Assembly: GCF_900182555.1 (NCBI RefSeq)
Contig: NZ_FXTH01000019.1
Coordinates: forward strand, 1-59,040
Direction of reading: 5' to 3'
DNA from: Fodinibius sediminis
Lineage (GTDB): Bacteria > Bacteroidota > Rhodothermia > Balneolales > Balneolaceae
Length of the DNA stretch: 59,040 nucleotides
A model generated the notes under the pieces. The model saw only the letters and a list, made by a program, of their open reading frames with translations. It did not search any database and was not told where the DNA came from. The position numbers were made by a program, and so were the translations under genes. Each line of letters opens with the position of its first letter. Within the stretch, counting starts at the first letter, position 1. This document shows positions 1 to 59,040 of the stretch, in pieces.

Positions 1-151
1 AATTCCGTTTTAATCATCGAAATAAAAACTTATATAACGTCTTACTGGATAAGCTCCGAGAGGACCCCCTTTGAGAGCTTAACTTCATAAGACCCATTGG
101 TATTATGCTTCGCCTTCCAAATGACCAAAAATGTAAATAATTAATCCTAAA

Positions 152-1603
152 ATGAAAGTAAAACACTTTCTTTTTATTTTTATACTTTTTGCAATTGCAG
201 CTATCACGGCCTGCCAGGAGAAGCAGCCCTCTTCCAGTACTGCCCGGTGGCCGGGCGTATCGCCGGATTCTACCCGTCCCACGCCCCAGCAAGTGGCCTA
301 CCAGCGAAAAGAAAAAGTAGCCTTTGTTCATTTTGGCGTGAATACCTTTACCAACCGTGAATGGGGCACCGGTGAAGAGGACCCCGCCCTATTCAATCCC
401 ACCGACTTTGACGCCGAACAGTGGGCCAAGGTTCTCAGTGAAAACGGCTTTGAAACCCTGATCCTAACCGCCAAGCATCACGATGGTTTCAGTTTGTGGC
501 CCAGCGAATATACCGATCACGATATTGCCAGCAGTCCCTATAAGGATGGCGATGGCGACATTGTCAAAGAGGTAGCCGAGGCCTGCAAAAAGTACGACCT
601 CGATTGCGGGGTCTACCTTTCGCCCTGGGACATGCATGAAACAACCTACGGTAGGCCGGAATACAACGAATTTTACCTCAACCAGCTCCGGGAGCTGCTC
701 AGCCGTTACGGAACCATCTCGGAAATCTGGTTCGACGGGGCCAAAGGCGAGGGGGCCAAAGATATGGACTACGATTTTGACGCCTGGTGGTCTACGGTCC
801 GGGAACTCCAGCCCGACGCCCTGATATTCTCCGACGAAGGACCCGACATCCGGTGGATCGGCAATGAGCACGGCTTTGCAGGTCGCACAAACTGGTCCAC
901 CTTCAACCGCGACTCGGTATCCATCGGGCAGGCCGGACAAACGGAATACCTGAACAGCGGGCAGGCCGGCGGACCCGACTGGGTGGTGGGCGAATGTGAT
1001 GTATCCATCCGCCCGGGATGGTTTTATCACCCTGAGGAAGACGATGAGGTCAAGACCGTGGCCGAGCTGACAGAAATCTATATGAAATCGGTCGGCCGAA
1101 ACTGCACTCTTCTCCTCAACATCCCACCCGATACGACCGGCCGGTTCCACCCCAACGATGTAGAGCGCCTGTACGCCTTCACCGATACCCTGGAAAGCAT
1201 TTTTGACCAGAACCTCGCGAACGGCGCCACCCTTTCCGCCAGCAGCGCCGGCGAACGATATCCCGCCGAGCAGGCCCTCGATAACAACGTCGACAGTTTC
1301 TGGATCGCCTCCCGGGACGATACCACGCCCTCGCTGACCCTCCGTTTTGACCGCCCCCTCTCCTTTAACCTGCTCGTGCTCCAGGAATTTATTCCCATTG
1401 GACAGCGCATCTCCGCCTTCACCGTTTCTGCCAACACCGATGGCAGCTGGCAGACGATAGCACAGGAAACCACCGTGGGACACAAGCGAATCCTCCGGTT
1501 TGATCAAGATATTACGACCGAAGAGATTCGCATTACCATTGAAGACTTCTCCGGTCGCCCGGCCATCAGTGAAATCGGCTTATTTCATGCGGGCCAGGAT
1601 TAA
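152..1603 (+). CDS. Alpha-L-fucosidase, GH29, lipoprotein with C-terminal discoidin-like domain
   Basis: 483 aa. The N-terminus is a lipoprotein signal peptide: a hydrophobic stretch of residues 5-19 followed by ITAC, giving lipidated Cys21, so the enzyme should sit on an outer membrane surface or in the periplasm. Residues about 45-350 are a GH29 alpha-L-fucosidase barrel with the KHHDGF motif (108-113) and EIWFDGAKG, where Asp195 is the expected nucleophile. The C-terminal 120 residues, starting near ATLSASS, look like an F5/8 type C (discoidin) carbohydrate-binding fold. The family removes terminal alpha-L-fucose from glycans. The next gene, a hexosaminidase, follows after 76 bp on the same strand, so the pair probably degrades a fucosylated, GlcNAc-containing glycan. 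The start is the first ATG and is weakly preceded by an SD. Substrate is not determinable from the sequence. Confidence 0.93.
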   Translation: MKVKHFLFIFILFAIAAITACQEKQPSSSTARWPGVSPDSTRPTPQQVAYQRKEKVAFVHFGVNTFTNREWGTGEEDPALFNPTDFDAEQWAKVLSENGFETLILTAKHHDGFSLWPSEYTDHDIASSPYKDGDGDIVKEVAEACKKYDLDCGVYLSPWDMHETTYGRPEYNEFYLNQLRELLSRYGTISEIWFDGAKGEGAKDMDYDFDAWWSTVRELQPDALIFSDEGPDIRWIGNEHGFAGRTNWSTFNRDSVSIGQAGQTEYLNSGQAGGPDWVVGECDVSIRPGWFYHPEEDDEVKTVAELTEIYMKSVGRNCTLLLNIPPDTTGRFHPNDVERLYAFTDTLESIFDQNLANGATLSASSAGERYPAEQALDNNVDSFWIASRDDTTPSLTLRFDRPLSFNLLVLQEFIPIGQRISAFTVSANTDGSWQTIAQETTVGHKRILRFDQDITTEEIRITIEDFSGRPAISEIGLFHAGQD

Positions 1604-1679
1604 AGATAAGTTTACCCTAACATTACAAATTTTGATTATTTATCTTTATTCCACCCTCTAACAAAAGACTATTTGCCTT

Positions 1680-3362
1680 ATGACATTCATCTCCAAAACA
1701 CTTACCCTTTTTCTCGTTGGCCTGCTATCCGCCATGGCTGCCCATGCACAGGCCGACCGCGATATTTCGATCATCCCCGAACCGGTCTCCATGGACGTAC
1801 AGGACGGCGCTTTTGAGATAAACCGCAATACGGTTATCTCCGCTGACCTCTCCAGGGCTGAAATCAAGAACATTGCCGAACAGCTCAAAAAAGCCATCGA
1901 TTCGGCCACGGGCTACGACCTTGCCGTCATCGATGACGACTACCAGCAGCCCGCCTCCAATGTGATTTCCTTCGTTATCGACGAAGAAGGCCCGGTCAGT
2001 CAGGAAGAAGGATACCACCTGACGGTCTCCGAAGAGGAAACCGCTGTCGAGGCCTCCACCTCCACAGGCCTGTTCTATGGCATGCAGTCGCTGCTGCAGC
2101 TCCTTCCCGCCCAAATCTACCAGACAGACTATACGCTGGTCCCGCAAGATACCCGGTGGACCATACCCGCGGTGGAAATCGAGGATTATCCACGCTTTGC
2201 CTATCGCGGCATGCACCTGGACGTGGGGCGCCATTTCTTCCCCGTCGAGTTCATCAAGCGCTATATCGACCTGATCGCCATGCACAAGATGAACCGCTTT
2301 CACTGGCACCTGACCGAAGATCAGGGCTGGCGCATAGAGATCAAGCAATATCCCCGGCTGACCGAAGTAGGCGCCTGGAGAGATTCCACCCTCGTCGGCC
2401 ATTACGGATCCGAGCGATACGACGGTGAGCGATACGGCGGCTACTACACCCAGGAGGAAGTACGGGAAATCGTAGCCTACGCCCAGGAAAAGCACATCAC
2501 GGTGATACCCGAAATTGAACTGCCCGGACACGCATCAGCGGCCGTCACCGCCTATCCCGAGCTGGGCTGCGTGGAAGGCAAGGACTACCAGGTCAAGACC
2601 ACCTGGGGCATCTTCGAGGATATCTACTGTCCCAGCGAAGAGACCTTCACCTTCCTGGAAAACGTGCTCACCGAGGTTATGGAACTGTTCCCCAGCGAGT
2701 ACATTCACATCGGCGGTGATGAAGCCCCCAAGGCGCAGTGGGAAGAGAGCAAGCTGGCCCAGGAAGTGATTGAACGGGAAGGGCTGGAAGATGAACATGA
2801 GCTGCAGAGCTACTTCATCACCCGCATCGAGAAGTTTTTAAACAAGCACGGCCGCCAGATTATAGGCTGGGATGAAATCCTGGAGGGCGGTCTTGCTCCC
2901 AACGCCACCGTCATGTCCTGGCGGGGCATCGAAGGGGGGATCGAAGCAGCCAAGCAGCATCACGATGTGATCATGACCCCGACCACCTACCTCTACCTGG
3001 ATTATTACCAGGCCAATCCGGAGACCGAGCCGCTGGCCATTGGCGGTTTCCTTCCGCTGCAGGAAACTTATTCCTATGAGCCTATCCCGGAAGAGCTCAA
3101 TGAGGAAGAAGCCCAGTATATCCTGGGGGCCCAGGCCAATGTGTGGACCGAATACATGCCGAGCAGCGAAAAGGTGGAGTATATGGCCTATCCCCGCGCC
3201 TCCGCCCTGGGAGAAATTACCTGGTCACCCAAAGAGAAGCGCGACTGGGACCACTTCTGGGAGCGTCTTCAGACACAATTCAAACGGTTTGAAATCCTGG
3301 GGGTCAATGCTGCCGAACATTTCCGGGGCGCCCAGCCTGAGATGGAAGAGCCCGAAGAATAG
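1680..3362 (+). CDS. Beta-N-acetylhexosaminidase, GH20
   Basis: 560 aa with a cleavable signal peptide (residues 1-24, hydrophobic core FLVGLLSAMAA, then AHAQA). A GH20b-type N-terminal domain (about 30-165) is followed by the GH20 catalytic barrel. The signature HIGGDEAP carries the Asp347-Glu348 pair that family members use for substrate-assisted catalysis. The MHLDVGRHFFP and HWHLTEDQGWR motifs are also typical. It hydrolyses terminal beta-linked GlcNAc or GalNAc outside the cytoplasm. It is co-directional with the GH29 gene and is followed by a clear intrinsic terminator, so the two probably form a short saccharolytic operon. Length is normal for bacterial GH20. Confidence 0.94.
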   Translation: MTFISKTLTLFLVGLLSAMAAHAQADRDISIIPEPVSMDVQDGAFEINRNTVISADLSRAEIKNIAEQLKKAIDSATGYDLAVIDDDYQQPASNVISFVIDEEGPVSQEEGYHLTVSEEETAVEASTSTGLFYGMQSLLQLLPAQIYQTDYTLVPQDTRWTIPAVEIEDYPRFAYRGMHLDVGRHFFPVEFIKRYIDLIAMHKMNRFHWHLTEDQGWRIEIKQYPRLTEVGAWRDSTLVGHYGSERYDGERYGGYYTQEEVREIVAYAQEKHITVIPEIELPGHASAAVTAYPELGCVEGKDYQVKTTWGIFEDIYCPSEETFTFLENVLTEVMELFPSEYIHIGGDEAPKAQWEESKLAQEVIEREGLEDEHELQSYFITRIEKFLNKHGRQIIGWDEILEGGLAPNATVMSWRGIEGGIEAAKQHHDVIMTPTTYLYLDYYQANPETEPLAIGGFLPLQETYSYEPIPEELNEEEAQYILGAQANVWTEYMPSSEKVEYMAYPRASALGEITWSPKEKRDWDHFWERLQTQFKRFEILGVNAAEHFRGAQPEMEEPEE

Positions 3363-3390
3363 CGATTTCGGCAAACAATGAGAATTTGAA

Positions 3391-3426
3391 AAAGCCCCTA
3401 TACCTTCCCGGTGCCGGGGCTTTTTT
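3391..3426 (+). terminator. Rho-independent terminator after the GH20 gene
   Basis: AAGCCCC pairs with GGGGCTT across a 17-nt loop that contains a smaller CCGG-type pairing, followed by a T-run. It lies 29 bp beyond the GH20 stop codon and closes the GH29-GH20 unit. Confidence 0.85.
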
Positions 3427-3496
3427 ATATCCCTTTCAGTAAAAACATCATTTCAGCCAGCTTCCGCCCTCCACAATACCAAAGCCGGGACTAGGG

Positions 3497-4435
3497 TCAG
3501 CGCAGCTTCCGGACTTTTCTTTTTATCCTGCTGAACAGTTTCACTTTCGCTTCATACCAGGTGAGACGATAATCCTCCTGTTTTCCGGCCGTTTCCTTCT
3601 CCCTTATCGCACGCCAGCCGGACAGGTCCCGCCCCGTCATTTCCTCCAGTTCCTCGATCTCTTTTCTAAGCAGGTATAATATCATTTCCTGATCTGCGGG
3701 GGATAGTCTGGGTTTCTGCTTAAACGACCGCCCGGAATTATCCGTGATAATTTTCCAGAGCGGCGGAAAGTATCGCCGAATCCCGCTCATGATGATGCCG
3801 GGCTGATCATACTTGTGATGTATCTTAAAATTTTCCACAGACCTGTTGGCATGGAACGACCGCATATCCGGGAAACCGTCCATCGCGATGCCCAGGAAGG
3901 AAGCAAGCTGCTGCATGATTATCGACCGGTCACGAACGAGGTCCTCGAAAAAGAGGATCTGTACTTGGTCTGCGCCGAACTGCTCGATAAAAGGCCGTAT
4001 TTGCGTAGCATAACGCGTCATATCCAGCAGCATGGGTTCCTCAACAAGGGCCCTCTCCATACCCAGATCCGTATAGCCGCGTTTGTAGGTGTGCATGTAA
4101 CTGGAAACGATCCGGTCCACCGGGTTCCGTACGATATAAATAATCTTCAGATCCGGGTTATAAGCATAGAGGTCTTCCCATATCTTTCGATTGTGATACG
4201 GATAGCAGGTATACGAAGTTGAAGCCTCGTAGTGAAGCGCCCCCTCCCGCCACTTAAACAACGCATGATAATCCGAAAGCTCCTCCCTCCAGTTGTCGAC
4301 AGAGCTGAAGAACATCGGTTCCTTTTTGTCACAGCAGACGATGGCATCATGGCTGGACAGCATTTGCGCCAGCGAGGTGGTGCCGCACTTTTGTGCTCCC
4401 ACAACCATAAAATCAACGTTAAACGCTCTCTCCAT
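3497..4435 (-). CDS. PAPS-dependent sulfotransferase
   Basis: 312 aa if started at the ATG at 4435, which is preceded by AGAGGAGAG at good SD spacing. The longer open frame to 4543 has no comparable signal. The 5'-phosphosulfate loop is VGAQKCGTTSL near the N-terminus, and the 3'-phosphate motif is IYIVRNPVDRIVSSYMH. Both are hallmarks of the sulfotransferase_1/3 (heparan sulfotransferase-like) superfamily. It transfers sulfate from PAPS to a hydroxyl or amine, probably on a carbohydrate, in the cytoplasm. It is convergent with the GH20 gene and stands alone. It is one of three sulfotransferases in this window; the other two sit in the polysaccharide cluster, so it may act on the same polymer. 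Confidence 0.85.
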   Translation of the reverse strand: MERAFNVDFMVVGAQKCGTTSLAQMLSSHDAIVCCDKKEPMFFSSVDNWREELSDYHALFKWREGALHYEASTSYTCYPYHNRKIWEDLYAYNPDLKIIYIVRNPVDRIVSSYMHTYKRGYTDLGMERALVEEPMLLDMTRYATQIRPFIEQFGADQVQILFFEDLVRDRSIIMQQLASFLGIAMDGFPDMRSFHANRSVENFKIHHKYDQPGIIMSGIRRYFPPLWKIITDNSGRSFKQKPRLSPADQEMILYLLRKEIEELEEMTGRDLSGWRAIREKETAGKQEDYRLTWYEAKVKLFSRIKRKVRKLR

Positions 4436-4633
4436 ATACTCACTCTCCTCTTTATTTTTTTGACACGGGCCGCGATGTCCACGTGGAAAGACTCTTATGA
4501 AAAGTCTTTCTCTGAATACCGCGGCCCAACCATACGGCAGCAATATATAAATAAGTTCATTATATGGCAGGCCTATTCTTTGCCCTATATATAATTCAGC
4601 TCAACCTCCGGCTGCCCCGGCTGTGACTGCATC

Positions 4634-6304
4634 CTAATCACGCATCAACTTTTTATACTGTACCCGCTCGGGATGATACCGGGATCCCAGCCGCTCCTCC
4701 CGGTTCTCCTCGTACTCCGAATAGTTGCCCCGGAACCAGTACACCTGGCTGTTGCCTTCAAAAGCGAGCATATGCGTAGCGATCCGGTCCAGGAACCAGC
4801 GGTCGTGAGAAATAACCACGGCACAGCCCGCGAAATCAAGCAGCGCCTCCTCGAGGGCCCGCAGGGTATGCACGTCCAGGTCGTTGGTCGGCTCATCGAG
4901 CAGCAGCACATTGGCTTCCTGCCTGAGCATTTTGGCCAGATGCACCCGGTTACGTTCCCCGCCGGAAATCTCACTGCAGCGCTTCTGCTGATCCGATCCG
5001 CTGAAATTAAACCGCGCGGTGTAGGCCCGGGAATTTATCTCACGGCGACCCAGCCTGATGGTGTCTTTTCCGCCGGAAATCTCCTCCCAGATCGTTTTTT
5101 CGGGATCAAGCGGACGTTTCTGATCCACATACCCCAGTTCCACACTTGGGCCAATCGCTATGGAGCCGCTGTCGGGCTCCTCTTCGCCCGTTATCATCCT
5201 GAAAAGCGTAGACTTCCCGGCGCCGTTCGGACCGATGACGCCCACGATGCCGCCGGGCGGAAGGCTGAAATTCATATCCTCGATCAGAAGGCGGTCACCA
5301 TAGCCCTTGGAAACATCGTCAGCTTCAATCACCTTGTCACCCAGCCGCGGCCCCGCAGGGATGAAAATCTCCATCTCCTCCCGCTTCTTTTCCCGCTCCT
5401 CGGAGAGCAGCTCATTATATTTGTTGATCCGCGCCTTACTCTTCGACCGTTTGCCCTTCGGATTCTGACGAATCCACTCCAGTTCTTTCTGCAGGGTCTT
5501 CTGCCGCCGCGACTCATGCTTCTCTTCCTGTTCCAGGCGCTTTTTCTTCTGGTCGAGCCAGGAGCTGTAATTGCCCTCAAAGGGGATCCCCTCGCCGCGG
5601 TCGAGCTCCAGGATCCAGCCGGCTACATTATCCAGGAAATAGCGGTCGTGGGTCACGGCGATAACCGTGCCCTCATAGCGGGCCAGGTGCTGCTCCAGCC
5701 AGGCCACCGACTCCGCATCCAGGTGGTTCGTGGGCTCATCGAGCAGCAGCACATCCGGTTTCTTCAGCAGGATGCGGCACAGGGCCACGCGGCGTTCCTC
5801 TCCGCCCGAGAGTACCTCCACCGGGGTATCGCCGGGCGGGGTGCGCAAAGCGTCCATGGCCTGTTCAAGCTTGCTGTCCAGGTCCCATGCCCCCGCCTGG
5901 TCAATCTGCTCCTGCAGCTTTTCCTGTTTCTCAATCAGTTGCTCAAAGTCGGCATCGGCTTCGCCGAAAGCGGCATTCACCTCTTCATATTCGGCGAGCA
6001 GGTCAATCTGCTCCTGCACCCCCTCCTCCACAATCTGTCTGACCGTCTTGTCGGGATCGAGGCGGGGTTCCTGCGGGAGCATTTCAAAGGTGACGCCCTT
6101 GTTCCTGGAAATTTCCCCCAGATACTCTTCATCTTCACCGGCAATAATCCGCAAAAGCGTACTTTTCCCCGAGCCGTTGTTGCCGAGCACACCAATCTTG
6201 GCGCCGTGGAAGAAAGAAAGGTAGATATCCTTCAGTACATAATGGTCGGGCTTATACACTTTACTGACTCCAACCATGGAGAAAATGACTTTCTGATCAC
6301 TCAC
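4634..6304 (-). CDS. ettA: Energy-dependent translational throttle protein EttA (ABC-F ATPase)
   Basis: 556 aa, the usual EttA length. It has two ABC domains without membrane segments. Domain 1 has [17 protein letters not shown] and [11 protein letters not shown]; domain 2 has [17 protein letters not shown] and [11 protein letters not shown]. The charged linker between them ([14 protein letters not shown], then the [20 protein letters not shown] stretch) is the P-site tRNA interaction motif region typical of EttA. The protein binds the ribosomal E site and couples initiation of elongation to ATP/ADP ratio. It is expected to be cytosolic. It stands alone, with no operon partner within 200 bp on the same strand. 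Confidence 0.95.
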
Positions 6305-6595
6305 TGTATAGTAGCTTAAACATTAATAATTGCGGATGCCCAGCGAACGGACATCCAAAATATCAAGAAGATAAGGAAATTCCATCTGACATCTGAGTAT
6401 CTAATGGATGGATGGCATGCCCCAAAATGGCGGCCCTGTTCCAAGCCGGGACTGACAGGGGCAGGCTGCTTTTTTCATTTCATCAACTTGCCGCCGGGGC
6501 ACCGCAGCGAGAGTTCCTGCATGCCGCTTCCGGGGAATGGGGGTCCCGCAGGCAGGCTGCTCGATGAACTCACAAAAGCCCTGCTATGCCCGTTT
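6305..6595. other. Intergenic region between ettA and the DUF1456 gene
   Basis: No gene or repeat module recognised. CCCTGT (6435) can pair with ACAGGG (near 6451), and a T-run follows about 15 bp later. This could be a weak terminator on the plus strand, but no plus-strand gene precedes it. Confidence 0.3.
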
Positions 6596-7066
6596 CTATT
6601 CTCTGAGGGTCAGGGTCAGTCCTTTTAAGAAATAGCGCAGGATCTGGTCCCCGCACTCCCGGTAGTTTTTATGTCCCTCGCGGCGGAAGAGGGCACTCAT
6701 CTCCGGCTTGGAGATGGAAAAACCGCCCCGTTCCAAAACGGCATGCATCTCCTTCTCACGCAGCTTGAAGGCTACCCTGAGCTTCTTCAGCACCATATTG
6801 TTGGTTACCGGGGTCCTGATGGGGCGCGGCGGATGATCCTTGCTCTTTCCCCGTTTATAGTAAATCAACCCATCCAGGAAATGCGCCATCAGCCGGTGGC
6901 TACAGTCGGGCCCCTTCTCTCCCTCCGGCAGATCCTGCGTGGCAAAAATTGCGGCCACCTCTCCCCTTTCGGGCGTGTAGCCGCGAAGATTCAGAATATG
7001 GGTAATTTCGTGGTCATCAATATCGAGCATATAGCGTATGCTCTGTATGATATCATCATTTCTCAT
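6596..7066 (-). CDS. DUF1456 family protein (YehS-like)
   Basis: 156 aa from the ATG at 7066 (MRNDDIIQSIRYML), matching the length of E. coli YehS. A TTG-initiated extension to 7108 is possible but adds non-family sequence. The protein is a tandem duplication of about 70 residues: RNDDIIQSIRYMLDIDD... GYTPERGEVAAIF in the first half and NNMVLKKLRVAFKLREKEM... FSISKPEMSALFR in the second. This is the known DUF1456 architecture. Its function is not established. It is probably cytosolic, with no signal peptide or membrane segment. Confidence 0.88.
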   Translation of the reverse strand: MRNDDIIQSIRYMLDIDDHEITHILNLRGYTPERGEVAAIFATQDLPEGEKGPDCSHRLMAHFLDGLIYYKRGKSKDHPPRPIRTPVTNNMVLKKLRVAFKLREKEMHAVLERGGFSISKPEMSALFRREGHKNYRECGDQILRYFLKGLTLTLRE

Positions 7067-7320
7067 GGATGGTGATATTTGTGGGCCGGATTTAAATGGT
7101 TTGACCAAAGGTATGGCATTTAGAGCCGATCCAAAAGCAGATTTACCATTCCATTCTGTTGCACTATGTATGGATTATGTTCAAAACCAGCATAACGACC
7201 AACAGGGCGCCGGCTGCATACCGGCACCCGCACCGGTCTTGACTGGATTATAGGAAACAACGTCCACCCGCTCTGTACCGGGATAATCGGGAGACGGGCA
7301 GACGACAAAACAGTCATTAC

Positions 7321-7347
7321 TCGCTGCGCCGCCGAGCAGCGCAGCGA
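7321..7347. other. Strong hairpin downstream of the OYE gene
   Basis: Perfect 9-bp stem TCGCTGCGC / GCGCAGCGA with a 9-nt loop, in the 340-bp gap between the DUF1456 start (7066) and the OYE stop (7407). There is no T-run on either side, so it may be an RNA 3' end stabiliser or a REP-like hairpin rather than an intrinsic terminator. The rest of the gap shows nothing recognisable. Confidence 0.45.
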
Positions 7348-7406
7348 GATAATAGGACGGATCGATCCCCAGATCTCATGCTGCCTAATACGGCAAGAGG
7401 AAGGGG

Positions 7407-8525
7407 CTAGCCTGCTTCCACTTCAACCTCACCTGCCTCTTCTAAAAACGGATAATCGGTATAGCCTTTCGCCCCGCCCCCGTAAAAGGTCTGCTGATCC
7501 GGCTCATTCAGCGGCGCATTCCGCTCAAAGCGTTCCGGCAGGTCCGGATTGGCCAGGAACAGGCGGGCAAAAGATACCATTTCAGCCTTTTCCTCCGCTA
7601 CCACGGAAAGAGCGGATGCGCGATCGTAGCCGCCGTTGGTCATCAGCACCCCATCGTAGAACGGACCATAATATTCCAGTACGTCCCGGGCCAGCTGCGG
7701 ATGTTCATCCAGATCAGCCAGCGGTTCCACGAGCTCCAGGAAACTCAGTTCGTAGTCGGCATTGAGCTTACGGATGATATACTCGTACAGTGCTTTCGAC
7801 TGCGAATCGTTTTCCGTATTCATCAGGTTGCTGGGAGACAGGCGCAGGGAGGTACGCTCCGTGCCCACCTCTTCTATGACGGCATCCAACAGTTCGAACA
7901 GGAAGCGGGCCCTGTTTTCGATGGATCCGCCGTAACGGTCCGTACGGTCATTGATGGAATCATGCAGGAACTGTTCCACAAGATAGCCGTTGGCGCCGTG
8001 GACCTGCACCCCGTCGAAGCCGGCTTCTATGGCATTGCCGGCAGCCGCCCGAAAATCATCAATAACATCCTGCACTTCCCCGGTGGACAGTGCCCGGGGA
8101 TCGGAGGTCGGCTCAAATCCATTGGGCGTGAAGGACTGTCCACCCGCATTTTTGGAGGACGATGAAACCGGGGCCCCTCCGTCCTGGAAGCAGGTATGCG
8201 ACACCCGTCCACAATGCCACAGCTGGCAGTACATCACGCCCTCCTTCTGGTGCACGTCCCGGAGTACCTTTTTCCAGCCCTCCACCTGTTCCGGGCTGTG
8301 GATGCCGGCCGTATCAATATACCCCATTCCCTGCGGTGATACCTGCGCTCCTTCGGAGATAATAAGCCCTGCCGAAGCGCGCTGGCTGTAATAGGTGCGA
8401 TGCAGCTCGATGGGCGCCTTGGCCTCGTTATGGGCCCGGTTGCGCGTCATGGGGGCCATCGCCAGACGGTTTTTCAGCTCCTGCTTCCCTACCTGTACCG
8501 ATGTAAATAATTTTTGATCAGACAT
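7407..8525 (-). CDS. Old Yellow Enzyme family alkene reductase (NemA-like)
   Basis: 372 aa FMN-dependent TIM-barrel oxidoreductase. NRLAMAPMTRNRA at residues 19-31 is the classic OYE N-terminus. VHGANGYLVEQFLHDSIN holds the His176/Asn179 pair that anchors the substrate carbonyl or nitro group, and RTDRYGGSIENRARF follows. The C-terminal FARLFLANPDLPERF completes the phosphate-binding side. Family members reduce activated C=C bonds or nitro-esters with NAD(P)H. It is cytosolic and monocistronic. The physiological substrate is unknown. Confidence 0.93.
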   Translation of the reverse strand: MSDQKLFTSVQVGKQELKNRLAMAPMTRNRAHNEAKAPIELHRTYYSQRASAGLIISEGAQVSPQGMGYIDTAGIHSPEQVEGWKKVLRDVHQKEGVMYCQLWHCGRVSHTCFQDGGAPVSSSSKNAGGQSFTPNGFEPTSDPRALSTGEVQDVIDDFRAAAGNAIEAGFDGVQVHGANGYLVEQFLHDSINDRTDRYGGSIENRARFLFELLDAVIEEVGTERTSLRLSPSNLMNTENDSQSKALYEYIIRKLNADYELSFLELVEPLADLDEHPQLARDVLEYYGPFYDGVLMTNGGYDRASALSVVAEEKAEMVSFARLFLANPDLPERFERNAPLNEPDQQTFYGGGAKGYTDYPFLEEAGEVEVEAG

Positions 8526-8754
8526 TACTTCCTGTGGTCTTAATTAATTTAATGTTAAACAGTTTACTGCCCTTTTCAACCACAGGACGGCACGGACCAT
8601 TCCATCCGTTCAGTCGATAGTATTGATCGGGTCCATAGAGGAGAACTATAAAGCCCCCTTCCTGGCGTGCCGTGCAGGGGGCCAAACTATTGATAGGACA
8701 AGGCTGCCCCGGCAGTTTGCTTCCTGCCGTCAATAGCACTCATACCTATCCCTT

Positions 8755-10071
8755 TTACAGCCTGGGCAACTGCCAGGGGCTCCGGTACTGCGGGGTGATA
8801 AGATGCTCATAGCGGTCACGGCCGATAAGCGCCCCCGCTTCATTCCACCTGAGCCGTTCATCCGTTCGATGGGCGATATTACCGATATGTCCATAAAATG
8901 CGGACAGGCGGCCCGCTTCCACCGGACAGTTCAGCTCAGCGCCGGTACGGATGCTGTCAATGAAATTGGCTACATGCGCACCATGTCCGCCCTCGCCGCT
9001 TTCCCGGAACGGGATTTCCCTGACCAGGGGCTGGTTTCCATCCCGCTCCGGGATGACCTGCCATCCCTCGCGGTTTACGACCAGGGTCCCCCTGTTACCG
9101 ACAAAAGCTAGGCCGTAATTTCGTTCGTAGGGTCCCGTCTGAAGTCCGCCATTATGCTCCCACACCATGTTCACGTCCTCAAACTGGTAGACGACGGATT
9201 GGGTATCCGCCATATCGATAGCCCGGTCTTCGCCCGAAAAAATGCCTCCCACCGAACTCACCGATTGGGGCGGACCGTCGATCTCCAGCGCCCAGAGTGG
9301 GATATCCAGCAGATGGGCGCCCCAGTCGGTAATAAGTCCGCCGCCATAGTCCCAGTCAAAGCGCCAGACCCCGTGAAATCGATTCTGGTTAAACGGGCGT
9401 TTGGGGGCCGGCCCCAGCCACATATCGTAATCCACCCCTTCCGGCACCGGTTCGTCGGGCAGCCTCTCCGGCCCCTTGCCGTAATCAAAATTGGCCCAGA
9501 GCCGTACCGTGCGAAGGCTGCCCAGGTGGCCATCCCGGATCATCCCCACCACCTTCTGCCAGTGGGCCCCGCTGCGCTGATGCTGGCCCACCTGCACCAC
9601 TTTGCCGTAGGTCCGGGCGGCCTCCCTGATGAGCTCCCCTTCCGTGATGGTTCTGGCCAGCGGCTTTTCCACGTACACGTGCTTTCCCGCCTGGAGGGCA
9701 TGAATGGTCTGCAGACAGTGCCAGTGATCGGGCGTACCGATAAAAACGGCATCCAGCTCCTGGTCCTCCAGCAGCTTGCGGTAATCGCTATACAGCGGCG
9801 GGGTCTCCCCGGTCTGTTTCTCCACATCCCGGCGGCGGCCTTCCAGCACATTCCGGTCTACATCGCACAGCCCCCGGCACACCACGCCGGGTACCTTGAG
9901 CGCATGCTGCAGCAACCCGAACCCCATATTCCGGCAGCCGATAAGTCCCACGGACAAACGCTCTGCAGGGCTTCCCGGCGACTGCCTGTTCAAACCGAGC
10001 CCGGCCGTCATGGCTGAAGCCAACGCTCCACCGGTTGTTTTGATAAAACGGCGACGTGAGTAGGTATCCAT
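8755..10071 (-). CDS. Tat-exported Gfo/Idh/MocA family oxidoreductase
   Basis: 438 aa from the ATG at 10071, preceded by an AAAGGGAAAGG purine run. The longer frame to 10131 would bury the signal. SRRRFIKTTGG is a twin-arginine signal, with an alanine-rich hydrophobic segment after it, so the protein is exported folded with its nucleotide cofactor. GLIGCRNMGFG is the Rossmann NAD(P) loop and HVYVEKPLA contains the EKP motif that defines the family. The C-terminal domain (GGGLITDWGAHLLDIPLWA) is typical of the large Bacteroidota/Planctomycetota secreted group, which acts on sugar derivatives. It stands alone, with a repeat block upstream. Confidence 0.9.
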   Translation of the reverse strand: MDTYSRRRFIKTTGGALASAMTAGLGLNRQSPGSPAERLSVGLIGCRNMGFGLLQHALKVPGVVCRGLCDVDRNVLEGRRRDVEKQTGETPPLYSDYRKLLEDQELDAVFIGTPDHWHCLQTIHALQAGKHVYVEKPLARTITEGELIREAARTYGKVVQVGQHQRSGAHWQKVVGMIRDGHLGSLRTVRLWANFDYGKGPERLPDEPVPEGVDYDMWLGPAPKRPFNQNRFHGVWRFDWDYGGGLITDWGAHLLDIPLWALEIDGPPQSVSSVGGIFSGEDRAIDMADTQSVVYQFEDVNMVWEHNGGLQTGPYERNYGLAFVGNRGTLVVNREGWQVIPERDGNQPLVREIPFRESGEGGHGAHVANFIDSIRTGAELNCPVEAGRLSAFYGHIGNIAHRTDERLRWNEAGALIGRDRYEHLITPQYRSPWQLPRL

Positions 10072-10220
10072 CCTTTCCCTTTTTTTCTTTATGCATTGAA
10101 TAGTGACTGGCATTGGCATTTCAACGGCCAACCGCTCTGTTCATCCCTTTTGGTATATCGTATATCTATTATAGTTTTCTCAGGGGACAAAGTCAGGTGG
10201 GGGAAGAGAATCACCTTTAG

Positions 10221-10497
10221 GGGAGGAGAATAGACGATTTACCTCACGGATAAATTTACTATTGCCCTATCTTCTTATCTAAATTAATTCTTTTTATATA
10301 GCACCTTTTGAGTGGTCAAAGGCGATGGAATGTACCAGAAGCCTATTCTATCGTACGAGATCATTATAAATGAATTCTGATTAATTCCGCCTTTAGGCGA
10401 GGAAAATAGACGACTTTACCTCGCGGATGAATTTACTATTGCCCTATCTTCTTATCTAAATTAATTCTTTTTATATAGCACCTTTTGAGTGGTCAAA
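10221..10497 (+). repeat. 100-bp tandem-spaced duplication of the leader region
   Basis: The segment from GAGGAGAATAGACG to GTGGTCAAA at 10221-10320 recurs almost unchanged at 10399-10497. Both copies contain the common leader (TTGCCCTATCTTCTTATC, then an A/T run) and the left arm of the H1 hairpin. The period is about 178 bp. It looks like a recent duplication of one leader-plus-module unit. Confidence 0.8.
10301..10405 (+). repeat. Module R2-short, copy 1
   Basis: Starts with the H1 stem in its one-A-shorter form (CCTTTTGA / TCAAAGG), runs through the GAACCTGTTTCATTTTACGAGATCGTTATAAATTAATT-like body and ends at CCGCCTTTAGGCGAGG, itself a small hairpin. It is followed directly by another leader and an R1 module. 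Confidence 0.8.
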
Positions 10498-10706
10498 AGG
10501 TGCGTAAAAACCACCGGCGAAACAGCTTCGGCGTCCGGGGTCGCTCGCTGAGGAAATAAATGTAGATATTCGTTTTTCTATAACTTCAACGCACTTGTTG
10601 CTCTAGCCCGCTAACCGCCTTTACCACTGCTTTCCCCATTTATTTCTTCATCGCAGCTCCCGCTCCCTTTTCACGCCTCACCAGCTAAGGCCGGCTGTTT
10701 GGGGGA
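10478..10706 (+). repeat. Module R1, copy 1
   Basis: 5' H1 hairpin GCACCTTTTGA / TCAAAAGGTGC with loop GTGG, then the invariant AAAAACCACC. A long-range stem follows (GAAATAAATG with CATTTATTTC), and then the 3' hairpin CAGCTAAGGCCGGCTG. In this copy the outer stem is weakened: CTGAGG replaces CTGCGG near 10549. Confidence 0.88.
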
Positions 10707-10711
10707 AATAG

Positions 10712-10786
10712 ATTTGTAACCTTCAACCTTTAACCTGCAACAAAATTAACTCCAAATGGGACGTGTCACTTTCATTAAGGAGTTAC
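10712..10786 (+). repeat. Spacer S-alpha, copy 1
   Basis: A CTTCAACCTTTAACCTGCAA run followed by AACTCCAAATGGGACGTGTC and ACTTTCATTAAGGAGT. It links an R1 module to an R3 module here, and the same order recurs at 11541, 50090 and 56099. Confidence 0.7.
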
Positions 10787-10958
10787 CAGGGGTTTGGGGA
10801 AGAGTCGGGAAATACTATGTAGCATAAGGACTCATGTGGAAGAGCGATCCCTGAACGAAAAGCTTTAACCCTTACAACATCTTGCTCTTCCCCAGCACTT
10901 TTTTTCGTTCCAGCTTGCTGGCCCCGGCTTGTACGGGGTTTGGTGATAAAAAATGGAC
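10787..10958 (+). repeat. Module R3, copy 1
   Basis: Starts CAGGGGTTTGGGG. GGGGAAGAG pairs with CTCTTCCCC about 90 nt later; a T-run, a 29-bp double hairpin (10910-10938) and the complementary A-run GATAAAAAATGG follow. Confidence 0.88.
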
Positions 10959-11018
10959 GAATAAGAACATTCTTCTTTGCCCTGATTTCTAATCTAAACC
11001 AACTCTTTTTTTAATTAA

Positions 11019-11270
11019 CCACTTTTGGATGGCCAAAGGGGATAGAAATACATTGGAAACCTGTTTCATTTTACGAGATCGTTATAAATTAATTCCGCCT
11101 TTTGGCTTGACCCTTCCGAATGCTCGGAACCAGCAAGCTGGACTCGTAAAAACTCAAGAAGAATTTAACTCCTCGGTGCTGATGACGATCAGCACCGTTG
11201 ATAAAGATTGGGCGCCAGCCCCTCGTCAAACAGAAATTCTTCCGGTGGGTTTTGTCGCATTCATAAAGGA
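11019..11270 (+). repeat. Module R2-long, copy 1
   Basis: H1 head, R2 body, then CCGCCTTTTGGCTTGACC and the long tail ending CAGAAATTCTTCCGGTGGG. It carries the double hairpin in reverse orientation at 11114-11141. Its GGTGCTGAT / ATCAGCACC hairpin is perfect here and degenerate in the other copies. Confidence 0.85.
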
Positions 11271-11276
11271 GTAATA

Positions 11277-11535
11277 ATCCTCCGGCCTAACGAAAGGTGA
11301 GGGGCCCGTTTCGCTGAGGCGAGCAGGAGCGGCCATAAATCATTTCCTGTCTGACGACCAACGGGAGGAGCTAAATGATTTTAGCGACGTGAGCCACAGC
11401 GGGGTGCCGAAGCTTTCTCAGCCGGTGAGTTTTTTTGGTTCCTCCAGCTTTGCTGGTCCCGCGCCTGCGGGATGCTCATTCAAAAATGGAACAACTCTTT
11501 CCACGCCTCACCAGCTAAGGCCGGATGTTGGGGAA
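11277..11535 (+). repeat. Module R4, subtype a, copy 1
   Basis: Starts ATCCTCCGGCCTAACGAAAGG. AAATCATTT pairs with AAATGATTT across about 40 nt. A GAAGCTTTCTCAGCCGG motif leads into a GGTTCC / GGAAC stem whose loop holds a 29-bp double hairpin at 11444-11472. It ends with the same 3' hairpin as R1 (CAGCTAAGGCCGGATG). Confidence 0.85.
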
Positions 11536-11540
11536 AATTG

Positions 11541-11621
11541 ATTCACGACTTTCAACCTTTAACATACAACCTGCAACAAAACTAACTCTATATGGGACGT
11601 GTCACTTTCATAAGGAAGTAT
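11541..11621 (+). repeat. Spacer S-alpha, copy 2
   Basis: Same order of short motifs as at 10712, with CTATATGGGACGTGTC in place of CCAAATGGGACGTGTC. It joins R4 to R3. Confidence 0.7.
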
Positions 11622-11791
11622 CAGGGGTTTGGGGAAGAGCCGGGAAAAACTATGTAGTATAAGTACTCATGTGGAAGAGCGATCCCCGACCGAAAAGCTT
11701 TAGCCCTTACAACATCTTGCTCTTCCCCAACACTTTTTTGGTCCAGCTTGCCTGGTCCCGATCCTTCGGGATTTCGTCGTTGAAAAAAGGG
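11622..11791 (+). repeat. Module R3, copy 2
   Basis: Full module. Its tail differs from most R3 copies: after the T-run it reads GGTCCAGCTTGCCTGG plus TCCCGATCCTTCGGGA (double hairpin 11743-11771) and closes with GTCGTTGAAAAAAGG, the ending otherwise seen in R4 subtype b. Confidence 0.85.
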
Positions 11792-11920
11792 ATAAATATT
11801 TAACTCCTCGGTGCTGATGACGATCAGCAACGCTGATAAAGATTGGGCGCCAGCCCCTCGTTAAACAGAAATTCTTCCGGTGGGTTTTGTCACATTCAAA
11901 AAAAGGGGCGTCCTCTCATC
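11792..11920 (+). repeat. Module R2-long, 3' half only, copy 2
   Basis: Begins inside the module at ATATTTAACTCCTCGGTGCTG and runs to the CTTCCGGTGGGTTTTGTCAC end. The 5' half is missing, and the join is to the tail of R3 copy 2. Confidence 0.75.
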
Positions 11921-11947
11921 GAATCGAAATTAATTCTTTCTTATATA

Positions 11948-12175
11948 GCACCTTTTGAGTGGTCAAAAGGTGCGTAAAAACCACCGGCGGAACCTGCTTC
12001 GGCGCACGGGATCGCTCGCTGCGGAAATAAATGTAGATGTTGGTTTTTCTGTAACTTCAACACACTTGTTGCTCTGGAACACTCACTGCCTTTACCAATG
12101 CTTTCCCCATTTATTTCTTCTTCGCAGCTCCCGCTCCCTTTCCACGCCTCACCAGCTAAGGCCGGATGTTTGGGA
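11948..12175 (+). repeat. Module R1, copy 2
   Basis: H1 of the GCACC/GGTGC type. The 3' hairpin is the GGATG variant (CAGCTAAGGCCGGATG). Followed by an R5 palindrome rather than by a spacer. Confidence 0.87.
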
Positions 12176-12180
12176 GACCT

Positions 12181-12412
12181 TACAGCTCCACTATGGTCCG
12201 TTCGAAATGACGAGGGGTACTGGAATGATGTCTGTACCCTTACGCTGGCAGGCCTATAATCGGATATCCAACATCCGGTGTTGATCCACTGCAAAGCCAA
12301 AAAACGAAGAATGGACGCCTAAATACGTACGGTATATCAATCTCCCTAAATCCCGGCCGAGAACGTAATCCAAGAGTTCCTCCTTGGAGAAGGAGGACAG
12401 GAGGATTGATTC
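12181..12412 (+). repeat. R5-R7 composite, copy 1
   Basis: R5 part: truncated CTCCACTATGGTCCGTTCG followed by AAATGACGAGG (12187-12216), the widespread GTCATTTCGAACG-class bacterial palindrome. R7 part: CTAAATACGTACGGTATATC, CAATCTCCCTAAATCCC and a CTCCAAG / CTTGGAG hairpin. It lies immediately upstream of the GntP gene, about 135 bp before its start. Confidence 0.75.
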
Positions 12413-12547
12413 TAAATTATTGCAGGAGATTCTTTTCGTTACCAACGTTCATCTTAAAACGGCGATACCCCGCCCCCGTTGCCCTTTTGCTAAAAATTGT
12501 TATACTAAAACGGTCAACAATCATCCATCATCCTCTATTATTGTTAT

Positions 12548-13906
12548 ATGTACGGATACCTCTTGTCGGGACTGCTGGTTGCCGCGGTCCTCTTTATCGT
12601 TGTAAGCACCGCCCGCTGGAAGCTGCACCCCTTCCTGGCCCTGTTGCTGGCCGCCTTCGGCGTGGGACTCCTTTCGGGTCTGCCCGGCCCTGAAACCGTC
12701 ACTGCCATCACCGACGGTTTCGGGGGTACGCTCGGATCCATTGGCATTGTCATCGCGGCCGGGACCATTATCGGCGCGCTCCTGGAAAAGAGCGGCAGCA
12801 CAAAGGTTATTGCCGAGCTGGTGATCCGGGCCGTCGGCAAAGCGCGCTCGGCCCTGGCCATGAGCATCACGGGCGCGATCGTCTCCATCCCCGTCTTCTG
12901 TGACTCCGGCTTTGTCATTCTCTCGCCCCTGAACCGCTCCCTGGCCTCCGAGAGCAAGCAGTCGCTGGCCACCTTTGCCGTGGCCCTCAGCATGGGACTT
13001 TATGCCACCCACGTCTTCGTGCCGCCCACCCCCGGTCCCATTGCTGCCGCCGGTACCCTGGAGGCCGACATCGGATCCGTCATCCTGCTGGGCCTTGCGG
13101 TAACCATTCCCGTCATCCTGGTCACCTATCTCTTTGCAAAATACATCGGCCGGCGCATTTACATTGATCCAGCTGAAACCACCCCTTCCGCGGAGACGGC
13201 TGATCCCTCTGATACGTCCCCCATGAAGCGCCCCACCGCCACCACGGCCCTCCTGCCGATCCTCATCCCCATGTTCCTTATTGCCCTCGGCTCCATGGCC
13301 ACCCTGCCCTCCGCTCCGTTAGGCGAAGGATGGGGGTCCGCTACCATTGACTTCCTGGGCGATCCCAATACTGCGCTTATCATTGGGGTTTTTCTTGCCT
13401 TTCGCACCCTCTCATCCGCACGCCGGGGACCCGAAGTCTATGGTGAATGGGTGGGCAACGGGCTCAAAAGCGCCGGTACCATCATCCTGATTACCGGGGC
13501 CGGCGGTGCTTTCGGCAGCGTGCTCCGCGCCACCGAGATCGGCAGCTTCCTGGGACAGTTCCTGGCCGAATGGAACATCGGTATTTTCCTTCCGTTCCTG
13601 ATCGCTGCTGCCCTTAAAACGGCCCAGGGATCATCGACGGTAGCCATCATCACCACCGCTTCCATCATGCTGCCCCTGCTGCCCGAAGCTGGACTCGCTT
13701 CCGGTCTGGCACCTGCCCTGGTCACCCTCGCCATTGGGGCCGGAGCGATGACCGTATCTCATGCCAACGACAGTTATTTCTGGGTCGTCAGCCAGTTCTC
13801 AGGCATGGATGTCTCCCAGGCCTACCGCCTGCAGACCGCAGGCTCCGCCATCGCCGGGGTAACGGGCATGATGATGGTGTTCCTGCTGAGCTTGTTTCTG
13901 ATCTGA
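12548..13906 (+). CDS. GntP family permease (gluconate:H+ symporter type)
   Basis: 452 aa and strongly hydrophobic throughout, with about 12 predicted membrane segments, as in the GntP family (about 440-450 aa). Family features include IGIVIAAGTIIGALLEKSGST near residue 60-80, SITGAIVSIPVFCDSGFVILSPL near 115-135 and the C-terminal AMTVSHANDSYFWVVSQFSGMD. Members import gluconate or related hydroxy acids with protons across the inner membrane. The gene is flanked by repeat blocks on both sides and has no catabolic partner here, so the substrate cannot be assigned. It is the only plus-strand gene between the GH20 gene and the right end of the window. Confidence 0.93.
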   Translation: MYGYLLSGLLVAAVLFIVVSTARWKLHPFLALLLAAFGVGLLSGLPGPETVTAITDGFGGTLGSIGIVIAAGTIIGALLEKSGSTKVIAELVIRAVGKARSALAMSITGAIVSIPVFCDSGFVILSPLNRSLASESKQSLATFAVALSMGLYATHVFVPPTPGPIAAAGTLEADIGSVILLGLAVTIPVILVTYLFAKYIGRRIYIDPAETTPSAETADPSDTSPMKRPTATTALLPILIPMFLIALGSMATLPSAPLGEGWGSATIDFLGDPNTALIIGVFLAFRTLSSARRGPEVYGEWVGNGLKSAGTIILITGAGGAFGSVLRATEIGSFLGQFLAEWNIGIFLPFLIAAALKTAQGSSTVAIITTASIMLPLLPEAGLASGLAPALVTLAIGAGAMTVSHANDSYFWVVSQFSGMDVSQAYRLQTAGSAIAGVTGMMMVFLLSLFLI

Positions 13907-13967
13907 GGATAAGGGAATCAAGGATTTTTGCTCCTTTCTTCTAATAGGAATATTTTTTTATATATAA

Positions 13968-14194
13968 CCACTTTTGGATGGCCAAAAGTGGAGCAAAAAC
14001 CACCGCCTGAACCTGCTTCGGCGCACGGGAGCCCTCGCTGCGGAAATAAATGAAGATGTTGTTTTTTCTATAGCTTCACTACATCTGCTGCTCCGGATCG
14101 CTGACTGCTTTTACCTCTTCTTTCCCCATTTATTTCTTTATCGCAGCTCCCGCTCCCTTTTCACGCCTCACCAGCTAAGGCCGGCTGTTTAGGG
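13968..14194 (+). repeat. Module R1, copy 3
   Basis: H1 of the alternative type, CCACTTTTGG / CCAAAAGTGG. The changed bases on both arms keep the stem paired. It begins about 60 bp after the GntP stop. Confidence 0.87.
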
Positions 14195-14247
14195 TAACTT
14201 TGATCAAATGGTTATTATTTTGAGCAACCGATGATAGTAAAGAGTGT

Positions 14248-14418
14248 CAGGGGTTTGGGGAAGAGCCGGGAAAAACTATGTAGTATAAGTACTCATGTGG
14301 AAGAGCTATCCCTGAGCGAAAAGTTTTAGCCATTACAATATCTTGCTCTTCCCCAACACTTTTTTCGTCCCAGCTTGCTGGCCCCGGCTTGTACGGGGTT
14401 TGGTGACAAAAAATGGAC
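14248..14418 (+). repeat. Module R3, copy 3
   Basis: Complete, with a double hairpin at 14370-14398. The S-alpha spacer is missing; only about 50 bp separate it from R1 copy 3. Confidence 0.87.
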
Positions 14419-14478
14419 AACTAAGAACATTCTTTTTGCCCTGATTTCTAATTTATAATCAATTCCTTTTTTTAAATA

Positions 14479-14707
14479 CCACTTTTGGATGGCCAAAAGT
14501 GGAGCAAAAACCACCGCCTGAACCTGCTTCGGCGTCCGGGATCGCTCGCTGCGGAAATAAATGAAGATGTTGGTTTCTCTTTAACTCCAACCCACTTGTT
14601 GCTCTGGCCCGCTGACTGCTTTTACCTCTTCTTTCCCCATTTATTTCTTCATCGCAGCTCCCGCTCCCTTTCCACGCCTCACCAGCTAAGGCCGGCTGTC
14701 TGGGGAA
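14479..14707 (+). repeat. Module R1, copy 4
   Basis: H1 type CCACTTTTGG / CCAAAAGTGG, preceded by a leader ending in an AATTCCTTTTTTTAAATA run. It shares the H1 type of copy 3, 500 bp away, suggesting a local duplication of an R1-R3 unit. Confidence 0.87.
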
Positions 14708-14772
14708 GCTTTTGATCAAAATGGTTATTCTTAAACCATTTAACGTGCAACCCTATAATAGTGAGGAGTTAC

Positions 14773-14943
14773 CAGGGGTTTGGGGAAGAGCCGGGAAAAA
14801 CTATGTAGCAAAAGTACTCATGTGGAAGACCTATCCCCGACCGAAAAGCTTTAACTATTACAATATCTTGCTCTTCCCCAACACTTTTTTCGTCCCAGCT
14901 TGCTGGCCCCGGCTTGTACGGGGTTTGGTGACAAAAAATGGAC
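14773..14943 (+). repeat. Module R3, copy 4
   Basis: Complete, with a double hairpin at 14895-14923. The R1-R3 order of copy 3 is repeated. Confidence 0.87.
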
Positions 14944-14950
14944 TATAAAA

Positions 14951-15097
14951 CCTTTTGGGGCTACACACCAACAACATATAGTTAAATAATTTTAGCGACG
15001 AGAGCCACGGCGGGGTGCCGAAGCTTTCTCAGCCGGCGACTTTTTTGGTCCAGCTTGCCTGGTCCCGATCCTTCGGGATTTTGTCGCTAAAAAAAGT
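14951..15097 (+). repeat. Module R4, subtype a, 3' half
   Basis: Enters the module at GTTAAATAATTTTAGCGACG after CCTTTTGGGGCTACACA, the same unusual entry point as at 21722. The left arm of the internal stem is absent. It carries a double hairpin of the TCCCGATCCTTCGGGA type at 15050-15078. About 100 bp further on, the wbpA-like gene ends. Confidence 0.75.
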
Positions 15098-15196
15098 AAT
15101 GGAAAAATACTTTAGCGATAAAAAATGGACAAGAAGATAGCATTATCTCAAGATAAGGCAACAGGAACAAAATACAAGGCACCCTTAGCCTCCCTC

Positions 15197-16522
15197 CTAC
15201 GCCTGCCAGATATGATCCGGGCCCTTGCTATAGCCGTTCATCGCATCGCGGGTGTCTACAATGCACTCACTCCACTCCGCCAGCTCCCTGTAATCGATAT
15301 CGGAATGGTCGGTTGAGATGATGACTGCATCAAAATCACGCACCGCCGACTCCGTCCACGCTATGGACTTCGTGCCCGTCCACTCTGCATGCTCGCGCGT
15401 GGGCTTGATCTCCGGGATATGCGGATCGTAGTACGATACATCCGCGCCATAGTTCTTCAGCAGATCCAGGATCTTAAAGGTGGGCGATTCCCGCATGTCA
15501 TCCACATCCGGTTTATAGGCCAATCCAATCACCAGTACCCGGCTCCCGTTCACGGCCTTCTTATGGGCATTCAGCGCCCTCAGGGTGCGGTTGATAACAT
15601 ACTGGGGCATGGAGGTATTGATCTCCCCCGCCAGTTCAATAAACCGAGTGTTTTGCTCATATTCCCGGGCCTTCCAGGTCAGATAGAAAGGGTCGATGGG
15701 GATGCAATGACCGCCCAGCCCCGGACCCGGGACAAACTTCATAAACCCAAACGGCTTGGTATCGGCCGCCTCCAGCACCTCATGCACATCAATACCCATC
15801 TGCTGATAGACCACCTTCAGCTCATTCACCAGCGCGATATTCACCGCCCGGAACACATTCTCCGTAATCTTCACCGCCTCGGCGGTTTTCGTATCCGACA
15901 CCGGCACCGTCTGGACGATAGCCGTGTCGTAGAGAGCACACGCCAGCTTGATCGCTTCTTCGCCATGTCCCCCCACCACCTTGGGAATCTTTGAGGTATT
16001 GAAATCGGGATTTCCCGGGTCCTCGCGCTCCGGACTGTAGGCTACATAAAAATCCTCGCCCGCCGTCAACCCGGACTTCGACTCCAGGATCGGGATAATA
16101 AGCTCTTCCGTCGTCCCGGGGTAGGTTGTGGACTCCAGGATCACCAGCTGGCCTTTGCGGAGGTTTTCTCCCACGGTAAAGCAGGTCCGCTCCACATACT
16201 GCATATCCGGCTCGCGGTGTTCATCCAGCGGGGTAGGCACACACAGCAAGACGGCATCAGCTTCCGGGAGGCGATCGAATTTCGTCGTGGCCCCGCACCG
16301 CTCACTGCCGGCCAGCTTCTGCATCATATCCTCGCCCAGGTGCTTGATGTAGGGACGCCCTTCCTCAATGCAGCTTATCTTTTCCTCGTCAATATCGAAG
16401 CCGAGCACCGGCAGGCCCTCCTGATGGAAGGTCCACATCAGCGGCAGGCCTACATAACCCAGGCCGACAATACCAACGGTATATTCTTTCTGTTCAATCT
16501 TTTGCAGAAGCTCCTGAAGCAT
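15197..16522 (-). CDS. wbpA: UDP-N-acetylglucosamine 6-dehydrogenase, WbpA type
   Basis: 441 aa. GIVGLGYVGLP (17-27) is the NAD loop. GPGLGGHCIPIDPF holds the catalytic Cys273. AYSPEREDPGNPDF is characteristic of the WbpA branch rather than of WecC or UDP-glucose dehydrogenases. The enzyme oxidises the C6 hydroxyl of a UDP-N-acetylhexosamine to a uronic acid, using two NAD+, in the cytosol. Its likely role is precursor supply for the surface polymer encoded to the right. It is separated from wecA by 2.6 kb of repeats, so it is probably transcribed separately. UDP-ManNAc as substrate cannot be excluded, because a WecB homologue is nearby. Confidence 0.88.
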   Translation of the reverse strand: MLQELLQKIEQKEYTVGIVGLGYVGLPLMWTFHQEGLPVLGFDIDEEKISCIEEGRPYIKHLGEDMMQKLAGSERCGATTKFDRLPEADAVLLCVPTPLDEHREPDMQYVERTCFTVGENLRKGQLVILESTTYPGTTEELIIPILESKSGLTAGEDFYVAYSPEREDPGNPDFNTSKIPKVVGGHGEEAIKLACALYDTAIVQTVPVSDTKTAEAVKITENVFRAVNIALVNELKVVYQQMGIDVHEVLEAADTKPFGFMKFVPGPGLGGHCIPIDPFYLTWKAREYEQNTRFIELAGEINTSMPQYVINRTLRALNAHKKAVNGSRVLVIGLAYKPDVDDMRESPTFKILDLLKNYGADVSYYDPHIPEIKPTREHAEWTGTKSIAWTESAVRDFDAVIISTDHSDIDYRELAEWSECIVDTRDAMNGYSKGPDHIWQA

Positions 16523-16833
16523 ATCTCTTATGTGTCTCGTGTATTTTTAAAATTTAATGGCCAAATATAAGCAAAAGCGGTAAGAATATGGAATGTCGAT
16601 TACAGCTCCGCTTCGATCTATGGTCCCAGGACTGTAATGACCTATTATATATATCTTACTGCTATCTATATACCTATACCTTAACGGGTAGAATATAGAT
16701 TCGGACCTGTACCTGTAGTTTATATTAACTACACATACGTGTATGTATGATAGGTGAGAAGGAGGAATAAGGTTCCCTTTTTCCTCAGCTGTTGGGTGCC
16801 CCTTCTTTTAGTTCCAATTCTTTTTTTATACGG
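16523..16833. other. Upstream region of the wbpA-like gene
   Basis: AT-rich, with no gene or repeat module. It contains short inverted repeats near 16714-16745 (TAGT...ACTA and CATAC / GTATG around GT). This should hold the wbpA promoter on the minus strand, but I cannot pick out a convincing promoter by eye. Confidence 0.3.
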
Positions 16834-16925
16834 ACCCCTTTTGGATGCCCAAAGGTATGTGTAAAATCGGAATCCTATTTTACCATATAAAACCATTATG
16901 AATTGATTCCGCCTTTAGGCGAGGA
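16834..16925 (+). repeat. Module R2-short, copy 2
   Basis: H1 head ACCCCTTTTGG with CCAAAGG, then the GGTATGTGTAAAATCGGAATC variant of the body, ending at CCGCCTTTAGGCGAGG. The same variant body occurs at 49781 and 54671. Confidence 0.78.
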
Positions 16926-16996
16926 TAATAAATAGTATCAACTATATAAGCTACTTGTTGCCCTCTCCTTTAATTAAAACCATCCTTTTTTATTTA

Positions 16997-17200
16997 CCAC
17001 TTTTGGATGGCCAAAAGTGGAGCAAAAACCACCGGCTGAAGTGGGACCGCCTTTTGGCTTGACCCAAAAGGCTATGAAAAACTCAAGAAGAATTTAACTC
17101 CTCGGTGCTGATGACTGTATCAACGCTGATAAAGACCTGGCGCCAGCCCCTCGTCAAACAGAAATTCTTCCGGTGGGTTTTGTAACCCTCATTAAGAAAG
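16997..17200 (+). repeat. Chimeric module: R1 head fused to R2-long tail
   Basis: The first 44 bp are R1 (H1 CCACTTTTGG / CCAAAAGTGG, then AGCAAAAACCACCGGCTGAA). The sequence then switches at about 17041 to the R2-long tail from GGGACCGCCTTTTGGCTTG onwards. The R2-long part has an empty double-hairpin site (GACCCAAAAGGCTATGAAAA). Confidence 0.85.
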
Positions 17201-17204
17201 AAGA

Positions 17205-17438
17205 ATCCTCCGGCCTAACGAAAGGTGAGAGGCCCGTTTCGTCGTGGCGATCGGGAGCGATAAAAATCATTTCCTGTATGACGACCAGCGGGAGGAGTTA
17301 AATGATTTTAGCGACGGGAGCCGCGGCGGGGCGCCGAAGCTTTCTCAGCCGGTGAGTTTTTTTGGTTCCTTTTTTGCTCATTCAAAAAAGGAACAACTCA
17401 TTCCACGCCTCACCAGCTAAGGCCGGCTGTTGGGGGAA
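17205..17438 (+). repeat. Module R4, subtype a, copy 2
   Basis: Complete, with AAATCATTT / AAATGATTT. The terminal stem GTTCCTTTTTT / AAAAAAGGAAC is perfect with an 8-nt loop and contains no double hairpin, so this is the natural empty counterpart of the copy at 11277. Confidence 0.85.
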
Positions 17439-17445
17439 TTTGTAC

Positions 17446-17625
17446 TGTAACCTTATGCTGGCGGACCCACAATCTGGCATCCAGCATCCCATATTAATCC
17501 CCTGCCTGTAAAGCCCAAATAGGAGAATGGACACCTAAATACGTACGGTATATCAATCTCCCTAAATCCCTCTTCTCCAAGAGTTCCTCCTTGGAGAAGG
17601 AGGACAGGAGGATTGATCCTAATTT
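17446..17625 (+). repeat. R5 tail-R7 composite, copy 2
   Basis: Lacks the GTCATTTCG palindrome but keeps the linker (CTTATGCTGGCGGACCCAC) and a full R7 with CTTCTCCAAG / CTTGGAGAAG and GGAGGACAGGAGGATTGAT. Confidence 0.7.
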
Positions 17626-17692
17626 ATTTCAGGAGATTCTCTCCTTTAACATTAGAAGTGATATTGGATGGAATATGGCAATCATTCCTTCA

Positions 17693-17860
17693 TACCTCTC
17701 CAATTAGTCATCTCGAGCCCTGGCGAGAGATCTTCTATTCTCAAGGCTAATTGCTCGAATTGTAGAAGGCTTTCTTTCCAAGGCCCGAAAATGATCTTAA
17801 TATAACATGCATATGGCCATATGTAGAATGCATCAATTGATGCATTACCCGTTGCCTCTT
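17693..17860 (+). repeat. R6 element, copy 1
   Basis: CATCTCGAGCCCTGGCGAGAG, then ATCTTCTATTCTCAAGGCTAA, GGCCCGAAAATGA and a 3' part with two perfect palindromes: CATATGGCCATATG and AATGCATCAATTGATGCATT. Other copies are at 21047 and 50775. Confidence 0.78.
17827..17846. repeat. 20-bp perfect palindrome inside R6 copy 1
   Basis: AATGCATCAATTGATGCATT reads identically on both strands. It is preserved exactly at 50900-50919 and degenerate in the R6 copy near 21175. Its size and perfect symmetry resemble a dimeric protein binding site. Confidence 0.75.
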
Positions 17861-17890
17861 CCTAAAATCTAAATTAATTCTTTTTATATA

Positions 17891-17985
17891 GCACCTTTTG
17901 AGTGGTCAAAGGCGATGGAATGTATCAGAAGTCTATTTTATTTCAGGAGATCTTTATAAAATTAATTCCACCTTTAGGCGAGAAG
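17891..17985 (+). repeat. Module R2-short, copy 3
   Basis: GCACCTTTTGA / TCAAAGG head, GGCGATGGAATGTATCAGAAG body (closest to copy 1 at 10301), end CACCTTTAGGCGAG. Followed by a leader and R1. Confidence 0.78.
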
Positions 17986-18057
17986 AACAAACGACTACAG
18001 TTCGCTAATAAATTTCCAGTTGCCCCCTCCTATAGTATTAACCAATTTTTTTACATA

Positions 18058-18286
18058 CCACTTTTGGATGGCCAAAAGTGGAGCAAAAACCACCGGCAAA
18101 GCAGCCTCGGCGTCCGGGATCGCTCGCTGCGGAAATAAATGAAGATGTTATTTTTCCTATAGTCCCAACATACTTCTTGCTCTGGATCACTCACTGCCTT
18201 TACCCCCGCTTTCCCCATTTATTTCTTCTTCGCAGCTCCCGCTCCCTTTTCACACCTCACCAGCCAAGGCCGGCTGTTTGGGGGGA
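18058..18286 (+). repeat. Module R1, copy 5
   Basis: H1 CCACTTTTGG / CCAAAAGTGG. The 3' hairpin is in the fully paired form CAGCCAAGGCCGGCTG. Confidence 0.87.
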
Positions 18287-18301
18287 ACTTTGGTCCAATG
18301 T

Positions 18302-18424
18302 TTATTCTTTAATCTGCTATGTACATCCTGCAAAAGCTCCCCTTCCATGAAAGCTTACCGTTCAATCTTTAACCAAAGCAAAGATTTTCCCAAGTGGGCT
18401 TTATCGTTTTTAATAAGGAGTAAA
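18302..18424 (+). repeat. Spacer S-beta, copy 1
   Basis: Recurring 110-120 bp spacer with GCTTACCGTTCAATCTTTAA, then CCCAAGTGGGCTTTATCG and TTAATAAGGAGT. The short inverted repeat CCCAAGTGGG is perfect here. Other copies at 21442, 47378 and 51366. Confidence 0.72.
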
Positions 18425-18595
18425 CAGGGGTTTGGGGAAGAGCCGGGAAAACCTATTGAGCACAAGTACTCATGTGGAAGAGCTATTCCTGCCCGAAAAA
18501 CTTTAACCATCACAATATCTTGCTCTTCCACAACACTTTTTTCGGCCCAGCTTGCTGGCCCCGGCTTGTACGGGGTTTGGTGACAAAAAATGGAC
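18425..18595 (+). repeat. Module R3, copy 5
   Basis: Complete, with a double hairpin at 18547-18575. CAGGGG / TTCCTG pairing is retained through G-T pairs. One mismatch (CTCTTCCAC) in the long-range stem. Confidence 0.85.
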
Positions 18596-18652
18596 AGCAA
18601 ATAAGTTACCTGTTGCCTTCTCTTCGGATATAAGTTAATTCTTTTCTAAGTG

Positions 18653-18882
18653 GCACCTTTTGAGTGGTCAAAAGGTGCGTAAAAACCACCGGCGAAACAG
18701 CTTCGGCGTCCGGGATCGCTCGCTGCGGAAATAAATGTAGATGTTGGTTTTTCTGCAGCTTCAACCCACTTGTTGCTCTGGCCCGCTAACCGCCTTTACC
18801 ACCACTTTCCCCATTTATTTCTTCTTCGCAGCTCCCTCTCCCTTTCCACGCCTCACCAGCTAAGGCCGGCTGTTTGGGGAAG
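18653..18882 (+). repeat. Module R1, copy 6
   Basis: H1 GCACCTTTTGA / TCAAAAGGTGC. Directly preceded by a leader (CCTGTTGCCTTCTCTTCGG) and followed within 65 bp by R3. Confidence 0.87.
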
Positions 18883-18944
18883 CTTTTGATCCAATGGTTA
18901 TTTTTAAACCATTTAATGTGCAACCTATGATAGTAAGAAATAAT

Positions 18945-19115
18945 CAGGGGTTTGGGGAAGAGCCGGGAAACATTATTTAGTTCAACTACTAAAGTGGAAG
19001 AGCAATCCCTGAGGGAAAGGTTTTAGCCATCACAACATCTTGCTCTTCCCCAACGCTTTTTTCGCTCCAGCTTGCTGGCCCCGGCTTGTACGGGGTTTAG
19101 CGATAAAAAATGGAC
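18945..19115 (+). repeat. Module R3, copy 6
   Basis: Double hairpin at 19067-19095. The flanks of the hairpin changed together: TTTTTTCGCT on the left and AGCGATAAAAAA on the right, where other copies have CGTC and GGTGAC. The central part is the most diverged of all R3 copies (ACTAAAGTGG). Confidence 0.83.
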
Positions 19116-19165
19116 AAGAATAAAGCATTATTTCAAAATAAGGCAACAGGAACCTCACCCTATCC

Positions 19166-20398
19166 CTATACCGCGACCTTCTCTTTTTCTTCCGTCTCCT
19201 GATCCGACAGGTTGTAGATCTTGGATTCGGGTTCATTGGTAAGGGTGCTCAGGGGATCAATTTTTTCCTGATCGAATTGCACGCCCCACTTATAGCTGTA
19301 CCAGCGCTGCCACTTGTAGCCGAAAATTTTAGTGAACAGCTTCCGCTTGATGCCGTTGGTGGGATAGATAATCAAACAGGTGGCTACAACCGTACCCAGC
19401 TGGGCATTGACATCCATGCCGGTCTGTGAAAGCAGGAAGGTCAGCGTTACCAGGAAGATGCTTGTCAGATAAAGGGCTATGGACGCTGACTTATGCGTGA
19501 ACCCCATGCGAAGGAATTCATGATGGACATGGTCCTGCCCGGGCATAAATATGGACTTGCCGCGGCGGCATCGTTTGACCACCACCCGCAGCGTATCAAA
19601 GAGCGGAAAGGCCAGGATGGCCACCGTCAGCACCGGGGTGGCATTCCCGAATAATTGGGAAAAGGCTGCAGACCCACCCTGACGCAGGAAAGCAATGGCC
19701 TCTACGGAAAGCAGAAAACCGAGAATCATGGAACCGGTATCGCCCATGAAGATCGAAGCGGGACTGAAATTGTATTTCAGGAATCCCAGCAAGGCCCCGG
19801 CCAGGCAGAACGAAAATATAGCCATCGGCCACTGTCCGGCATAAAAGAAGCCGATGCCGAAAAACAGGGAGGCAATGGTCCCGATGCCGCCAGCCAAACC
19901 GTCGATACCATCAATAAGGTTTACGGCATTGATCACCACGATGACGGTGAAGAGCGTAACCGGCAGCCCCACCCACAGCGAAATATCAGCCAAACCAAAT
20001 ACACCATGAAAATCGGTGATCAGGATATTGCTTCCATACATGACCAGCCCAATGGCCGATATTTGTCCCGCCAGCTTAAACTCGGCAGAGAGGGTAATCA
20101 AATCATCCTTCAGGCCTATAAAAAAGAGGATAAGCAGGGCCGCCACCAGGTAGGAAAAGCCGGTAAAGTTATCGGACCAGGGGCTCACGGAAAAGCTCAG
20201 CAAAAAAGCCAAAAAGATAGCAATACCTCCCAGCGTGGGGATGGATTCCGAATGGATCTTGCGATTATAATCGGGATGATCAAAAAGATTTCGGCGTTTG
20301 GCCGCCCCGATAATCACGGGTATTGAAAAAAATGAAATCAGGTAGGCAAATGCGATAATCCCTCCCGCCACTATCCTGTCTTGTAACAAAAATTCCAT
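19166..20398 (-). CDS. wecA: Undecaprenyl-phosphate N-acetylglucosaminyl 1-phosphate transferase (WecA/TagO, MraY-like)
   Basis: 410 aa polytopic membrane protein, about 11 hydrophobic segments. KDDL (Asp98-Asp99) and NLIDGIDGLAGG (Asp163, Asp166) are the Mg2+ and catalytic aspartate motifs. HVHHEF is the C-terminal histidine motif of the WecA/MraY superfamily. The tail after the last membrane segment is a longer hydrophilic extension than in E. coli WecA. It transfers GlcNAc-1-phosphate, or a related amino sugar phosphate, from UDP to undecaprenyl phosphate at the inner membrane. This is the first membrane step of O-antigen or capsule assembly, so it is the likely initiating enzyme for the polymer made by the cluster on the right. 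It is flanked by repeat blocks. Confidence 0.9.
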   Translation of the reverse strand: MEFLLQDRIVAGGIIAFAYLISFFSIPVIIGAAKRRNLFDHPDYNRKIHSESIPTLGGIAIFLAFLLSFSVSPWSDNFTGFSYLVAALLILFFIGLKDDLITLSAEFKLAGQISAIGLVMYGSNILITDFHGVFGLADISLWVGLPVTLFTVIVVINAVNLIDGIDGLAGGIGTIASLFFGIGFFYAGQWPMAIFSFCLAGALLGFLKYNFSPASIFMGDTGSMILGFLLSVEAIAFLRQGGSAAFSQLFGNATPVLTVAILAFPLFDTLRVVVKRCRRGKSIFMPGQDHVHHEFLRMGFTHKSASIALYLTSIFLVTLTFLLSQTGMDVNAQLGTVVATCLIIYPTNGIKRKLFTKIFGYKWQRWYSYKWGVQFDQEKIDPLSTLTNEPESKIYNLSDQETEEKEKVAV

Positions 20399-20455
20399 AA
20401 ATACCCGATTATTTACTCCATAATACGCCTCATCTCGCCATTGGTGGGGTCAAGA

Positions 20456-20489
20456 TAACATATTTAGATTTATGTTACAATTTTAACAT
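20456..20489 (-). promoter_or_regulatory. Iterated TAACAT / ATGTTA sites upstream of wecA
   Basis: Three half-sites in 34 bp: TAACATA, TATGTTA and TAACAT, alternating in orientation and spaced 13-15 bp from start to start. They lie 58-91 bp upstream of the wecA start codon, where a regulator or promoter would be expected. Inference only. Confidence 0.35.
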
Positions 20490-20672
20490 GGGTGCGTCCC
20501 AATGCCCCTTTTTTTTGTACTCCCATGTGCGCTAAAAAGTTCCGGTTTTTTGCTCTTCTTTCTTCGGGATAGCACTATTTTCTATCTTTTTGGGGAATAA
20601 CTAGATGGTATCAGATAGCTCATAAATTTCCTGGGCCCTTTCTTCTAATGTAAGCTAATTCCTTTTTATATA

Positions 20673-20902
20673 GCACCTTTTGAGTGGTCAAAAGGTGCGT
20701 AAAAACCACCGGCGATACTGCTTCGGCGCACGGGATCGCTCGCTGCGGAAATAAATGAAGATGTTGTTTTTCTGTAACTTCAACCCACCTCTTGCTCTGG
20801 CCCGCTGACCGCCTTTACCACCACTTTCCCCATTTATTTCTTCTTCGCAGCTCCCGCTCCCTTTTCACACCTCACCAGCTGAGGCCGGCTGTTTAGGGGA
20901 AG
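20673..20902 (+). repeat. Module R1, copy 7
   Basis: H1 GCACCTTTTGA / TCAAAAGGTGC. The 3' hairpin reads CAGCTGAGGCCGGCTG. Followed by R5. Confidence 0.87.
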
Positions 20903-20913
20903 TTGGATTCAAC

Positions 20914-21010
20914 ACATTTTGTTCTCAAGACAGAATGCCCGCACAGTAGAAGATTTCTCACTCCAGGGTGTTTTGTTCAAAATGAGGAGGATGCTGGATT
21001 GAGGCAGGTA
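20914..21010 (+). repeat. R5 palindrome element, copy 2
   Basis: ACATTTTGTTCTCAAGACAG, then AGAAGATTTCTCACTCCAGG and GTTCAAAATGAGGAGGATGC. The GAAATGACG core is degenerate (CAAAATGAGG), so this copy is decaying. Confidence 0.68.
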
Positions 21011-21046
21011 GCCTTATAAAGGATTACTGTTCCTTTACTTACTCCA

Positions 21047-21195
21047 TTCAGTCATCTCGAGCCCTGGCGAGAGATCTTCTATTCTCAAGGCTAACTGCTC
21101 GAATTGTAAAAGGCTTTTTTCCAAGGCCCGAAAATGACCTTAATATAACATGCATGTGGTCGTATGTAGAATGCATCAGTTGATACATTACCTGT
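21047..21195 (+). repeat. R6 element, copy 2
   Basis: CATCTCGAGCCCTGGCGAGAG to ACATTACC. The 3' palindrome is damaged (GCATCAGTTGATACAT). Confidence 0.75.
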
Positions 21196-21234
21196 TGCCT
21201 CTTCCTAAAATCTAAATTAATTCCTTTTTATATA

Positions 21235-21430
21235 GCACCTTTTGAGTGGTCAAAAGGTGCGTAAAAACCACCGGCGAAACTGCTTCGGCGCACGGGATCG
21301 TTCGCTGCGGAAATAAATGAAGATGTTGTTTTTTCTGTAACTTCAATCTGTAAGCTTCCCCATTTATTTCGTTATCGCAGCTCCCGCTCCCTTTCCACGC
21401 CTCACCAGCTAAGGCCGGCTGTTTGGGGAA
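21235..21430 (+). repeat. Module R1, copy 8, internally deleted
   Basis: H1 and both ends are intact, but about 35 bp of the loop enclosed by the long-range stem (CCACTTGTTGCTCTGGCCCG region) is missing. The paired arms GAAATAAATG and CATTTATTTC are kept. The deletion therefore removes loop sequence and spares the stems. Confidence 0.83.
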
Positions 21431-21441
21431 GCTCTGATCCA

Positions 21442-21567
21442 AAGTTTATTCTTTCATCTTCTATATACAGCCTACAATAGCTCCTCTTCGATGAACGCTT
21501 ACTGTTCAATCTTTAACCAAAACAAAGATTTTCCCAAGTGGGCTTTATCGTTTTTAATAAGGAGTAT
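21442..21567 (+). repeat. Spacer S-beta, copy 2
   Basis: Closest to S-beta copy 1 (CCCAAGTGGGCTTTATCG retained). Joins R1 to R3 as there. Confidence 0.72.
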
Positions 21568-21714
21568 CAGGGGTTTGGGGAAGAGCCGGGAAAAACTATT
21601 GAGCCTAAATACTGATGTGGAAGAGCAATCCCTGACCGAAAAGTTTTAGCCATCACAACATCTTGCTCTTCCCCAACACTTTTTTCGTCTATTTTTTGGT
21701 GACAAAAAATGGAC
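21568..21714 (+). repeat. Module R3, copy 7, empty site
   Basis: The terminal loop reads TTTTTTCGTCTATTTTTTGG then TGACAAAAAATGG, without the 29-bp double hairpin present in most R3 copies. All other parts are present. Confidence 0.85.
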
Positions 21715-21721
21715 TATAAAA

Positions 21722-21894
21722 CCTTTTGGGGCTACACATCAACAACATATAGTTAAATGATTTTAGCGACGGGAGCCGCGGCGGGGCGCCGAAGCTTTCT
21801 CAGCCGGTGAGTTTTTTTGGTTCCTTTTTTGCTCATTCAAAAAAGGAACAACTATTTCCACGCCTCACCAGCCAAGGCCGGCTGTTTGGGGGAA
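21722..21894 (+). repeat. Module R4, subtype a, 3' half, empty site
   Basis: Same entry junction as at 14951 (CCTTTTGGGGCTACACA), then TTAAATGATTTTAGCGACGG, the GTTCCTTTTTT / AAAAAAGGAAC stem without an insert, and the R1-like 3' hairpin CAGCCAAGGCCGGCTG. Confidence 0.8.
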
Positions 21895-21905
21895 ATTAGA
21901 TTCAC

Positions 21906-21990
21906 AACATTTTGTTCTCAAGATAAAATGCCCGCACAGTAGAAGATTTCTCGCTCCACTGCATTTCGGAGGATTGATCTTCTATCCTTA
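21906..21990 (+). repeat. R5 element truncated into R7 tail
   Basis: ACATTTTGTTCTCAAGATAA to CTCCACTGCATTTCGG, then a direct switch to AGGATTGATCTTCTATCC, the end of R7. This is the last repeat module before the 24-kb repeat-free polysaccharide cluster. Confidence 0.65.
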
Positions 21991-22085
21991 TCTAAATCTT
22001 AATAGCTTGAATATTTAACTATTGTTATGACCTTTGGGATAGCCTCATTACGTATTGCCAGACTTAAGACGTTGAAGGTAACACG

Positions 22086-23192
22086 TTAACCTTCATGCTT
22101 TTCCTTTATCGCTTGTACGATCCGACGGGCGGTATTTCCATCCCAATACAACGGCTTCGGCAAGTCTTCATGACCGGCTACCCCGTTTTGTAAATGCTTA
22201 TTGATATGATCCAAAATCATTTCGGGGTCCGTACCCACCAAGGTATTGGTCCCTTCAGTTATGGTAATGGGACGTTCGGTGTTCGGGCGGGCGGTCAGGC
22301 AGGAGACCCCCAGGGCTGTGGTTTCCTCCTGCATGCCGCCGGAGTCGGTAAGCACCAGGCGGGCATTATTCATCAGCTTCACGTTGTCGAGGTAGCCGAC
22401 CGGCTCCAGCAGGTGCAGCTGCTCAATCTGTTCCAGCCGCTTCCAGAGGCCGAACTGCTCGGCCCTGTTTTTCGAACGCGGGTGCACCGGCCAGATCATC
22501 GGGACCCTGGCGGCCGTCTGCTCCAGAATCTCCACGAAATGCTGAAGGGTCTCCTGCTGGTCCACATTTGACGGGCGGTGGAGAGTCACCAGGATATAGT
22601 CCTGCTCGTCAATGCCCAGATCTGCCAATATAGTCGACTCATGGGACCGCTCCCGCATGCTGAAAAGCGTATCGATCATGATGTTGCCCACAAACCGGAC
22701 CTTCTCCTCGGCAACCCCCTCTTTCATGAGGTTCATATTGCCGTCGATGGAGGGCGTAAGCAGCAGGTCGGCGATGCTGTCGGTGAGCACCCGGTTGATC
22801 TCCTCGGGCATCCCGCGGTCGTAGCTGCGCAGGCCCGCTTCCACGTGGGCCACCTTGATGCCCAGCTTGTTGGCCACGATTGTGCAAGCCATGGTTGGAT
22901 TCACATCCCCCACGACCACCACCCAGTCGGGCTGCTCGGCCTCGAGCACTTGTTCAAAAGCGGTCATTACCTTGGCCGTCTGCTCTGCATGACTGCCGCT
23001 GCCCACCCCCAGGTGATGGTCTGGGGCCGGAATGCCCAGCTCATCAAAGAAGATCTTCGACATCTCGTAGTCGTAGTGCTGGCCGGTATGCAGCAGCTGC
23101 GCTTCAATCTCCGGGTGATTGTTATACTCCTCGAGTAACGGCGCCACTTTCATAAAATTCGGCCGGGCACTGGCCACGTTGATGATTTTCAT
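22086..23192 (-). CDS. wecB: UDP-N-acetylglucosamine 2-epimerase (non-hydrolysing, WecB type)
   Basis: 368 aa GT-B-like fold. Motifs include ASARPNFMKVAPLL at the N-terminus, LHTGQHYDYEMSKIFFDELG, HVEAGLRSYDRGMPEEINR and LTDSGGMQEE, all typical of the WecB/RffE family. It interconverts UDP-GlcNAc and UDP-ManNAc in the cytosol. Base composition is GC-rich like the chromosomal genes, whereas the next gene in the same direction (WecG type, 23209) is AT-rich, so the composition boundary of the cluster lies in the 16-bp gap between them. UDP-ManNAc would serve as donor, or as substrate for the WbpA-type dehydrogenase. Confidence 0.94.
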   Translation of the reverse strand: MKIINVASARPNFMKVAPLLEEYNNHPEIEAQLLHTGQHYDYEMSKIFFDELGIPAPDHHLGVGSGSHAEQTAKVMTAFEQVLEAEQPDWVVVVGDVNPTMACTIVANKLGIKVAHVEAGLRSYDRGMPEEINRVLTDSIADLLLTPSIDGNMNLMKEGVAEEKVRFVGNIMIDTLFSMRERSHESTILADLGIDEQDYILVTLHRPSNVDQQETLQHFVEILEQTAARVPMIWPVHPRSKNRAEQFGLWKRLEQIEQLHLLEPVGYLDNVKLMNNARLVLTDSGGMQEETTALGVSCLTARPNTERPITITEGTNTLVGTDPEMILDHINKHLQNGVAGHEDLPKPLYWDGNTARRIVQAIKEKHEG

Positions 23193-23208
23193 TATTTATC
23201 GTAATTAT

Positions 23209-23913
23209 CTACAATTTGTTTGTTAAAAGCATATAGGCAAATGTCATAAGGCTGGTCTGCCTAAATATTCTTTTGGGTTCCTTGAATAATCGGTAGGACC
23301 ACTCTAAACCCATTTTTCGCATAAGCTTGGGTGCACGTTCTTTCTCACCAGAATAAATGTCAAAGCTCCCTCCCAACCCCATATATAATGCTTTATGCTT
23401 TTGTTGCATTCGTTGCATTAAAAATTCCTGTTTAGGACTTCCCATAGCTACAAAAACCACATCCGGCTTTTTTTCTACAATATCTTTTATGACTTTTTTT
23501 TCCTGGCCAGTATTCATGTATCCATTTCGATAGTTTATGATCTGTATACCTGGAAAATCTTCTTCCAAATTAGCAACAGTTGTTTCTATCACATGCTGCT
23601 TAGATCCTATCAGATAAAATGTTTTCTTTTTGTAGAAACGCTTAATAACATCCAGCCAAAATTCAGAACCTGGTATTTTTTCTGTGTCATAGTTCTTTCG
23701 GGTTAATGCTAAAACTGGCCCTATTCCATCAGGATACCCAATATTCTGATTGACCAATTTTCTCAGCTGAGGATCCTGTTTCACCAATTTTTCAGCATTA
23801 AGGGCAACGAGGATATTTTTTGAATTTCCTTTATTCAAATAGTCAAGAAACTGATCCCGATTCTCAAAAGGATAAATTTTATAATTATTCAGGTACGTTG
23901 TCTGAAGTTTCAT
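23209..23913 (-). CDS. WecG/TagA/CpsF family glycosyltransferase (GT26)
   Basis: 234 aa, single GT26 domain. Features: NGKSKN-like GNSKNILVALNAEKLV, GIGPVLALTRK, FYLIGSKQHVIETTVANL, DVVFVAMGSPKQEFLM and MGLGGSFDIYSGEKERAPKLMRKMGLEW. The family adds ManNAc or ManNAcA to the lipid-linked GlcNAc made by a WecA/TagO enzyme. With wecB immediately downstream, it is the probable second glycosyltransferase acting on undecaprenyl-PP-GlcNAc. Cytosolic face of the inner membrane. Confidence 0.92.
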   Translation of the reverse strand: MKLQTTYLNNYKIYPFENRDQFLDYLNKGNSKNILVALNAEKLVKQDPQLRKLVNQNIGYPDGIGPVLALTRKNYDTEKIPGSEFWLDVIKRFYKKKTFYLIGSKQHVIETTVANLEEDFPGIQIINYRNGYMNTGQEKKVIKDIVEKKPDVVFVAMGSPKQEFLMQRMQQKHKALYMGLGGSFDIYSGEKERAPKLMRKMGLEWSYRLFKEPKRIFRQTSLMTFAYMLLTNKL

Positions 23914-24103
23914 CTATTCATTGAATCACTAATTAATTGAAACTTTAAATATACCAAAAAAATTTATCGTACTTCTATATTTAACACTTCATTTTTTATA
24001 AAGTTTCTAACAAAGTGAGAGAAAATTAACAGCTGATAATACATATTATATAGAAGGTCATTATAATCTAACAAATTATATAAGGTTATTTAATGCCTTT
24101 AAT

Positions 24104-25123
24104 TTATTGTGCGGCAGTAATTTTACCCTCTTCTAAAAGATTTGAAAACGTTCTGAATTTGTGAACAGAGCTCGCCTGCTCTATGAATTTTCTTAGCTCA
24201 GCCAGAGAATACTCAGACAATGCTTTGGGATGACCAATCACAACAAAAAAACCATCCGAATTATCTCTTTGCTTATTCCTGAATATTCTTTGCAAAAGAG
24301 ACGCTTTATAGCCATCCATACTTGCTACTGAATAGGATGGGAACAGCAGTTTCTTAATTATCCATGTCTTTGATGCAGCCAGAGGCACGCCATCTCCTAA
24401 TGTATTATGCTTCCTTTTTTTTGTGATTTTTGTAAATGCAAGCTTCCAAAAAAAAGCAGGAGAAACTTTATAAGAAGAGATAGGTATTTCCAAAAAAGAG
24501 CCCTCAGAATCTATTGCAAGTGGATCCGTCTCAAAATTCCACGTGCTTTCTTGAGGGGCATTCCTAAAATCAAAGTAATGGGTCTTTGTTTCATTGTATC
24601 CCCCTTTAAAGACCGTACTATCCAACCATATGTTATTCTTCCGGAGGGCTTTCCCAATCTTGTCAAATGGCTGGATGCACCACCCACCTGCTCGATAGGC
24701 AAATACCTCATTTTTAATTGCGAACTTCTTCAGATAATTTGCGTAGCCGGTAACAATTTCATTCACTTTTTTTTGAGGCCAGTCATCCAAACGATATCTC
24801 TGGGCATTAATATGCCATTTTCCCTCCCGGTACATACTGTCTTCCCAATGAGGGTGGATATGAAGCTGAATATCATGGCCTTCCTGCGATAGCGATTCAA
24901 TCTGACTTTTGACCATCATATAGTCTTCTTCCAGTTTACTATGATCCTCTTTAAAATATTCCAGCCTTTTTACAAACCCTACATCAACAAAAAACACGGC
25001 TTTTACCCCGAAGCAGTCTAACACTGCAAGTAATTTGTTTGTAGCTTCTATTATTGATTCTGACACTGTTCCCGTTTGCTCACCAAAATAAAGTTCATAG
25101 TCGAGGGTAAGAACTATTTCCAT
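24104..25123 (-). CDS. Polysaccharide deacetylase-like protein (NodB-homology fold)
   Basis: 339 aa, no signal peptide. It opens with IVLTLDYELYFG (metal-binding Asp region of the fold) and has AVFFVDVGFVKRLE, then DIQLHIHPHWEDS, where HxHPHW resembles the metal-binding His motif, and AYRAGGWCIQP near 145. These point to the carbohydrate esterase 4-like/WalW group. Such proteins occur in polysaccharide loci, but their reaction is rarely demonstrated. The predicted cytosolic location suggests it acts on a lipid-linked precursor or is not a classical secreted deacetylase. It ends 190 bp before the WecG-type gene starts, and the sulfotransferase gene ends 5 bp upstream of its start codon. Confidence 0.7.
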   Translation of the reverse strand: MEIVLTLDYELYFGEQTGTVSESIIEATNKLLAVLDCFGVKAVFFVDVGFVKRLEYFKEDHSKLEEDYMMVKSQIESLSQEGHDIQLHIHPHWEDSMYREGKWHINAQRYRLDDWPQKKVNEIVTGYANYLKKFAIKNEVFAYRAGGWCIQPFDKIGKALRKNNIWLDSTVFKGGYNETKTHYFDFRNAPQESTWNFETDPLAIDSEGSFLEIPISSYKVSPAFFWKLAFTKITKKRKHNTLGDGVPLAASKTWIIKKLLFPSYSVASMDGYKASLLQRIFRNKQRDNSDGFFVVIGHPKALSEYSLAELRKFIEQASSVHKFRTFSNLLEEGKITAAQ

Positions 25124-25128
25124 TTGAA

Positions 25129-26019
25129 CTATTTTTTAAGGATTTCATATTTATTAATGAGCATCAGAGGAAGTGTGAAGAAATAATAGCACACTTTTTG
25201 AACTGTTGTCATATTTTCAAGCCAGTCCCTGTCTTTTTGCAAAATGACCTCTTTGGATTTCTTAAGCCTGTTCCCTCCTACGATATGCGGAATTTCGAAG
25301 GGCTGTTTATTTCTTATTTTTATAATTGAATCAGATAAATCCAAATCCAGGAAATCTCCTATCCGGTCTAATGTAGCCACTGGATTATCTACAATATCTT
25401 CATACCGTACTTTTATTATTTGTTCTCCGGGAAGTGCAAAGTAAAGGATCTGGGCCCAAAAATTTATAAGTATATAGTATATCAAGGTTCGAAAAGGAGG
25501 GCTCTGCGTTTGGACTTTTTTTTGAAATGACCGAATTACCCCTCTTACATCCCGAACTAAATAGATTCCTTTAACATCATTTCCATAGATTCTACGCAGA
25601 GCCAGAAATCGACCAATATACTTTGCAGAATCCAGCAAATATTGGTGGTTGTCAACATTCCGTATTGAATTAATAAGATACTCCTGAGCTTCCTGATATT
25701 TTTTAAACGTATCTCCTTTTTTCAGACCCAAGATATGATGCGGTATTACCGTGTGATATTCCATTCCGTCACATAAGCTTGCAATTTCTCCCGGCTTATC
25801 TTTGATTCCGTTTGAAAGAGCATTCAGAACCCGGCTCCAATATTCACACTGGCTCAGTCTTAACCCACAAGAACAAAAATCATCATTATCCACATAAGAA
25901 AAAAAGTGATGCAATTCACCCACATGCCGTATATTGGCATTATCATTTAAAACTGTTGCAAGTATTGTAGATCCGCTCCTACCGGCCCCAAGAATATAAA
26001 GTATTTTACTACTTTTCAT
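25129..26019 (-). CDS. Sulfotransferase family protein
   Basis: 296 aa. [20 protein letters not shown] near the N-terminus is the PAPS 5'-phosphosulfate loop, and [17 protein letters not shown] is the 3'-phosphate-binding segment. A cysteine pair ([16 protein letters not shown]) about residue 52-66 is typical of a bacterial sulfotransferase subgroup. It overlaps the acyltransferase gene upstream by 11 bp, which indicates translational coupling within the leftward operon. Likely role: O-sulfation of the growing surface polysaccharide. The acceptor is unknown. Confidence 0.83.
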
Positions 26020-26530
26020 TGCGATAGCTAATAACTTTCGCCGGATTACCTCCTACGATGGCATAGTCCGGTACATCCTTTGTGACAACAGCTCCTGCCG
26101 CTATAATTACGTGATTACCCACTTCAACTCCGGCAAGAATAATCACATTGGCCCCTATCCATACATCATCACCCACTTTGGTCCGGTACTGTTTTTTCCC
26201 CTGATATTGGATAGGAGTATCTAATTGGCTGTATTGATGATTGCGAGAATAAATTTTAATGTCGGGTCCCATGATTACATTGGAACCGATCGAACAGTGC
26301 GACTGAATCATGCATCGCGTACCAAGTTCAGAATCGTGACCTACTTCCGATTTCGGGGAAATTTCTGATCCACTCTTGACGCGTAGATTTACCCCACATT
26401 TCTTTAAATAATTGGTAACCAGAAAACGTCGTATTGCTGGAAAAAAAAGAGCATATGGGCGATAATCTTCAGCCGTATTTTTAAAGAAAAGGAGATATAC
26501 TGCAAAGTATAGTTTCCGCCAAAAACTCAT
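26009..26530 (-). CDS. Left-handed beta-helix acyltransferase (serine acetyltransferase-like, WcaF/CapG type)
   Basis: 173 aa. Imperfect hexapeptide repeats start about residue 50 ([24 protein letters not shown]) and run to [14 protein letters not shown]. The ending GGNPAK is the usual end of this family. A catalytic His is probable in the [13 protein letters not shown] loop. It transfers an acetyl group from acetyl-CoA to a sugar hydroxyl. It overlaps the sulfotransferase by 11 bp and the GT4 gene by 4 bp, so it is tightly coupled in the operon. Confidence 0.85.
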
Positions 26531-27573
26531 CTGCCTACTCTTTCATACATTTTTTTTAATGTTTTTCCTACACTGTCGATACTGTATTTCTGTGCCTCTT
26601 TCATAGCATTTCTGCTCATTAGCTTCCAAACATCTGATTCCATTTCCAGTGCTTTTACAATTATTTTCGCTAATTCAGAAGTCGTTGTTTGCTTGCAAAC
26701 ATATCCATTATAGCCATCAGTTACCTGATGTTTCAGTTGCTTTAAGTTTGAAATAATGCCTGGTGTTCCACAATACATTGCCTCCGCAAGAGAAAGGCCA
26801 AACCCTTCACTTCTTGAAGGAAAGATAAAAAACTTGCTTCGGTTATAATATTCATTGATCTCATCCTGGGTAAGATCATCTTGTACTGACAGGTTTCTTT
26901 CCCTTCTTAACTCACCGATCTCGTCTTGAAAATGGCCACTACCAATAAACACAATCTTCATCTTATCATGATTTACCATTTTAAATGCCTCTATAAGTTT
27001 ATCCGTCCCCTTCACTTTGTAAAATGATCCTACATATAAAAAATCAATATCTCGTTCATCATATGGTTTGTGGAGTGAATAAATCGCATCCGTATTAATG
27101 CCCGCACACAAAAAGTAATTCACTTCCCTATGCAATTTATTGTTTACACTTTCTTCCATAGATCTTCCAACACAGATAATTTCATCAACACACGATATTA
27201 ATTTTCTATACAGGCGTATCAACAACTTGTTTTCCAAATTATTAATATCACTTCCGTGCATTGTTAAAAATACCTTCGCCGAAGGATGAAAAATTTTGTA
27301 TACAAAAGGCAGTATTATAAGTGGGGACAAGAAATGAAGATGTAAAATATCATAATGCTTCCTGACTTGTTTTAAGAAGCGTAGGTAACACATTATGTAT
27401 TTTTTTATAGATCCTAAAAGACCCGTAAAGGATCTTTTAAGAGCAAAAACCTGAATGATAAAATCCGAATTATGTTGAAGCCATTCTACTTGGTTTTTAA
27501 CAAAGATCCCAGCATACTTTTTTTCTTCTGATGGATAGGCATTAGTAATAACTAAAACTTTCAAAGGAGGCAT
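26527..27573 (-). CDS. Glycosyltransferase family 4
   Basis: 348 aa from the ATG at 27573; a TTG one codon upstream is a less likely start. The N-terminal half has [21 protein letters not shown] and LHLHFLSPL, as in GT4 Rossmann domains. The C-terminal half has [21 protein letters not shown] and [23 protein letters not shown] with the EX7E motif. It is a GT-B retaining enzyme, cytosolic or membrane-peripheral, that adds one sugar to the lipid-linked repeat unit. Donor and linkage cannot be read from the sequence. Confidence 0.9.
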
Positions 27574-27599
27574 CAATGATGAGAAGTATTTAAATACTT

Positions 27600-28877
27600 T
27601 TATTTATTTTTCCACTTAGGGATTTCTTCATTCCTGCGGTATACTAAGAACAAACAATAGATAGCTGATGTTATACCGTTAAACACTCCCGGACTAAAGA
27701 TGGATGCAATAAGAATATAGATTGTTAACATCTTAACCTGAAGTGAAACCTGATACTCATCATCAAGCATTTTAAAAAAGTACTTAAGAAAAAGACAGTA
27801 GATTAAAATCCCTATAAAACCAAATTCCGCGAGAAATGATGCAAAGCCAGAATCAAATATTCCAAATGCATCTTCACCACTAAGGTACTTAGTCGATGCA
27901 AGATCAGTGGCTTCATATACGGACATAGTATTAATTACAGATAAATTAGAACCAAATGTCGCTGCAGAAACACCAAAAGGGAAATGTGTTATAAATAAAC
28001 TTACTCCGTGGAAAAACATTAAACCACGTATATAACTGCTCTCACTATTTGAGAAGTTCGATAAGTTACTTGTTGTCAAGCCAATAATATTGGTATTTGT
28101 CCCAATGATAACTCCGAGAATAACAAAAGCCAATCCAAATTGAATAACATATTTTTTTTGGTTTCTGAATATCCCATACTTGTACAGATAATAAATTAAT
28201 GGAATCGTCATAAAAATAGGTTTCCTTACACCAACGAAGATTAAAACCAATAGCAAAGCTAATGAAAAAAATTTGAGTATTTTTTTTACATTTGCTATCA
28301 GCCATTCATGGTTTGACCTATAATCACGACTTCCAATGAATACTATAACCAACATGATAAGAAAATCACCAAGATTCCCGGGCCCATTAAATATTCCTAT
28401 AAGCTGAAGCAATCCATATCGATAATTTTCTCTGACACCCAAAATTTCATTCCAACTTGAACGAAATATAATGTTTAAGATCACACAAAATAAGACAAAA
28501 TAAATTTGAACTTTTATGATCTTAGACAGGCTTATCAATTTACGATCAATAGGATTAAACAGCCTTAAGATGATTACCATTAATATAAAGGGCTTTAATA
28601 CTATTGCCGTCTGTGCAAACATATAGGAAAAAGAAGCAGAATAGGGCGACCATAAGAATAAAAAAACAGAATAGGCAAAGAATAATAGTATTACAATATA
28701 GGCCTTGCGAGATTTACCAAATACAATGCCATCCCTGACTGAATAGAATACTAACAAAAGAAAAGAGAATAACAGTAAAACCTCATCTAATACCGTACCA
28801 CCACCAAATAACACCGTTTCATTGATGATAAGCACCAATATAAAGACATAGGAATAAATTAATATTCTGGATGACAT
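27600..28877 (-). CDS. wzy: O-antigen/EPS polymerase (Wzy-like) membrane protein
   Basis: 425 aa, about 12 hydrophobic segments separated by short polar loops, with a larger loop near residues 285-345 that contains conserved-looking Arg and Glu (SSYIRGLMFFHG, SGEDAFGIFDSG). Low sequence conservation is normal for Wzy. The position between glycosyltransferases, together with a Wzz-like gene in the same operon, supports the assignment over the WaaL ligase alternative. It polymerises repeat units on the periplasmic side of the inner membrane. Very AT-rich. Confidence 0.75.
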   Translation of the reverse strand: MSSRILIYSYVFILVLIINETVLFGGGTVLDEVLLLFSFLLLVFYSVRDGIVFGKSRKAYIVILLFFAYSVFLFLWSPYSASFSYMFAQTAIVLKPFILMVIILRLFNPIDRKLISLSKIIKVQIYFVLFCVILNIIFRSSWNEILGVRENYRYGLLQLIGIFNGPGNLGDFLIMLVIVFIGSRDYRSNHEWLIANVKKILKFFSLALLLVLIFVGVRKPIFMTIPLIYYLYKYGIFRNQKKYVIQFGLAFVILGVIIGTNTNIIGLTTSNLSNFSNSESSYIRGLMFFHGVSLFITHFPFGVSAATFGSNLSVINTMSVYEATDLASTKYLSGEDAFGIFDSGFASFLAEFGFIGILIYCLFLKYFFKMLDDEYQVSLQVKMLTIYILIASIFSPGVFNGITSAIYCLFLVYRRNEEIPKWKNK

Positions 28878-28946
28878 ATAGTTACTTTACTACTCATATT
28901 AGTGTATGGATAAACCATTTATGGTAACCTTGCCATTATTGGATTC

Positions 28947-29873
28947 TCATATAATTTCTACCGAAGTTTCTTTCTTTTTAGGTACAAATGAAAAAAAGGA
29001 AATAACCATCATGAACTGATTAAAAATCTCTGTAACAAATAACCTAACTCCTCCCTCCTTTCTTATCTTATAGATAGTCAAAATAAATAGTGTACCAATA
29101 GTACCATATAATAGATTCAAATTTTGAAAAAGAAAAAATAGGCATATACCTGTCAAAAAGGCCAAAACAGGGTAATATTCATAAAGCATTAATCTTAATG
29201 TTATTTTTGAACACAAGTTTTTTCTAAATAAAAGCCCCCTGTATATACCTGCTCGAAATGGTATGTTCATCAGGTTTGATTTCGCTCTATATCCCCGTGT
29301 ATCATGTGAACAACTAAATGAATTAGAAACGATCATTTCATAGCCTAACTCATAGGCCCGAATAAAAAAATCATAATCCTGCCCCTTCTTAAATCGATTA
29401 TCCATACCACCGATTTTCTCATAAGCTGCTTTTTTCATAATGAATGCCCCTCCCGAAAGATGTTTGGGATAGTCTCTTTTATAAGATTTAACAACTCTTC
29501 CGTCTCTTATAATGTTTTCTTTCATCTCAGCTCTTACAATAGAATTCTCATCTTCTAAATATTGCTGTATTTGATGCATATTAATTTTGTTTAAAACCAT
29601 GTCCCCGTCTAAAAATATCAGGGAACCAAATCGCGCATGTTGGGCCCCAATATTTCTCGCAACAGCAGCATTAAAAAAATTTGTTATCCTAATGATTTTA
29701 TCTATCCCTTCCTGCCTGGCAATTTCAATACTGTTATCATCTGAATCTGAGTCAATATATATAACTTCAAAAGATGATACTTCTTCTTTTGTTTGAATAC
29801 TTTGAACTGATCTCAAACATCTTAAAAGATGCTCAGCTTCATTTCTTCCAATAACAATAATTGATAAATCCAT
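28947..29873 (-). CDS. Glycosyltransferase family 2
   Basis: 308 aa. SIIVIGRNEAEHLLRCLRSV at the N-terminus, IYIDSDSDDNS as the first acidic nucleotide-binding motif and LIFLDGDMVL as the DXD motif define a GT-A fold GT2 enzyme. Two hydrophobic segments near the C-terminus (about 225-265) anchor it to the inner membrane. Inverting transfer from a nucleotide sugar is expected; the sugar is unknown. Separated by 69 bp from the polymerase. Confidence 0.9.
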   Translation of the reverse strand: MDLSIIVIGRNEAEHLLRCLRSVQSIQTKEEVSSFEVIYIDSDSDDNSIEIARQEGIDKIIRITNFFNAAVARNIGAQHARFGSLIFLDGDMVLNKINMHQIQQYLEDENSIVRAEMKENIIRDGRVVKSYKRDYPKHLSGGAFIMKKAAYEKIGGMDNRFKKGQDYDFFIRAYELGYEMIVSNSFSCSHDTRGYRAKSNLMNIPFRAGIYRGLLFRKNLCSKITLRLMLYEYYPVLAFLTGICLFFLFQNLNLLYGTIGTLFILTIYKIRKEGGVRLFVTEIFNQFMMVISFFSFVPKKKETSVEII

Positions 29874-30182
29874 CAGGATAATTCTTTAACGTCCAAACTC
29901 ATTTAAAAAAGGTTAATGATATAAATGCGCCATAATAAAGATTAATATTGAGAGTCACTAAAATAACCCTTTCTAGGATAACGTCTATTTATAAGGTCCA
30001 CATAGAGCTTTTTTGGGTGACCCCAAAAAAGAAATGCACCATAAGGTTTTAGAGACTGAGCTGGGATTTGGCTCTTTTGGAATACCACACAGTGACTGAG
30101 GGAAAATATTGCGAAGGGTTTAAAATTGATATTCTCATTGCAACTATCTATATACGAAGTTTTATCCCTAAATCAGTATTAA
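29874..30182. other. 309-bp AT-rich intergenic gap with a hairpin
   Basis: No open frame of note. It contains the perfect 10-bp hairpin CTTTTTTGGG / CCCAAAAAAG with loop TGAC at 30008-30031, downstream of the sulfotransferase gene on the minus strand. There is no separate T-run, so termination is uncertain. The gap divides the polysaccharide operon and may hold an internal promoter for the GT2 gene. Confidence 0.5.
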
Positions 30183-31208
30183 CTAAATGAACCGCTGATA
30201 CCGAGACGCTGGATAGATATTTTCTCCATCATACATTTCAATACCGAATACGTTCAATATTTCTGTAACAGACTCTTCTTGCTCTGTAGTAACTTCATTC
30301 TTCCATTTTTCTACCAAGTATTTTTTTTCATGCTGTTGAATAGCTTCTTTAGTATCTGATAAACTATATGCTGAAGAATTCGACGGTTTATCTATTAACC
30401 TTTTCATTGCGTCCACTTCCGGCAGATTCAAATAATCTGATAAAAAATCAATCACCTCATCGCTTTTTAATGTTAACTCTTCGTACGTAAGTAATATCAA
30501 GTTATCAAACTGCTCTAAATTTTTAAGAGTCCTAATGTTTTCCAGACACCATTGAATAACCTGAAGATCCAAATCTGATCCAGTCCTAATTTTATCTTTT
30601 ACATAAGACTCTACTTCTTTAGTAAAAACATTGTTCCGATAATACTTTGAATTAAAAAAATCCTGAAACAGTGTTTCCCTCCTGCTTACATTCCATCCGT
30701 TACGAATACGCGACAATGAGGCCGGGATAGGATGCCGTATCAAGTAAATAGTTTTAAAATCAAAATTATCCATCAACCATTGTTCTTGCCCAGGCATTCT
30801 CAGGCATTTTATCACACTACGTTCTGTAAACCAATGATGCTGCTTAGAAGTAACAGGATAATTGCTCATTCTCTCTTCTAATAAATAGTTAAAATAGTCC
30901 TTGAGGCCTTTCTTTTCCTGAGGAATAAGACTAATATACCGCCATCTTACATTTTCAATATGTTTTGAGAGATTTTTCTTCTTTCCTCTTCTATGCAGAG
31001 GTTCATCGATTGCTTTAATTTTTGGATTTAATGCAATTACGTCCATAAGCAGTGTTGATCCACTGCGGGGAGTAGAATAAATTAATATATTTGAATCGTT
31101 GGATTGCCGGTGGACATGAAGGGAATCGACTATCTTCTGAATAGTTTTTTTTAAATAAAACTTTTCCAGTGTTTCAACTAAATTTCGGTAATTGATTCTC
31201 TTAAGCAT
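30183..31208 (-). CDS. Sulfotransferase, Stf0/heparan-type
   Basis: 341 aa. ILIYSTPRSGSTLLMDVIA near residue 38-56 is the PAPS loop, and IYLIRHPIPASLSRI the 3'-phosphate motif. An EPLHRRGKK segment follows the P-loop, as in carbohydrate sulfotransferases. It is the second sulfotransferase inside the AT-rich cluster. Likely cytosolic; the acceptor is a sugar of the repeat unit by context. Flanked by 309 bp and 146 bp gaps, so it may be a separately acquired decoration gene. Confidence 0.82.
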   Translation of the reverse strand: MLKRINYRNLVETLEKFYLKKTIQKIVDSLHVHRQSNDSNILIYSTPRSGSTLLMDVIALNPKIKAIDEPLHRRGKKKNLSKHIENVRWRYISLIPQEKKGLKDYFNYLLEERMSNYPVTSKQHHWFTERSVIKCLRMPGQEQWLMDNFDFKTIYLIRHPIPASLSRIRNGWNVSRRETLFQDFFNSKYYRNNVFTKEVESYVKDKIRTGSDLDLQVIQWCLENIRTLKNLEQFDNLILLTYEELTLKSDEVIDFLSDYLNLPEVDAMKRLIDKPSNSSAYSLSDTKEAIQQHEKKYLVEKWKNEVTTEQEESVTEILNVFGIEMYDGENIYPASRYQRFI

Positions 31209-31354
31209 TACAGGATACGATTGTCTTCATAATTGGTATAAAAGTCATGACGTTTAAAACAATAAAAGATCAGATAAATATTATGTGCATCTTCCATTGC
31301 ATAAAAGAGGTTAAGCTTTAAGAATGCATATAAAACACTCCCAAGTGAAAAGGA

Positions 31355-32353
31355 TTACTTTCTAACATTTATCCATACATACTTAAGCAAAAATTTTAAC
31401 AAATTTATGTAAAAAGAACCCTCCAAAGCAATGGTCGGAGTTTCTCTAAGGGTTTTCAGATACTGCTTTAAATTTACGAGCGACCTATTATAGTTTATCG
31501 CACTTGTCCTATGTATACGACTATATTTTATTAAGTATTTCAAGCTCTCAGCCTCTTTAGTATATCCGTTCGCTAAAGCCCATTCATATGCCGAGTTCAG
31601 CATTTTTTTATAATTTGTAATTGAATCTTCGACTGGCCGCGTCTTGGTTATTCGATTGTCAGAATGAACCCCTCTCATAGCCACTGGCTTATTAACCTGC
31701 CCTGGATATAAATTACAGGCCATTGCCAGTTTCATAAATAACTCTGTATCTTGATGTAATCTTAACGAAGGATTAAACACACCAACCTTTTTTAAGGATT
31801 CTTTTTTAATGGTCAGGCCATCTAAAGACGTATATCCCTTTGATCCAATTGGTGATTGTTCCCAAAATAACTCATCAGGATCAATACCATCTTCAATTGT
31901 TGTGATTAACCTTTTATTTTTTTTATTAATCCAGATCTTTTTTTCCGAGGAACTCTCAAAATGAACACCGATGGCTTCATACACGCCATCAGCATCGGCA
32001 GTGGACTGCAACACCTTCTTAGCCTCTTTAAACCTATTCTCAAGATAGAAGTCGTCGGCGTCAAGAAAAGCTATATAATCAAAACAAGCTTTTTGGATTC
32101 CAAGATTGCGTGTCGCCCCAGCCCCTTTATTTATATGGCCATTATGGATATAAAGTTGTACTCTTTCATAATTTTCATTAAGTGACTGACACACTTCGTA
32201 TGAATCGTCCTCAGAACCATCCTCAACAAGAATAACTTCCGCTGTTTCAGCTTGGGATAAGGCGCTTTCTACGGCTCTTTCTATAAATTTCTCAGCATTA
32301 AAGACTGGGATAACTATAGATACCTTGAATTCAAAGCTGGAAATAGCACACAT
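31355..32353 (-). CDS. Glycosyltransferase family 2
   Basis: 332 aa. VSIVIPVFNAEKFIERAVESAL, ILVEDGSEDDS and IAFLDADDFY (DXD) are the canonical GT2 motifs within the first 105 residues. LRLHQDTELFMKLA near 220 is the usual ED-containing acceptor motif. No strong membrane segment. Probably an inverting transferase adding one sugar to the lipid-linked unit. Confidence 0.92.
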   Translation of the reverse strand: MCAISSFEFKVSIVIPVFNAEKFIERAVESALSQAETAEVILVEDGSEDDSYEVCQSLNENYERVQLYIHNGHINKGAGATRNLGIQKACFDYIAFLDADDFYLENRFKEAKKVLQSTADADGVYEAIGVHFESSSEKKIWINKKNKRLITTIEDGIDPDELFWEQSPIGSKGYTSLDGLTIKKESLKKVGVFNPSLRLHQDTELFMKLAMACNLYPGQVNKPVAMRGVHSDNRITKTRPVEDSITNYKKMLNSAYEWALANGYTKEAESLKYLIKYSRIHRTSAINYNRSLVNLKQYLKTLRETPTIALEGSFYINLLKFLLKYVWINVRK

Positions 32354-32539
32354 TATAATTCTTTAATATGTAATACATTACTATTGAGTGCCTAACTCTT
32401 AAAATAGCTTTATATTCTATATAAAAATGACTAATTAAAATATATAAATTTAACAATAAAGAGATATAATTTATTTTGTGAATATTTTATAAACTATTAC
32501 CAAACACTCTATTAATAAATATGTAATAGCGAAAAAAAA

Positions 32540-33811
32540 TTAATTAATATTGAATTTTTTTCCTTCAAAAATTTTTTTGATCAATTTGCCAGATTTACCA
32601 TCATGCTTTGTACCTATAGTCGAGTTATAATATTTACATCGTTCTCTGATATTAGTTGGTCGCTTAATTTTCAATTGATCTAAAAATTTTATTAACGGAT
32701 CATGATTTTCAAATACATCAGTAACTAATTCATTTTCTATATAACCATAGTAATCCGTTATTTCATCAGAGAATCTATAGTATATAGGATATACATTCAT
32801 TAAAGCTGCTTCAAGATGGATGCTTGATTCGGACGATATAATAGCATCCACCATACCTAAGAATTCAAATGAATTAACTTCTCCTGCATCAGAGAACCTA
32901 ATATTATTTTCATCACATATTTTTTTAAAGAAATTAATCCGATCATCCCTAGGATGAGGCCTTAAAGTAATTTCAATATTGTTTGTTTCTTTTATAATTG
33001 AATTAAGAAACTTCTTTATCCTCTCTATATCATCTAAAAGGTTAAATGCGACACCCAATGATTTTAACTGAATATTATTATTTATTTGCCCAGAGTATCT
33101 ATCAAATTTGGGCATTCCTATTAAATGTACTTCAGAATCTATTCCTTTTTTAGAATATTTATCGTACGCATCTCTTCCTTCTAGAAAAGACAAATCAAAA
33201 TCTAATTTTGGAAAATTTTTTGTTACTGAAGCATGTTGAATATAACAAATAGGGATCCCAATATATTTACAAACTTCTTTTAATAACCGGAAATGAAAAT
33301 GATGATCATTAGCTACAATAATAGATTTTGGCTTTATATATGAAAAATATATTGAATACCAGATAAACAGTCCATATACCGTAAAATTAGAACGTATAAA
33401 ACATGCAATACTTGTTTTTTCCTCTACCTTAGATTTCTTAACGTATTTATTTAGTAGGAATGGGAAAAAAAACCACGATAATACATACCCAAGAGCAGTA
33501 TGCAAGTGTAAATTTTTATTATCCTTAATACTACAGAATTCGGCATTATTTATATTACTAACAATTGGATAAATAGCATTATATTGATTTTTTGTACCGT
33601 AAAAACATATATGCTTTCCTTTTGATGAATTACTAATAAATATAGCTTTACTATCTAACCATATTCTATAAAAAGTTTCTTTAATTAAAAATAGAATTAC
33701 TGGAATAATATCAGCATCAATATGCTTATATCCTAAGAAATTATTTTTTGCATAATTTAATTCATCTAAATTAAGATGAATTGCTTTTTTTATGATGCCA
33801 ATAAAGTTCAT
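32540..33811 (-). CDS. Putative GT-B glycosyltransferase of a polysaccharide locus
   Basis: 423 aa and among the most AT-rich genes here. Recognisable features are SIIVANDHHFHFRLLKEVCKYIGIPICYIQHASVTK (about 180-215), which resembles the donor-domain entry of CDP-glycerol glycerophosphotransferase and polysialyltransferase-like proteins. Later come LRPHPRDD and ISSESSIHLEAALMNVYPIYY, a GT-B nucleotide-binding pattern. I do not recognise the exact family. A role as glycosyl- or polyol-phosphate transferase is inferred from these motifs and from the neighbours. Confidence 0.6.
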   Translation of the reverse strand: MNFIGIIKKAIHLNLDELNYAKNNFLGYKHIDADIIPVILFLIKETFYRIWLDSKAIFISNSSKGKHICFYGTKNQYNAIYPIVSNINNAEFCSIKDNKNLHLHTALGYVLSWFFFPFLLNKYVKKSKVEEKTSIACFIRSNFTVYGLFIWYSIYFSYIKPKSIIVANDHHFHFRLLKEVCKYIGIPICYIQHASVTKNFPKLDFDLSFLEGRDAYDKYSKKGIDSEVHLIGMPKFDRYSGQINNNIQLKSLGVAFNLLDDIERIKKFLNSIIKETNNIEITLRPHPRDDRINFFKKICDENNIRFSDAGEVNSFEFLGMVDAIISSESSIHLEAALMNVYPIYYRFSDEITDYYGYIENELVTDVFENHDPLIKFLDQLKIKRPTNIRERCKYYNSTIGTKHDGKSGKLIKKIFEGKKFNIN

Positions 33812-34257
33812 ATCAATAGTTATTGATCATTTCAAACTCCATACATACCTATATTTGCATAATAATATTTTCTTTAAAATTAGTAGTCCTGAGAGGTATA
33901 TTGAATAATAGAAAATTATTCAGCATATTCTTTCCGAAATTATACGTTTCCATGCCTTTTAGAATTTATCTTAATAGCTTCTTCTGACACTTCAATAAAT
34001 TGAATTGGGATCAAACTCTCTGGAATCGTATGATACATGATCACTACCTAATATGAATGGAGCATTATTATTTTAGATTTTAAAATCATTTGAAATAAGC
34101 TCATCATACAATATTACAATTTTTCTGCTCCTAACATATAATTTATATCTTTTCTGTAACGGTATATTCAAATTCATGATATTGCTTATGATAAAGATAT
34201 TTATTCATTTAATTACCAAGAGCAATATAGAATTTTAATCCTAGTATATTTGATTGA
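33812..34257. other. 446-bp gap between pseI and the GT-B gene
   Basis: Very AT-rich. Nothing is recognised apart from the possible gene remnant described at 33940-34080. Contains many short A/T inverted repeats (for instance AATAATTTTC-type pairs near 33906) that composition alone can explain. Confidence 0.5.
33940..34080 (-). pseudogene. Possible decayed gene fragment with a frameshift
   Basis: On the minus strand one frame reads APFILGSDHVSYDSREFDPN then stops, and a second frame picks up FIEVSEEAIKINSKRHGNV and stops at 33940. The two segments abut and have protein-like composition, unlike the surrounding A/T sequence. This suggests the 3' end of a gene broken by one frameshift. I cannot identify the family. 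Chance is possible at this length. Confidence 0.35.
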
Positions 34258-35292
34258 TCATGCTATGATTTTTTTACTCAAAGGCGTACCCCTTTTAATA
34301 TCTTTAATAACTTTTTTTCCTAAAATATTATTAAATTTTTTAGGGTGCATTCCATATCCTGGACGTATAGATCTGACATTCTCCTTTGTTAATTTATCCC
34401 CTTTCTTTATGTCTTTGACTACAAAAAGTGAACGTGCAAATCTTTTATTAGGTTTTACTTTCATATCTAATTCATAGGTTACTTCTCCTATTGCCTTTTC
34501 AGCACTTCTTACAGAATCAACCATTTGCTTAAATTCCTCCGGATTTAAAGAAAAATCAGCATCCGGTCCACCTATTGATTTATCAAGAATAAAATGTTTC
34601 TCAATCACTTTTGCACCTAAACTCTTAGCAACAATTGGGACAGTAGTACCAAGCGTATGATCAGATAGTCCAATTTCCACTTCAAACCGCTCTTTCATAT
34701 CTACCATTGTCTTAAGGTTTGCTAACTCTATAGGCGCCGGATATGAAGATGTACATTTTAGTAGGATAATTTGATCGTTGCCAGCTTCACGGCATGTCCG
34801 TACTGCCAGTTCAATATCTTCTTTTTCGGCAATACCCGTACTCATGATTATAGGCTTACCTTTTGATGCGGCGTATTCAATAAGAGGAATGTCCTGAATC
34901 TCGAAAGAGGCAATTTTGTATGCCGGAGCTTCTAAATCCTCTAATAAATCAACAGCACTATGGTCAAAGGGAGATGAAAAACAAACCAAACCCTCCTCTC
35001 GTGCTACCTCAAACAGTTCTTTGTGCCACTCCCACGGTGTATAAGCATCCTCATACAGCTCATACAGGGTTTTTCCATCCCAAATACTGCCATTATCGAT
35101 TTTAAAATATTTATTATCACAATCGATAGTAATGGTATCAGGACGATATGTTTGCAATTTTATGGCATTTGCACCAGCTTGTTTTGCAGCCTTAATAGAA
35201 TTTATTGCAACAGATTTATCTCCCCCATGATTAGCAGACAGTTCAGCAATGATAAACACTTTTTTATCAATATTAAAATTCTCTATCTCCAT
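34258..35292 (-). CDS. pseI: Pseudaminic acid synthase
   Basis: 344 aa. An N-terminal NeuB-type TIM barrel (IIAELSANHGGDKSVA, KLQTYRPDTITIDC, CFSSPFDHSAVD, EIGLSDHTLG, EKHFILDKSIGGPDADFSL) is followed by a C-terminal SAF/antifreeze-like domain from about residue 285. LQTYRPDTIT rather than the sialic-acid-type motif points to PseI. It condenses phosphoenolpyruvate with the 6-deoxy-2,4-diacetamido-hexose released by PseG. It overlaps pseH by 10 bp and completes the pathway for a pseudaminic-type nonulosonic acid. Confidence 0.93.
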   Translation of the reverse strand: MEIENFNIDKKVFIIAELSANHGGDKSVAINSIKAAKQAGANAIKLQTYRPDTITIDCDNKYFKIDNGSIWDGKTLYELYEDAYTPWEWHKELFEVAREEGLVCFSSPFDHSAVDLLEDLEAPAYKIASFEIQDIPLIEYAASKGKPIIMSTGIAEKEDIELAVRTCREAGNDQIILLKCTSSYPAPIELANLKTMVDMKERFEVEIGLSDHTLGTTVPIVAKSLGAKVIEKHFILDKSIGGPDADFSLNPEEFKQMVDSVRSAEKAIGEVTYELDMKVKPNKRFARSLFVVKDIKKGDKLTKENVRSIRPGYGMHPKKFNNILGKKVIKDIKRGTPLSKKIIA

Positions 35293-35741
35293 ATATACAG
35301 GTAACTTTCACTTCCTTTAATAACTAATTCTTTCTCACGCTTATATCCCGCACGTTCAAAAACTTTTATTGATGCTACATTATCCTTCTTTATGTATGCA
35401 TAAACCGGATTTTCATCATATTCTCTCAAATAATGATATGAATTTCTTAACATTCCTTCTGCATATCCATTTCCTCTATGATTTGGGGCTATATTAATAC
35501 TTACTATCCAATGGCCATTTTTAAAATCAAATCTAATAATACCAATCTTGGTATTATTTTCAATGAAAATTAAAAAATGACACTTCTCATCTTCTAATTT
35601 TCTCTTAAACCAACTTCTATGTTCCTCAAAAGATATTTCACTATTTGAATACGACTGTTCTCTTGTTACTGGATCATTTGCCCACTCATATATTGATTGG
35701 ATATCTTCTTTTTTAACTTCCCTTAAGTACATAAAAAGCAA
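35283..35741 (-). CDS. pseH: UDP-4-amino-4,6-dideoxy-N-acetyl-beta-L-altrosamine N-acetyltransferase
   Basis: 152 aa GNAT fold. LREVKKEDIQSIYEWANDP at the start, INIAPNHRGNGYAEGML (acetyl-CoA pyrophosphate loop) near 80-97, and KVFERAGYKREK at the C-terminus. The location between pseG and pseI identifies it as PseH, which N-acetylates the C4 amine made by PseC. Gap of 10 bp to pseG and overlap of 10 bp with pseI. Confidence 0.87.
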   Translation of the reverse strand: MLFMYLREVKKEDIQSIYEWANDPVTREQSYSNSEISFEEHRSWFKRKLEDEKCHFLIFIENNTKIGIIRFDFKNGHWIVSINIAPNHRGNGYAEGMLRNSYHYLREYDENPVYAYIKKDNVASIKVFERAGYKREKELVIKGSESYLYIWR

Positions 35742-35751
35742 GTCTATTTAC

Positions 35752-36753
35752 TTATAACTGTTGAAAAAGTTTTAAGATCCTTTGTGGCGACTTTCCATCA
35801 ATCAAGTCCTCTTGTATTGATACCATATCCGAAGATTTATCTACCGTCAATTTTAAAATTCCTTCTCTAATATGTTTGGTAGATAAATTTCCAACTCCCA
35901 ATACAGCTCCTGTTTCCATAAACCCTTTGTAAATATTTCTCTGATTATCGATAAAATAGCCTGTTATTACAGGAAGCCGAGCAGCCAAAACCTCATATAA
36001 AATTGTGCTTGAAGGAACAATAGCAAAATCTGAATCTTTCATTAATTTAGTCATAAGACTGTCGTCAACGTCATGATAATGCGAAACAGTCAATCTATTG
36101 GTTAGGTTTTCCAAATAATTCGATTCTGTTTTTTTATAACCTGCTCCAGTTATTACAATTGCATCTGTAATATTTTCAAATTCTTCTAATACCTGAACGC
36201 ACTTTGCTGTTAAATTATTGGGATCAGATCCTCCGAAACAAATAAATGCTGTTTCTAACTTATCAACTGTATTAATTCTTGAGGTTAAAGCAATAAATTC
36301 AGGCCTCAGCAGCGCATAATCTGGTCCCAAACATACCTTAGTATAGTCCTCAATAGAATAATCCTCTTTACTCATTCCGGGAGCATGATTGATCACTACA
36401 TCAGACATAAAATGATGGCTATGAATATCATCAATAGATACAACTGGAACACCCGTTTTTTTTAGCTTCTTTTGGTATTGTGTATTAAAGTGATATCCAT
36501 CCAATACCACTATTACTTCCTCTAAGCTTGAATTAACTTCGTTATAAAAAGATTTTTCTTCTGAAATAGATTGAAAAACATAATCATATTGCTCACTTAG
36601 ATTCTTCTTTACTTTATTCGAAATTTTTCGAGACACAAATACAATATTAAATATTGGCTCAATCATTTGGGCAAGAGCTAATGAACGATAGATATGCCCC
36701 AGACCAATTTCTGAATCTCCATCAGCACGAAAGTAAATAGTTCTTTTTTCCAA
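35752..36753 (-). CDS. pseG: UDP-2,4-diacetamido-2,4,6-trideoxy-beta-L-altropyranose hydrolase
   Basis: 333 aa from a TTG at 36753, one base after the stop of the preceding gene (TAGGTTG). An ATG at 36843 exists but would add 30 non-family residues and a 90-bp overlap. YFRADGDSEIGLGHIYRSLALA is the PseG/SpsG N-terminal motif with the catalytic His. CFGGSDPNNLT and AIVPSSTILYEVLAARLPVI are the GT-B-like UDP-binding parts. It removes UDP from the diacetamido sugar before condensation by PseI. The start is moderately sure. Confidence 0.88.
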   Translation of the reverse strand: MEKRTIYFRADGDSEIGLGHIYRSLALAQMIEPIFNIVFVSRKISNKVKKNLSEQYDYVFQSISEEKSFYNEVNSSLEEVIVVLDGYHFNTQYQKKLKKTGVPVVSIDDIHSHHFMSDVVINHAPGMSKEDYSIEDYTKVCLGPDYALLRPEFIALTSRINTVDKLETAFICFGGSDPNNLTAKCVQVLEEFENITDAIVITGAGYKKTESNYLENLTNRLTVSHYHDVDDSLMTKLMKDSDFAIVPSSTILYEVLAARLPVITGYFIDNQRNIYKGFMETGAVLGVGNLSTKHIREGILKLTVDKSSDMVSIQEDLIDGKSPQRILKLFQQL

Positions 36754-36754
36754 C

Positions 36755-38353
36755 CTAAAAACTCGTATTACTATTCTTTTTAAGATTTTTCTCTTCTTTA
36801 TTAAGATAAGGTATAAGAGACTGGATACCTCTATACATTTCATTTACATGTTTTTCATAGTGAATATCTATACTTCTCTTGGTAGAAGGATTTAAATATC
36901 CTTTAACAAAAAATTTCTGGATATTTAATAAGGCTTTACTTACTTCCTGAAATTCTACCTTATAACCTCTCTTAATTGATTTTATAGCATTTTTACAATC
37001 TTTTTGGCTTTGTATACAAAATGTGCCAGGTAAATCCCGATACCAAGCGTAACCAAATACCATAACGGGCTTTCCCTTAATCAAAGCCTCCAAACCTGCA
37101 CTACCTGTTAAGGTAGAAACTGCTTTAGAAGCTGAAATTAAATTCATTGAATCAATATTTTCATTAACTAACTTAACGTTCTTCAACTTTTTTATGTCTG
37201 TATAAAAATCAGATGTCCTTCCTAAATATCCTTGCATGTGAGATACAAATTGCGAAGGGTGTTCTTTAATAACTAAGTGCCAATCCTCGGGCAGATAATA
37301 AGACAACAAATTAATTGCTAATTGTTGGTCAGCAAAGTAATTCCCCTCGGGATTTGTAGTCCTTTCAGGTTGATAATGCAATGGAAAATATATGAAAGAA
37401 GAATTTTCATAATTAAACTCATCACACATCTCATGATAAAGAGACTTTAACTTTTTATTCTTTTCATATTTCTTTTTTCTTAAACTTCGTTTCTCCTTCT
37501 TAGTAATGTAGGAATTCTCAAGTGATGACTTATCACTTTTTATGTAACTTCTCACCTTACCATTTGAGAAAAAATTATTTTTAAGAACCTTTTTTATTTT
37601 TTGATATCCATTTCTGGTGAATACTTTATACCAACTTTTTAAAATCTTATAAATAAATTTATTTTTCTCTCTTAGTTTAGCTTCCTTCTTTCGTTGTTCT
37701 TGCATGTACCAAGGCTCATCATATTTCTTTTGTTGTTGCCTATAATTCTCAATATATGCATGTATAATATTAGAAATTTCATTATCAATATCTCTAACAG
37801 AGCTACCCTTAGTTATTTTATACTTAGGTTTATCTTCAATGTTTAGTTTAAGATATATTAATCCCGGTAGAGTAATAGGGGCAAACATTATCGTATCAAT
37901 ATTATAATATTTGCATACAGCATAACATATATAATGCGCGACTATATGTGGAGATTCAGTAAAAATACAAATATCAATATCTTCCTTACCCAAAACTCCC
38001 AACCAATAACTTAACTGACTATAATAAAATCTTTTGCGTTGGTGATAAGTGAATGCTTTATATGGGTCTTGCCTATCCATCATTTTTAAAGCATTTTTTT
38101 CATAGGACAAAAAGTCCTCAATGATATCTCTATCCAGTGGAAAAGTTAACCCCTTATACTTTTTATGATATCTATCTTTGTTGGCGTCATAGATATCATG
38201 ATGAACAATTTCAGGAAATTCTTCTTTAACATTTTCCTCAATTTGATGAGTGGTTAGCCAATATATCGGCTCCCAATTTAGTTCATCTCTTAGTTTTATA
38301 GCTAAATCTATCCATTGCTGTAAACCAGAAACAGCATATAAAATTTTTTTCAT
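36755..38353 (-). CDS. Capsule polysaccharide synthesis-type protein (KpsS/LipB-like)
   Basis: 532 aa. The N-terminal part (KILYAVSGLQQWIDLAIKL, IDICIFTESPHIVAHYICYAV) resembles a GT-B donor-side domain. A highly charged Lys-rich region spans about 215-310. The C-terminal part has IYFPLHYQPERTTNPEGN, VIKEHPSQFV and STLTGSAGLEALIKGKPVMVFG, typical of the capsule synthesis (PF05159-like) fold. Proteins of this type accompany nonulosonate pathways and may transfer the CMP-activated sugar. The substrate here is inferred from the adjacent Pse genes. Ends 1 bp before the pseG start. Confidence 0.68.
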   Translation of the reverse strand: MKKILYAVSGLQQWIDLAIKLRDELNWEPIYWLTTHQIEENVKEEFPEIVHHDIYDANKDRYHKKYKGLTFPLDRDIIEDFLSYEKNALKMMDRQDPYKAFTYHQRKRFYYSQLSYWLGVLGKEDIDICIFTESPHIVAHYICYAVCKYYNIDTIMFAPITLPGLIYLKLNIEDKPKYKITKGSSVRDIDNEISNIIHAYIENYRQQQKKYDEPWYMQEQRKKEAKLREKNKFIYKILKSWYKVFTRNGYQKIKKVLKNNFFSNGKVRSYIKSDKSSLENSYITKKEKRSLRKKKYEKNKKLKSLYHEMCDEFNYENSSFIYFPLHYQPERTTNPEGNYFADQQLAINLLSYYLPEDWHLVIKEHPSQFVSHMQGYLGRTSDFYTDIKKLKNVKLVNENIDSMNLISASKAVSTLTGSAGLEALIKGKPVMVFGYAWYRDLPGTFCIQSQKDCKNAIKSIKRGYKVEFQEVSKALLNIQKFFVKGYLNPSTKRSIDIHYEKHVNEMYRGIQSLIPYLNKEEKNLKKNSNTSF

Positions 38354-38380
38354 TGTAAAGAATAAATTTTTGGGTAAGGC

Positions 38381-39214
38381 TTAAAGTCTTTCTACAGCAT
38401 TATCCATACCTAATTTTGTTAAAACCTGTTTAGCATAAATAATTTCTTCTTCAACCCTTTGAAAGTATTTTTTTTGGATATTAGAATCATTTATTTCAAA
38501 TAACCAAGGTATGCTATTATAAACTCTTCGTATAAACTTAACATTTGGTTTCTCTGTTTCTTTCTTAAGACTTAACAATAGGGAGGCTAAAGCAAAATCA
38601 GACGGATAGTCAATTGTCAACCGTAATTTTTTTAAGCTTCTTGGTATTTTAATATCAAAAATATTTTTGAGATATGAATCATACTTTTTAAAAGCCATCG
38701 TGACATGTTCCTTATCTGATTCACTCAGATTTTTGTTCTCTAATGATAGCAGTGCTTCTGATGAGATTATTTCAAAATTCATACCTGCCGGAAGTCCCGT
38801 AGTTCTTGTATAATCACTTCTTTTATTAATATGATATTGTATTACTTGATCAAGTAAATTAATATCAATAAAAGGATTGTCTGCTGTAAGCCTAACTACT
38901 ACATCATATTTTTGAGCTTTAGTTACAGCAATAAACCGGCTAAGAACGTTCTTTTCACTTCCTCTAAATATATTTATGTCGATAAATTCTTCGAAAAATT
39001 TCTCAATTTTAAAATTTTCTTTGTTTATAGATGTTGCGATAGTTTGATCATTGATTATCTTACTATTTTTAACCTCATCAACAATCCATTGAAGCAATGG
39101 CTTACCGTTATTATAAGGCAATGGGAGTAAAACTTTTCCCGGGAGTCTACTAGAACCTAGCCTTGCTTGTATTATAGCACCTACCTTAAATTTATTTAGT
39201 TGTCCATCCTCCAT
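38381..39214 (-). CDS. spsF: SpsF-family cytidylyltransferase (probable PseF function)
   Basis: 277 aa. VGAIIQARLGSSRLPGKVLLPL is the nucleotide-binding signature of the SpsF/NeuA-type cytidylyltransferases. FRGSEKNVLSRFIAV and VVRLTADNPFIDINLLDQVI complete the fold, and LRLTIDYPSDFALAS is the C-terminal motif. It should activate the nonulosonic acid with CTP, the last step of the Pse pathway, since no separate PseF is present. The start overlaps the SDR gene by 23 bp, indicating coupling. Confidence 0.85.
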   Translation of the reverse strand: MEDGQLNKFKVGAIIQARLGSSRLPGKVLLPLPYNNGKPLLQWIVDEVKNSKIINDQTIATSINKENFKIEKFFEEFIDINIFRGSEKNVLSRFIAVTKAQKYDVVVRLTADNPFIDINLLDQVIQYHINKRSDYTRTTGLPAGMNFEIISSEALLSLENKNLSESDKEHVTMAFKKYDSYLKNIFDIKIPRSLKKLRLTIDYPSDFALASLLLSLKKETEKPNVKFIRRVYNSIPWLFEINDSNIQKKYFQRVEEEIIYAKQVLTKLGMDNAVERL

Positions 39215-39977
39215 CTACTACAAAGTTTTGTCCTGTTATATAATTTGCTGCATCTGAGGAAAGGAATGTAAATAGTCCCGCTAAGTCCTCAGGTTGACCA
39301 ATTCTCCCTAAAAATGTTTGTTTTGATAAATTATTAATAAATCCATCATTTTTTTGTACTTCATCGGAAGGAAAAGCACCAGGTGTAACGCTATTAACAG
39401 TTACCTTATATTTTCCTAAATAGCTCGCGTAGTAACGAGACAATTGTAAAATACCGGCTTTTGCAGCTCCATAGTTGGGTGGGTTTAAAAATTGGGGTGT
39501 TTCTTCATACACATCAAAATTTGGTGCTATCATACCATACATTGAAGAAACATTAATAATATTACCATATTTCTGTTTCTTAAAATATGGTATGATTTCT
39601 CTAATACATCTAAACACACTCGATAAGGTGCCATCAATACCTATAGTCCATTCTTCATCGGTCATACTTTCTGGGGATTGTCCGGCAGAATAAAAAGCAT
39701 TATTAATAAGGACATCAATTACCCCCTCAGATGTACTCACAATTTCTAAAGCCTGACGAATGGAGCTTGTTTCTGAAACATCACATTGCTGGAAATAAAT
39801 CTCCTTACTTGGCACTTCATTAAAACTGTTTTGAAATTTTTGTTTATTTCTTCCCAAAACGTAGACCGTAGCTCCATGACCAGACAAACTTTTTACAATA
39901 GCCTTGCCTAAATAGCCATAGCCGCCAGTAACCAAAACCACTTTACTATCTACTCTTAATTCATAATGTTTTCTCAT
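39192..39977 (-). CDS. Short-chain dehydrogenase/reductase (SDR)
   Basis: 261 aa. VVLVTGGYGYLGKAIVKSL is the Rossmann glycine motif, NNAF resembles NNAG, and NYGAAKAGILQLSRYYASYLGKYKVTVNSVTPGAFPSD contains the YxxxK pair plus the PG motif. GQNFVVDGGWTTK is the classical SDR end. It is inserted between the cytidylyltransferase and an aldo/keto reductase. Together they may modify the nonulosonic acid or a related sugar; neither is needed for standard pseudaminic acid. Substrate unknown. Confidence 0.88.
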   Translation of the reverse strand: MRKHYELRVDSKVVLVTGGYGYLGKAIVKSLSGHGATVYVLGRNKQKFQNSFNEVPSKEIYFQQCDVSETSSIRQALEIVSTSEGVIDVLINNAFYSAGQSPESMTDEEWTIGIDGTLSSVFRCIREIIPYFKKQKYGNIINVSSMYGMIAPNFDVYEETPQFLNPPNYGAAKAGILQLSRYYASYLGKYKVTVNSVTPGAFPSDEVQKNDGFINNLSKQTFLGRIGQPEDLAGLFTFLSSDAANYITGQNFVVDGGWTTK

Positions 39978-39978
39978 A

Positions 39979-40863
39979 TTAAGACGGCCAATTATTAGGC
40001 ATTAAAATTGATTGATCAAACTCATTTTTATCAGCCCAAGTTTTTATTTCTTCATCAATTTTACCTTGTTGTGCAAACTTGATATTTGTCATAAGTTGAT
40101 TTTTAGATTCAATGCCGATAACTACTTTATCAATATTTCTTTTATTCAGTACATAGCTTAAAAGAATCCCAGCACGTTTTTCTTTATCGGGATATTTTCT
40201 TACTAGTAGATCTAAAAAAGGCTTAATGGGATCAAAATAGCTATCAATTTTTTTAATTGGACAAAAGAATAACCCTTGTAGAAAAGTTGACCTGGAATGA
40301 ATTTCACAATCTTTTTTTCTTAATTCTTTGCACAAGGGTTCAAATCTATTGTCCAAAATATTAAAAGGTATCTGGACAATATCAGGTATTATCCCATTGG
40401 TCATAAGCTTTTTTATTTCCTCAGGCTTATATACCGATACACCTATTTTTTTCACGATATTTTTAGCTTTAAGACTTGTTAATTTGTCCCATAAACTTTC
40501 ATCCAGAAATAGATCTTCAATATCATGGACTAAATAACCATACAAATTTTCTAAGCCTAACCTTTTCAAGCTTTCATTTATGCCACTTGTAACCCCAATA
40601 CTTCTTTGTTTTTTACTCGGCAATTTAGAAATAACATTCCAACTATCAATATCGATCTTTCCTAAAATATATTCACTCTTACCATACGCATAAGCAGTAT
40701 CAATAGTATTTATTCCAAATAACGAAGCATATTCTATTATTTTCTTGACTTCATCTATTTGTACCATTCCTGATGTATTACTAATCCCATAATCAAGTCC
40801 AAATTGAGCAGAACCCAATGCAATTTTAGAGATAATATTATTATCTCCCGAATCAATATTCAC
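39979..40863 (-). CDS. Aldo/keto reductase family protein
   Basis: 294 aa with a GTG start that overlaps the last base of the pseC stop codon. KIALGSAQFGLDYGISNTSG, IDTAYAYGKSEYILGKI (catalytic Asp/Tyr region), and VIGIESKNQLMTNIKF match the AKR fold of polysaccharide-locus members. An NAD(P)H-dependent sugar oxidoreduction is expected. One base separates it from the SDR gene. It may add or remove a hydroxyl configuration on the Pse product, but that is inference. Confidence 0.82.
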   Translation of the reverse strand: MNIDSGDNNIISKIALGSAQFGLDYGISNTSGMVQIDEVKKIIEYASLFGINTIDTAYAYGKSEYILGKIDIDSWNVISKLPSKKQRSIGVTSGINESLKRLGLENLYGYLVHDIEDLFLDESLWDKLTSLKAKNIVKKIGVSVYKPEEIKKLMTNGIIPDIVQIPFNILDNRFEPLCKELRKKDCEIHSRSTFLQGLFFCPIKKIDSYFDPIKPFLDLLVRKYPDKEKRAGILLSYVLNKRNIDKVVIGIESKNQLMTNIKFAQQGKIDEEIKTWADKNEFDQSILMPNNWPS

Positions 40864-42038
40864 TATATAATCTCTATTACTTTTTGAATAACAAATTTCT
40901 GCTGATCAACAGTTAATGTGGGATACATTGGTAGGCTTATACATTTCTCATAATAATTTTCTGCATTAGGGAAATCGCCTTTATTCCATCCAAATTGCTG
41001 ATAATATGGTAGTAAATGAATAGGGATATAATGTATCTGGCTGTAAATTTTATTCTCTCGGAGGTAATCATAAAGTTCCTTACGCTGCTCAACTTGTATT
41101 ACATACAGATGATAACCGTGATGCTTATCTCGTTTGGTGGGAGTTACGGCTTGTTGTATAATTGTATCAAATGTTGCAAAGGCTTTGTCATATCTTCCAG
41201 CAATTGTTCTTCTTCTTTGAAGCCCCTCATCTGCCCGCTGCAATTGAGATAGACCTAACGACGATTGGATGTCTGTCAATCGATAATTAAAGCCGAGTTG
41301 CTGCATTTCATAATACCATCCCCCATGATTGTCCTGAAGCTTCTTCGGATCTTTGGTGATCCCGTGCGTTCGCATCATTTCTATCTCTTCCTTGAGCTCT
41401 TGACTATTCGTGGTAATCATCCCTCCTTCACCCGCAGCGATATGTTTTACCGGGTGAAAAGAAAAAATAGCGGCATCAGCATAACTACAATCACCACAAA
41501 AAACTTGTTCCCCTTTACTATCTTCAAAACTACCACCCGGGGCATGGCAGGCATCTTCCAGTATCCACAAGTCATATTTATCTGCAATAGATCGAAGTCG
41601 CTCGGTATCTACCGCCAGTCCCGTAAAATCAACAGGAATAATACCGGCATACTCTCCCGGATCTGCATTCTCCAGTTTCTTTTCTACCAAATCTAAGTCC
41701 ATCAAAAAGGTTTCCGGATCGATATCCACGAAGTCCGCTTCGCCACCGGCATACTTTATACAATTGGCCGAAGCTGAAAACGTAATGGGAGTCGTAATCA
41801 CTTTCTGACCGGGTTCCACTCCCAAGACAAGTACCGCTAAATGCAGGGCGGCCGTACCGTTCGAAACCGCTATAGCATGCTCACTCCCAATATACTCAGC
41901 AAAAGCATTTTCAAACTCCGAAACTTTGGGCCCCTGCGTTAAATAATCAGCGGTTAATGTTTCGGTAACTGCCTCGATATCTTCTTGGGTTATATGCTGC
42001 GTTCCATAGGGAATAGGTCCCATAGATTGCTTACTCAT
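40863..42038 (-). CDS. pseC: UDP-4-amino-4,6-dideoxy-N-acetyl-beta-L-altrosamine transaminase
   Basis: 391 aa DegT/DnrJ/EryC1 aminotransferase. IPYGTQHITQEDIEAVTETL, AVSNGTAALHLAVL and EDACHAPGG are family motifs. FSFHPVKHIAAGEGGMITT carries the PLP Lys198. IPYGxQ... at the start and the position next to pseB identify PseC. It transfers an amino group from glutamate to C4 of the 4-keto-6-deoxy-altrose sugar. Separated by 14 bp from pseB. Confidence 0.93.
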   Translation of the reverse strand: MSKQSMGPIPYGTQHITQEDIEAVTETLTADYLTQGPKVSEFENAFAEYIGSEHAIAVSNGTAALHLAVLVLGVEPGQKVITTPITFSASANCIKYAGGEADFVDIDPETFLMDLDLVEKKLENADPGEYAGIIPVDFTGLAVDTERLRSIADKYDLWILEDACHAPGGSFEDSKGEQVFCGDCSYADAAIFSFHPVKHIAAGEGGMITTNSQELKEEIEMMRTHGITKDPKKLQDNHGGWYYEMQQLGFNYRLTDIQSSLGLSQLQRADEGLQRRRTIAGRYDKAFATFDTIIQQAVTPTKRDKHHGYHLYVIQVEQRKELYDYLRENKIYSQIHYIPIHLLPYYQQFGWNKGDFPNAENYYEKCISLPMYPTLTVDQQKFVIQKVIEII

Positions 42039-42052
42039 AGCAAAAATATTTT

Positions 42053-43078
42053 CTAACTATTCTGACCATTCACGGAAAAAGAAGAATCAACATACTTTTT
42101 TATTTTATGTCGTAAGGATTCAACGGTCTCCCATTCCTCATTTTCACCGGAATTATAGGTAAATCCGGGCTCTACATATTCAGCATTAAAATGTGCCATA
42201 TATTCTTTTTTATTCCAGATAGGTTGCTGAGGCAGAATCGCATAGTATTTCCCCAAATCAACGGTATTGAATGAGTCTGAAGCAGTAATCATCTCTTCGT
42301 GTATCTTCTCGCCGGGACGAATTCCGACTTCAGGATGATCACAATTTGGTCCTATCGCTTCAGCTAAATCGGTGATTTTATAAGAGGGTATCTTTGGTAC
42401 AAACAGTTCTCCTCCCCAACTGTTCTTAATAGCATACATTACCAAATCAACTCCGTCCTGCAAAGAAATATTAAAGCGTGTCATCCGCTTATCCGTAATG
42501 GGCAGCTTTCCCTCTTCCCGTTTATTAATAAAAAACGGCATAACGGAGCCCCGTGATCCCATGACATTCCCGTATCGAACTACATTAAATGTTAAATCAC
42601 GGTTGCCTTTCATATTGTTAGCGGCAATAAAGAGCTTATCGGAGCAAAGCTTTGTTGCCCCGTAAAGATTAATCGGTGCTGCGGCCTTATCTGTAGATAA
42701 GGCAACTACCTTGTTTACACCACAATCCATAGCGGCATTAATCACATTTTCTGCCCCAATCACATTAGTCTTAATCGCCTCCATGGGATTATATTCGGCA
42801 ACTGGAACCTGTTTTATTGCTGCGGCATGAATGATAACATCGATTCCTTCACAGGCACGTTTCAGACGTTCTTGATCCCGAACATTACCAATAAAATATC
42901 GCATACACGGATACCTGTCTTTGGAGAACTTTTGAGCCATGCGAAACTGCTTCATTTCCCCACGGGAATAGATCACCAAACGCTTTACATCCGGATAGCG
43001 ATCTAAAATAGTTTCTGTAAATTTCTTTCCAAATGAACCGGTACCACCGGTGATTAAAATAGACTTATTATTAAGCAT
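42053..43078 (-). CDS. pseB: UDP-N-acetylglucosamine 4,6-dehydratase (inverting)
   Basis: 341 aa. ILITGGTGSFGKKF is the NADP loop and LSTDKAAAPINLYGATK (Asp130, Lys131, Tyr139, Lys143) is the PseB/FlaA1-type active site. Its size and lack of membrane segments separate it from PglF/WbpM dehydratases. It converts UDP-GlcNAc into the 4-keto-6-deoxy-L-arabino-hexulose intermediate, the first committed step to pseudaminic acid. First of the Pse genes in transcription order. Confidence 0.94.
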   Translation of the reverse strand: MLNNKSILITGGTGSFGKKFTETILDRYPDVKRLVIYSRGEMKQFRMAQKFSKDRYPCMRYFIGNVRDQERLKRACEGIDVIIHAAAIKQVPVAEYNPMEAIKTNVIGAENVINAAMDCGVNKVVALSTDKAAAPINLYGATKLCSDKLFIAANNMKGNRDLTFNVVRYGNVMGSRGSVMPFFINKREEGKLPITDKRMTRFNISLQDGVDLVMYAIKNSWGGELFVPKIPSYKITDLAEAIGPNCDHPEVGIRPGEKIHEEMITASDSFNTVDLGKYYAILPQQPIWNKKEYMAHFNAEYVEPGFTYNSGENEEWETVESLRHKIKKYVDSSFSVNGQNS

Positions 43079-43127
43079 GCTTTTTTTATAACTTAAGGTT
43101 TACAAAAGAATTATTGAAGTAGTCCAC

Positions 43128-44927
43128 CTACTCGGTCAGGCTCATTTTTCTAAAGTCGGCACTATTTTCCAGAAGTTCATCATAGGTTCCCTGATCTACA
43201 ATACGTCCTTCTTTCATCATATAGATGGCATCACAATTTTTCACCGTACTTAGTCTATGGGCTATCATTATGATAGTACGGTTTCCACGAAGACGTTCAA
43301 TAGCTTCAATCACATATTTCTCCGTCAAATTATCCAGAGAGGACGTAGCCTCATCCATTACTAATACCTGCGGATTATCATAAAGGGCCCGTGCTATACC
43401 AATGCGCTGTTGCTGCCCCCCGGAAAGACGTACCCCACGCTCCCCAACAACAGTTTCGATCCCCTCAGAGAGTCTATTAATAAGATCACCTAATTGCGCA
43501 GCTCGTATGGCATCCCATAACTTTTGATCACTGATCTCATTATCAGGTATTCCGAAGGCAATATTTCGCTTTATGGTTTCATCCAGCAAATAAATAGACT
43601 GAGGAATATAGCCCACATTTTTCTGCCAACCGCGGATATTTTCAAAAATATCTACCTCGTCTGCGGTAATAGTTCCTTTTTTAGGTTCTAAAAGCCCCAG
43701 TATGATATCAACGAGTGTGGTTTTACCGGCGCCAGAGGGACCTACAAAGGCAATAGCACTCCCTTCCCGTATACCAATAGATACATCTTGTACCGCGTAT
43801 TCGTTGGTATTAGGATAGTTGTAGGATACTGAGTTCAATACAATTTCATGATCTAAGGCCACCTTATTCTGATTGCCTAAAACCTTCATTCGAAACGTAC
43901 GATAATCATTTTCTAAAATTTTCAGGTCATCATATATCGCATAAACTGAAAAGGCATTATATCGTATTTTAGTAGACTGGTTAATCACTTGATTTAACAC
44001 AGGCATCAACTTTACGGTCGCAGCACCAAAAAGTGATAATACCGGTATTATAGCTCCAACATCACGGCCTTGCCATACCATGAGCAGTGCAATACTGAGA
44101 ATCCCTCCAACAGCAAGCGTTTCAATAATAGGCTTGGGCAACTTTCCTACCACATATTCGTATGTATTGGCCTTTTTACTGCGCTCAGCATTAAAACGAT
44201 AGTGATCCAAAAAACTTTCTTCGCGGTTCAAGACCCGGGCATCCTTGAATCCATTAAGCCCTTGCAAAACCGCTTTATTTTTCTCTTTTCTTGCTTCCCG
44301 GTTATCCCTGCCGTACTCCTGTGTCTTTTGTTTGGTATAGTATAAAAAAAGGTATCCCCCTCCCCCAAGTAATACAATAGAAACAACCGTAATAAGCGGT
44401 TCAAAAATGAGCAACGTTCCTATGATAAAGAGAAACATGGTAAAATTAAGAGAAACTTCCATAAAGGGCATTAAAGTACCGCTAACAACCTTATTTACCT
44501 CTGCTGTAACATTACGAAGTAATTCTGCTGAATTTCTATTTATATAAAAACTATAAGGAGCAGTCATATAGGCACGAAAAACACGATCCTGGAGATATAC
44601 TCCACGATTCTCAATAAACTTTTTCTTTATATAAAGAAAAAAACCTAAGTAGGTATTTTTAACTATATACACAACGATTAATAACAATGCTCCATATATA
44701 ACCAAGGACTCAGAATTAGTTACCCCTATTCCCTGTAGCATGTCTCCCAACACCGGATAACTCAATATCTTTTCCGGATCGGCCACTGTAGTCACAAATA
44801 CTGGAATCATTCCAATGCCTAAGACCTCCAGCAGGGAAGCCAATAACATCATTCCCAGCAGGATTAACAATTTATAGTGGTCACTGCTTGGAAATAAAGT
44901 ATATATCTTTTTTAGTGATTCTATCAT
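43128..44927 (-). CDS. ABC transporter, fused permease and ATPase (PglK/MsbA-like flippase candidate)
   Basis: 599 aa. Six membrane segments lie in residues about 15-310, followed by an ATPase domain with GPSGAGKTTLVDIIL (Walker A), LSGGQQQRIGIARAL (signature) and QVLVMDEATSSLD (Walker B). Half-transporters of this type in glycan loci flip lipid-linked saccharides. No Wzx-type flippase is seen in the cluster, so this gene is the best candidate for exporting the repeat unit. It sits 49 bp upstream of pseB in the same direction. Confidence 0.87.
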   Translation of the reverse strand: MIESLKKIYTLFPSSDHYKLLILLGMMLLASLLEVLGIGMIPVFVTTVADPEKILSYPVLGDMLQGIGVTNSESLVIYGALLLIVVYIVKNTYLGFFLYIKKKFIENRGVYLQDRVFRAYMTAPYSFYINRNSAELLRNVTAEVNKVVSGTLMPFMEVSLNFTMFLFIIGTLLIFEPLITVVSIVLLGGGGYLFLYYTKQKTQEYGRDNREARKEKNKAVLQGLNGFKDARVLNREESFLDHYRFNAERSKKANTYEYVVGKLPKPIIETLAVGGILSIALLMVWQGRDVGAIIPVLSLFGAATVKLMPVLNQVINQSTKIRYNAFSVYAIYDDLKILENDYRTFRMKVLGNQNKVALDHEIVLNSVSYNYPNTNEYAVQDVSIGIREGSAIAFVGPSGAGKTTLVDIILGLLEPKKGTITADEVDIFENIRGWQKNVGYIPQSIYLLDETIKRNIAFGIPDNEISDQKLWDAIRAAQLGDLINRLSEGIETVVGERGVRLSGGQQQRIGIARALYDNPQVLVMDEATSSLDNLTEKYVIEAIERLRGNRTIIMIAHRLSTVKNCDAIYMMKEGRIVDQGTYDELLENSADFRKMSLTE

Positions 44928-45268
44928 AGAATATAAAAGGGCAACAAAGCTTATTTAGTTAATATAAAGGATATGTTATTGCCAGTCTTAACGTGGAGAG
45001 ATTATTTATATAGATATTTTCAACTTATGTTTCTTTAGTCGTCTTTTATCGATAGTAATACTAAAAAAAGTAGTTCTAGAAGGCCTAAATAATTTTAACA
45101 GTAACAGCAACTAACAACTATAGGTTACATTTCAATAGCCAACAAAAAACTGGCCCTCAAAGGATCAGGCAACTAAAATAAAAATCCATCCACTATTAAA
45201 AGTACGACTTAGTAAGACCGTTTAAAAAAGAGGTTTCTTTAGCTGTACAATAAATATTTTGTCTCAAG
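44928..45268. other. 341-bp AT-rich gap between the ABC transporter and the Wzz-like gene
   Basis: No gene, repeat module or clear terminator recognised. It may contain an internal promoter for the operon that starts with the ABC transporter. Confidence 0.4.
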
Positions 45269-46333
45269 TTACATCTTAATTTCTTTGAAACTGTTTTTTT
45301 CATTTTTCCACCAGCTCTGTATCAGTACCCATCCCAAAGCAATGATACCACCTAATATTCCCGAAGCAATTAAAATCAGTTTCCGGTTGGGGGCGCTATT
45401 ACTGAGGGGGACACTCACTGGCTGTAAAATAGAAAAGACCGGTGTCTGTTCCTGTACCTGCAGCCGAGCCTGTTCCCTACGCTGATTCATGGAGTTATAT
45501 ATTTCAAAAGCCAAGTCGTACTGAGACTGCAGCTCTTGCTCACGTGTTCGTGCCTTGGCCGTGGCCAAACTTATATTACTGTCTCGGAACTCAGCCAGCA
45601 TCTGCTGTGCTTTCTCGAACCGTTTTTTAGCACTTGCCAGCTGCTCTTCTACATATTCTAAATCTTCTTTAGCTTTCTGTGTACGATATTCCCGTACATA
45701 TTCCTTAAGCAGGATAATGCCATTATGAGCTATTTCAGCTGCTGCCTGAGGATCGGGAAATTCAGATTTTACTGTGATAACTCCTGATTCTGTAGTAACA
45801 GTCAGTCTATTCTTGAGTTTGCTGACAGTCCCCATCTGGCTTCCACTTATTTGTAATACAGAGTCACGGTTCACTTCAGTTATAATGGGCTCCGTATTGC
45901 TATTTTCAGAACTTCTAAACAATCCTATGATTTTGCCTGGTAACCCAATCGTATAACTTTTAATAAATCCAATTAGATTAAACGGAGTATAGATTTCACT
46001 AAAAAAAACATGTGGAGTCACAGTCGTATCAAATTTTGAAAAATAAACCGATTTATTCATCAACTCTACCTGATAAGGTATACTTTCTATTATGTCAGGA
46101 TAAAGAGAAGTGGGAATATTTTCTCCAGGTATGTTTCCACCACGAATTCCCAGCATGCCTCCGTATTGTTGTAATAAATTTCCTGCCCTTCCCTGGGTAG
46201 ATTGACTCTCTGGCATGAGTGTAGCACTGGTCGAATATTCTTCAGGGCTTAAAAGAGCCACTAATAATCCCACTAACAAAAAAGCCCCGGTAATCTTGAC
46301 AATAAGGATGCGTTCGTTCCAAAAGATTTGCAC
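45269..46333 (-). CDS. Wzz-like polysaccharide chain-length determinant
   Basis: 354 aa from a GTG at 46333. A membrane segment lies at residues 12-29, a coiled-coil-rich periplasmic region of about 200-270 (EDLEYVEEQLASAKKRFEKAQQML), and the C-terminal segment LILIASGILGGIIALGWVLI. This is the Wzz/GumC topology without a kinase domain. It sets polymer length together with Wzy. The reading frame continues upstream without a stop to about 46485 and encodes EEDEIDLVALVQIFW, the usual Wzz start. The only in-frame start-like codons there are CTG (46462) and ATT, just after an 8-A run. The true N-terminus is therefore uncertain. Confidence 0.83.
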   Translation of the reverse strand: MQIFWNERILIVKITGAFLLVGLLVALLSPEEYSTSATLMPESQSTQGRAGNLLQQYGGMLGIRGGNIPGENIPTSLYPDIIESIPYQVELMNKSVYFSKFDTTVTPHVFFSEIYTPFNLIGFIKSYTIGLPGKIIGLFRSSENSNTEPIITEVNRDSVLQISGSQMGTVSKLKNRLTVTTESGVITVKSEFPDPQAAAEIAHNGIILLKEYVREYRTQKAKEDLEYVEEQLASAKKRFEKAQQMLAEFRDSNISLATAKARTREQELQSQYDLAFEIYNSMNQRREQARLQVQEQTPVFSILQPVSVPLSNSAPNRKLILIASGILGGIIALGWVLIQSWWKNEKNSFKEIKM

Positions 46334-46808
46334 GAGTGCAACTAAGTCAATTTCATCTTCTTCTGTCGATGGGTAGTTGTTTCGATGATCCGGAGGAACG
46401 CTGTAGTACCCCTGCGGGTGCGGGTTGTGATGGGGATCAATATGTTGGTCTTTTGAATCCAGTGTCTTTTTTTTAAGTACTTAGTTATCTATATCAAAAA
46501 CGATTACAACGAATTAACTCAAAGTTTAAAAGATTAAAGTCAGGGTAAACCCTCTTAATGTTAGTCTTAATCCAAGACTAAGCGCTTATTATACGGATTA
46601 TTTCAGATGGTAGAAAGAGGTTTCAATAATTGGGGATAATCCAATGTGCCCTCAGGAAGATTACTTCCTTTATTAGCTGAATTGCACCTTTAGGCTTTTC
46701 ACGTATCTATATAGTACGTGTGGCGTTTTTTGTTTCCTTGTCGGGATTTTTTCTATGTGAAAGGGAAGCCGTAGCTGCCCGGAAGTTATGGCTATCATTT
46801 ATTTAATA
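46334..46808. other. Upstream region of the polysaccharide operon
   Basis: Holds the probable coding extension of the Wzz-like gene (46334-46485), then about 320 bp without a gene. It should contain the main operon promoter on the minus strand. Besides the inverted repeat at 46561, a CACGTA / TACGTG hairpin lies near 46699. No JUMPStart or ops-like sequence was seen. Confidence 0.4.
46561..46581 (-). promoter_or_regulatory. Inverted repeat upstream of the polysaccharide operon
   Basis: 8-bp arms TTAGTCTT and AAGACTAA around AATCC. Located about 100 bp upstream of the probable Wzz start and pointing leftward into the operon. A candidate operator or attenuator; no further evidence. Confidence 0.35.
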
Positions 46809-46910
46809 GCCTCTTTTGAGTGGTCAAAGGGGATGGAGTACATTGGAACCCTGTTTCATTTTATGAGATCGTTATAAATTAATTCTGATTTATTCCGCCT
46901 TTAGGCGAGG
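46809..46910 (+). repeat. Module R2-short, copy 4
   Basis: Head GCCTCTTTTGAGTGGTCAAA, body with ACATTGGAACCCTGTTTCAT, end CCGCCTTTAGGCGAGG. It opens the right-hand series of repeat blocks. Confidence 0.78.
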
Positions 46911-46975
46911 AAAACAAAAGTATCAACTATATAAAGCCCTCTCCTTTAATTTAAATCTATCCTTTTTTTATTTAA

Positions 46976-47070
46976 CCACTTTTGGGTATCCAAAGAGGAT
47001 AGAAATACATTGGGAACCTGTTTCACTATACGACATCGTTAGAAAATTGATTCCGCCTTTAGCCGAGGAA
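46976..47070 (+). repeat. Module R2-short, copy 5
   Basis: Head CCACTTTTGGGTATCCAAAG, body with a short ACTATACGACATCGTTAG variant shared with 50964. End CGCCTTTAGCCGAGG has lost one pairing base. Confidence 0.75.
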
Positions 47071-47137
47071 AAAAGTATCCACTATATAAGCTACCTGTTG
47101 CCCACTCTTGGGATATGAATTAATTCTTTTTTATGTG

Positions 47138-47367
47138 GCACCTTTTGGATGGTCAAAAGGTGCGTAAAAACCACCGGCGAAGCAGCTTCGGCGTCCGGGA
47201 TCGCTCGCTGCGGAAATAAATGTAGATGTCGTTTTTCCTATAGTCCCAACATACCTATTGCTCCGGATCACTCGCTGCCTTTACCCCTGCTTTCCCCATT
47301 TATTTCTTTATCGCAGCTCCCGCTCCCTTTTCACGCCTCACCAGCCAAGGCCGGCTGATTTGGGGGA
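47138..47367 (+). repeat. Module R1, copy 9
   Basis: Intermediate H1: GGCACCTTTTGG on the left with TCAAAAGGTGC on the right. The upper stem of the left arm is like the GG type and the lower stem like the GCACC type. Confidence 0.86.
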
Positions 47368-47377
47368 ACTTTGATCA

Positions 47378-47504
47378 AATGTTTATTCTCTAATCTGCTA
47401 TATACACCCTATCATAGCTCCTTTTCGATGAACGCTTACCGTTCAATCTTTAAGCAAAGCAAAAAATTCCTGGGTGGGCTTTATTGCATCCATTAAGGAA
47501 CCCT
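47378..47504 (+). repeat. Spacer S-beta, copy 3
   Basis: Variant with TTCCTGGGTGGGCTTTATTG in place of CCCAAGTGGG. It links R1 to R4 here and again at 51366. Confidence 0.7.
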
Positions 47505-47691
47505 CCTCCGGCCTAACGAAAGGTCGAGTGTTTGGGTAGGTGGAGCAGTGGCGGAGGATTAAAAATAATTTCTTGTCTGAGGAACAACTGTGACGAGTTT
47601 AAATTATTTTCCGCAGACACTGCGGAACCTGACGCGAGAGCTTTCTCAGCCGGCGACTTTTTTGGTTCCTTTTTTCGTCGTTGAAAAAAGG
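47505..47691 (+). repeat. Module R4, subtype b, copy 1, empty site
   Basis: CCTCCGGCCTAACGAAAGG, then GTCGAGTGTTTGGGTAGG and CGGAGG pairing back to CCTCCG. The internal stem is AAATAATTT / AAATTATTT, changed on both arms relative to subtype a. Terminal loop TTCCTTTTTTCGTCGTTG without a double hairpin. Confidence 0.85.
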
Positions 47692-47810
47692 GATAAATAT
47701 TTAACTCCTCGGTGCTGATAACTGTATCAACGCTGATAAAGATTGGGCGCCAGCCCCTCGTCAAACAAAAATTTCCCCGGTTGGGTTTTGTCACATTCAG
47801 AAAAAGGAGC
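47692..47810 (+). repeat. Module R2-long, 3' half only, copy 3
   Basis: Enters at ATATTTAACTCCTCGGTGCTG, the same break point as the half-copy at 11792, and again follows a GTTGAAAAAAGG end. Confidence 0.75.
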
Positions 47811-47849
47811 GTCCTCTCATCTAATTAAAACTAATTCCTTTTTTATATA

Positions 47850-48077
47850 GCCCCTTTTGAGTGGTCAAAAGGGGCGTAAAAACCACCGGCGAAGCAGCTT
47901 CGGCGCACGGGATCGCTCGCTGCGGAAATAAATGTAGATGTTGATTTTTCTATAGTCCCAACATACTTATTGCTCCGGATCACTCACTGCTTTTGCCCCT
48001 GCTTTCCCCATTTATTTCGTTATCGCAGCTCCCGCTCCCTTTCCACACCTCACCAGCCAAGGCCGGCTGTCGGGGAA
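47850..48077 (+). repeat. Module R1, copy 10
   Basis: H1 GCCCCTTTTGA / TCAAAAGGGGC: A-T in the other copies is replaced by C-G on both arms. This is the clearest single compensatory change in the window. Confidence 0.88.
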
Positions 48078-48080
48078 ATT

Positions 48081-48164
48081 GATTCACGACTTTCAACCTT
48101 TAACATACAACCTGCAACAAAACTAACTCTAGATGGGGCTTGTCACTTTCATTAAGGAGTAATA
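48081..48164 (+). repeat. Spacer S-alpha, copy 3
   Basis: CTTTCAACCTTTAACATACA, CTAGATGGGGCTTGTCAC and TTTCATTAAGGAGT; joins R1 to R4. Confidence 0.7.
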
Positions 48165-48424
48165 ATCCTCCGGCCTAACGAAAGGTCGAGTGTTTGGGTA
48201 GGTGGAGCAGTGACGGAGGATTAAAAATAATTTCTTGTTTGAGGAACAGCCGTGACGAGTTTAAATTATTTTCCGCAGACACTGCGGAACCTGACGCGAG
48301 AGCTTTCTCAGCCGGCGACGTTTTGAGTTCTCCAGCTTTGCTGGTCCCGCGCATGCGGGATGCGTCGTTCAAAAAAGGAACAACTCTTTCCACGCCTCAC
48401 CAGCCAAAGCCGGCTGTTTGGGGA
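48165..48424 (+). repeat. Module R4, subtype b, copy 2
   Basis: Complete, ending with CAGCCAAAGCCGGCTG. The terminal loop carries the double hairpin at 48332-48360 (CCAGCTTTGCTGG plus TCCCGCGCATGCGGGA). It is the filled counterpart of the empty copy at 47505. Confidence 0.85.
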
Positions 48425-48433
48425 AATAGACCC

Positions 48434-48466
48434 ACAACCTTCAACCTTCAACCTTCAACCTTCAAC
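48434..48466. repeat. 7-bp tandem repeat (CAACCTT)n
   Basis: CAACCTT repeated about 4.5 times, continuing into CAACATGCAACGTGCAAC. It is an expansion of the AACCTTCAACCTTTAAC motif of the S-alpha spacer. Confidence 0.8.
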
Positions 48467-48530
48467 ATGCAACGTGCAACAGAATATTGAAAATAAAGAA
48501 ACAGAAAGAGAAATAAGGGTTACAGAAAAT

Positions 48531-48618
48531 ATCCTTACTAGATGTTTCAAACATCCTTACAGGATATTCGAAAGATCCTTACTAGATGTTTGGAAGATCC
48601 TTACAGGATATGTTCTAT
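48531..48618. repeat. Four 22-bp repeats in ABAB order
   Basis: Units begin at 48531, 48553, 48575 and 48597, an exact 22-bp period. A units start ATCCTTACTAGATGTTT; B units start ATCCTTACAGGATAT, which contains the inverted repeat ATCCT / AGGAT. They occur once, between a repeat block and the terminator of the HU/DUF4469 gene. Confidence 0.9.
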
Positions 48619-48657
48619 AAATAGCAGGGAGATGCCGGGGAGGTAGGAACAAACCAT

Positions 48658-48689
48658 AAAAAAGCCCTGCCGCCGTGAGCAGCAGGGCC
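48658..48689 (-). terminator. Rho-independent terminator of the HU/DUF4469 gene
   Basis: On the minus strand GCCCTGC pairs with GCAGGGC across an 11-nt loop and is followed by six T. It starts 35 bp after the stop codon. Confidence 0.88.
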
Positions 48690-48723
48690 TGTTGTTATCG
48701 GTTAGGGGTTAAGCGCTTAGCTG

Positions 48724-49371
48724 TTATGCAACGGTCACCCTGTCGGAAAGGATACCGGTGCGGATATCGCTGTTGCCGTTCAGGAGGCTCCGCACTTCCA
48801 GCCGGTAGGTCCCGGCGGGCAGCGAGGGGTTCACAAAGATCAGCTCGGACGGCTTGTTGCGCAGGATGGACTCATCGTCAACCCTTGCCTCCGCGCTGCC
48901 ATCGGTATTGACAAAGAAGATGCCCTGCGTGGCATCTGTCTCGTCAAATTTAAGCAGCGATCCGCTGATGCGTGCTCCCTTGCCGGGCGTCACGGCATCA
49001 TCTTTGGTAGCCGACCCCTTGTCGTAGTAGTTAGCGAGGTCCGGCTTGCGCTCCCGCGCCTTTACCTTCTGGGTGGCAATGTCCGGGGGCACGTCGCGCA
49101 GGCGTATGCCCGGCGATATGCTCAGTGTCACCTCGTGACGACTTGCGTCGAAGGTGTCTTCTTCGCTGTCAAACACGCCGCTGATAGACGGCATGATATT
49201 TACCAGCGGCGTCACCACCGTGTTGCCCTGCCTTACGATGTTGATAATCCCCTGGGTCACCTCTTCGAAGGCGGCCAGTGCTTCCGCTTTGGTGAGCGTT
49301 GATCCCTGTCGCGTCATATGGTCATACACGTCATCGATGGTGTACCGTTGTCGATTGACGCCTACAGCCAT
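48724..49371 (-). CDS. HU/IHF-like DNA-binding protein with DUF4469-type C-terminal domain
   Basis: 215 aa from the ATG at 49371, preceded by AGAAGGAG at ideal spacing; the longer frame to 49428 is rejected. Residues about 10-95 (YTIDDVYDHMTRQGSTLTKAEALAAFEEVTQGIINIVRQGNTVVTPLVNIMPSISG) match the helical start and beta-arm of HU-like proteins. The C-terminal 90 residues (ISGSLLKFDETDATQGIFFVN to LSDRVTVA) form a beta-rich Ig-like domain. Such fusions are frequent in Bacteroidota, where their DNA target and role are not established. It has its own terminator and a long upstream region. Confidence 0.82.
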   Translation of the reverse strand: MAVGVNRQRYTIDDVYDHMTRQGSTLTKAEALAAFEEVTQGIINIVRQGNTVVTPLVNIMPSISGVFDSEEDTFDASRHEVTLSISPGIRLRDVPPDIATQKVKARERKPDLANYYDKGSATKDDAVTPGKGARISGSLLKFDETDATQGIFFVNTDGSAEARVDDESILRNKPSELIFVNPSLPAGTYRLEVRSLLNGNSDIRTGILSDRVTVA

Positions 49372-49780
49372 ATAGTCATCTCCTTCTGGCGTTATCCTGT
49401 TTGGAGTCAAGTAATAATTAAGAAACATAACAAATGATATTTAGTTAGAGTTGAACCGTCAGCCTGACTGATGGGTATATCAACAGGCCGGCGGCTGGTT
49501 TATACTAAGAGATAAGTGACCTCAGCCAACGTACATGACTGACTGGATGCCTTTTTATCTCTTTGTATTAGTAAGAGTGGTTTTCAGTGCAATCCTTACA
49601 AACTTTTTTTATTTTTTTGTAATAAATTCTTATTTCGACTCATTTTTTTATTACAAACCCGGATTTTGTGTTGTTCTTTAACTGTTATGGGGGTTTTTAG
49701 GGGAGGTTTTATAGGGAGGGATGATGTGTATTTTCTTTTGCCCTCTCATCTAATTAAAAACTAATTCCTTTTTTATTTAA
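49372..49780. other. Upstream region of the HU/DUF4469 gene
   Basis: About 400 bp with A/T tracts (T-runs at 49605-49650) and no repeat module until 49781. It probably holds the promoter on the minus strand. CTTACAAACTTT and GTAATAAATTCTTATTTC are A/T-rich candidates, but no promoter could be fixed. Confidence 0.35.
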
Positions 49781-49990
49781 CCACTTTTGGATGTCCAAAG
49801 GTATGTGTAAAATTGGAATCCTATTTTACGATATAAAACCATTATGAATTGATTCCGCCTTTTGGCTTGACCCAAAAGGCTCGTAAAAACTCAAGAAGAA
49901 TTTAACTCCTCGGTGCTGACAACTTTCTCAACGCTGATAAAGATTTGGCGCCAGCCCCTCGTCAAACAGAAATTCTTCCTGTTGGTTTTT
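49781..49990 (+). repeat. Module R2-long, copy 4, empty site
   Basis: H1 head CCACTTTTGGATGTCCAAAG, GGTATGTGTAAAATTGGAATC body, then GCCTTTTGG / CCAAAAGGC perfectly paired with no double hairpin inside. This shows the ancestral stem that the insert at 11114 and 54764 interrupts. Confidence 0.83.
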
Positions 49991-50089
49991 CCCTTTCACT
50001 TAAGAATGATCTGGAAACTCTGAAAACTAATGTGATAGAACTCTTTCCAAGCCTCACCAGCTAAGGCCGGCTGTTTGGGCAAATTGATT

Positions 50090-50168
50090 CCCAACCTTCA
50101 ACCTTTAACATTTAACCTGCAACAGTACTTTCTCCAGATCGGGCATATCACTTCAAGTAATGAGTAAT
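50090..50168 (+). repeat. Spacer S-alpha, copy 4
   Basis: CCTTCAACCTTTAACATTTAA, then CTCCAGATCGGGCATATC, more diverged than the others. Joins a bare CAGCTAAGGCCGGCTG 3' hairpin (50055-50075) to R3. Confidence 0.62.
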
Positions 50169-50338
50169 CAGGGGTTTGGGGAAGAGCCGGGAAATACTAT
50201 GTAGCATAAGTATTCATGTGGAAGAGCAATTCCTGCCCGAAAGGTTTTAGCCATTACAACATCTTGCTCTTCCCCAACACTTTTTTCGTCCCAGCTTGCT
50301 GGCCCCGGCTTGTACGGGGTTTGGTGACAAAAAATGAA
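50169..50338 (+). repeat. Module R3, copy 8
   Basis: Complete, with a double hairpin at 50291-50319. Shares the ATTCCTGCCCG variant with copy 5. Confidence 0.87.
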
Positions 50339-50400
50339 CGAATAAGAATATTCTTCTTTGCCCTGATTTCTAATCTAAACCAACTCTTTTTTATATATAT

Positions 50401-50631
50401 ACCACTTTTGGATGGCCAAAAGTGGTGCAAAAACCACCGCCTGAACCTGCTTCGGCGCTCGGAATCGCTCGCTGCGGAAATAAATGAAGATGTTATTTTT
50501 CCTATAGTCCCAACTATACTTATTGCTCTGGATCACTCGCTGCCTTTGCCCCTGCTTTCCCCATTTATTTCTTCTTCGCAGCTCCCGCTCCCTTTCCACG
50601 CCTCACCAGCTAAGGCCGGCTGTTGGGGGAA
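50401..50631 (+). repeat. Module R1, copy 11
   Basis: H1 extended to ACCACTTTTGG / CCAAAAGTGGT, 11 bp, with loop AT. Confidence 0.87.
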
Positions 50632-50643
50632 ATTGGATTCACC

Positions 50644-50760
50644 ACATTTTGTTCTCAAGAAAATGTGCCCTCACAGTAGAAGATTTCTCACTCCACTACG
50701 TTTCGTTCGAAATGACGAAGATGCTGGATTAATGCGGGTAGCCTTACAAGGGCGAGCTTT
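50644..50760 (+). repeat. R5 palindrome element, copy 3
   Basis: Well preserved: AGAAGATTTCTCACTCCACT, ACGTTTCGTTCGAAATGACG. The reverse complement is the CGTCATTTCGAACGAAACG form of the GTCATTCCGAGCG-class repeat known from many bacteria. Confidence 0.78.
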
Positions 50761-50774
50761 TTTACCCGCCCCCC

Positions 50775-50930
50775 GCATCGTCATCTCGACCGGCAGGGAG
50801 AGATCTTCTATTCTCAAGGCTAAGTGCTCGAATTGTAGAAGGCTTTCTTTCCTAAGCCCGAAAATGACCTTAATATAAAATGCATGTGGCCGTATGTAGA
50901 ATGCATCAATTGATGCATTACCTGTTGCCC
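50775..50930 (+). repeat. R6 element, copy 3
   Basis: CATCTCGACCGGCAGGGAGAG start (different inner bases from copies 1 and 2), then the common part to the intact 20-bp palindrome at 50900-50919. Confidence 0.77.
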
Positions 50931-50963
50931 TCTCCTATAATCTTAATTAATTCTATTTATATA

Positions 50964-51057
50964 GCACCTTTTGAATGGTCAAAGGGGATAGAAATATATT
51001 GGAAACCTGTTTCACTATATGACATCGTTAGAAAATTGATTCCGCCTTTAGGCGAGA
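50964..51057 (+). repeat. Module R2-short, copy 6
   Basis: Head GCACCTTTTGAATGGTCAAA, ACTATATGACATCGTTAG body variant, end CCGCCTTTAGGCGAG. Confidence 0.78.
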
Positions 51058-51128
51058 AGAGCAGATAGTATCAACTATATAAATTACCTGTTGCCCTATC
51101 ATCTAATTAAAATCCATCTTTTATTTAA

Positions 51129-51356
51129 CCACTTTTGGATGGCCAAAAGTGGAGCAAAAACCACCGGCTGAACCTGCTTCGGCGTCCGGGACCGTTCGCT
51201 GCGGAAATAAATGTAGATGTTTATTTTTCTATAGTCCTAACATACTTATTGCTCCGGATCACTCGCTGCCTTTGCCCCTGCTTTCCCCATTTATTCCTTC
51301 TTCGCAGCTCCCGCTCCCTTTTCACGCCTCACCAGCCAAGGCCGGCTGTTTGGGAA
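51129..51356 (+). repeat. Module R1, copy 12
   Basis: H1 CCACTTTTGG / CCAAAAGTGG. The right arm of the long-range stem has a mismatch (CATTTATTCC). Confidence 0.86.
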
Positions 51357-51365
51357 GCTTTTGAT

Positions 51366-51487
51366 CAAATGGTTATTCTCTAATCTTCTATGTACACCCT
51401 ATCATAGCTCCTTTTCGATGAACGCTTACGGTTCAACCTTTAAGCAAAAAATTCCTGGGTGGGCTTTATTGCTTTCATTAAGGAACC
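51366..51487 (+). repeat. Spacer S-beta, copy 4
   Basis: Near copy of 47378, including TTCCTGGGTGGGCTTTATTG. It leads into R4 subtype b as there, so the R1/S-beta/R4b unit is duplicated. Confidence 0.72.
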
Positions 51488-51706
51488 CTCCTCCGGCCTA
51501 ACGAAAGGTCGAGTGTTTGGGTAGGTGGAGCAGTGGCGGAGGATTAAAAATAATTTCTTGTCTGAGGAACAGCCGTGACGAGTTTAAATTATTTTCCGCA
51601 GCCACTGCGGAACCTGACGCGAGAGCTTTCTCAGCCGGTCATTTTTTTGGGTTCTCCAGCTCTGCTGGTTCCGAGTATTCGGAATTCATGACTGAAAAAA
51701 TGGAAC
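51488..51706 (+). repeat. Module R4, subtype b, copy 3
   Basis: AAATAATTT / AAATTATTT stem. Double hairpin at 51656-51684 with a different second hairpin, TTCCGAGTATTCGGAA, still perfectly paired. No R1-like 3' hairpin follows. Confidence 0.83.
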
Positions 51707-51808
51707 ATCCCTTTAGCGATAAAAAAATGGACAAGAGTATGGCATTATTTCAAAATAAGGCAACAATCAACCTTTAACCTTCTACCTAAAAACACAAAAA
51801 GGGTTCCC

Positions 51809-54304
51809 TTACTTTATATCCACCTCTTTAAAATCCGGATCGGACAGGTACAGGGTGTAATCCCCGTCGGCGGTTTTCTCCAGGGGTACCCGGCGGCCGT
51901 CGACATGGACGGCGGAGGGCTCGAAGGGCAGGCCGAGGATGGTTACCTCAACCTCCGCATAGGCGAGCTCATAGTCGCCTTCGCGCTCGGCAGACAACGA
52001 CAGGCGGTCTGACTGGCCCTGCTGCCGGAAGGTCGTCAGCCGGTAGGCTCCGGACTCGTAATCGTAGCCTTCACCGGCATCTTCATACAACCGGCTGGTG
52101 GTCTCGCCCTCCCCGTAATATACATTGAGCTCCAGCTGCTGAAGCGCCCGCTCCTGCGTATGCTGCATGACTTCACGAAGCGGCAGCACGGCCCCGGCCC
52201 GGACGAAAAAGGGAATTGCTTCCAGCGGGGCCTCCACCTGGTGGGTCTGCCGGCCCTCATACCGCTCGCCGGTCCGGAAGTCGTACCACCCGCCTTCAGG
52301 GAAATAGACCTCGAGGGCGGTGGTCCCGGGCTCCAGCACCGGCGCTACCAGGATGTCATCGCCGAAGAGAAAGGGGCCCTTCTGACTGAGGGCCTGCTCG
52401 TCCGACTGGTCATAATAGCTGAGCGGCCGCAGGATGGGCGTGCCCTGCTGCACATAATGGTAAAAGGCGGTGTACAGATAATGCAGCAGGCGATAGCGAA
52501 GCTCGATCATAGACCGGTTGATGGCGGTGTGGTCGTCGCCGAATACCCAGGGCTCCTGGTCGGTGTCCGACTGGGCCCGCCGCAGCTCCACCTCCTCTTT
52601 CTTGACGGCAGCCGCCCCGTCCACGTTATAGCCCATGGTGTGGTTGCGGAAGAGGGGATGAAAGATGGCCAGCTGCAGCCAGCGGGTAAAAAGTTCGGCG
52701 CTGGGCTTCTCTACAAAGCCGCCCACGTCGGAGCCCACAAAGGAGTAGCCTGAGATACTGAGACGTATGGACTGCTCGCTGGCCAGCCTCAGGTGGTCCC
52801 AGGTGGCGATGTTGTCGCCGGTCCACAGGGCGGCGTAGCGCTGTCCCCCTGCGAAGTTGGCCCGGGTGAGCAGGAAGGGGCGCTTGTCGGGATTCTGCTT
52901 CTTCATGCCCTCCAGGGAGGCGCGGGCCATCTGCATGCCGTAGATGTTGTGCGCTTTCTTGTGGCTGCAGGGATGGCCGTCAAAATCGTGGCGCACGTGG
53001 TTGGGAAAGGTCTTGGATTCCACCTCAAAGACGGCCGGCTCGTTCATGTCGTTCCATATGCCGCTCACCTTCTTGCGCGCCATCAGGTCTTCGTAGAGGC
53101 CGCCCCACCATGCGCGCACCTCGGGGTTGGTAAAGTCGGGAAAGGCACACTCCGGCGGCCACACGGGGGCGATGACCATCTCCCCGTCGGGACGCGTGCA
53201 GAAGTAGCCCTTGTCCCGCCCCTGCCGGTATAGCTCGTAGTCGTTATCCACTTTGACGCCGGGGTTGATCATCACGATGGTCTCAAAGCCCTGCTCTTTC
53301 AAGTCCCGGATGAGCCCTTCAGGGTCGGGGAAGAGCTCCTCATCCCAGGTAAACACCCGGTAGTCGTCCATATAGTCGATATCCAGGTAGAGCGCATCGC
53401 AGGGGATCTGTTTCTCCCGGAAGGCCGCGGCCAGCTCCCGGACCCGCGAGTCGGGATAGTAGCTCCACCGGCACTGGTGGTAGCCCAGCGCCCACAGCGG
53501 GGGCATCTCGGGCGTGCCGGTAAGCCGGGTATAGCGCTCGGTGACCTCGGTCAGCGCCGGTCCGTTGATAAAGTAGTAGTTCATGACTCCGCCTTCGGAG
53601 GAGAAGCTGCTGATGTTGTTGCCCTTGCGGTCGAAACTGAAGCGGGTGCGGTAGGTGTTGTCGAAGAAGATGCCGTAGGCGCGCCCGTTGTGCACGGCGG
53701 CATAGAAGGGAACGCTGCGGTAGAGGGGGTCCTTGCCCCGGGTGTAGGCATAGGCATCGGTGTTCCAGTTTTCAAAAGCGCGTCCCCGCAGATCCTGTTT
53801 GAAGGCCTTGTCGCCCAGCCCGTAAAAGTGGTCGCCGGCCGGGGCCTGCTTGGTCACCTTGATCTCGGAGATCCCTTTCATCAGGCTCTCGCGCCGGTAA
53901 AAGCCATGCTGATCTTCGCACAGCATGTTGCCTTCGGAATCAAAGAAGTGGACCCGCAGGTTCTTCTTGGTGATGATGCCGCTCAGGGAGGGGGTGGTAA
54001 ACTTGAAATAGCCTTCGTCCTCTTCAAACTGGACGGCTACTTCCTCTGCTTCGAAGCCGGGATCGACGGCGTAGGAAAAGTCGGAGCGGACATCGCCCAC
54101 CATGAAATATTTCAGCTGGATGATGTCGGGGGTGTGGACGCTGATCTGCAGCTCCACCTTGTTTTCTGTGGTAAAGATGAACTGCTGGTCGCGCCGTTCG
54201 TGGCTGATGACGCGCCCCGGGCGGTGCCGGCTGATGATATCGGGCTTGCGGTCGCTGGTTTCTTCTGAGGTGGTCTGCTGTTCCTGGGCGTTGATTTCGG
54301 ACAT
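51809..54304 (-). CDS. Alpha-glucosidase, GH31
   Basis: 831 aa, no signal peptide, so probably cytosolic. An N-terminal beta domain (about 30-260) precedes the GH31 barrel. SGIWNDMNEPAVF carries nucleophile Asp419 and ALWTGDN carries the acid/base Asp497. ALWALGYHQCRWSYYPDSRV is the typical entry to the barrel. A beta-sandwich C-terminus (about 650-831) follows. It releases alpha-glucose from oligosaccharide ends. It stands alone, GC-rich, between repeat blocks. Transferase activity or another alpha-glycoside specificity cannot be excluded. Confidence 0.93.
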   Translation of the reverse strand: MSEINAQEQQTTSEETSDRKPDIISRHRPGRVISHERRDQQFIFTTENKVELQISVHTPDIIQLKYFMVGDVRSDFSYAVDPGFEAEEVAVQFEEDEGYFKFTTPSLSGIITKKNLRVHFFDSEGNMLCEDQHGFYRRESLMKGISEIKVTKQAPAGDHFYGLGDKAFKQDLRGRAFENWNTDAYAYTRGKDPLYRSVPFYAAVHNGRAYGIFFDNTYRTRFSFDRKGNNISSFSSEGGVMNYYFINGPALTEVTERYTRLTGTPEMPPLWALGYHQCRWSYYPDSRVRELAAAFREKQIPCDALYLDIDYMDDYRVFTWDEELFPDPEGLIRDLKEQGFETIVMINPGVKVDNDYELYRQGRDKGYFCTRPDGEMVIAPVWPPECAFPDFTNPEVRAWWGGLYEDLMARKKVSGIWNDMNEPAVFEVESKTFPNHVRHDFDGHPCSHKKAHNIYGMQMARASLEGMKKQNPDKRPFLLTRANFAGGQRYAALWTGDNIATWDHLRLASEQSIRLSISGYSFVGSDVGGFVEKPSAELFTRWLQLAIFHPLFRNHTMGYNVDGAAAVKKEEVELRRAQSDTDQEPWVFGDDHTAINRSMIELRYRLLHYLYTAFYHYVQQGTPILRPLSYYDQSDEQALSQKGPFLFGDDILVAPVLEPGTTALEVYFPEGGWYDFRTGERYEGRQTHQVEAPLEAIPFFVRAGAVLPLREVMQHTQERALQQLELNVYYGEGETTSRLYEDAGEGYDYESGAYRLTTFRQQGQSDRLSLSAEREGDYELAYAEVEVTILGLPFEPSAVHVDGRRVPLEKTADGDYTLYLSDPDFKEVDIK

Positions 54305-54411
54305 GCAACTGGGATCTGTGAATTTTTATGACCTCGGAAAATATAAAATAACAGCTATAATACAACGTCTACTTTCAATTTTGCTGTCTTCTTATGTTAT
54401 ATCGTTTATGT

Positions 54412-54450
54412 AGTCCCTTTTGAATCATCAAATAGAATGAAAGTAGCCTG
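54412..54450 (+). repeat. Degenerate R2 head
   Basis: GTCCCTTTTGAATCATCAAA resembles a decayed H1 hairpin; the body is lost. It sits in the 5' region of the GH31 gene, about 110 bp before the start codon. Confidence 0.5.
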
Positions 54451-54504
54451 TAACCCTTGCCTGTTGCCCTCTCCTTTAATTTAAAACCATCCTTTTTTAT
54501 TTAA

Positions 54505-54597
54505 CCACTTTTGGATGGCCAAAGGGGATGCGAAAACATCGGAACCCTGTTTCATCTTACGAGATCGTTATAAATTAATTCCGCCTTTAGGCGAGGA
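54505..54597 (+). repeat. Module R2-short, copy 7
   Basis: Head CCACTTTTGGATGGCCAAAG, body with CGGAACCCTGTTTCATCTTA, end CCGCCTTTAGGCGAGG. Followed by a leader and R2-long, giving two R2 modules in a row. Confidence 0.78.
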
Positions 54598-54670
54598 AAT
54601 TAAAAGTATCAACTAATATAATCTACCTGTTGCCCTCTCCTTTAATTTAAATCCATCCTTTTTTATTTAA

Positions 54671-54915
54671 CCACTTTTGGATGGCCAAAGGTATGTATAA
54701 AATCGGAATCCTATTTTACAATATAAAACCATTATGAATTGATTCCGCCTTTTGGCTTGACCCTTCCGAAGTCTCGGAACCAGCAAGCTGGGCTCGTAAA
54801 AACTCAAGAAGAATTTAACTCCTCGGTGCTGATTACTATCAGCAACGCTGATAAAGACCTGGCGCCAGCCCCTCGTCAAACAGAAATTCTTCCGGTGGGC
54901 TTTGTCGCTCTCATT
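54671..54915 (+). repeat. Module R2-long, copy 5
   Basis: GGTATGTATAAAATCGGAATC body. Reverse-orientation double hairpin at 54764-54791 (TTCCGAAGTCTCGGAA plus CCAGCAAGCTGG). It runs directly into R3 with no spacer. Confidence 0.85.
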
Positions 54916-54924
54916 AAGGAGGTA

Positions 54925-55072
54925 CCGGGGGTTTGGGGAAGAGCCGGGAAAAACTATGTAGCACAAGTACTCATGTGGAAGAGCTATCCCCGACCGAAAA
55001 GTTTTAGCCATCACAACATCTTGCTCTTCCCCAACGCTTTTTTCGTCTATTTTTTAGCGATAAAAAATGGAC
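54925..55072 (+). repeat. Module R3, copy 9, empty site
   Basis: Second R3 without the double hairpin (TTTTTTCGTCTATTTTTTAG, then CGATAAAAAATGG). Start CCGGGGG instead of CAGGGG, with TCCCCGA opposite. Confidence 0.85.
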
Positions 55073-55142
55073 AAGAATAAAGCATTATTTTTAAATAAGA
55101 GACTAAATGCCTTAACTACATAGCCGGCTGTTTGGGGAAATT

Positions 55143-55456
55143 GGATTCACCACATTTTGTTCTCATGAAAATGTGCCCTCACAGTAGAAGATTTCTCACT
55201 CCACTCCGTTTCGTTCGAAATGACGAGAGTGCTGAAATGATGTCTATACCCTTACACTGGCAGACCCACATTCTGGCATCTAATACCTGGTATCGATCCC
55301 CTGCCTGTAACGTCCACATCGGAGAATGGATGCCTAAATACGTACGGTATATCAATCTCCCTAAATCCCTCTTCTCCAAAAGGGACTTTAGGCATCCCGG
55401 CTGGGAACGTAATCCAAGAGTTCCTCCTTGGAGAAGGAGGACAGGAGGATTGATCT
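55143..55456 (+). repeat. R5-R7 composite, copy 3
   Basis: Intact R5 (CACTCCACTCCGTTTCG, then TTCGAAATGACGAGAG), the linker and a full R7. The R7 hairpin region carries an extra AAAGGGACTTTAGGCATCCC segment not seen in the other copies. Confidence 0.78.
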
Positions 55457-55565
55457 TCTATATCTAAATCTACATAACTTGAGTATCCAACTGTTGTTTC
55501 GTTATTGAAACTCCCGCATCCTTTTCACACCTCACCAGCCAAGGCCGGATGTTTAGGGAAGCTTA

Positions 55566-55635
55566 AACCATAACCTTTAACCTTTAAAACAGATCTTTAT
55601 CTAGATGGGGCTTGTCACGTTCATTAAGGAGTAAC
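55566..55635 (+). repeat. Spacer S-alpha, copy 5
   Basis: Short form: AACCATAACCTTTAACCTTT, then AGATCTTTATCTAGATGGGG. Almost identical to 56099. Confidence 0.72.
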
Positions 55636-55805
55636 CAGGGGTTTGGGGAAGAGCCGGGAAAAACTATGCAGCTTAAGTACTCATGTGGAAGAGCAATCCC
55701 CGACCGAAAAGTTTTAGCCATCACACCATCTTGCTCTTCCCCAACACTTTTTCGGCCCAGCTTGCTGGTCCCGGCTTGTACGGGGTTTGGTGACAAAAAA
55801 TGAAC
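55636..55805 (+). repeat. Module R3, copy 10
   Basis: Double hairpin at 55757-55785. With its spacer it forms a nearly identical pair with the copy 530 bp further right. Confidence 0.87.
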
Positions 55806-55863
55806 GAATAAGAACATTCTTCTTTGCCCTGATTTCTAATCTAAACCAACTCTTTTTTAATTA

Positions 55864-56092
55864 ACCACTTTTGGGTGGCCAAAAGTGGTGCAAAAACCAC
55901 CGGCGAACCTGCTTCGGCGTCCGGGATTGCTCGCTGCGGAAATAAATGTAGATGTTGTTTTTTCTGCAGCTCCAACGCACCTGTTGCTCTGGCCCGCTGG
56001 CCGCTTTTATCCCCGCTTTCCCCATTTATTTCTTCTTCGCAGCTCCCGCTCCCTTTTCACGCCTCACCAGCCAAGGCCGGATGTTTAGGGAA
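55864..56092 (+). repeat. Module R1, copy 13
   Basis: H1 ACCACTTTTGG / CCAAAAGTGGT with loop GT. 3' hairpin of the GGATG variant. It lies between the duplicated spacer-R3 units. Confidence 0.87.
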
Positions 56093-56098
56093 GCCTAA

Positions 56099-56168
56099 AC
56101 CATAACCTTTAACCTTTAAAAACAGATCTTTATCTAGATGGGGCTTGTCACGTTCATTAAGGAGTAAC
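56099..56168 (+). repeat. Spacer S-alpha, copy 6
   Basis: Differs from copy 5 at very few positions. Precedes R3 copy 11. Confidence 0.72.
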
Positions 56169-56339
56169 CAGGGGTTTGGGGAAGAGCCGGGAAAAACTAT
56201 GCAGCTTAAGTACTCATGTGGAAGAGCTATCCCCGACCGAAAAGTTTTAGCCATCACAACATCTTGCTCTTCCCCAACGCTTTTTTCGTCCCAGCTTGCT
56301 GGCCCCGGCTTGTACGGGGTTTAGCGATAAAAAATGGAC
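56169..56339 (+). repeat. Module R3, copy 11
   Basis: Double hairpin at 56291-56319. The flank is TTTAGCGATAAAAAATGG as in copy 6 rather than GGTGAC as in its near twin copy 10, so the terminal part was exchanged or converted. Confidence 0.87.
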
Positions 56340-56425
56340 AAGAATAAAGCATTATTTCTAAATAAGAAACCATGAAGTAATAGATACATGGCATAATTTA
56401 AAAAAAAGGCAACCACCCACAACCC

Positions 56426-57994
56426 TTAATCCCCAAGATAATACCCTTTAGCCAGTTGGGTATAGGCCTCCACCTGCTGTTTGACCCACTGCTGATCACG
56501 CCCCAGTTCGGCGGCCATGATCCGGGCCACCGGCTCGGCGATCGCTATGCTGGCCCGGGCATCCAGCAGAAGGGAACGGGTACGGCGGGCCAGGACGTCT
56601 TCGACGGTACGGGCCATCTCGCTGCGGACGGCCCAGATCACCTCGGCCGCGGTATAGGGAAGGTTGGGATGGAGCGGCGGGTTGCCATCGTCGCGCTCGG
56701 AAGCGATCTTCTTGAGCGACAGGGCATCGGAGCCGTACAGCTCGAAGGGGTCGGCCGCTTCGGCATTTTTGAGCCAGCCGTGCAGGCGCAGGTTCTCAGT
56801 GACCGACTCGCGCTCATCCAGTCCGGCTACCACGGCGGCCTCATCAATGGTATCCTCAGCCATCTTGCGGTAGGTGGTCCACTTCCCCCCTGCAATGGTG
56901 ACCAGTCCGGAGGGGTCGATGATAAGCGTATGATCGCGCGAGATGGAGGAGGTGTCGTCGCCTCCACCGGGCGCCACCAGGGGACGGATGCCGGCAAAAA
57001 CGCTGAGCACATCGTCCGGTTCCGGATCCTTGGTCAGGTAGCGCGCTGCATGCGTCAGCAGAAATTCGATCTCCTCCTCCTGCGCCCGGGGCTCGAGGGT
57101 GGGCGATTCGATGGGGGTGTCGGTGGTGCCCACGATGATGCGGTTATGCCAGGGGACCGCAAACAGTACGCGTCCGTCGTCGGTCTTGGGGACCATGATC
57201 GCGCTTTCGCCCGGCTGGAAGGATTCGTCCAGCACGATATGTACCCCCTGGCTGGGACGGATAATCTCTTTGGTATCCGGGTCGTCCATCTGTCGAATGC
57301 GGTCGGTAAAAGCGCCGGTGGCATTGATGACGGCCCGCGCTTGCAACTCGAAGCTGTGGATGCCTTCGCGGTCTTCCACCTTCACGCCCGACACCAGGTT
57401 GTTGGCCTTCAGCAGCCCGGTGACCTCCATGTAGTTGATGCCCACCCCGCCCTGGTCAAAGAGGGTCTGCAGGAGGTTGACCGCCAGCCGCGAATCGTCA
57501 AACTGGGCATCATGGTAGATCACGCCCCCGTCCAGGTCGGCCGGCTCCAGGGTGGGAATATGCTTGAGCGTCTCCTCCTTGGACAGGTGCTCGGAGGGAC
57601 CCAGCCCCAGGTCGCCGGCCAGCTTGTCATAGATCTTGAGTCCGATGCCGTAGAAGGGCCCCTCCCACCAGTCGTAGTTGGGCACGATGAAGGACTGGTT
57701 TTTTACCAGATGCGGGGCATTTTGCCGCAGGAGCCCCCGTTCGCGGAGTGCCTCAAGCACCAGTGCCACATTGCCCTGGCGGAGGTAGCGTACGCCCCCG
57801 TGCACCAGCTTGGTGCTGCGGCTGGACGTGCCTTTGGCAAAATCGTGCTGCTCCAGCAGCAGGGTGCGGTAGCCCCGGCTGGCCGCTTCCACAGCGGTGC
57901 CGAGTCCCGTGGCCCCGCCACCGATTATGATGAAATCCCAGATGAGCGGGTCATCGGTTAGTGCTTCAACGAGCTCCTGTCTGTTTTTTTTCAT
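56426..57994 (-). CDS. glpD: Aerobic glycerol-3-phosphate dehydrogenase
   Basis: 522 aa. DFIIIGGGATGLGTAVEAASRG (FAD loop, 20-41), then LLLEQHDFAKGTSSRSTKLVHGGVRYL, the GlpD substrate and FAD region. VGTTDTPI and AGGKWTTYRKMAED are further family motifs. The C-terminal DAO_C domain starts about 395. It oxidises sn-glycerol-3-phosphate to DHAP and passes electrons to quinone as a peripheral inner membrane enzyme. No glpK or glpF is nearby. It is the last gene before the right end of the window. Confidence 0.95.
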   Translation of the reverse strand: MKKNRQELVEALTDDPLIWDFIIIGGGATGLGTAVEAASRGYRTLLLEQHDFAKGTSSRSTKLVHGGVRYLRQGNVALVLEALRERGLLRQNAPHLVKNQSFIVPNYDWWEGPFYGIGLKIYDKLAGDLGLGPSEHLSKEETLKHIPTLEPADLDGGVIYHDAQFDDSRLAVNLLQTLFDQGGVGINYMEVTGLLKANNLVSGVKVEDREGIHSFELQARAVINATGAFTDRIRQMDDPDTKEIIRPSQGVHIVLDESFQPGESAIMVPKTDDGRVLFAVPWHNRIIVGTTDTPIESPTLEPRAQEEEIEFLLTHAARYLTKDPEPDDVLSVFAGIRPLVAPGGGDDTSSISRDHTLIIDPSGLVTIAGGKWTTYRKMAEDTIDEAAVVAGLDERESVTENLRLHGWLKNAEAADPFELYGSDALSLKKIASERDDGNPPLHPNLPYTAAEVIWAVRSEMARTVEDVLARRTRSLLLDARASIAIAEPVARIMAAELGRDQQWVKQQVEAYTQLAKGYYLGD

Positions 57995-58191
57995 AAAGTA
58001 AGGGTATATGCGTATTCATACGTTCCAAGCCTCTCACCCGCCCTGAGGCCAGTACCATGTTCCTGTTGGGCCGTACGTACATTCATAGTTATTTAAAGGG
58101 TAATTAACGACTTAGCTTTACCAAAATCTAATGGAATGTTGGTGCTGCTTGTTGCCCTTTTTTCTGATGTAAATTAATTCTTTTTTATATA

Positions 58192-58445
58192 GCACCTTTT
58201 GAGTGGTCAAAGGGAGTAGAAATACATTGGAAACCTGTTTCATTTTACAAGATCGTTATAAATTAATTCCGCCTTTTGGCTTGACCCTTCCGAATGCTCG
58301 GAACCAGCAAAGCTGGGCTCGTAAAAACTCTCCCGAGTACTCGGGATAACTCCTCGGTGCTGATGACTATCAGCAACGCTGATAAAGATTGGGCGCCAGC
58401 CCCTCGTCAAACAGAAATTCTTCCGGTGGGCTTTGTCGCAGTCAA
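58192..58445 (+). repeat. Module R2-long, copy 6
   Basis: Reverse double hairpin at 58288-58316. It uniquely carries a second insert: TCCCGAGTACTCGGGA replaces the AAGAAGAATTT found at this place in the other R2-long copies. Confidence 0.85.
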
Positions 58446-58492
58446 AAAAAAAGGTGTCCTCTCAGCAAATCGAAATTAATTCTTTTTATATA

Positions 58493-58721
58493 GCACCTTT
58501 TGAATGGTCAAAAGGTGCGTAAAAACCACCGCCTGAACCTGCTTCGGCGTCCGGGATTGCTCGCTGCGGAAATAAATGTAGATGTTGTTTTTTCTGCAGC
58601 TCCAACCCACCTGTTGCTCCGGATCACTCGCTGCCTTTATCACCGCTTTCCCCATTTATTTCTTCTTCGCAGCTCCCGCTCCCTTTCCACGCCTCACCAG
58701 CTAAGGCCGGCTGTTTGGGGA
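58493..58721 (+). repeat. Module R1, copy 14
   Basis: H1 GCACCTTTTGA / TCAAAAGGTGC with loop ATGG. Followed by R5. Confidence 0.87.
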
Positions 58722-58732
58722 AATAGATTCAT

Positions 58733-58958
58733 AACATTTTGTTCTCAAGGAAATGTCCCCTCACAATAGAAGATTTCTCACTCCTCTCCGTTTCGTTCGA
58801 AATGACGAGGATGCTGAAATAATGTCTGTACCCTTACTCTGAAAGGCCCACCATCTAGCATCCAACATCCGGTGTTGATCTCCTGCTTATAAATCCCCAA
58901 TAAGAGAATGGATGCCTAAAAAATACGGTATATCAATCTCCCTAAATCCCTCTTATTC
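58733..58958 (+). repeat. R5-R7 composite, copy 4
   Basis: R5 with CACTCCTCTCCGTTTCG and GAAATGACGAGG, linker, then the first part of R7 (CGGTATATCAATCTCCCTAA), breaking off after ATCCCTCTTATTC. The last 80 bp of the window show nothing recognisable. Confidence 0.72.
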
Positions 58959-59040
58959 TTATGGTTTAGTCAAGTTATTTTGCATGCTATCGGAGTATAT
59001 GGTTTGCCACGTTTAATTACTGCAAACATGCGATGAACAA

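Follow-up and report, generated by a model that had tools for sequence, protein, structure and literature searches.

The HU/IHF superfamily, which includes the families PF14848 (HU-DNA_bdg) and PF18291 (HU-HIG), holds the closest described relatives of the protein considered here. Ordinary HU binds DNA without sequence choice, and novel HU/IHF clades were reportedly covered by an analysis in 2017. The titles and abstracts that we searched name no target or site array for PF14848 or PF18291 proteins. The protein of this study is a PF14848 member with a C-terminal Ig-like domain, DUF4469. Treponema denticola TDE_2259 has the same composition (PF14848 plus PF14734), and its gene number adjoins that of TDE_2258 (lrrA). 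The published passages on TDE_2259 treat it as a non-specific HU-type protein, mention no adjoining repeat array, and report that TDE_2259 and the surface antigen TDE_2258 both fall in a trtA mutant, with log2 values of -5.18 and -5.69, respectively (PMC12724145).

In the window, that is the whole stretch of 59,040 nucleotides from Fodinibius sediminis analysed here, an array of 22-bp units lies 3' of a gene for such a protein. A DNA-binding gene beside tandem sites at helical spacing resembles the iteron/Rep and parS/ParB-type systems as they are generally known, and tandem site arrays beside the gene for their binding protein are a known principle. Iteron repeats are about 17-22 bp long, and the 22-bp unit of the window falls in this range. 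An iteron origin also has its initiator gene beside the repeats; none was found among six scanned proteins, which include the HU protein of the window and the products of three neighbouring genes (Wzz-type, ABC transporter and GH31). Unlike in iteron/Rep and parS/ParB systems, the genomes here hold many paralogues with mostly private sites, the protein joins HU to an Ig-like domain, and the same six proteins include no Rep or ParA. REP/BIME elements with RAYT, or with IHF bound at BIMEs, are likewise extragenic palindromes near gene 3' ends and partly dispersed. Here, in contrast, the copies are few, the step is a steady 22-23 bp, and the unit is mostly private to one HU gene. REP elements are expected in high copy, whereas this genome holds two arrays and one lone site on contig C2, and the six scanned proteins include no RAYT transposase. 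In eukaryotes, loops of an Ig-like fold read DNA in p53, NF-kB, Runt and STAT. A putative loop of the Ig-like DUF4469 domain may be a comparable reader, but the DUF4469 protein is bacterial and fused to HU, the stretch concerned is highly variable between paralogues, and its DNA contact is putative.

To our knowledge, no described kind of system unites a protein of HU and Ig-like parts with numerous, mostly private protein-array pairs in each genome and with a cassette made of loop and array. The pairing of a gene with its own site array is widespread and apparently undescribed. No title or abstract on HU/DUF4469 gene-array pairing was found in a literature search outside which most subscription papers lay, and the term 'DUF4469' occurs in no paper searched.

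The array and its gene in the window

An earlier note on this DNA, made from the sequence alone, had described four units with an exact 22-bp period in ABAB order, lying beyond the terminator of an HU/DUF4469 gene, and this description was borne out (Table 1). On the plus strand, ATCCTTAC starts at 48531, 48553, 48575 and 48597, a step of exactly 22 bp, and the four units strictly alternate between ATCCTTACTAGATGTTT and ATCCTTACAGGATAT. Tandem Repeats Finder scores a 22-bp period (3.5 copies, 78%) below a 44-bp period (1.9 copies, 90%), so the ABAB description is correct. The 3' flank of the HU gene matches itself at lag 44 in 38 of 46 positions, against a maximum of 28 in 1000 dinucleotide shuffles. 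Palindromic symmetry is perfect in the B unit (ATCCT-TAC-AGGAT) and imperfect in the A unit. A gap of 40 bp separates the array end from the terminator-like inverted repeat. Rfam covariance models gave no match up to E 5 across positions 46000-51500.

Table 1. Features of the HU/DUF4469 gene and the array on its 3' side, in window positions
Feature	Position	Strand	Basis
Array unit 1, A type, ATCCTTACTAGAT, imperfect palindrome	48531..48552	+	repeat analysis
Array unit 2, B type, ATCCTTACAGGAT, perfect 5-bp arms	48553..48574	+	repeat analysis
Array unit 3, A type	48575..48596	+	repeat analysis
Array unit 4, B type	48597..48618	+	repeat analysis
Terminator-like inverted repeat (arms 48659-48673/48679-48693), then T run on gene strand; between gene and array	48659..48693	-	
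HU-DNA_bdg/DUF4469 gene, 234 aa	48724..49428	-	Pfam profile matches
Codon 223, directly after the variable stretch; arginine in 124/130 homologues	48760..48762	-	
Codons 216-222 (LNGNSDI), probable loop; a variable stretch whose identity follows that of the array among homologues	48763..48783	-	
DUF4469 Ig-like domain PF14734, E 2.1e-21	48763..49026	-	profile match
HU-like domain PF14848, E 6.7e-27	49069..49422	-	profile match

The assignment of the gene as HU/DUF4469 also held, since both profiles match above their curated cut-offs (PF14848, 94.4 bits against 30; PF14734, 76.2 bits against 22.6). The genome has four PF14848 genes, on contigs C19, C13, C8 and C1. A solved homologue of the DUF4469 protein, 4fmr, was matched by sequence only (E 4.8e-9). 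In a single-sequence AF2 model, which is poor (pLDDT 37), the last two strands flank residues 215-221; a terminal hairpin loop would fit this placement, which proves nothing. Within the Ig-like DUF4469 domain, residues 216-222 probably form a loop, for which we infer a hairpin.

The earlier note had also called the array unique and part of no other repeat family. Within the window, its uniqueness stands. In the genome, the search for further arrays that the note had proposed found a sister array at C11:80667-80809, with six units of the ATCCTTAC type, so that uniqueness is refuted; and the array belongs to a general class found 3' of HU/DUF4469 genes. The sister array lies between an M14 peptidase gene and a sulfatase gene. 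By eye, the upstream gene ends in a terminator-like hairpin, and the array follows this hairpin in the same orientation to that gene as in the window. A PF14848 profile search found no gene on C11. About 1.7 kb from this array, a short ORF (L009 299-508) has the look of a transposase remnant, which we take to be IS256-like.

The intergenic stretches that flank the HU gene on both sides (46500-48480 and 49740-51500) are long and, by eye, hold several multi-copy repeat families, such as blocks with GCTGCGGAAATAAATG and blocks with CGAAAGGTCGAGTGTTTGGG. Satellites of 7 bp, AACCTT type, occur at 48435-48480, directly preceding the array, and at 10718-10741, 50092-50123, 55571-55587 and 56103-56119.

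Arrays 3' of homologous genes

Within 400 nt downstream, 102 of 126 HU-DNA_bdg/DUF4469 genes have a 21-24-bp (or doubled) repeat. The same holds for the upstream side of 1/127 genes and for 11/980 control windows. The best-scoring array stretch starts a median 33 nt from the stop codon. An array was called at 28 or more of 46 self-matches with the best lag at 21-24 or 43-48, a threshold picked after the scores were known; a threshold of 26 gives 113 3' flanks, 5 5' flanks and 39 control windows, and one of 30 gives 85, 1 and 6. Only 1/630 shuffled 3' flanks reaches 28 at any lag, and 94 of 118 non-redundant 3' flanks have an array. The 5' flanks are the fairer control because the control windows, which sample 20 stretches in four genomes, contain coding as well as intergenic DNA and are not intergenic-matched. 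In addition, one control window holds an HU-like ORF (L228), and some control matches resemble the orphan arrays described below. The genes come from a profile search of the fetched loci, which yielded 193 HU ORFs, 140 of them distinct by their last 60 residues. Of these, 130 scored above 140; the 10 that scored lower stand outside the main counts; two of these are the halves of L105, a broken gene with an array, and a third is a fragment of L131. Four genes with less than 400 nt of 3' flank and three with less than 400 nt of 5' flank were lost, leaving 126 and 127.

Sampling is uneven, with several loci from the same or sister species, and the counts by source are as follows: 21/23 in the own genus, 42/44 in the G402 family, 29/46 in the G364 family, 3/3 in G211, 5/5 in Parabacteroides records, 1/1 on a Treponema plasmid, 1/2 on phage contigs, and 0/1 each in G100 and G293. 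The 24 genes without a clear array include those of G100 and G293 and, in this genome, the one on C8 (L033). In G100 and on the arrayless phage contig, palindromes or repeats lie further downstream, outside the counted stretch (by eye). Seven ORFs have the HU part without a full DUF4469, and the 3' array of the sought period is present in one of them (L132); L109 has a 28-bp repeat and L108 retains part of DUF4469. The comparison with relatives suggested by the earlier note thus found the period conserved, the loss of period that it had named as counting against its view was not seen, and its reading of an operator-like, regularly spaced site array tied to the HU/DUF4469 gene gains support from this tie.

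The period recurs, and the repeat itself is mostly private. Copies of the protein number 23 in 6 of 58 genomes (the own genome and five of the genus); many of their 3' flanks hold other 22-23-bp repeats, mostly with their own units. More distant homologues with 3' repeats are found on a Treponema saccharophilum plasmid, in Parabacteroides distasonis records and in species of other families. In the G402 family, 63 of 118 genomes match PF14848, with up to 22 matches per genome, and at most 11 HU/DUF4469 genes were read in one genome. For most HU/DUF4469 genes the array unit sequence is private to the gene. The nearest other-species homologue (L023, genome G007) has LNGNNDI in place of LNGNSDI, and its array shares ATCCTTAC. 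BLAST with the window array found it absent from 96 other genomes, 11 of them in the same genus, and a spaced array pattern searched in 395 genomes matched this genome only. These two results rule out a repeat that is conserved in sequence among relatives, and the C11 array and the homologous loci rule out a minisatellite unique to the window. The recurrence became visible only when the homologous genes had been found and the DNA beside them inspected.

Many units are short palindromes, such as GTTATNNNNATAAC, GACATNNNNATGTC and CCCTAACNCTAGGG (by eye). In 350-nt flanks, chains of three or more palindromes that score at least 8 occur on the 3' side in 47/128 cases and on the 5' side in 2/127, and none of 128 shuffled flanks has one. 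When the score is lowered to 5, the counts become 88, 36 and 9, so that weaker chains say less. The centre-to-centre step is 23.0 bp in 128 of 181 steps.

Arrays also occur away from HU genes. The array of one HU gene in G005 has similar copies at five other places, and that of a G781 HU gene has no copies elsewhere. Eleven such orphan arrays were inspected (C11, five in G005 and five from control stretches); five lie 24-70 nt 3' of an ORF, and the rest are further away or 5' of an ORF. By eye, the G005 orphans L238, L239, L241 and L242 look like mosaics in which differing 23-bp palindromic units stand side by side. After one HU gene of G211 (L067), two different arrays are seemingly placed back to back (by eye). 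A spaced motif matched two contig records, an Aminicenantes MAG and a Chitinophagaceae MAG, and a stricter pattern matched none. In the former, the gene with the array on its 5' side belongs to HU-HIG (PF18291) rather than to PF14848; in the latter (L021 3979-4221), about eleven 22-bp ATCCTTACAGGAT units take up the whole space separating two convergent genes, and the 8 kb examined contain no PF14848-type gene. As both were found by motif, they are not counted as support. Searches of plasmid DNA, phage DNA and viral contigs gave nothing useful.

Covariation of residues 216-222 with the array

The part of the protein that tracks the array is a short stretch at the end of DUF4469, not the HU fold. 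One paralogue group has an almost constant HU part, and there, by eye and with one gap-rich column omitted, the array type follows a short stretch near the C-terminus: TQGALLKE proteins go with TTGACCG/CGGTCAA arrays, SKNSAFLKE proteins with TTCCTTC/GGAGGAC arrays, and TGSYLLKE proteins with CTAAGTG/CACTTAG arrays. This relation was quantified for 113 genes with an array detected at a threshold of at least 27, with array similarity measured as shared 7-mers. Among 308 pairs with 70-97% identity, the 11 most array-associated of 230 columns all lie at residues 216-231 of the window protein, with a peak at 217-222. The association is 0.34-0.46 at 217, 218 and 220-222, 0.14 at 219, -0.04 at 223, and 0.11-0.23 at most positions beyond. 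Residues 216-222 have a partial correlation of 0.588 with the array once the rest of the protein is accounted for, a value reached in 0 of 2000 within-clade permutations, the largest of which gave 0.274.

Within clades, arrays are alike in 20/21 pairs with identical stretches, 2/10 pairs with 80-99% identity, 6/13 with 60-80% and 3/509 with less. Between genomes, for pairs in which the rest of the protein is at least 0.55 identical, the corresponding counts are 15/15, 3/10, 6/17 and, below 60%, 5/532; for 11 of the 15 identical pairs there is no homology further downstream. Near-identical stretches (80-99%) are thus a weaker guide to the array than identical ones. Exceptions occur in both directions: the five between-genome pairs with alike arrays and unlike stretches include L194/L137, and some distant proteins with alike stretches have unlike arrays.

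Physical linkage may contribute to this relation. At unchanged residues in identity-matched pairs, codon identity for genes with different arrays is 0.68 in HU, 0.66 in DUF4469, 0.44 in residues 216-222 and 0.37 in the tail (224-232), and for genes with the same array it is 0.71, 0.64, 0.77 and 0.77. This fall suggests that the variable stretch, tail and array tend to travel as one cassette, and therefore part of the covariation may be linkage. The tail lies nearer to the array, though its partial correlation with the array given residues 216-222 is 0.25, against 0.50 for residues 216-222 given the tail. Among the matches listed, paralogues of one genome that differ in their arrays often lose BLAST homology 30-73 nt before the stop codon; in some pairs the homology extends up to the stop or, in L139/L204, through it. 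L135 and L192 (G632) share a 2171-bp match of 98% identity that begins 1.5 kb upstream and stops 40 nt short of the HU stop codon, with no further match listed beyond, as in a duplication or recombination ending near the loop.

Candidate function and alternative readings

We consider it likely that the array is a cluster of cognate DNA sites for the adjacent HU/DUF4469 protein and that residues 216-222 read it. The gene product would bind the palindromic units as double-stranded DNA, and the sequence choice would fall to residues 216-222, which lie beside the almost invariant arginine where the Ig-like domain ends. The HU-like part would serve as a conserved scaffold for dimerisation and/or DNA bending. 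A spacing of 22-23 bp, about two helical turns, may allow neighbouring dimers to stack into one nucleoprotein complex, which would sit at the 3' border of the gene; orphan arrays such as that on C11 may bring it to other loci. Alternatively, within protein binding, the HU fold itself could bind the array. If binding is granted, the complex might act locally by autoregulating, insulating or silencing flanking genes, a guess that we hold to be rather doubtful.

Three rival readings were weighed. The arrays may be REP-like or minisatellite repeats with no function for the HU protein, and the covariation may stem only from inheritance as one 3' cassette. The fall of codon identity at the loop in pairs with different arrays, the frequent end of paralogue homology near it and the orphan copies of some arrays all fit such inheritance. 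Against it, the tail, though nearer to the array, is a poorer predictor of it than residues 216-222; alike arrays follow loop identity where downstream homology is lacking; and arrays are almost never found 5' of the gene and rarely 3' of ORFs that lack a full DUF4469. Repeats of this kind seem unlikely to us. The units may instead work as RNA hairpins in the 3' regions of transcripts, in termination, mRNA stability or RNA-protein binding, and the HU-like protein may bind RNA. The window array does fold far better than its shuffles as RNA (z -5.1), but DNA folding is equally good by this measure (z -5.0). The closeness of the arrays to stop codons, the same-strand ORF that closely follows the array in several Bacteroidota loci, and the five orphan arrays just 3' of an ORF suit a transcript element, whereas the position beyond a terminator-like hairpin, seen in the window and, by eye, at several further loci of the genus, does not. 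RNA hairpins also have no need of a fixed 23-bp step, and although RNA would tolerate G.U pairs, arm mismatches on the sense strand of the 47 chained flanks show no excess of G.T (69, against 103 A.C). We regard an RNA role as quite improbable.

A third proposal is that the arrays are iterons or a partition-type centromere of plasmid or phage origin, with the HU protein as a segregation factor. Tandem 22-23-bp sites beside a DNA-binding gene resemble such arrays, and a Treponema plasmid and two fecal contigs deposited as phage carry homologues. The gene neighbours in the window and the six proteins free of Rep and ParA speak against it, and up to 22 PF14848 genes per genome, with mostly private arrays where these were read, do not fit the origin of one replicon. 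This proposal is very unlikely.

Returning to site recognition by the HU/DUF4469 protein, we lean slightly towards a broader view in which these proteins are programmable DNA readers of bacteria. Six or seven residues in an Ig-fold loop, at the position of the third CDR of an antibody, would choose a palindrome of roughly 14 bp. Genomes would keep many different protein-array pairs as a set of private chromosomal addresses, and loop and array would be transmitted jointly, forming a 3' specificity cassette attached to a common gene body. If so, two domains named only 'DNA-binding domain' and 'domain of unknown function' would gain a functional handle, and HU-type proteins could acquire sequence choice through a small exchangeable stretch. 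Through the pairing, the DNA adjoining the gene of an uncharacterised protein would predict the site of that protein, and the many natural loop-site pairs would make the recognition code readable.

The genes that follow the arrays show no established bias towards surface proteins by a home-made rule for signal-like N-termini. Such N-termini were counted in 19/35 downstream ORFs against 12/33 control ORFs in the G402 family, and in 5/20 against 4/19 in the G364 family. In three loci of the genus (L026, L027 and L034), the gene directly after the array is one that we take to be patatin-like from its GGG(A)KG-type motif.
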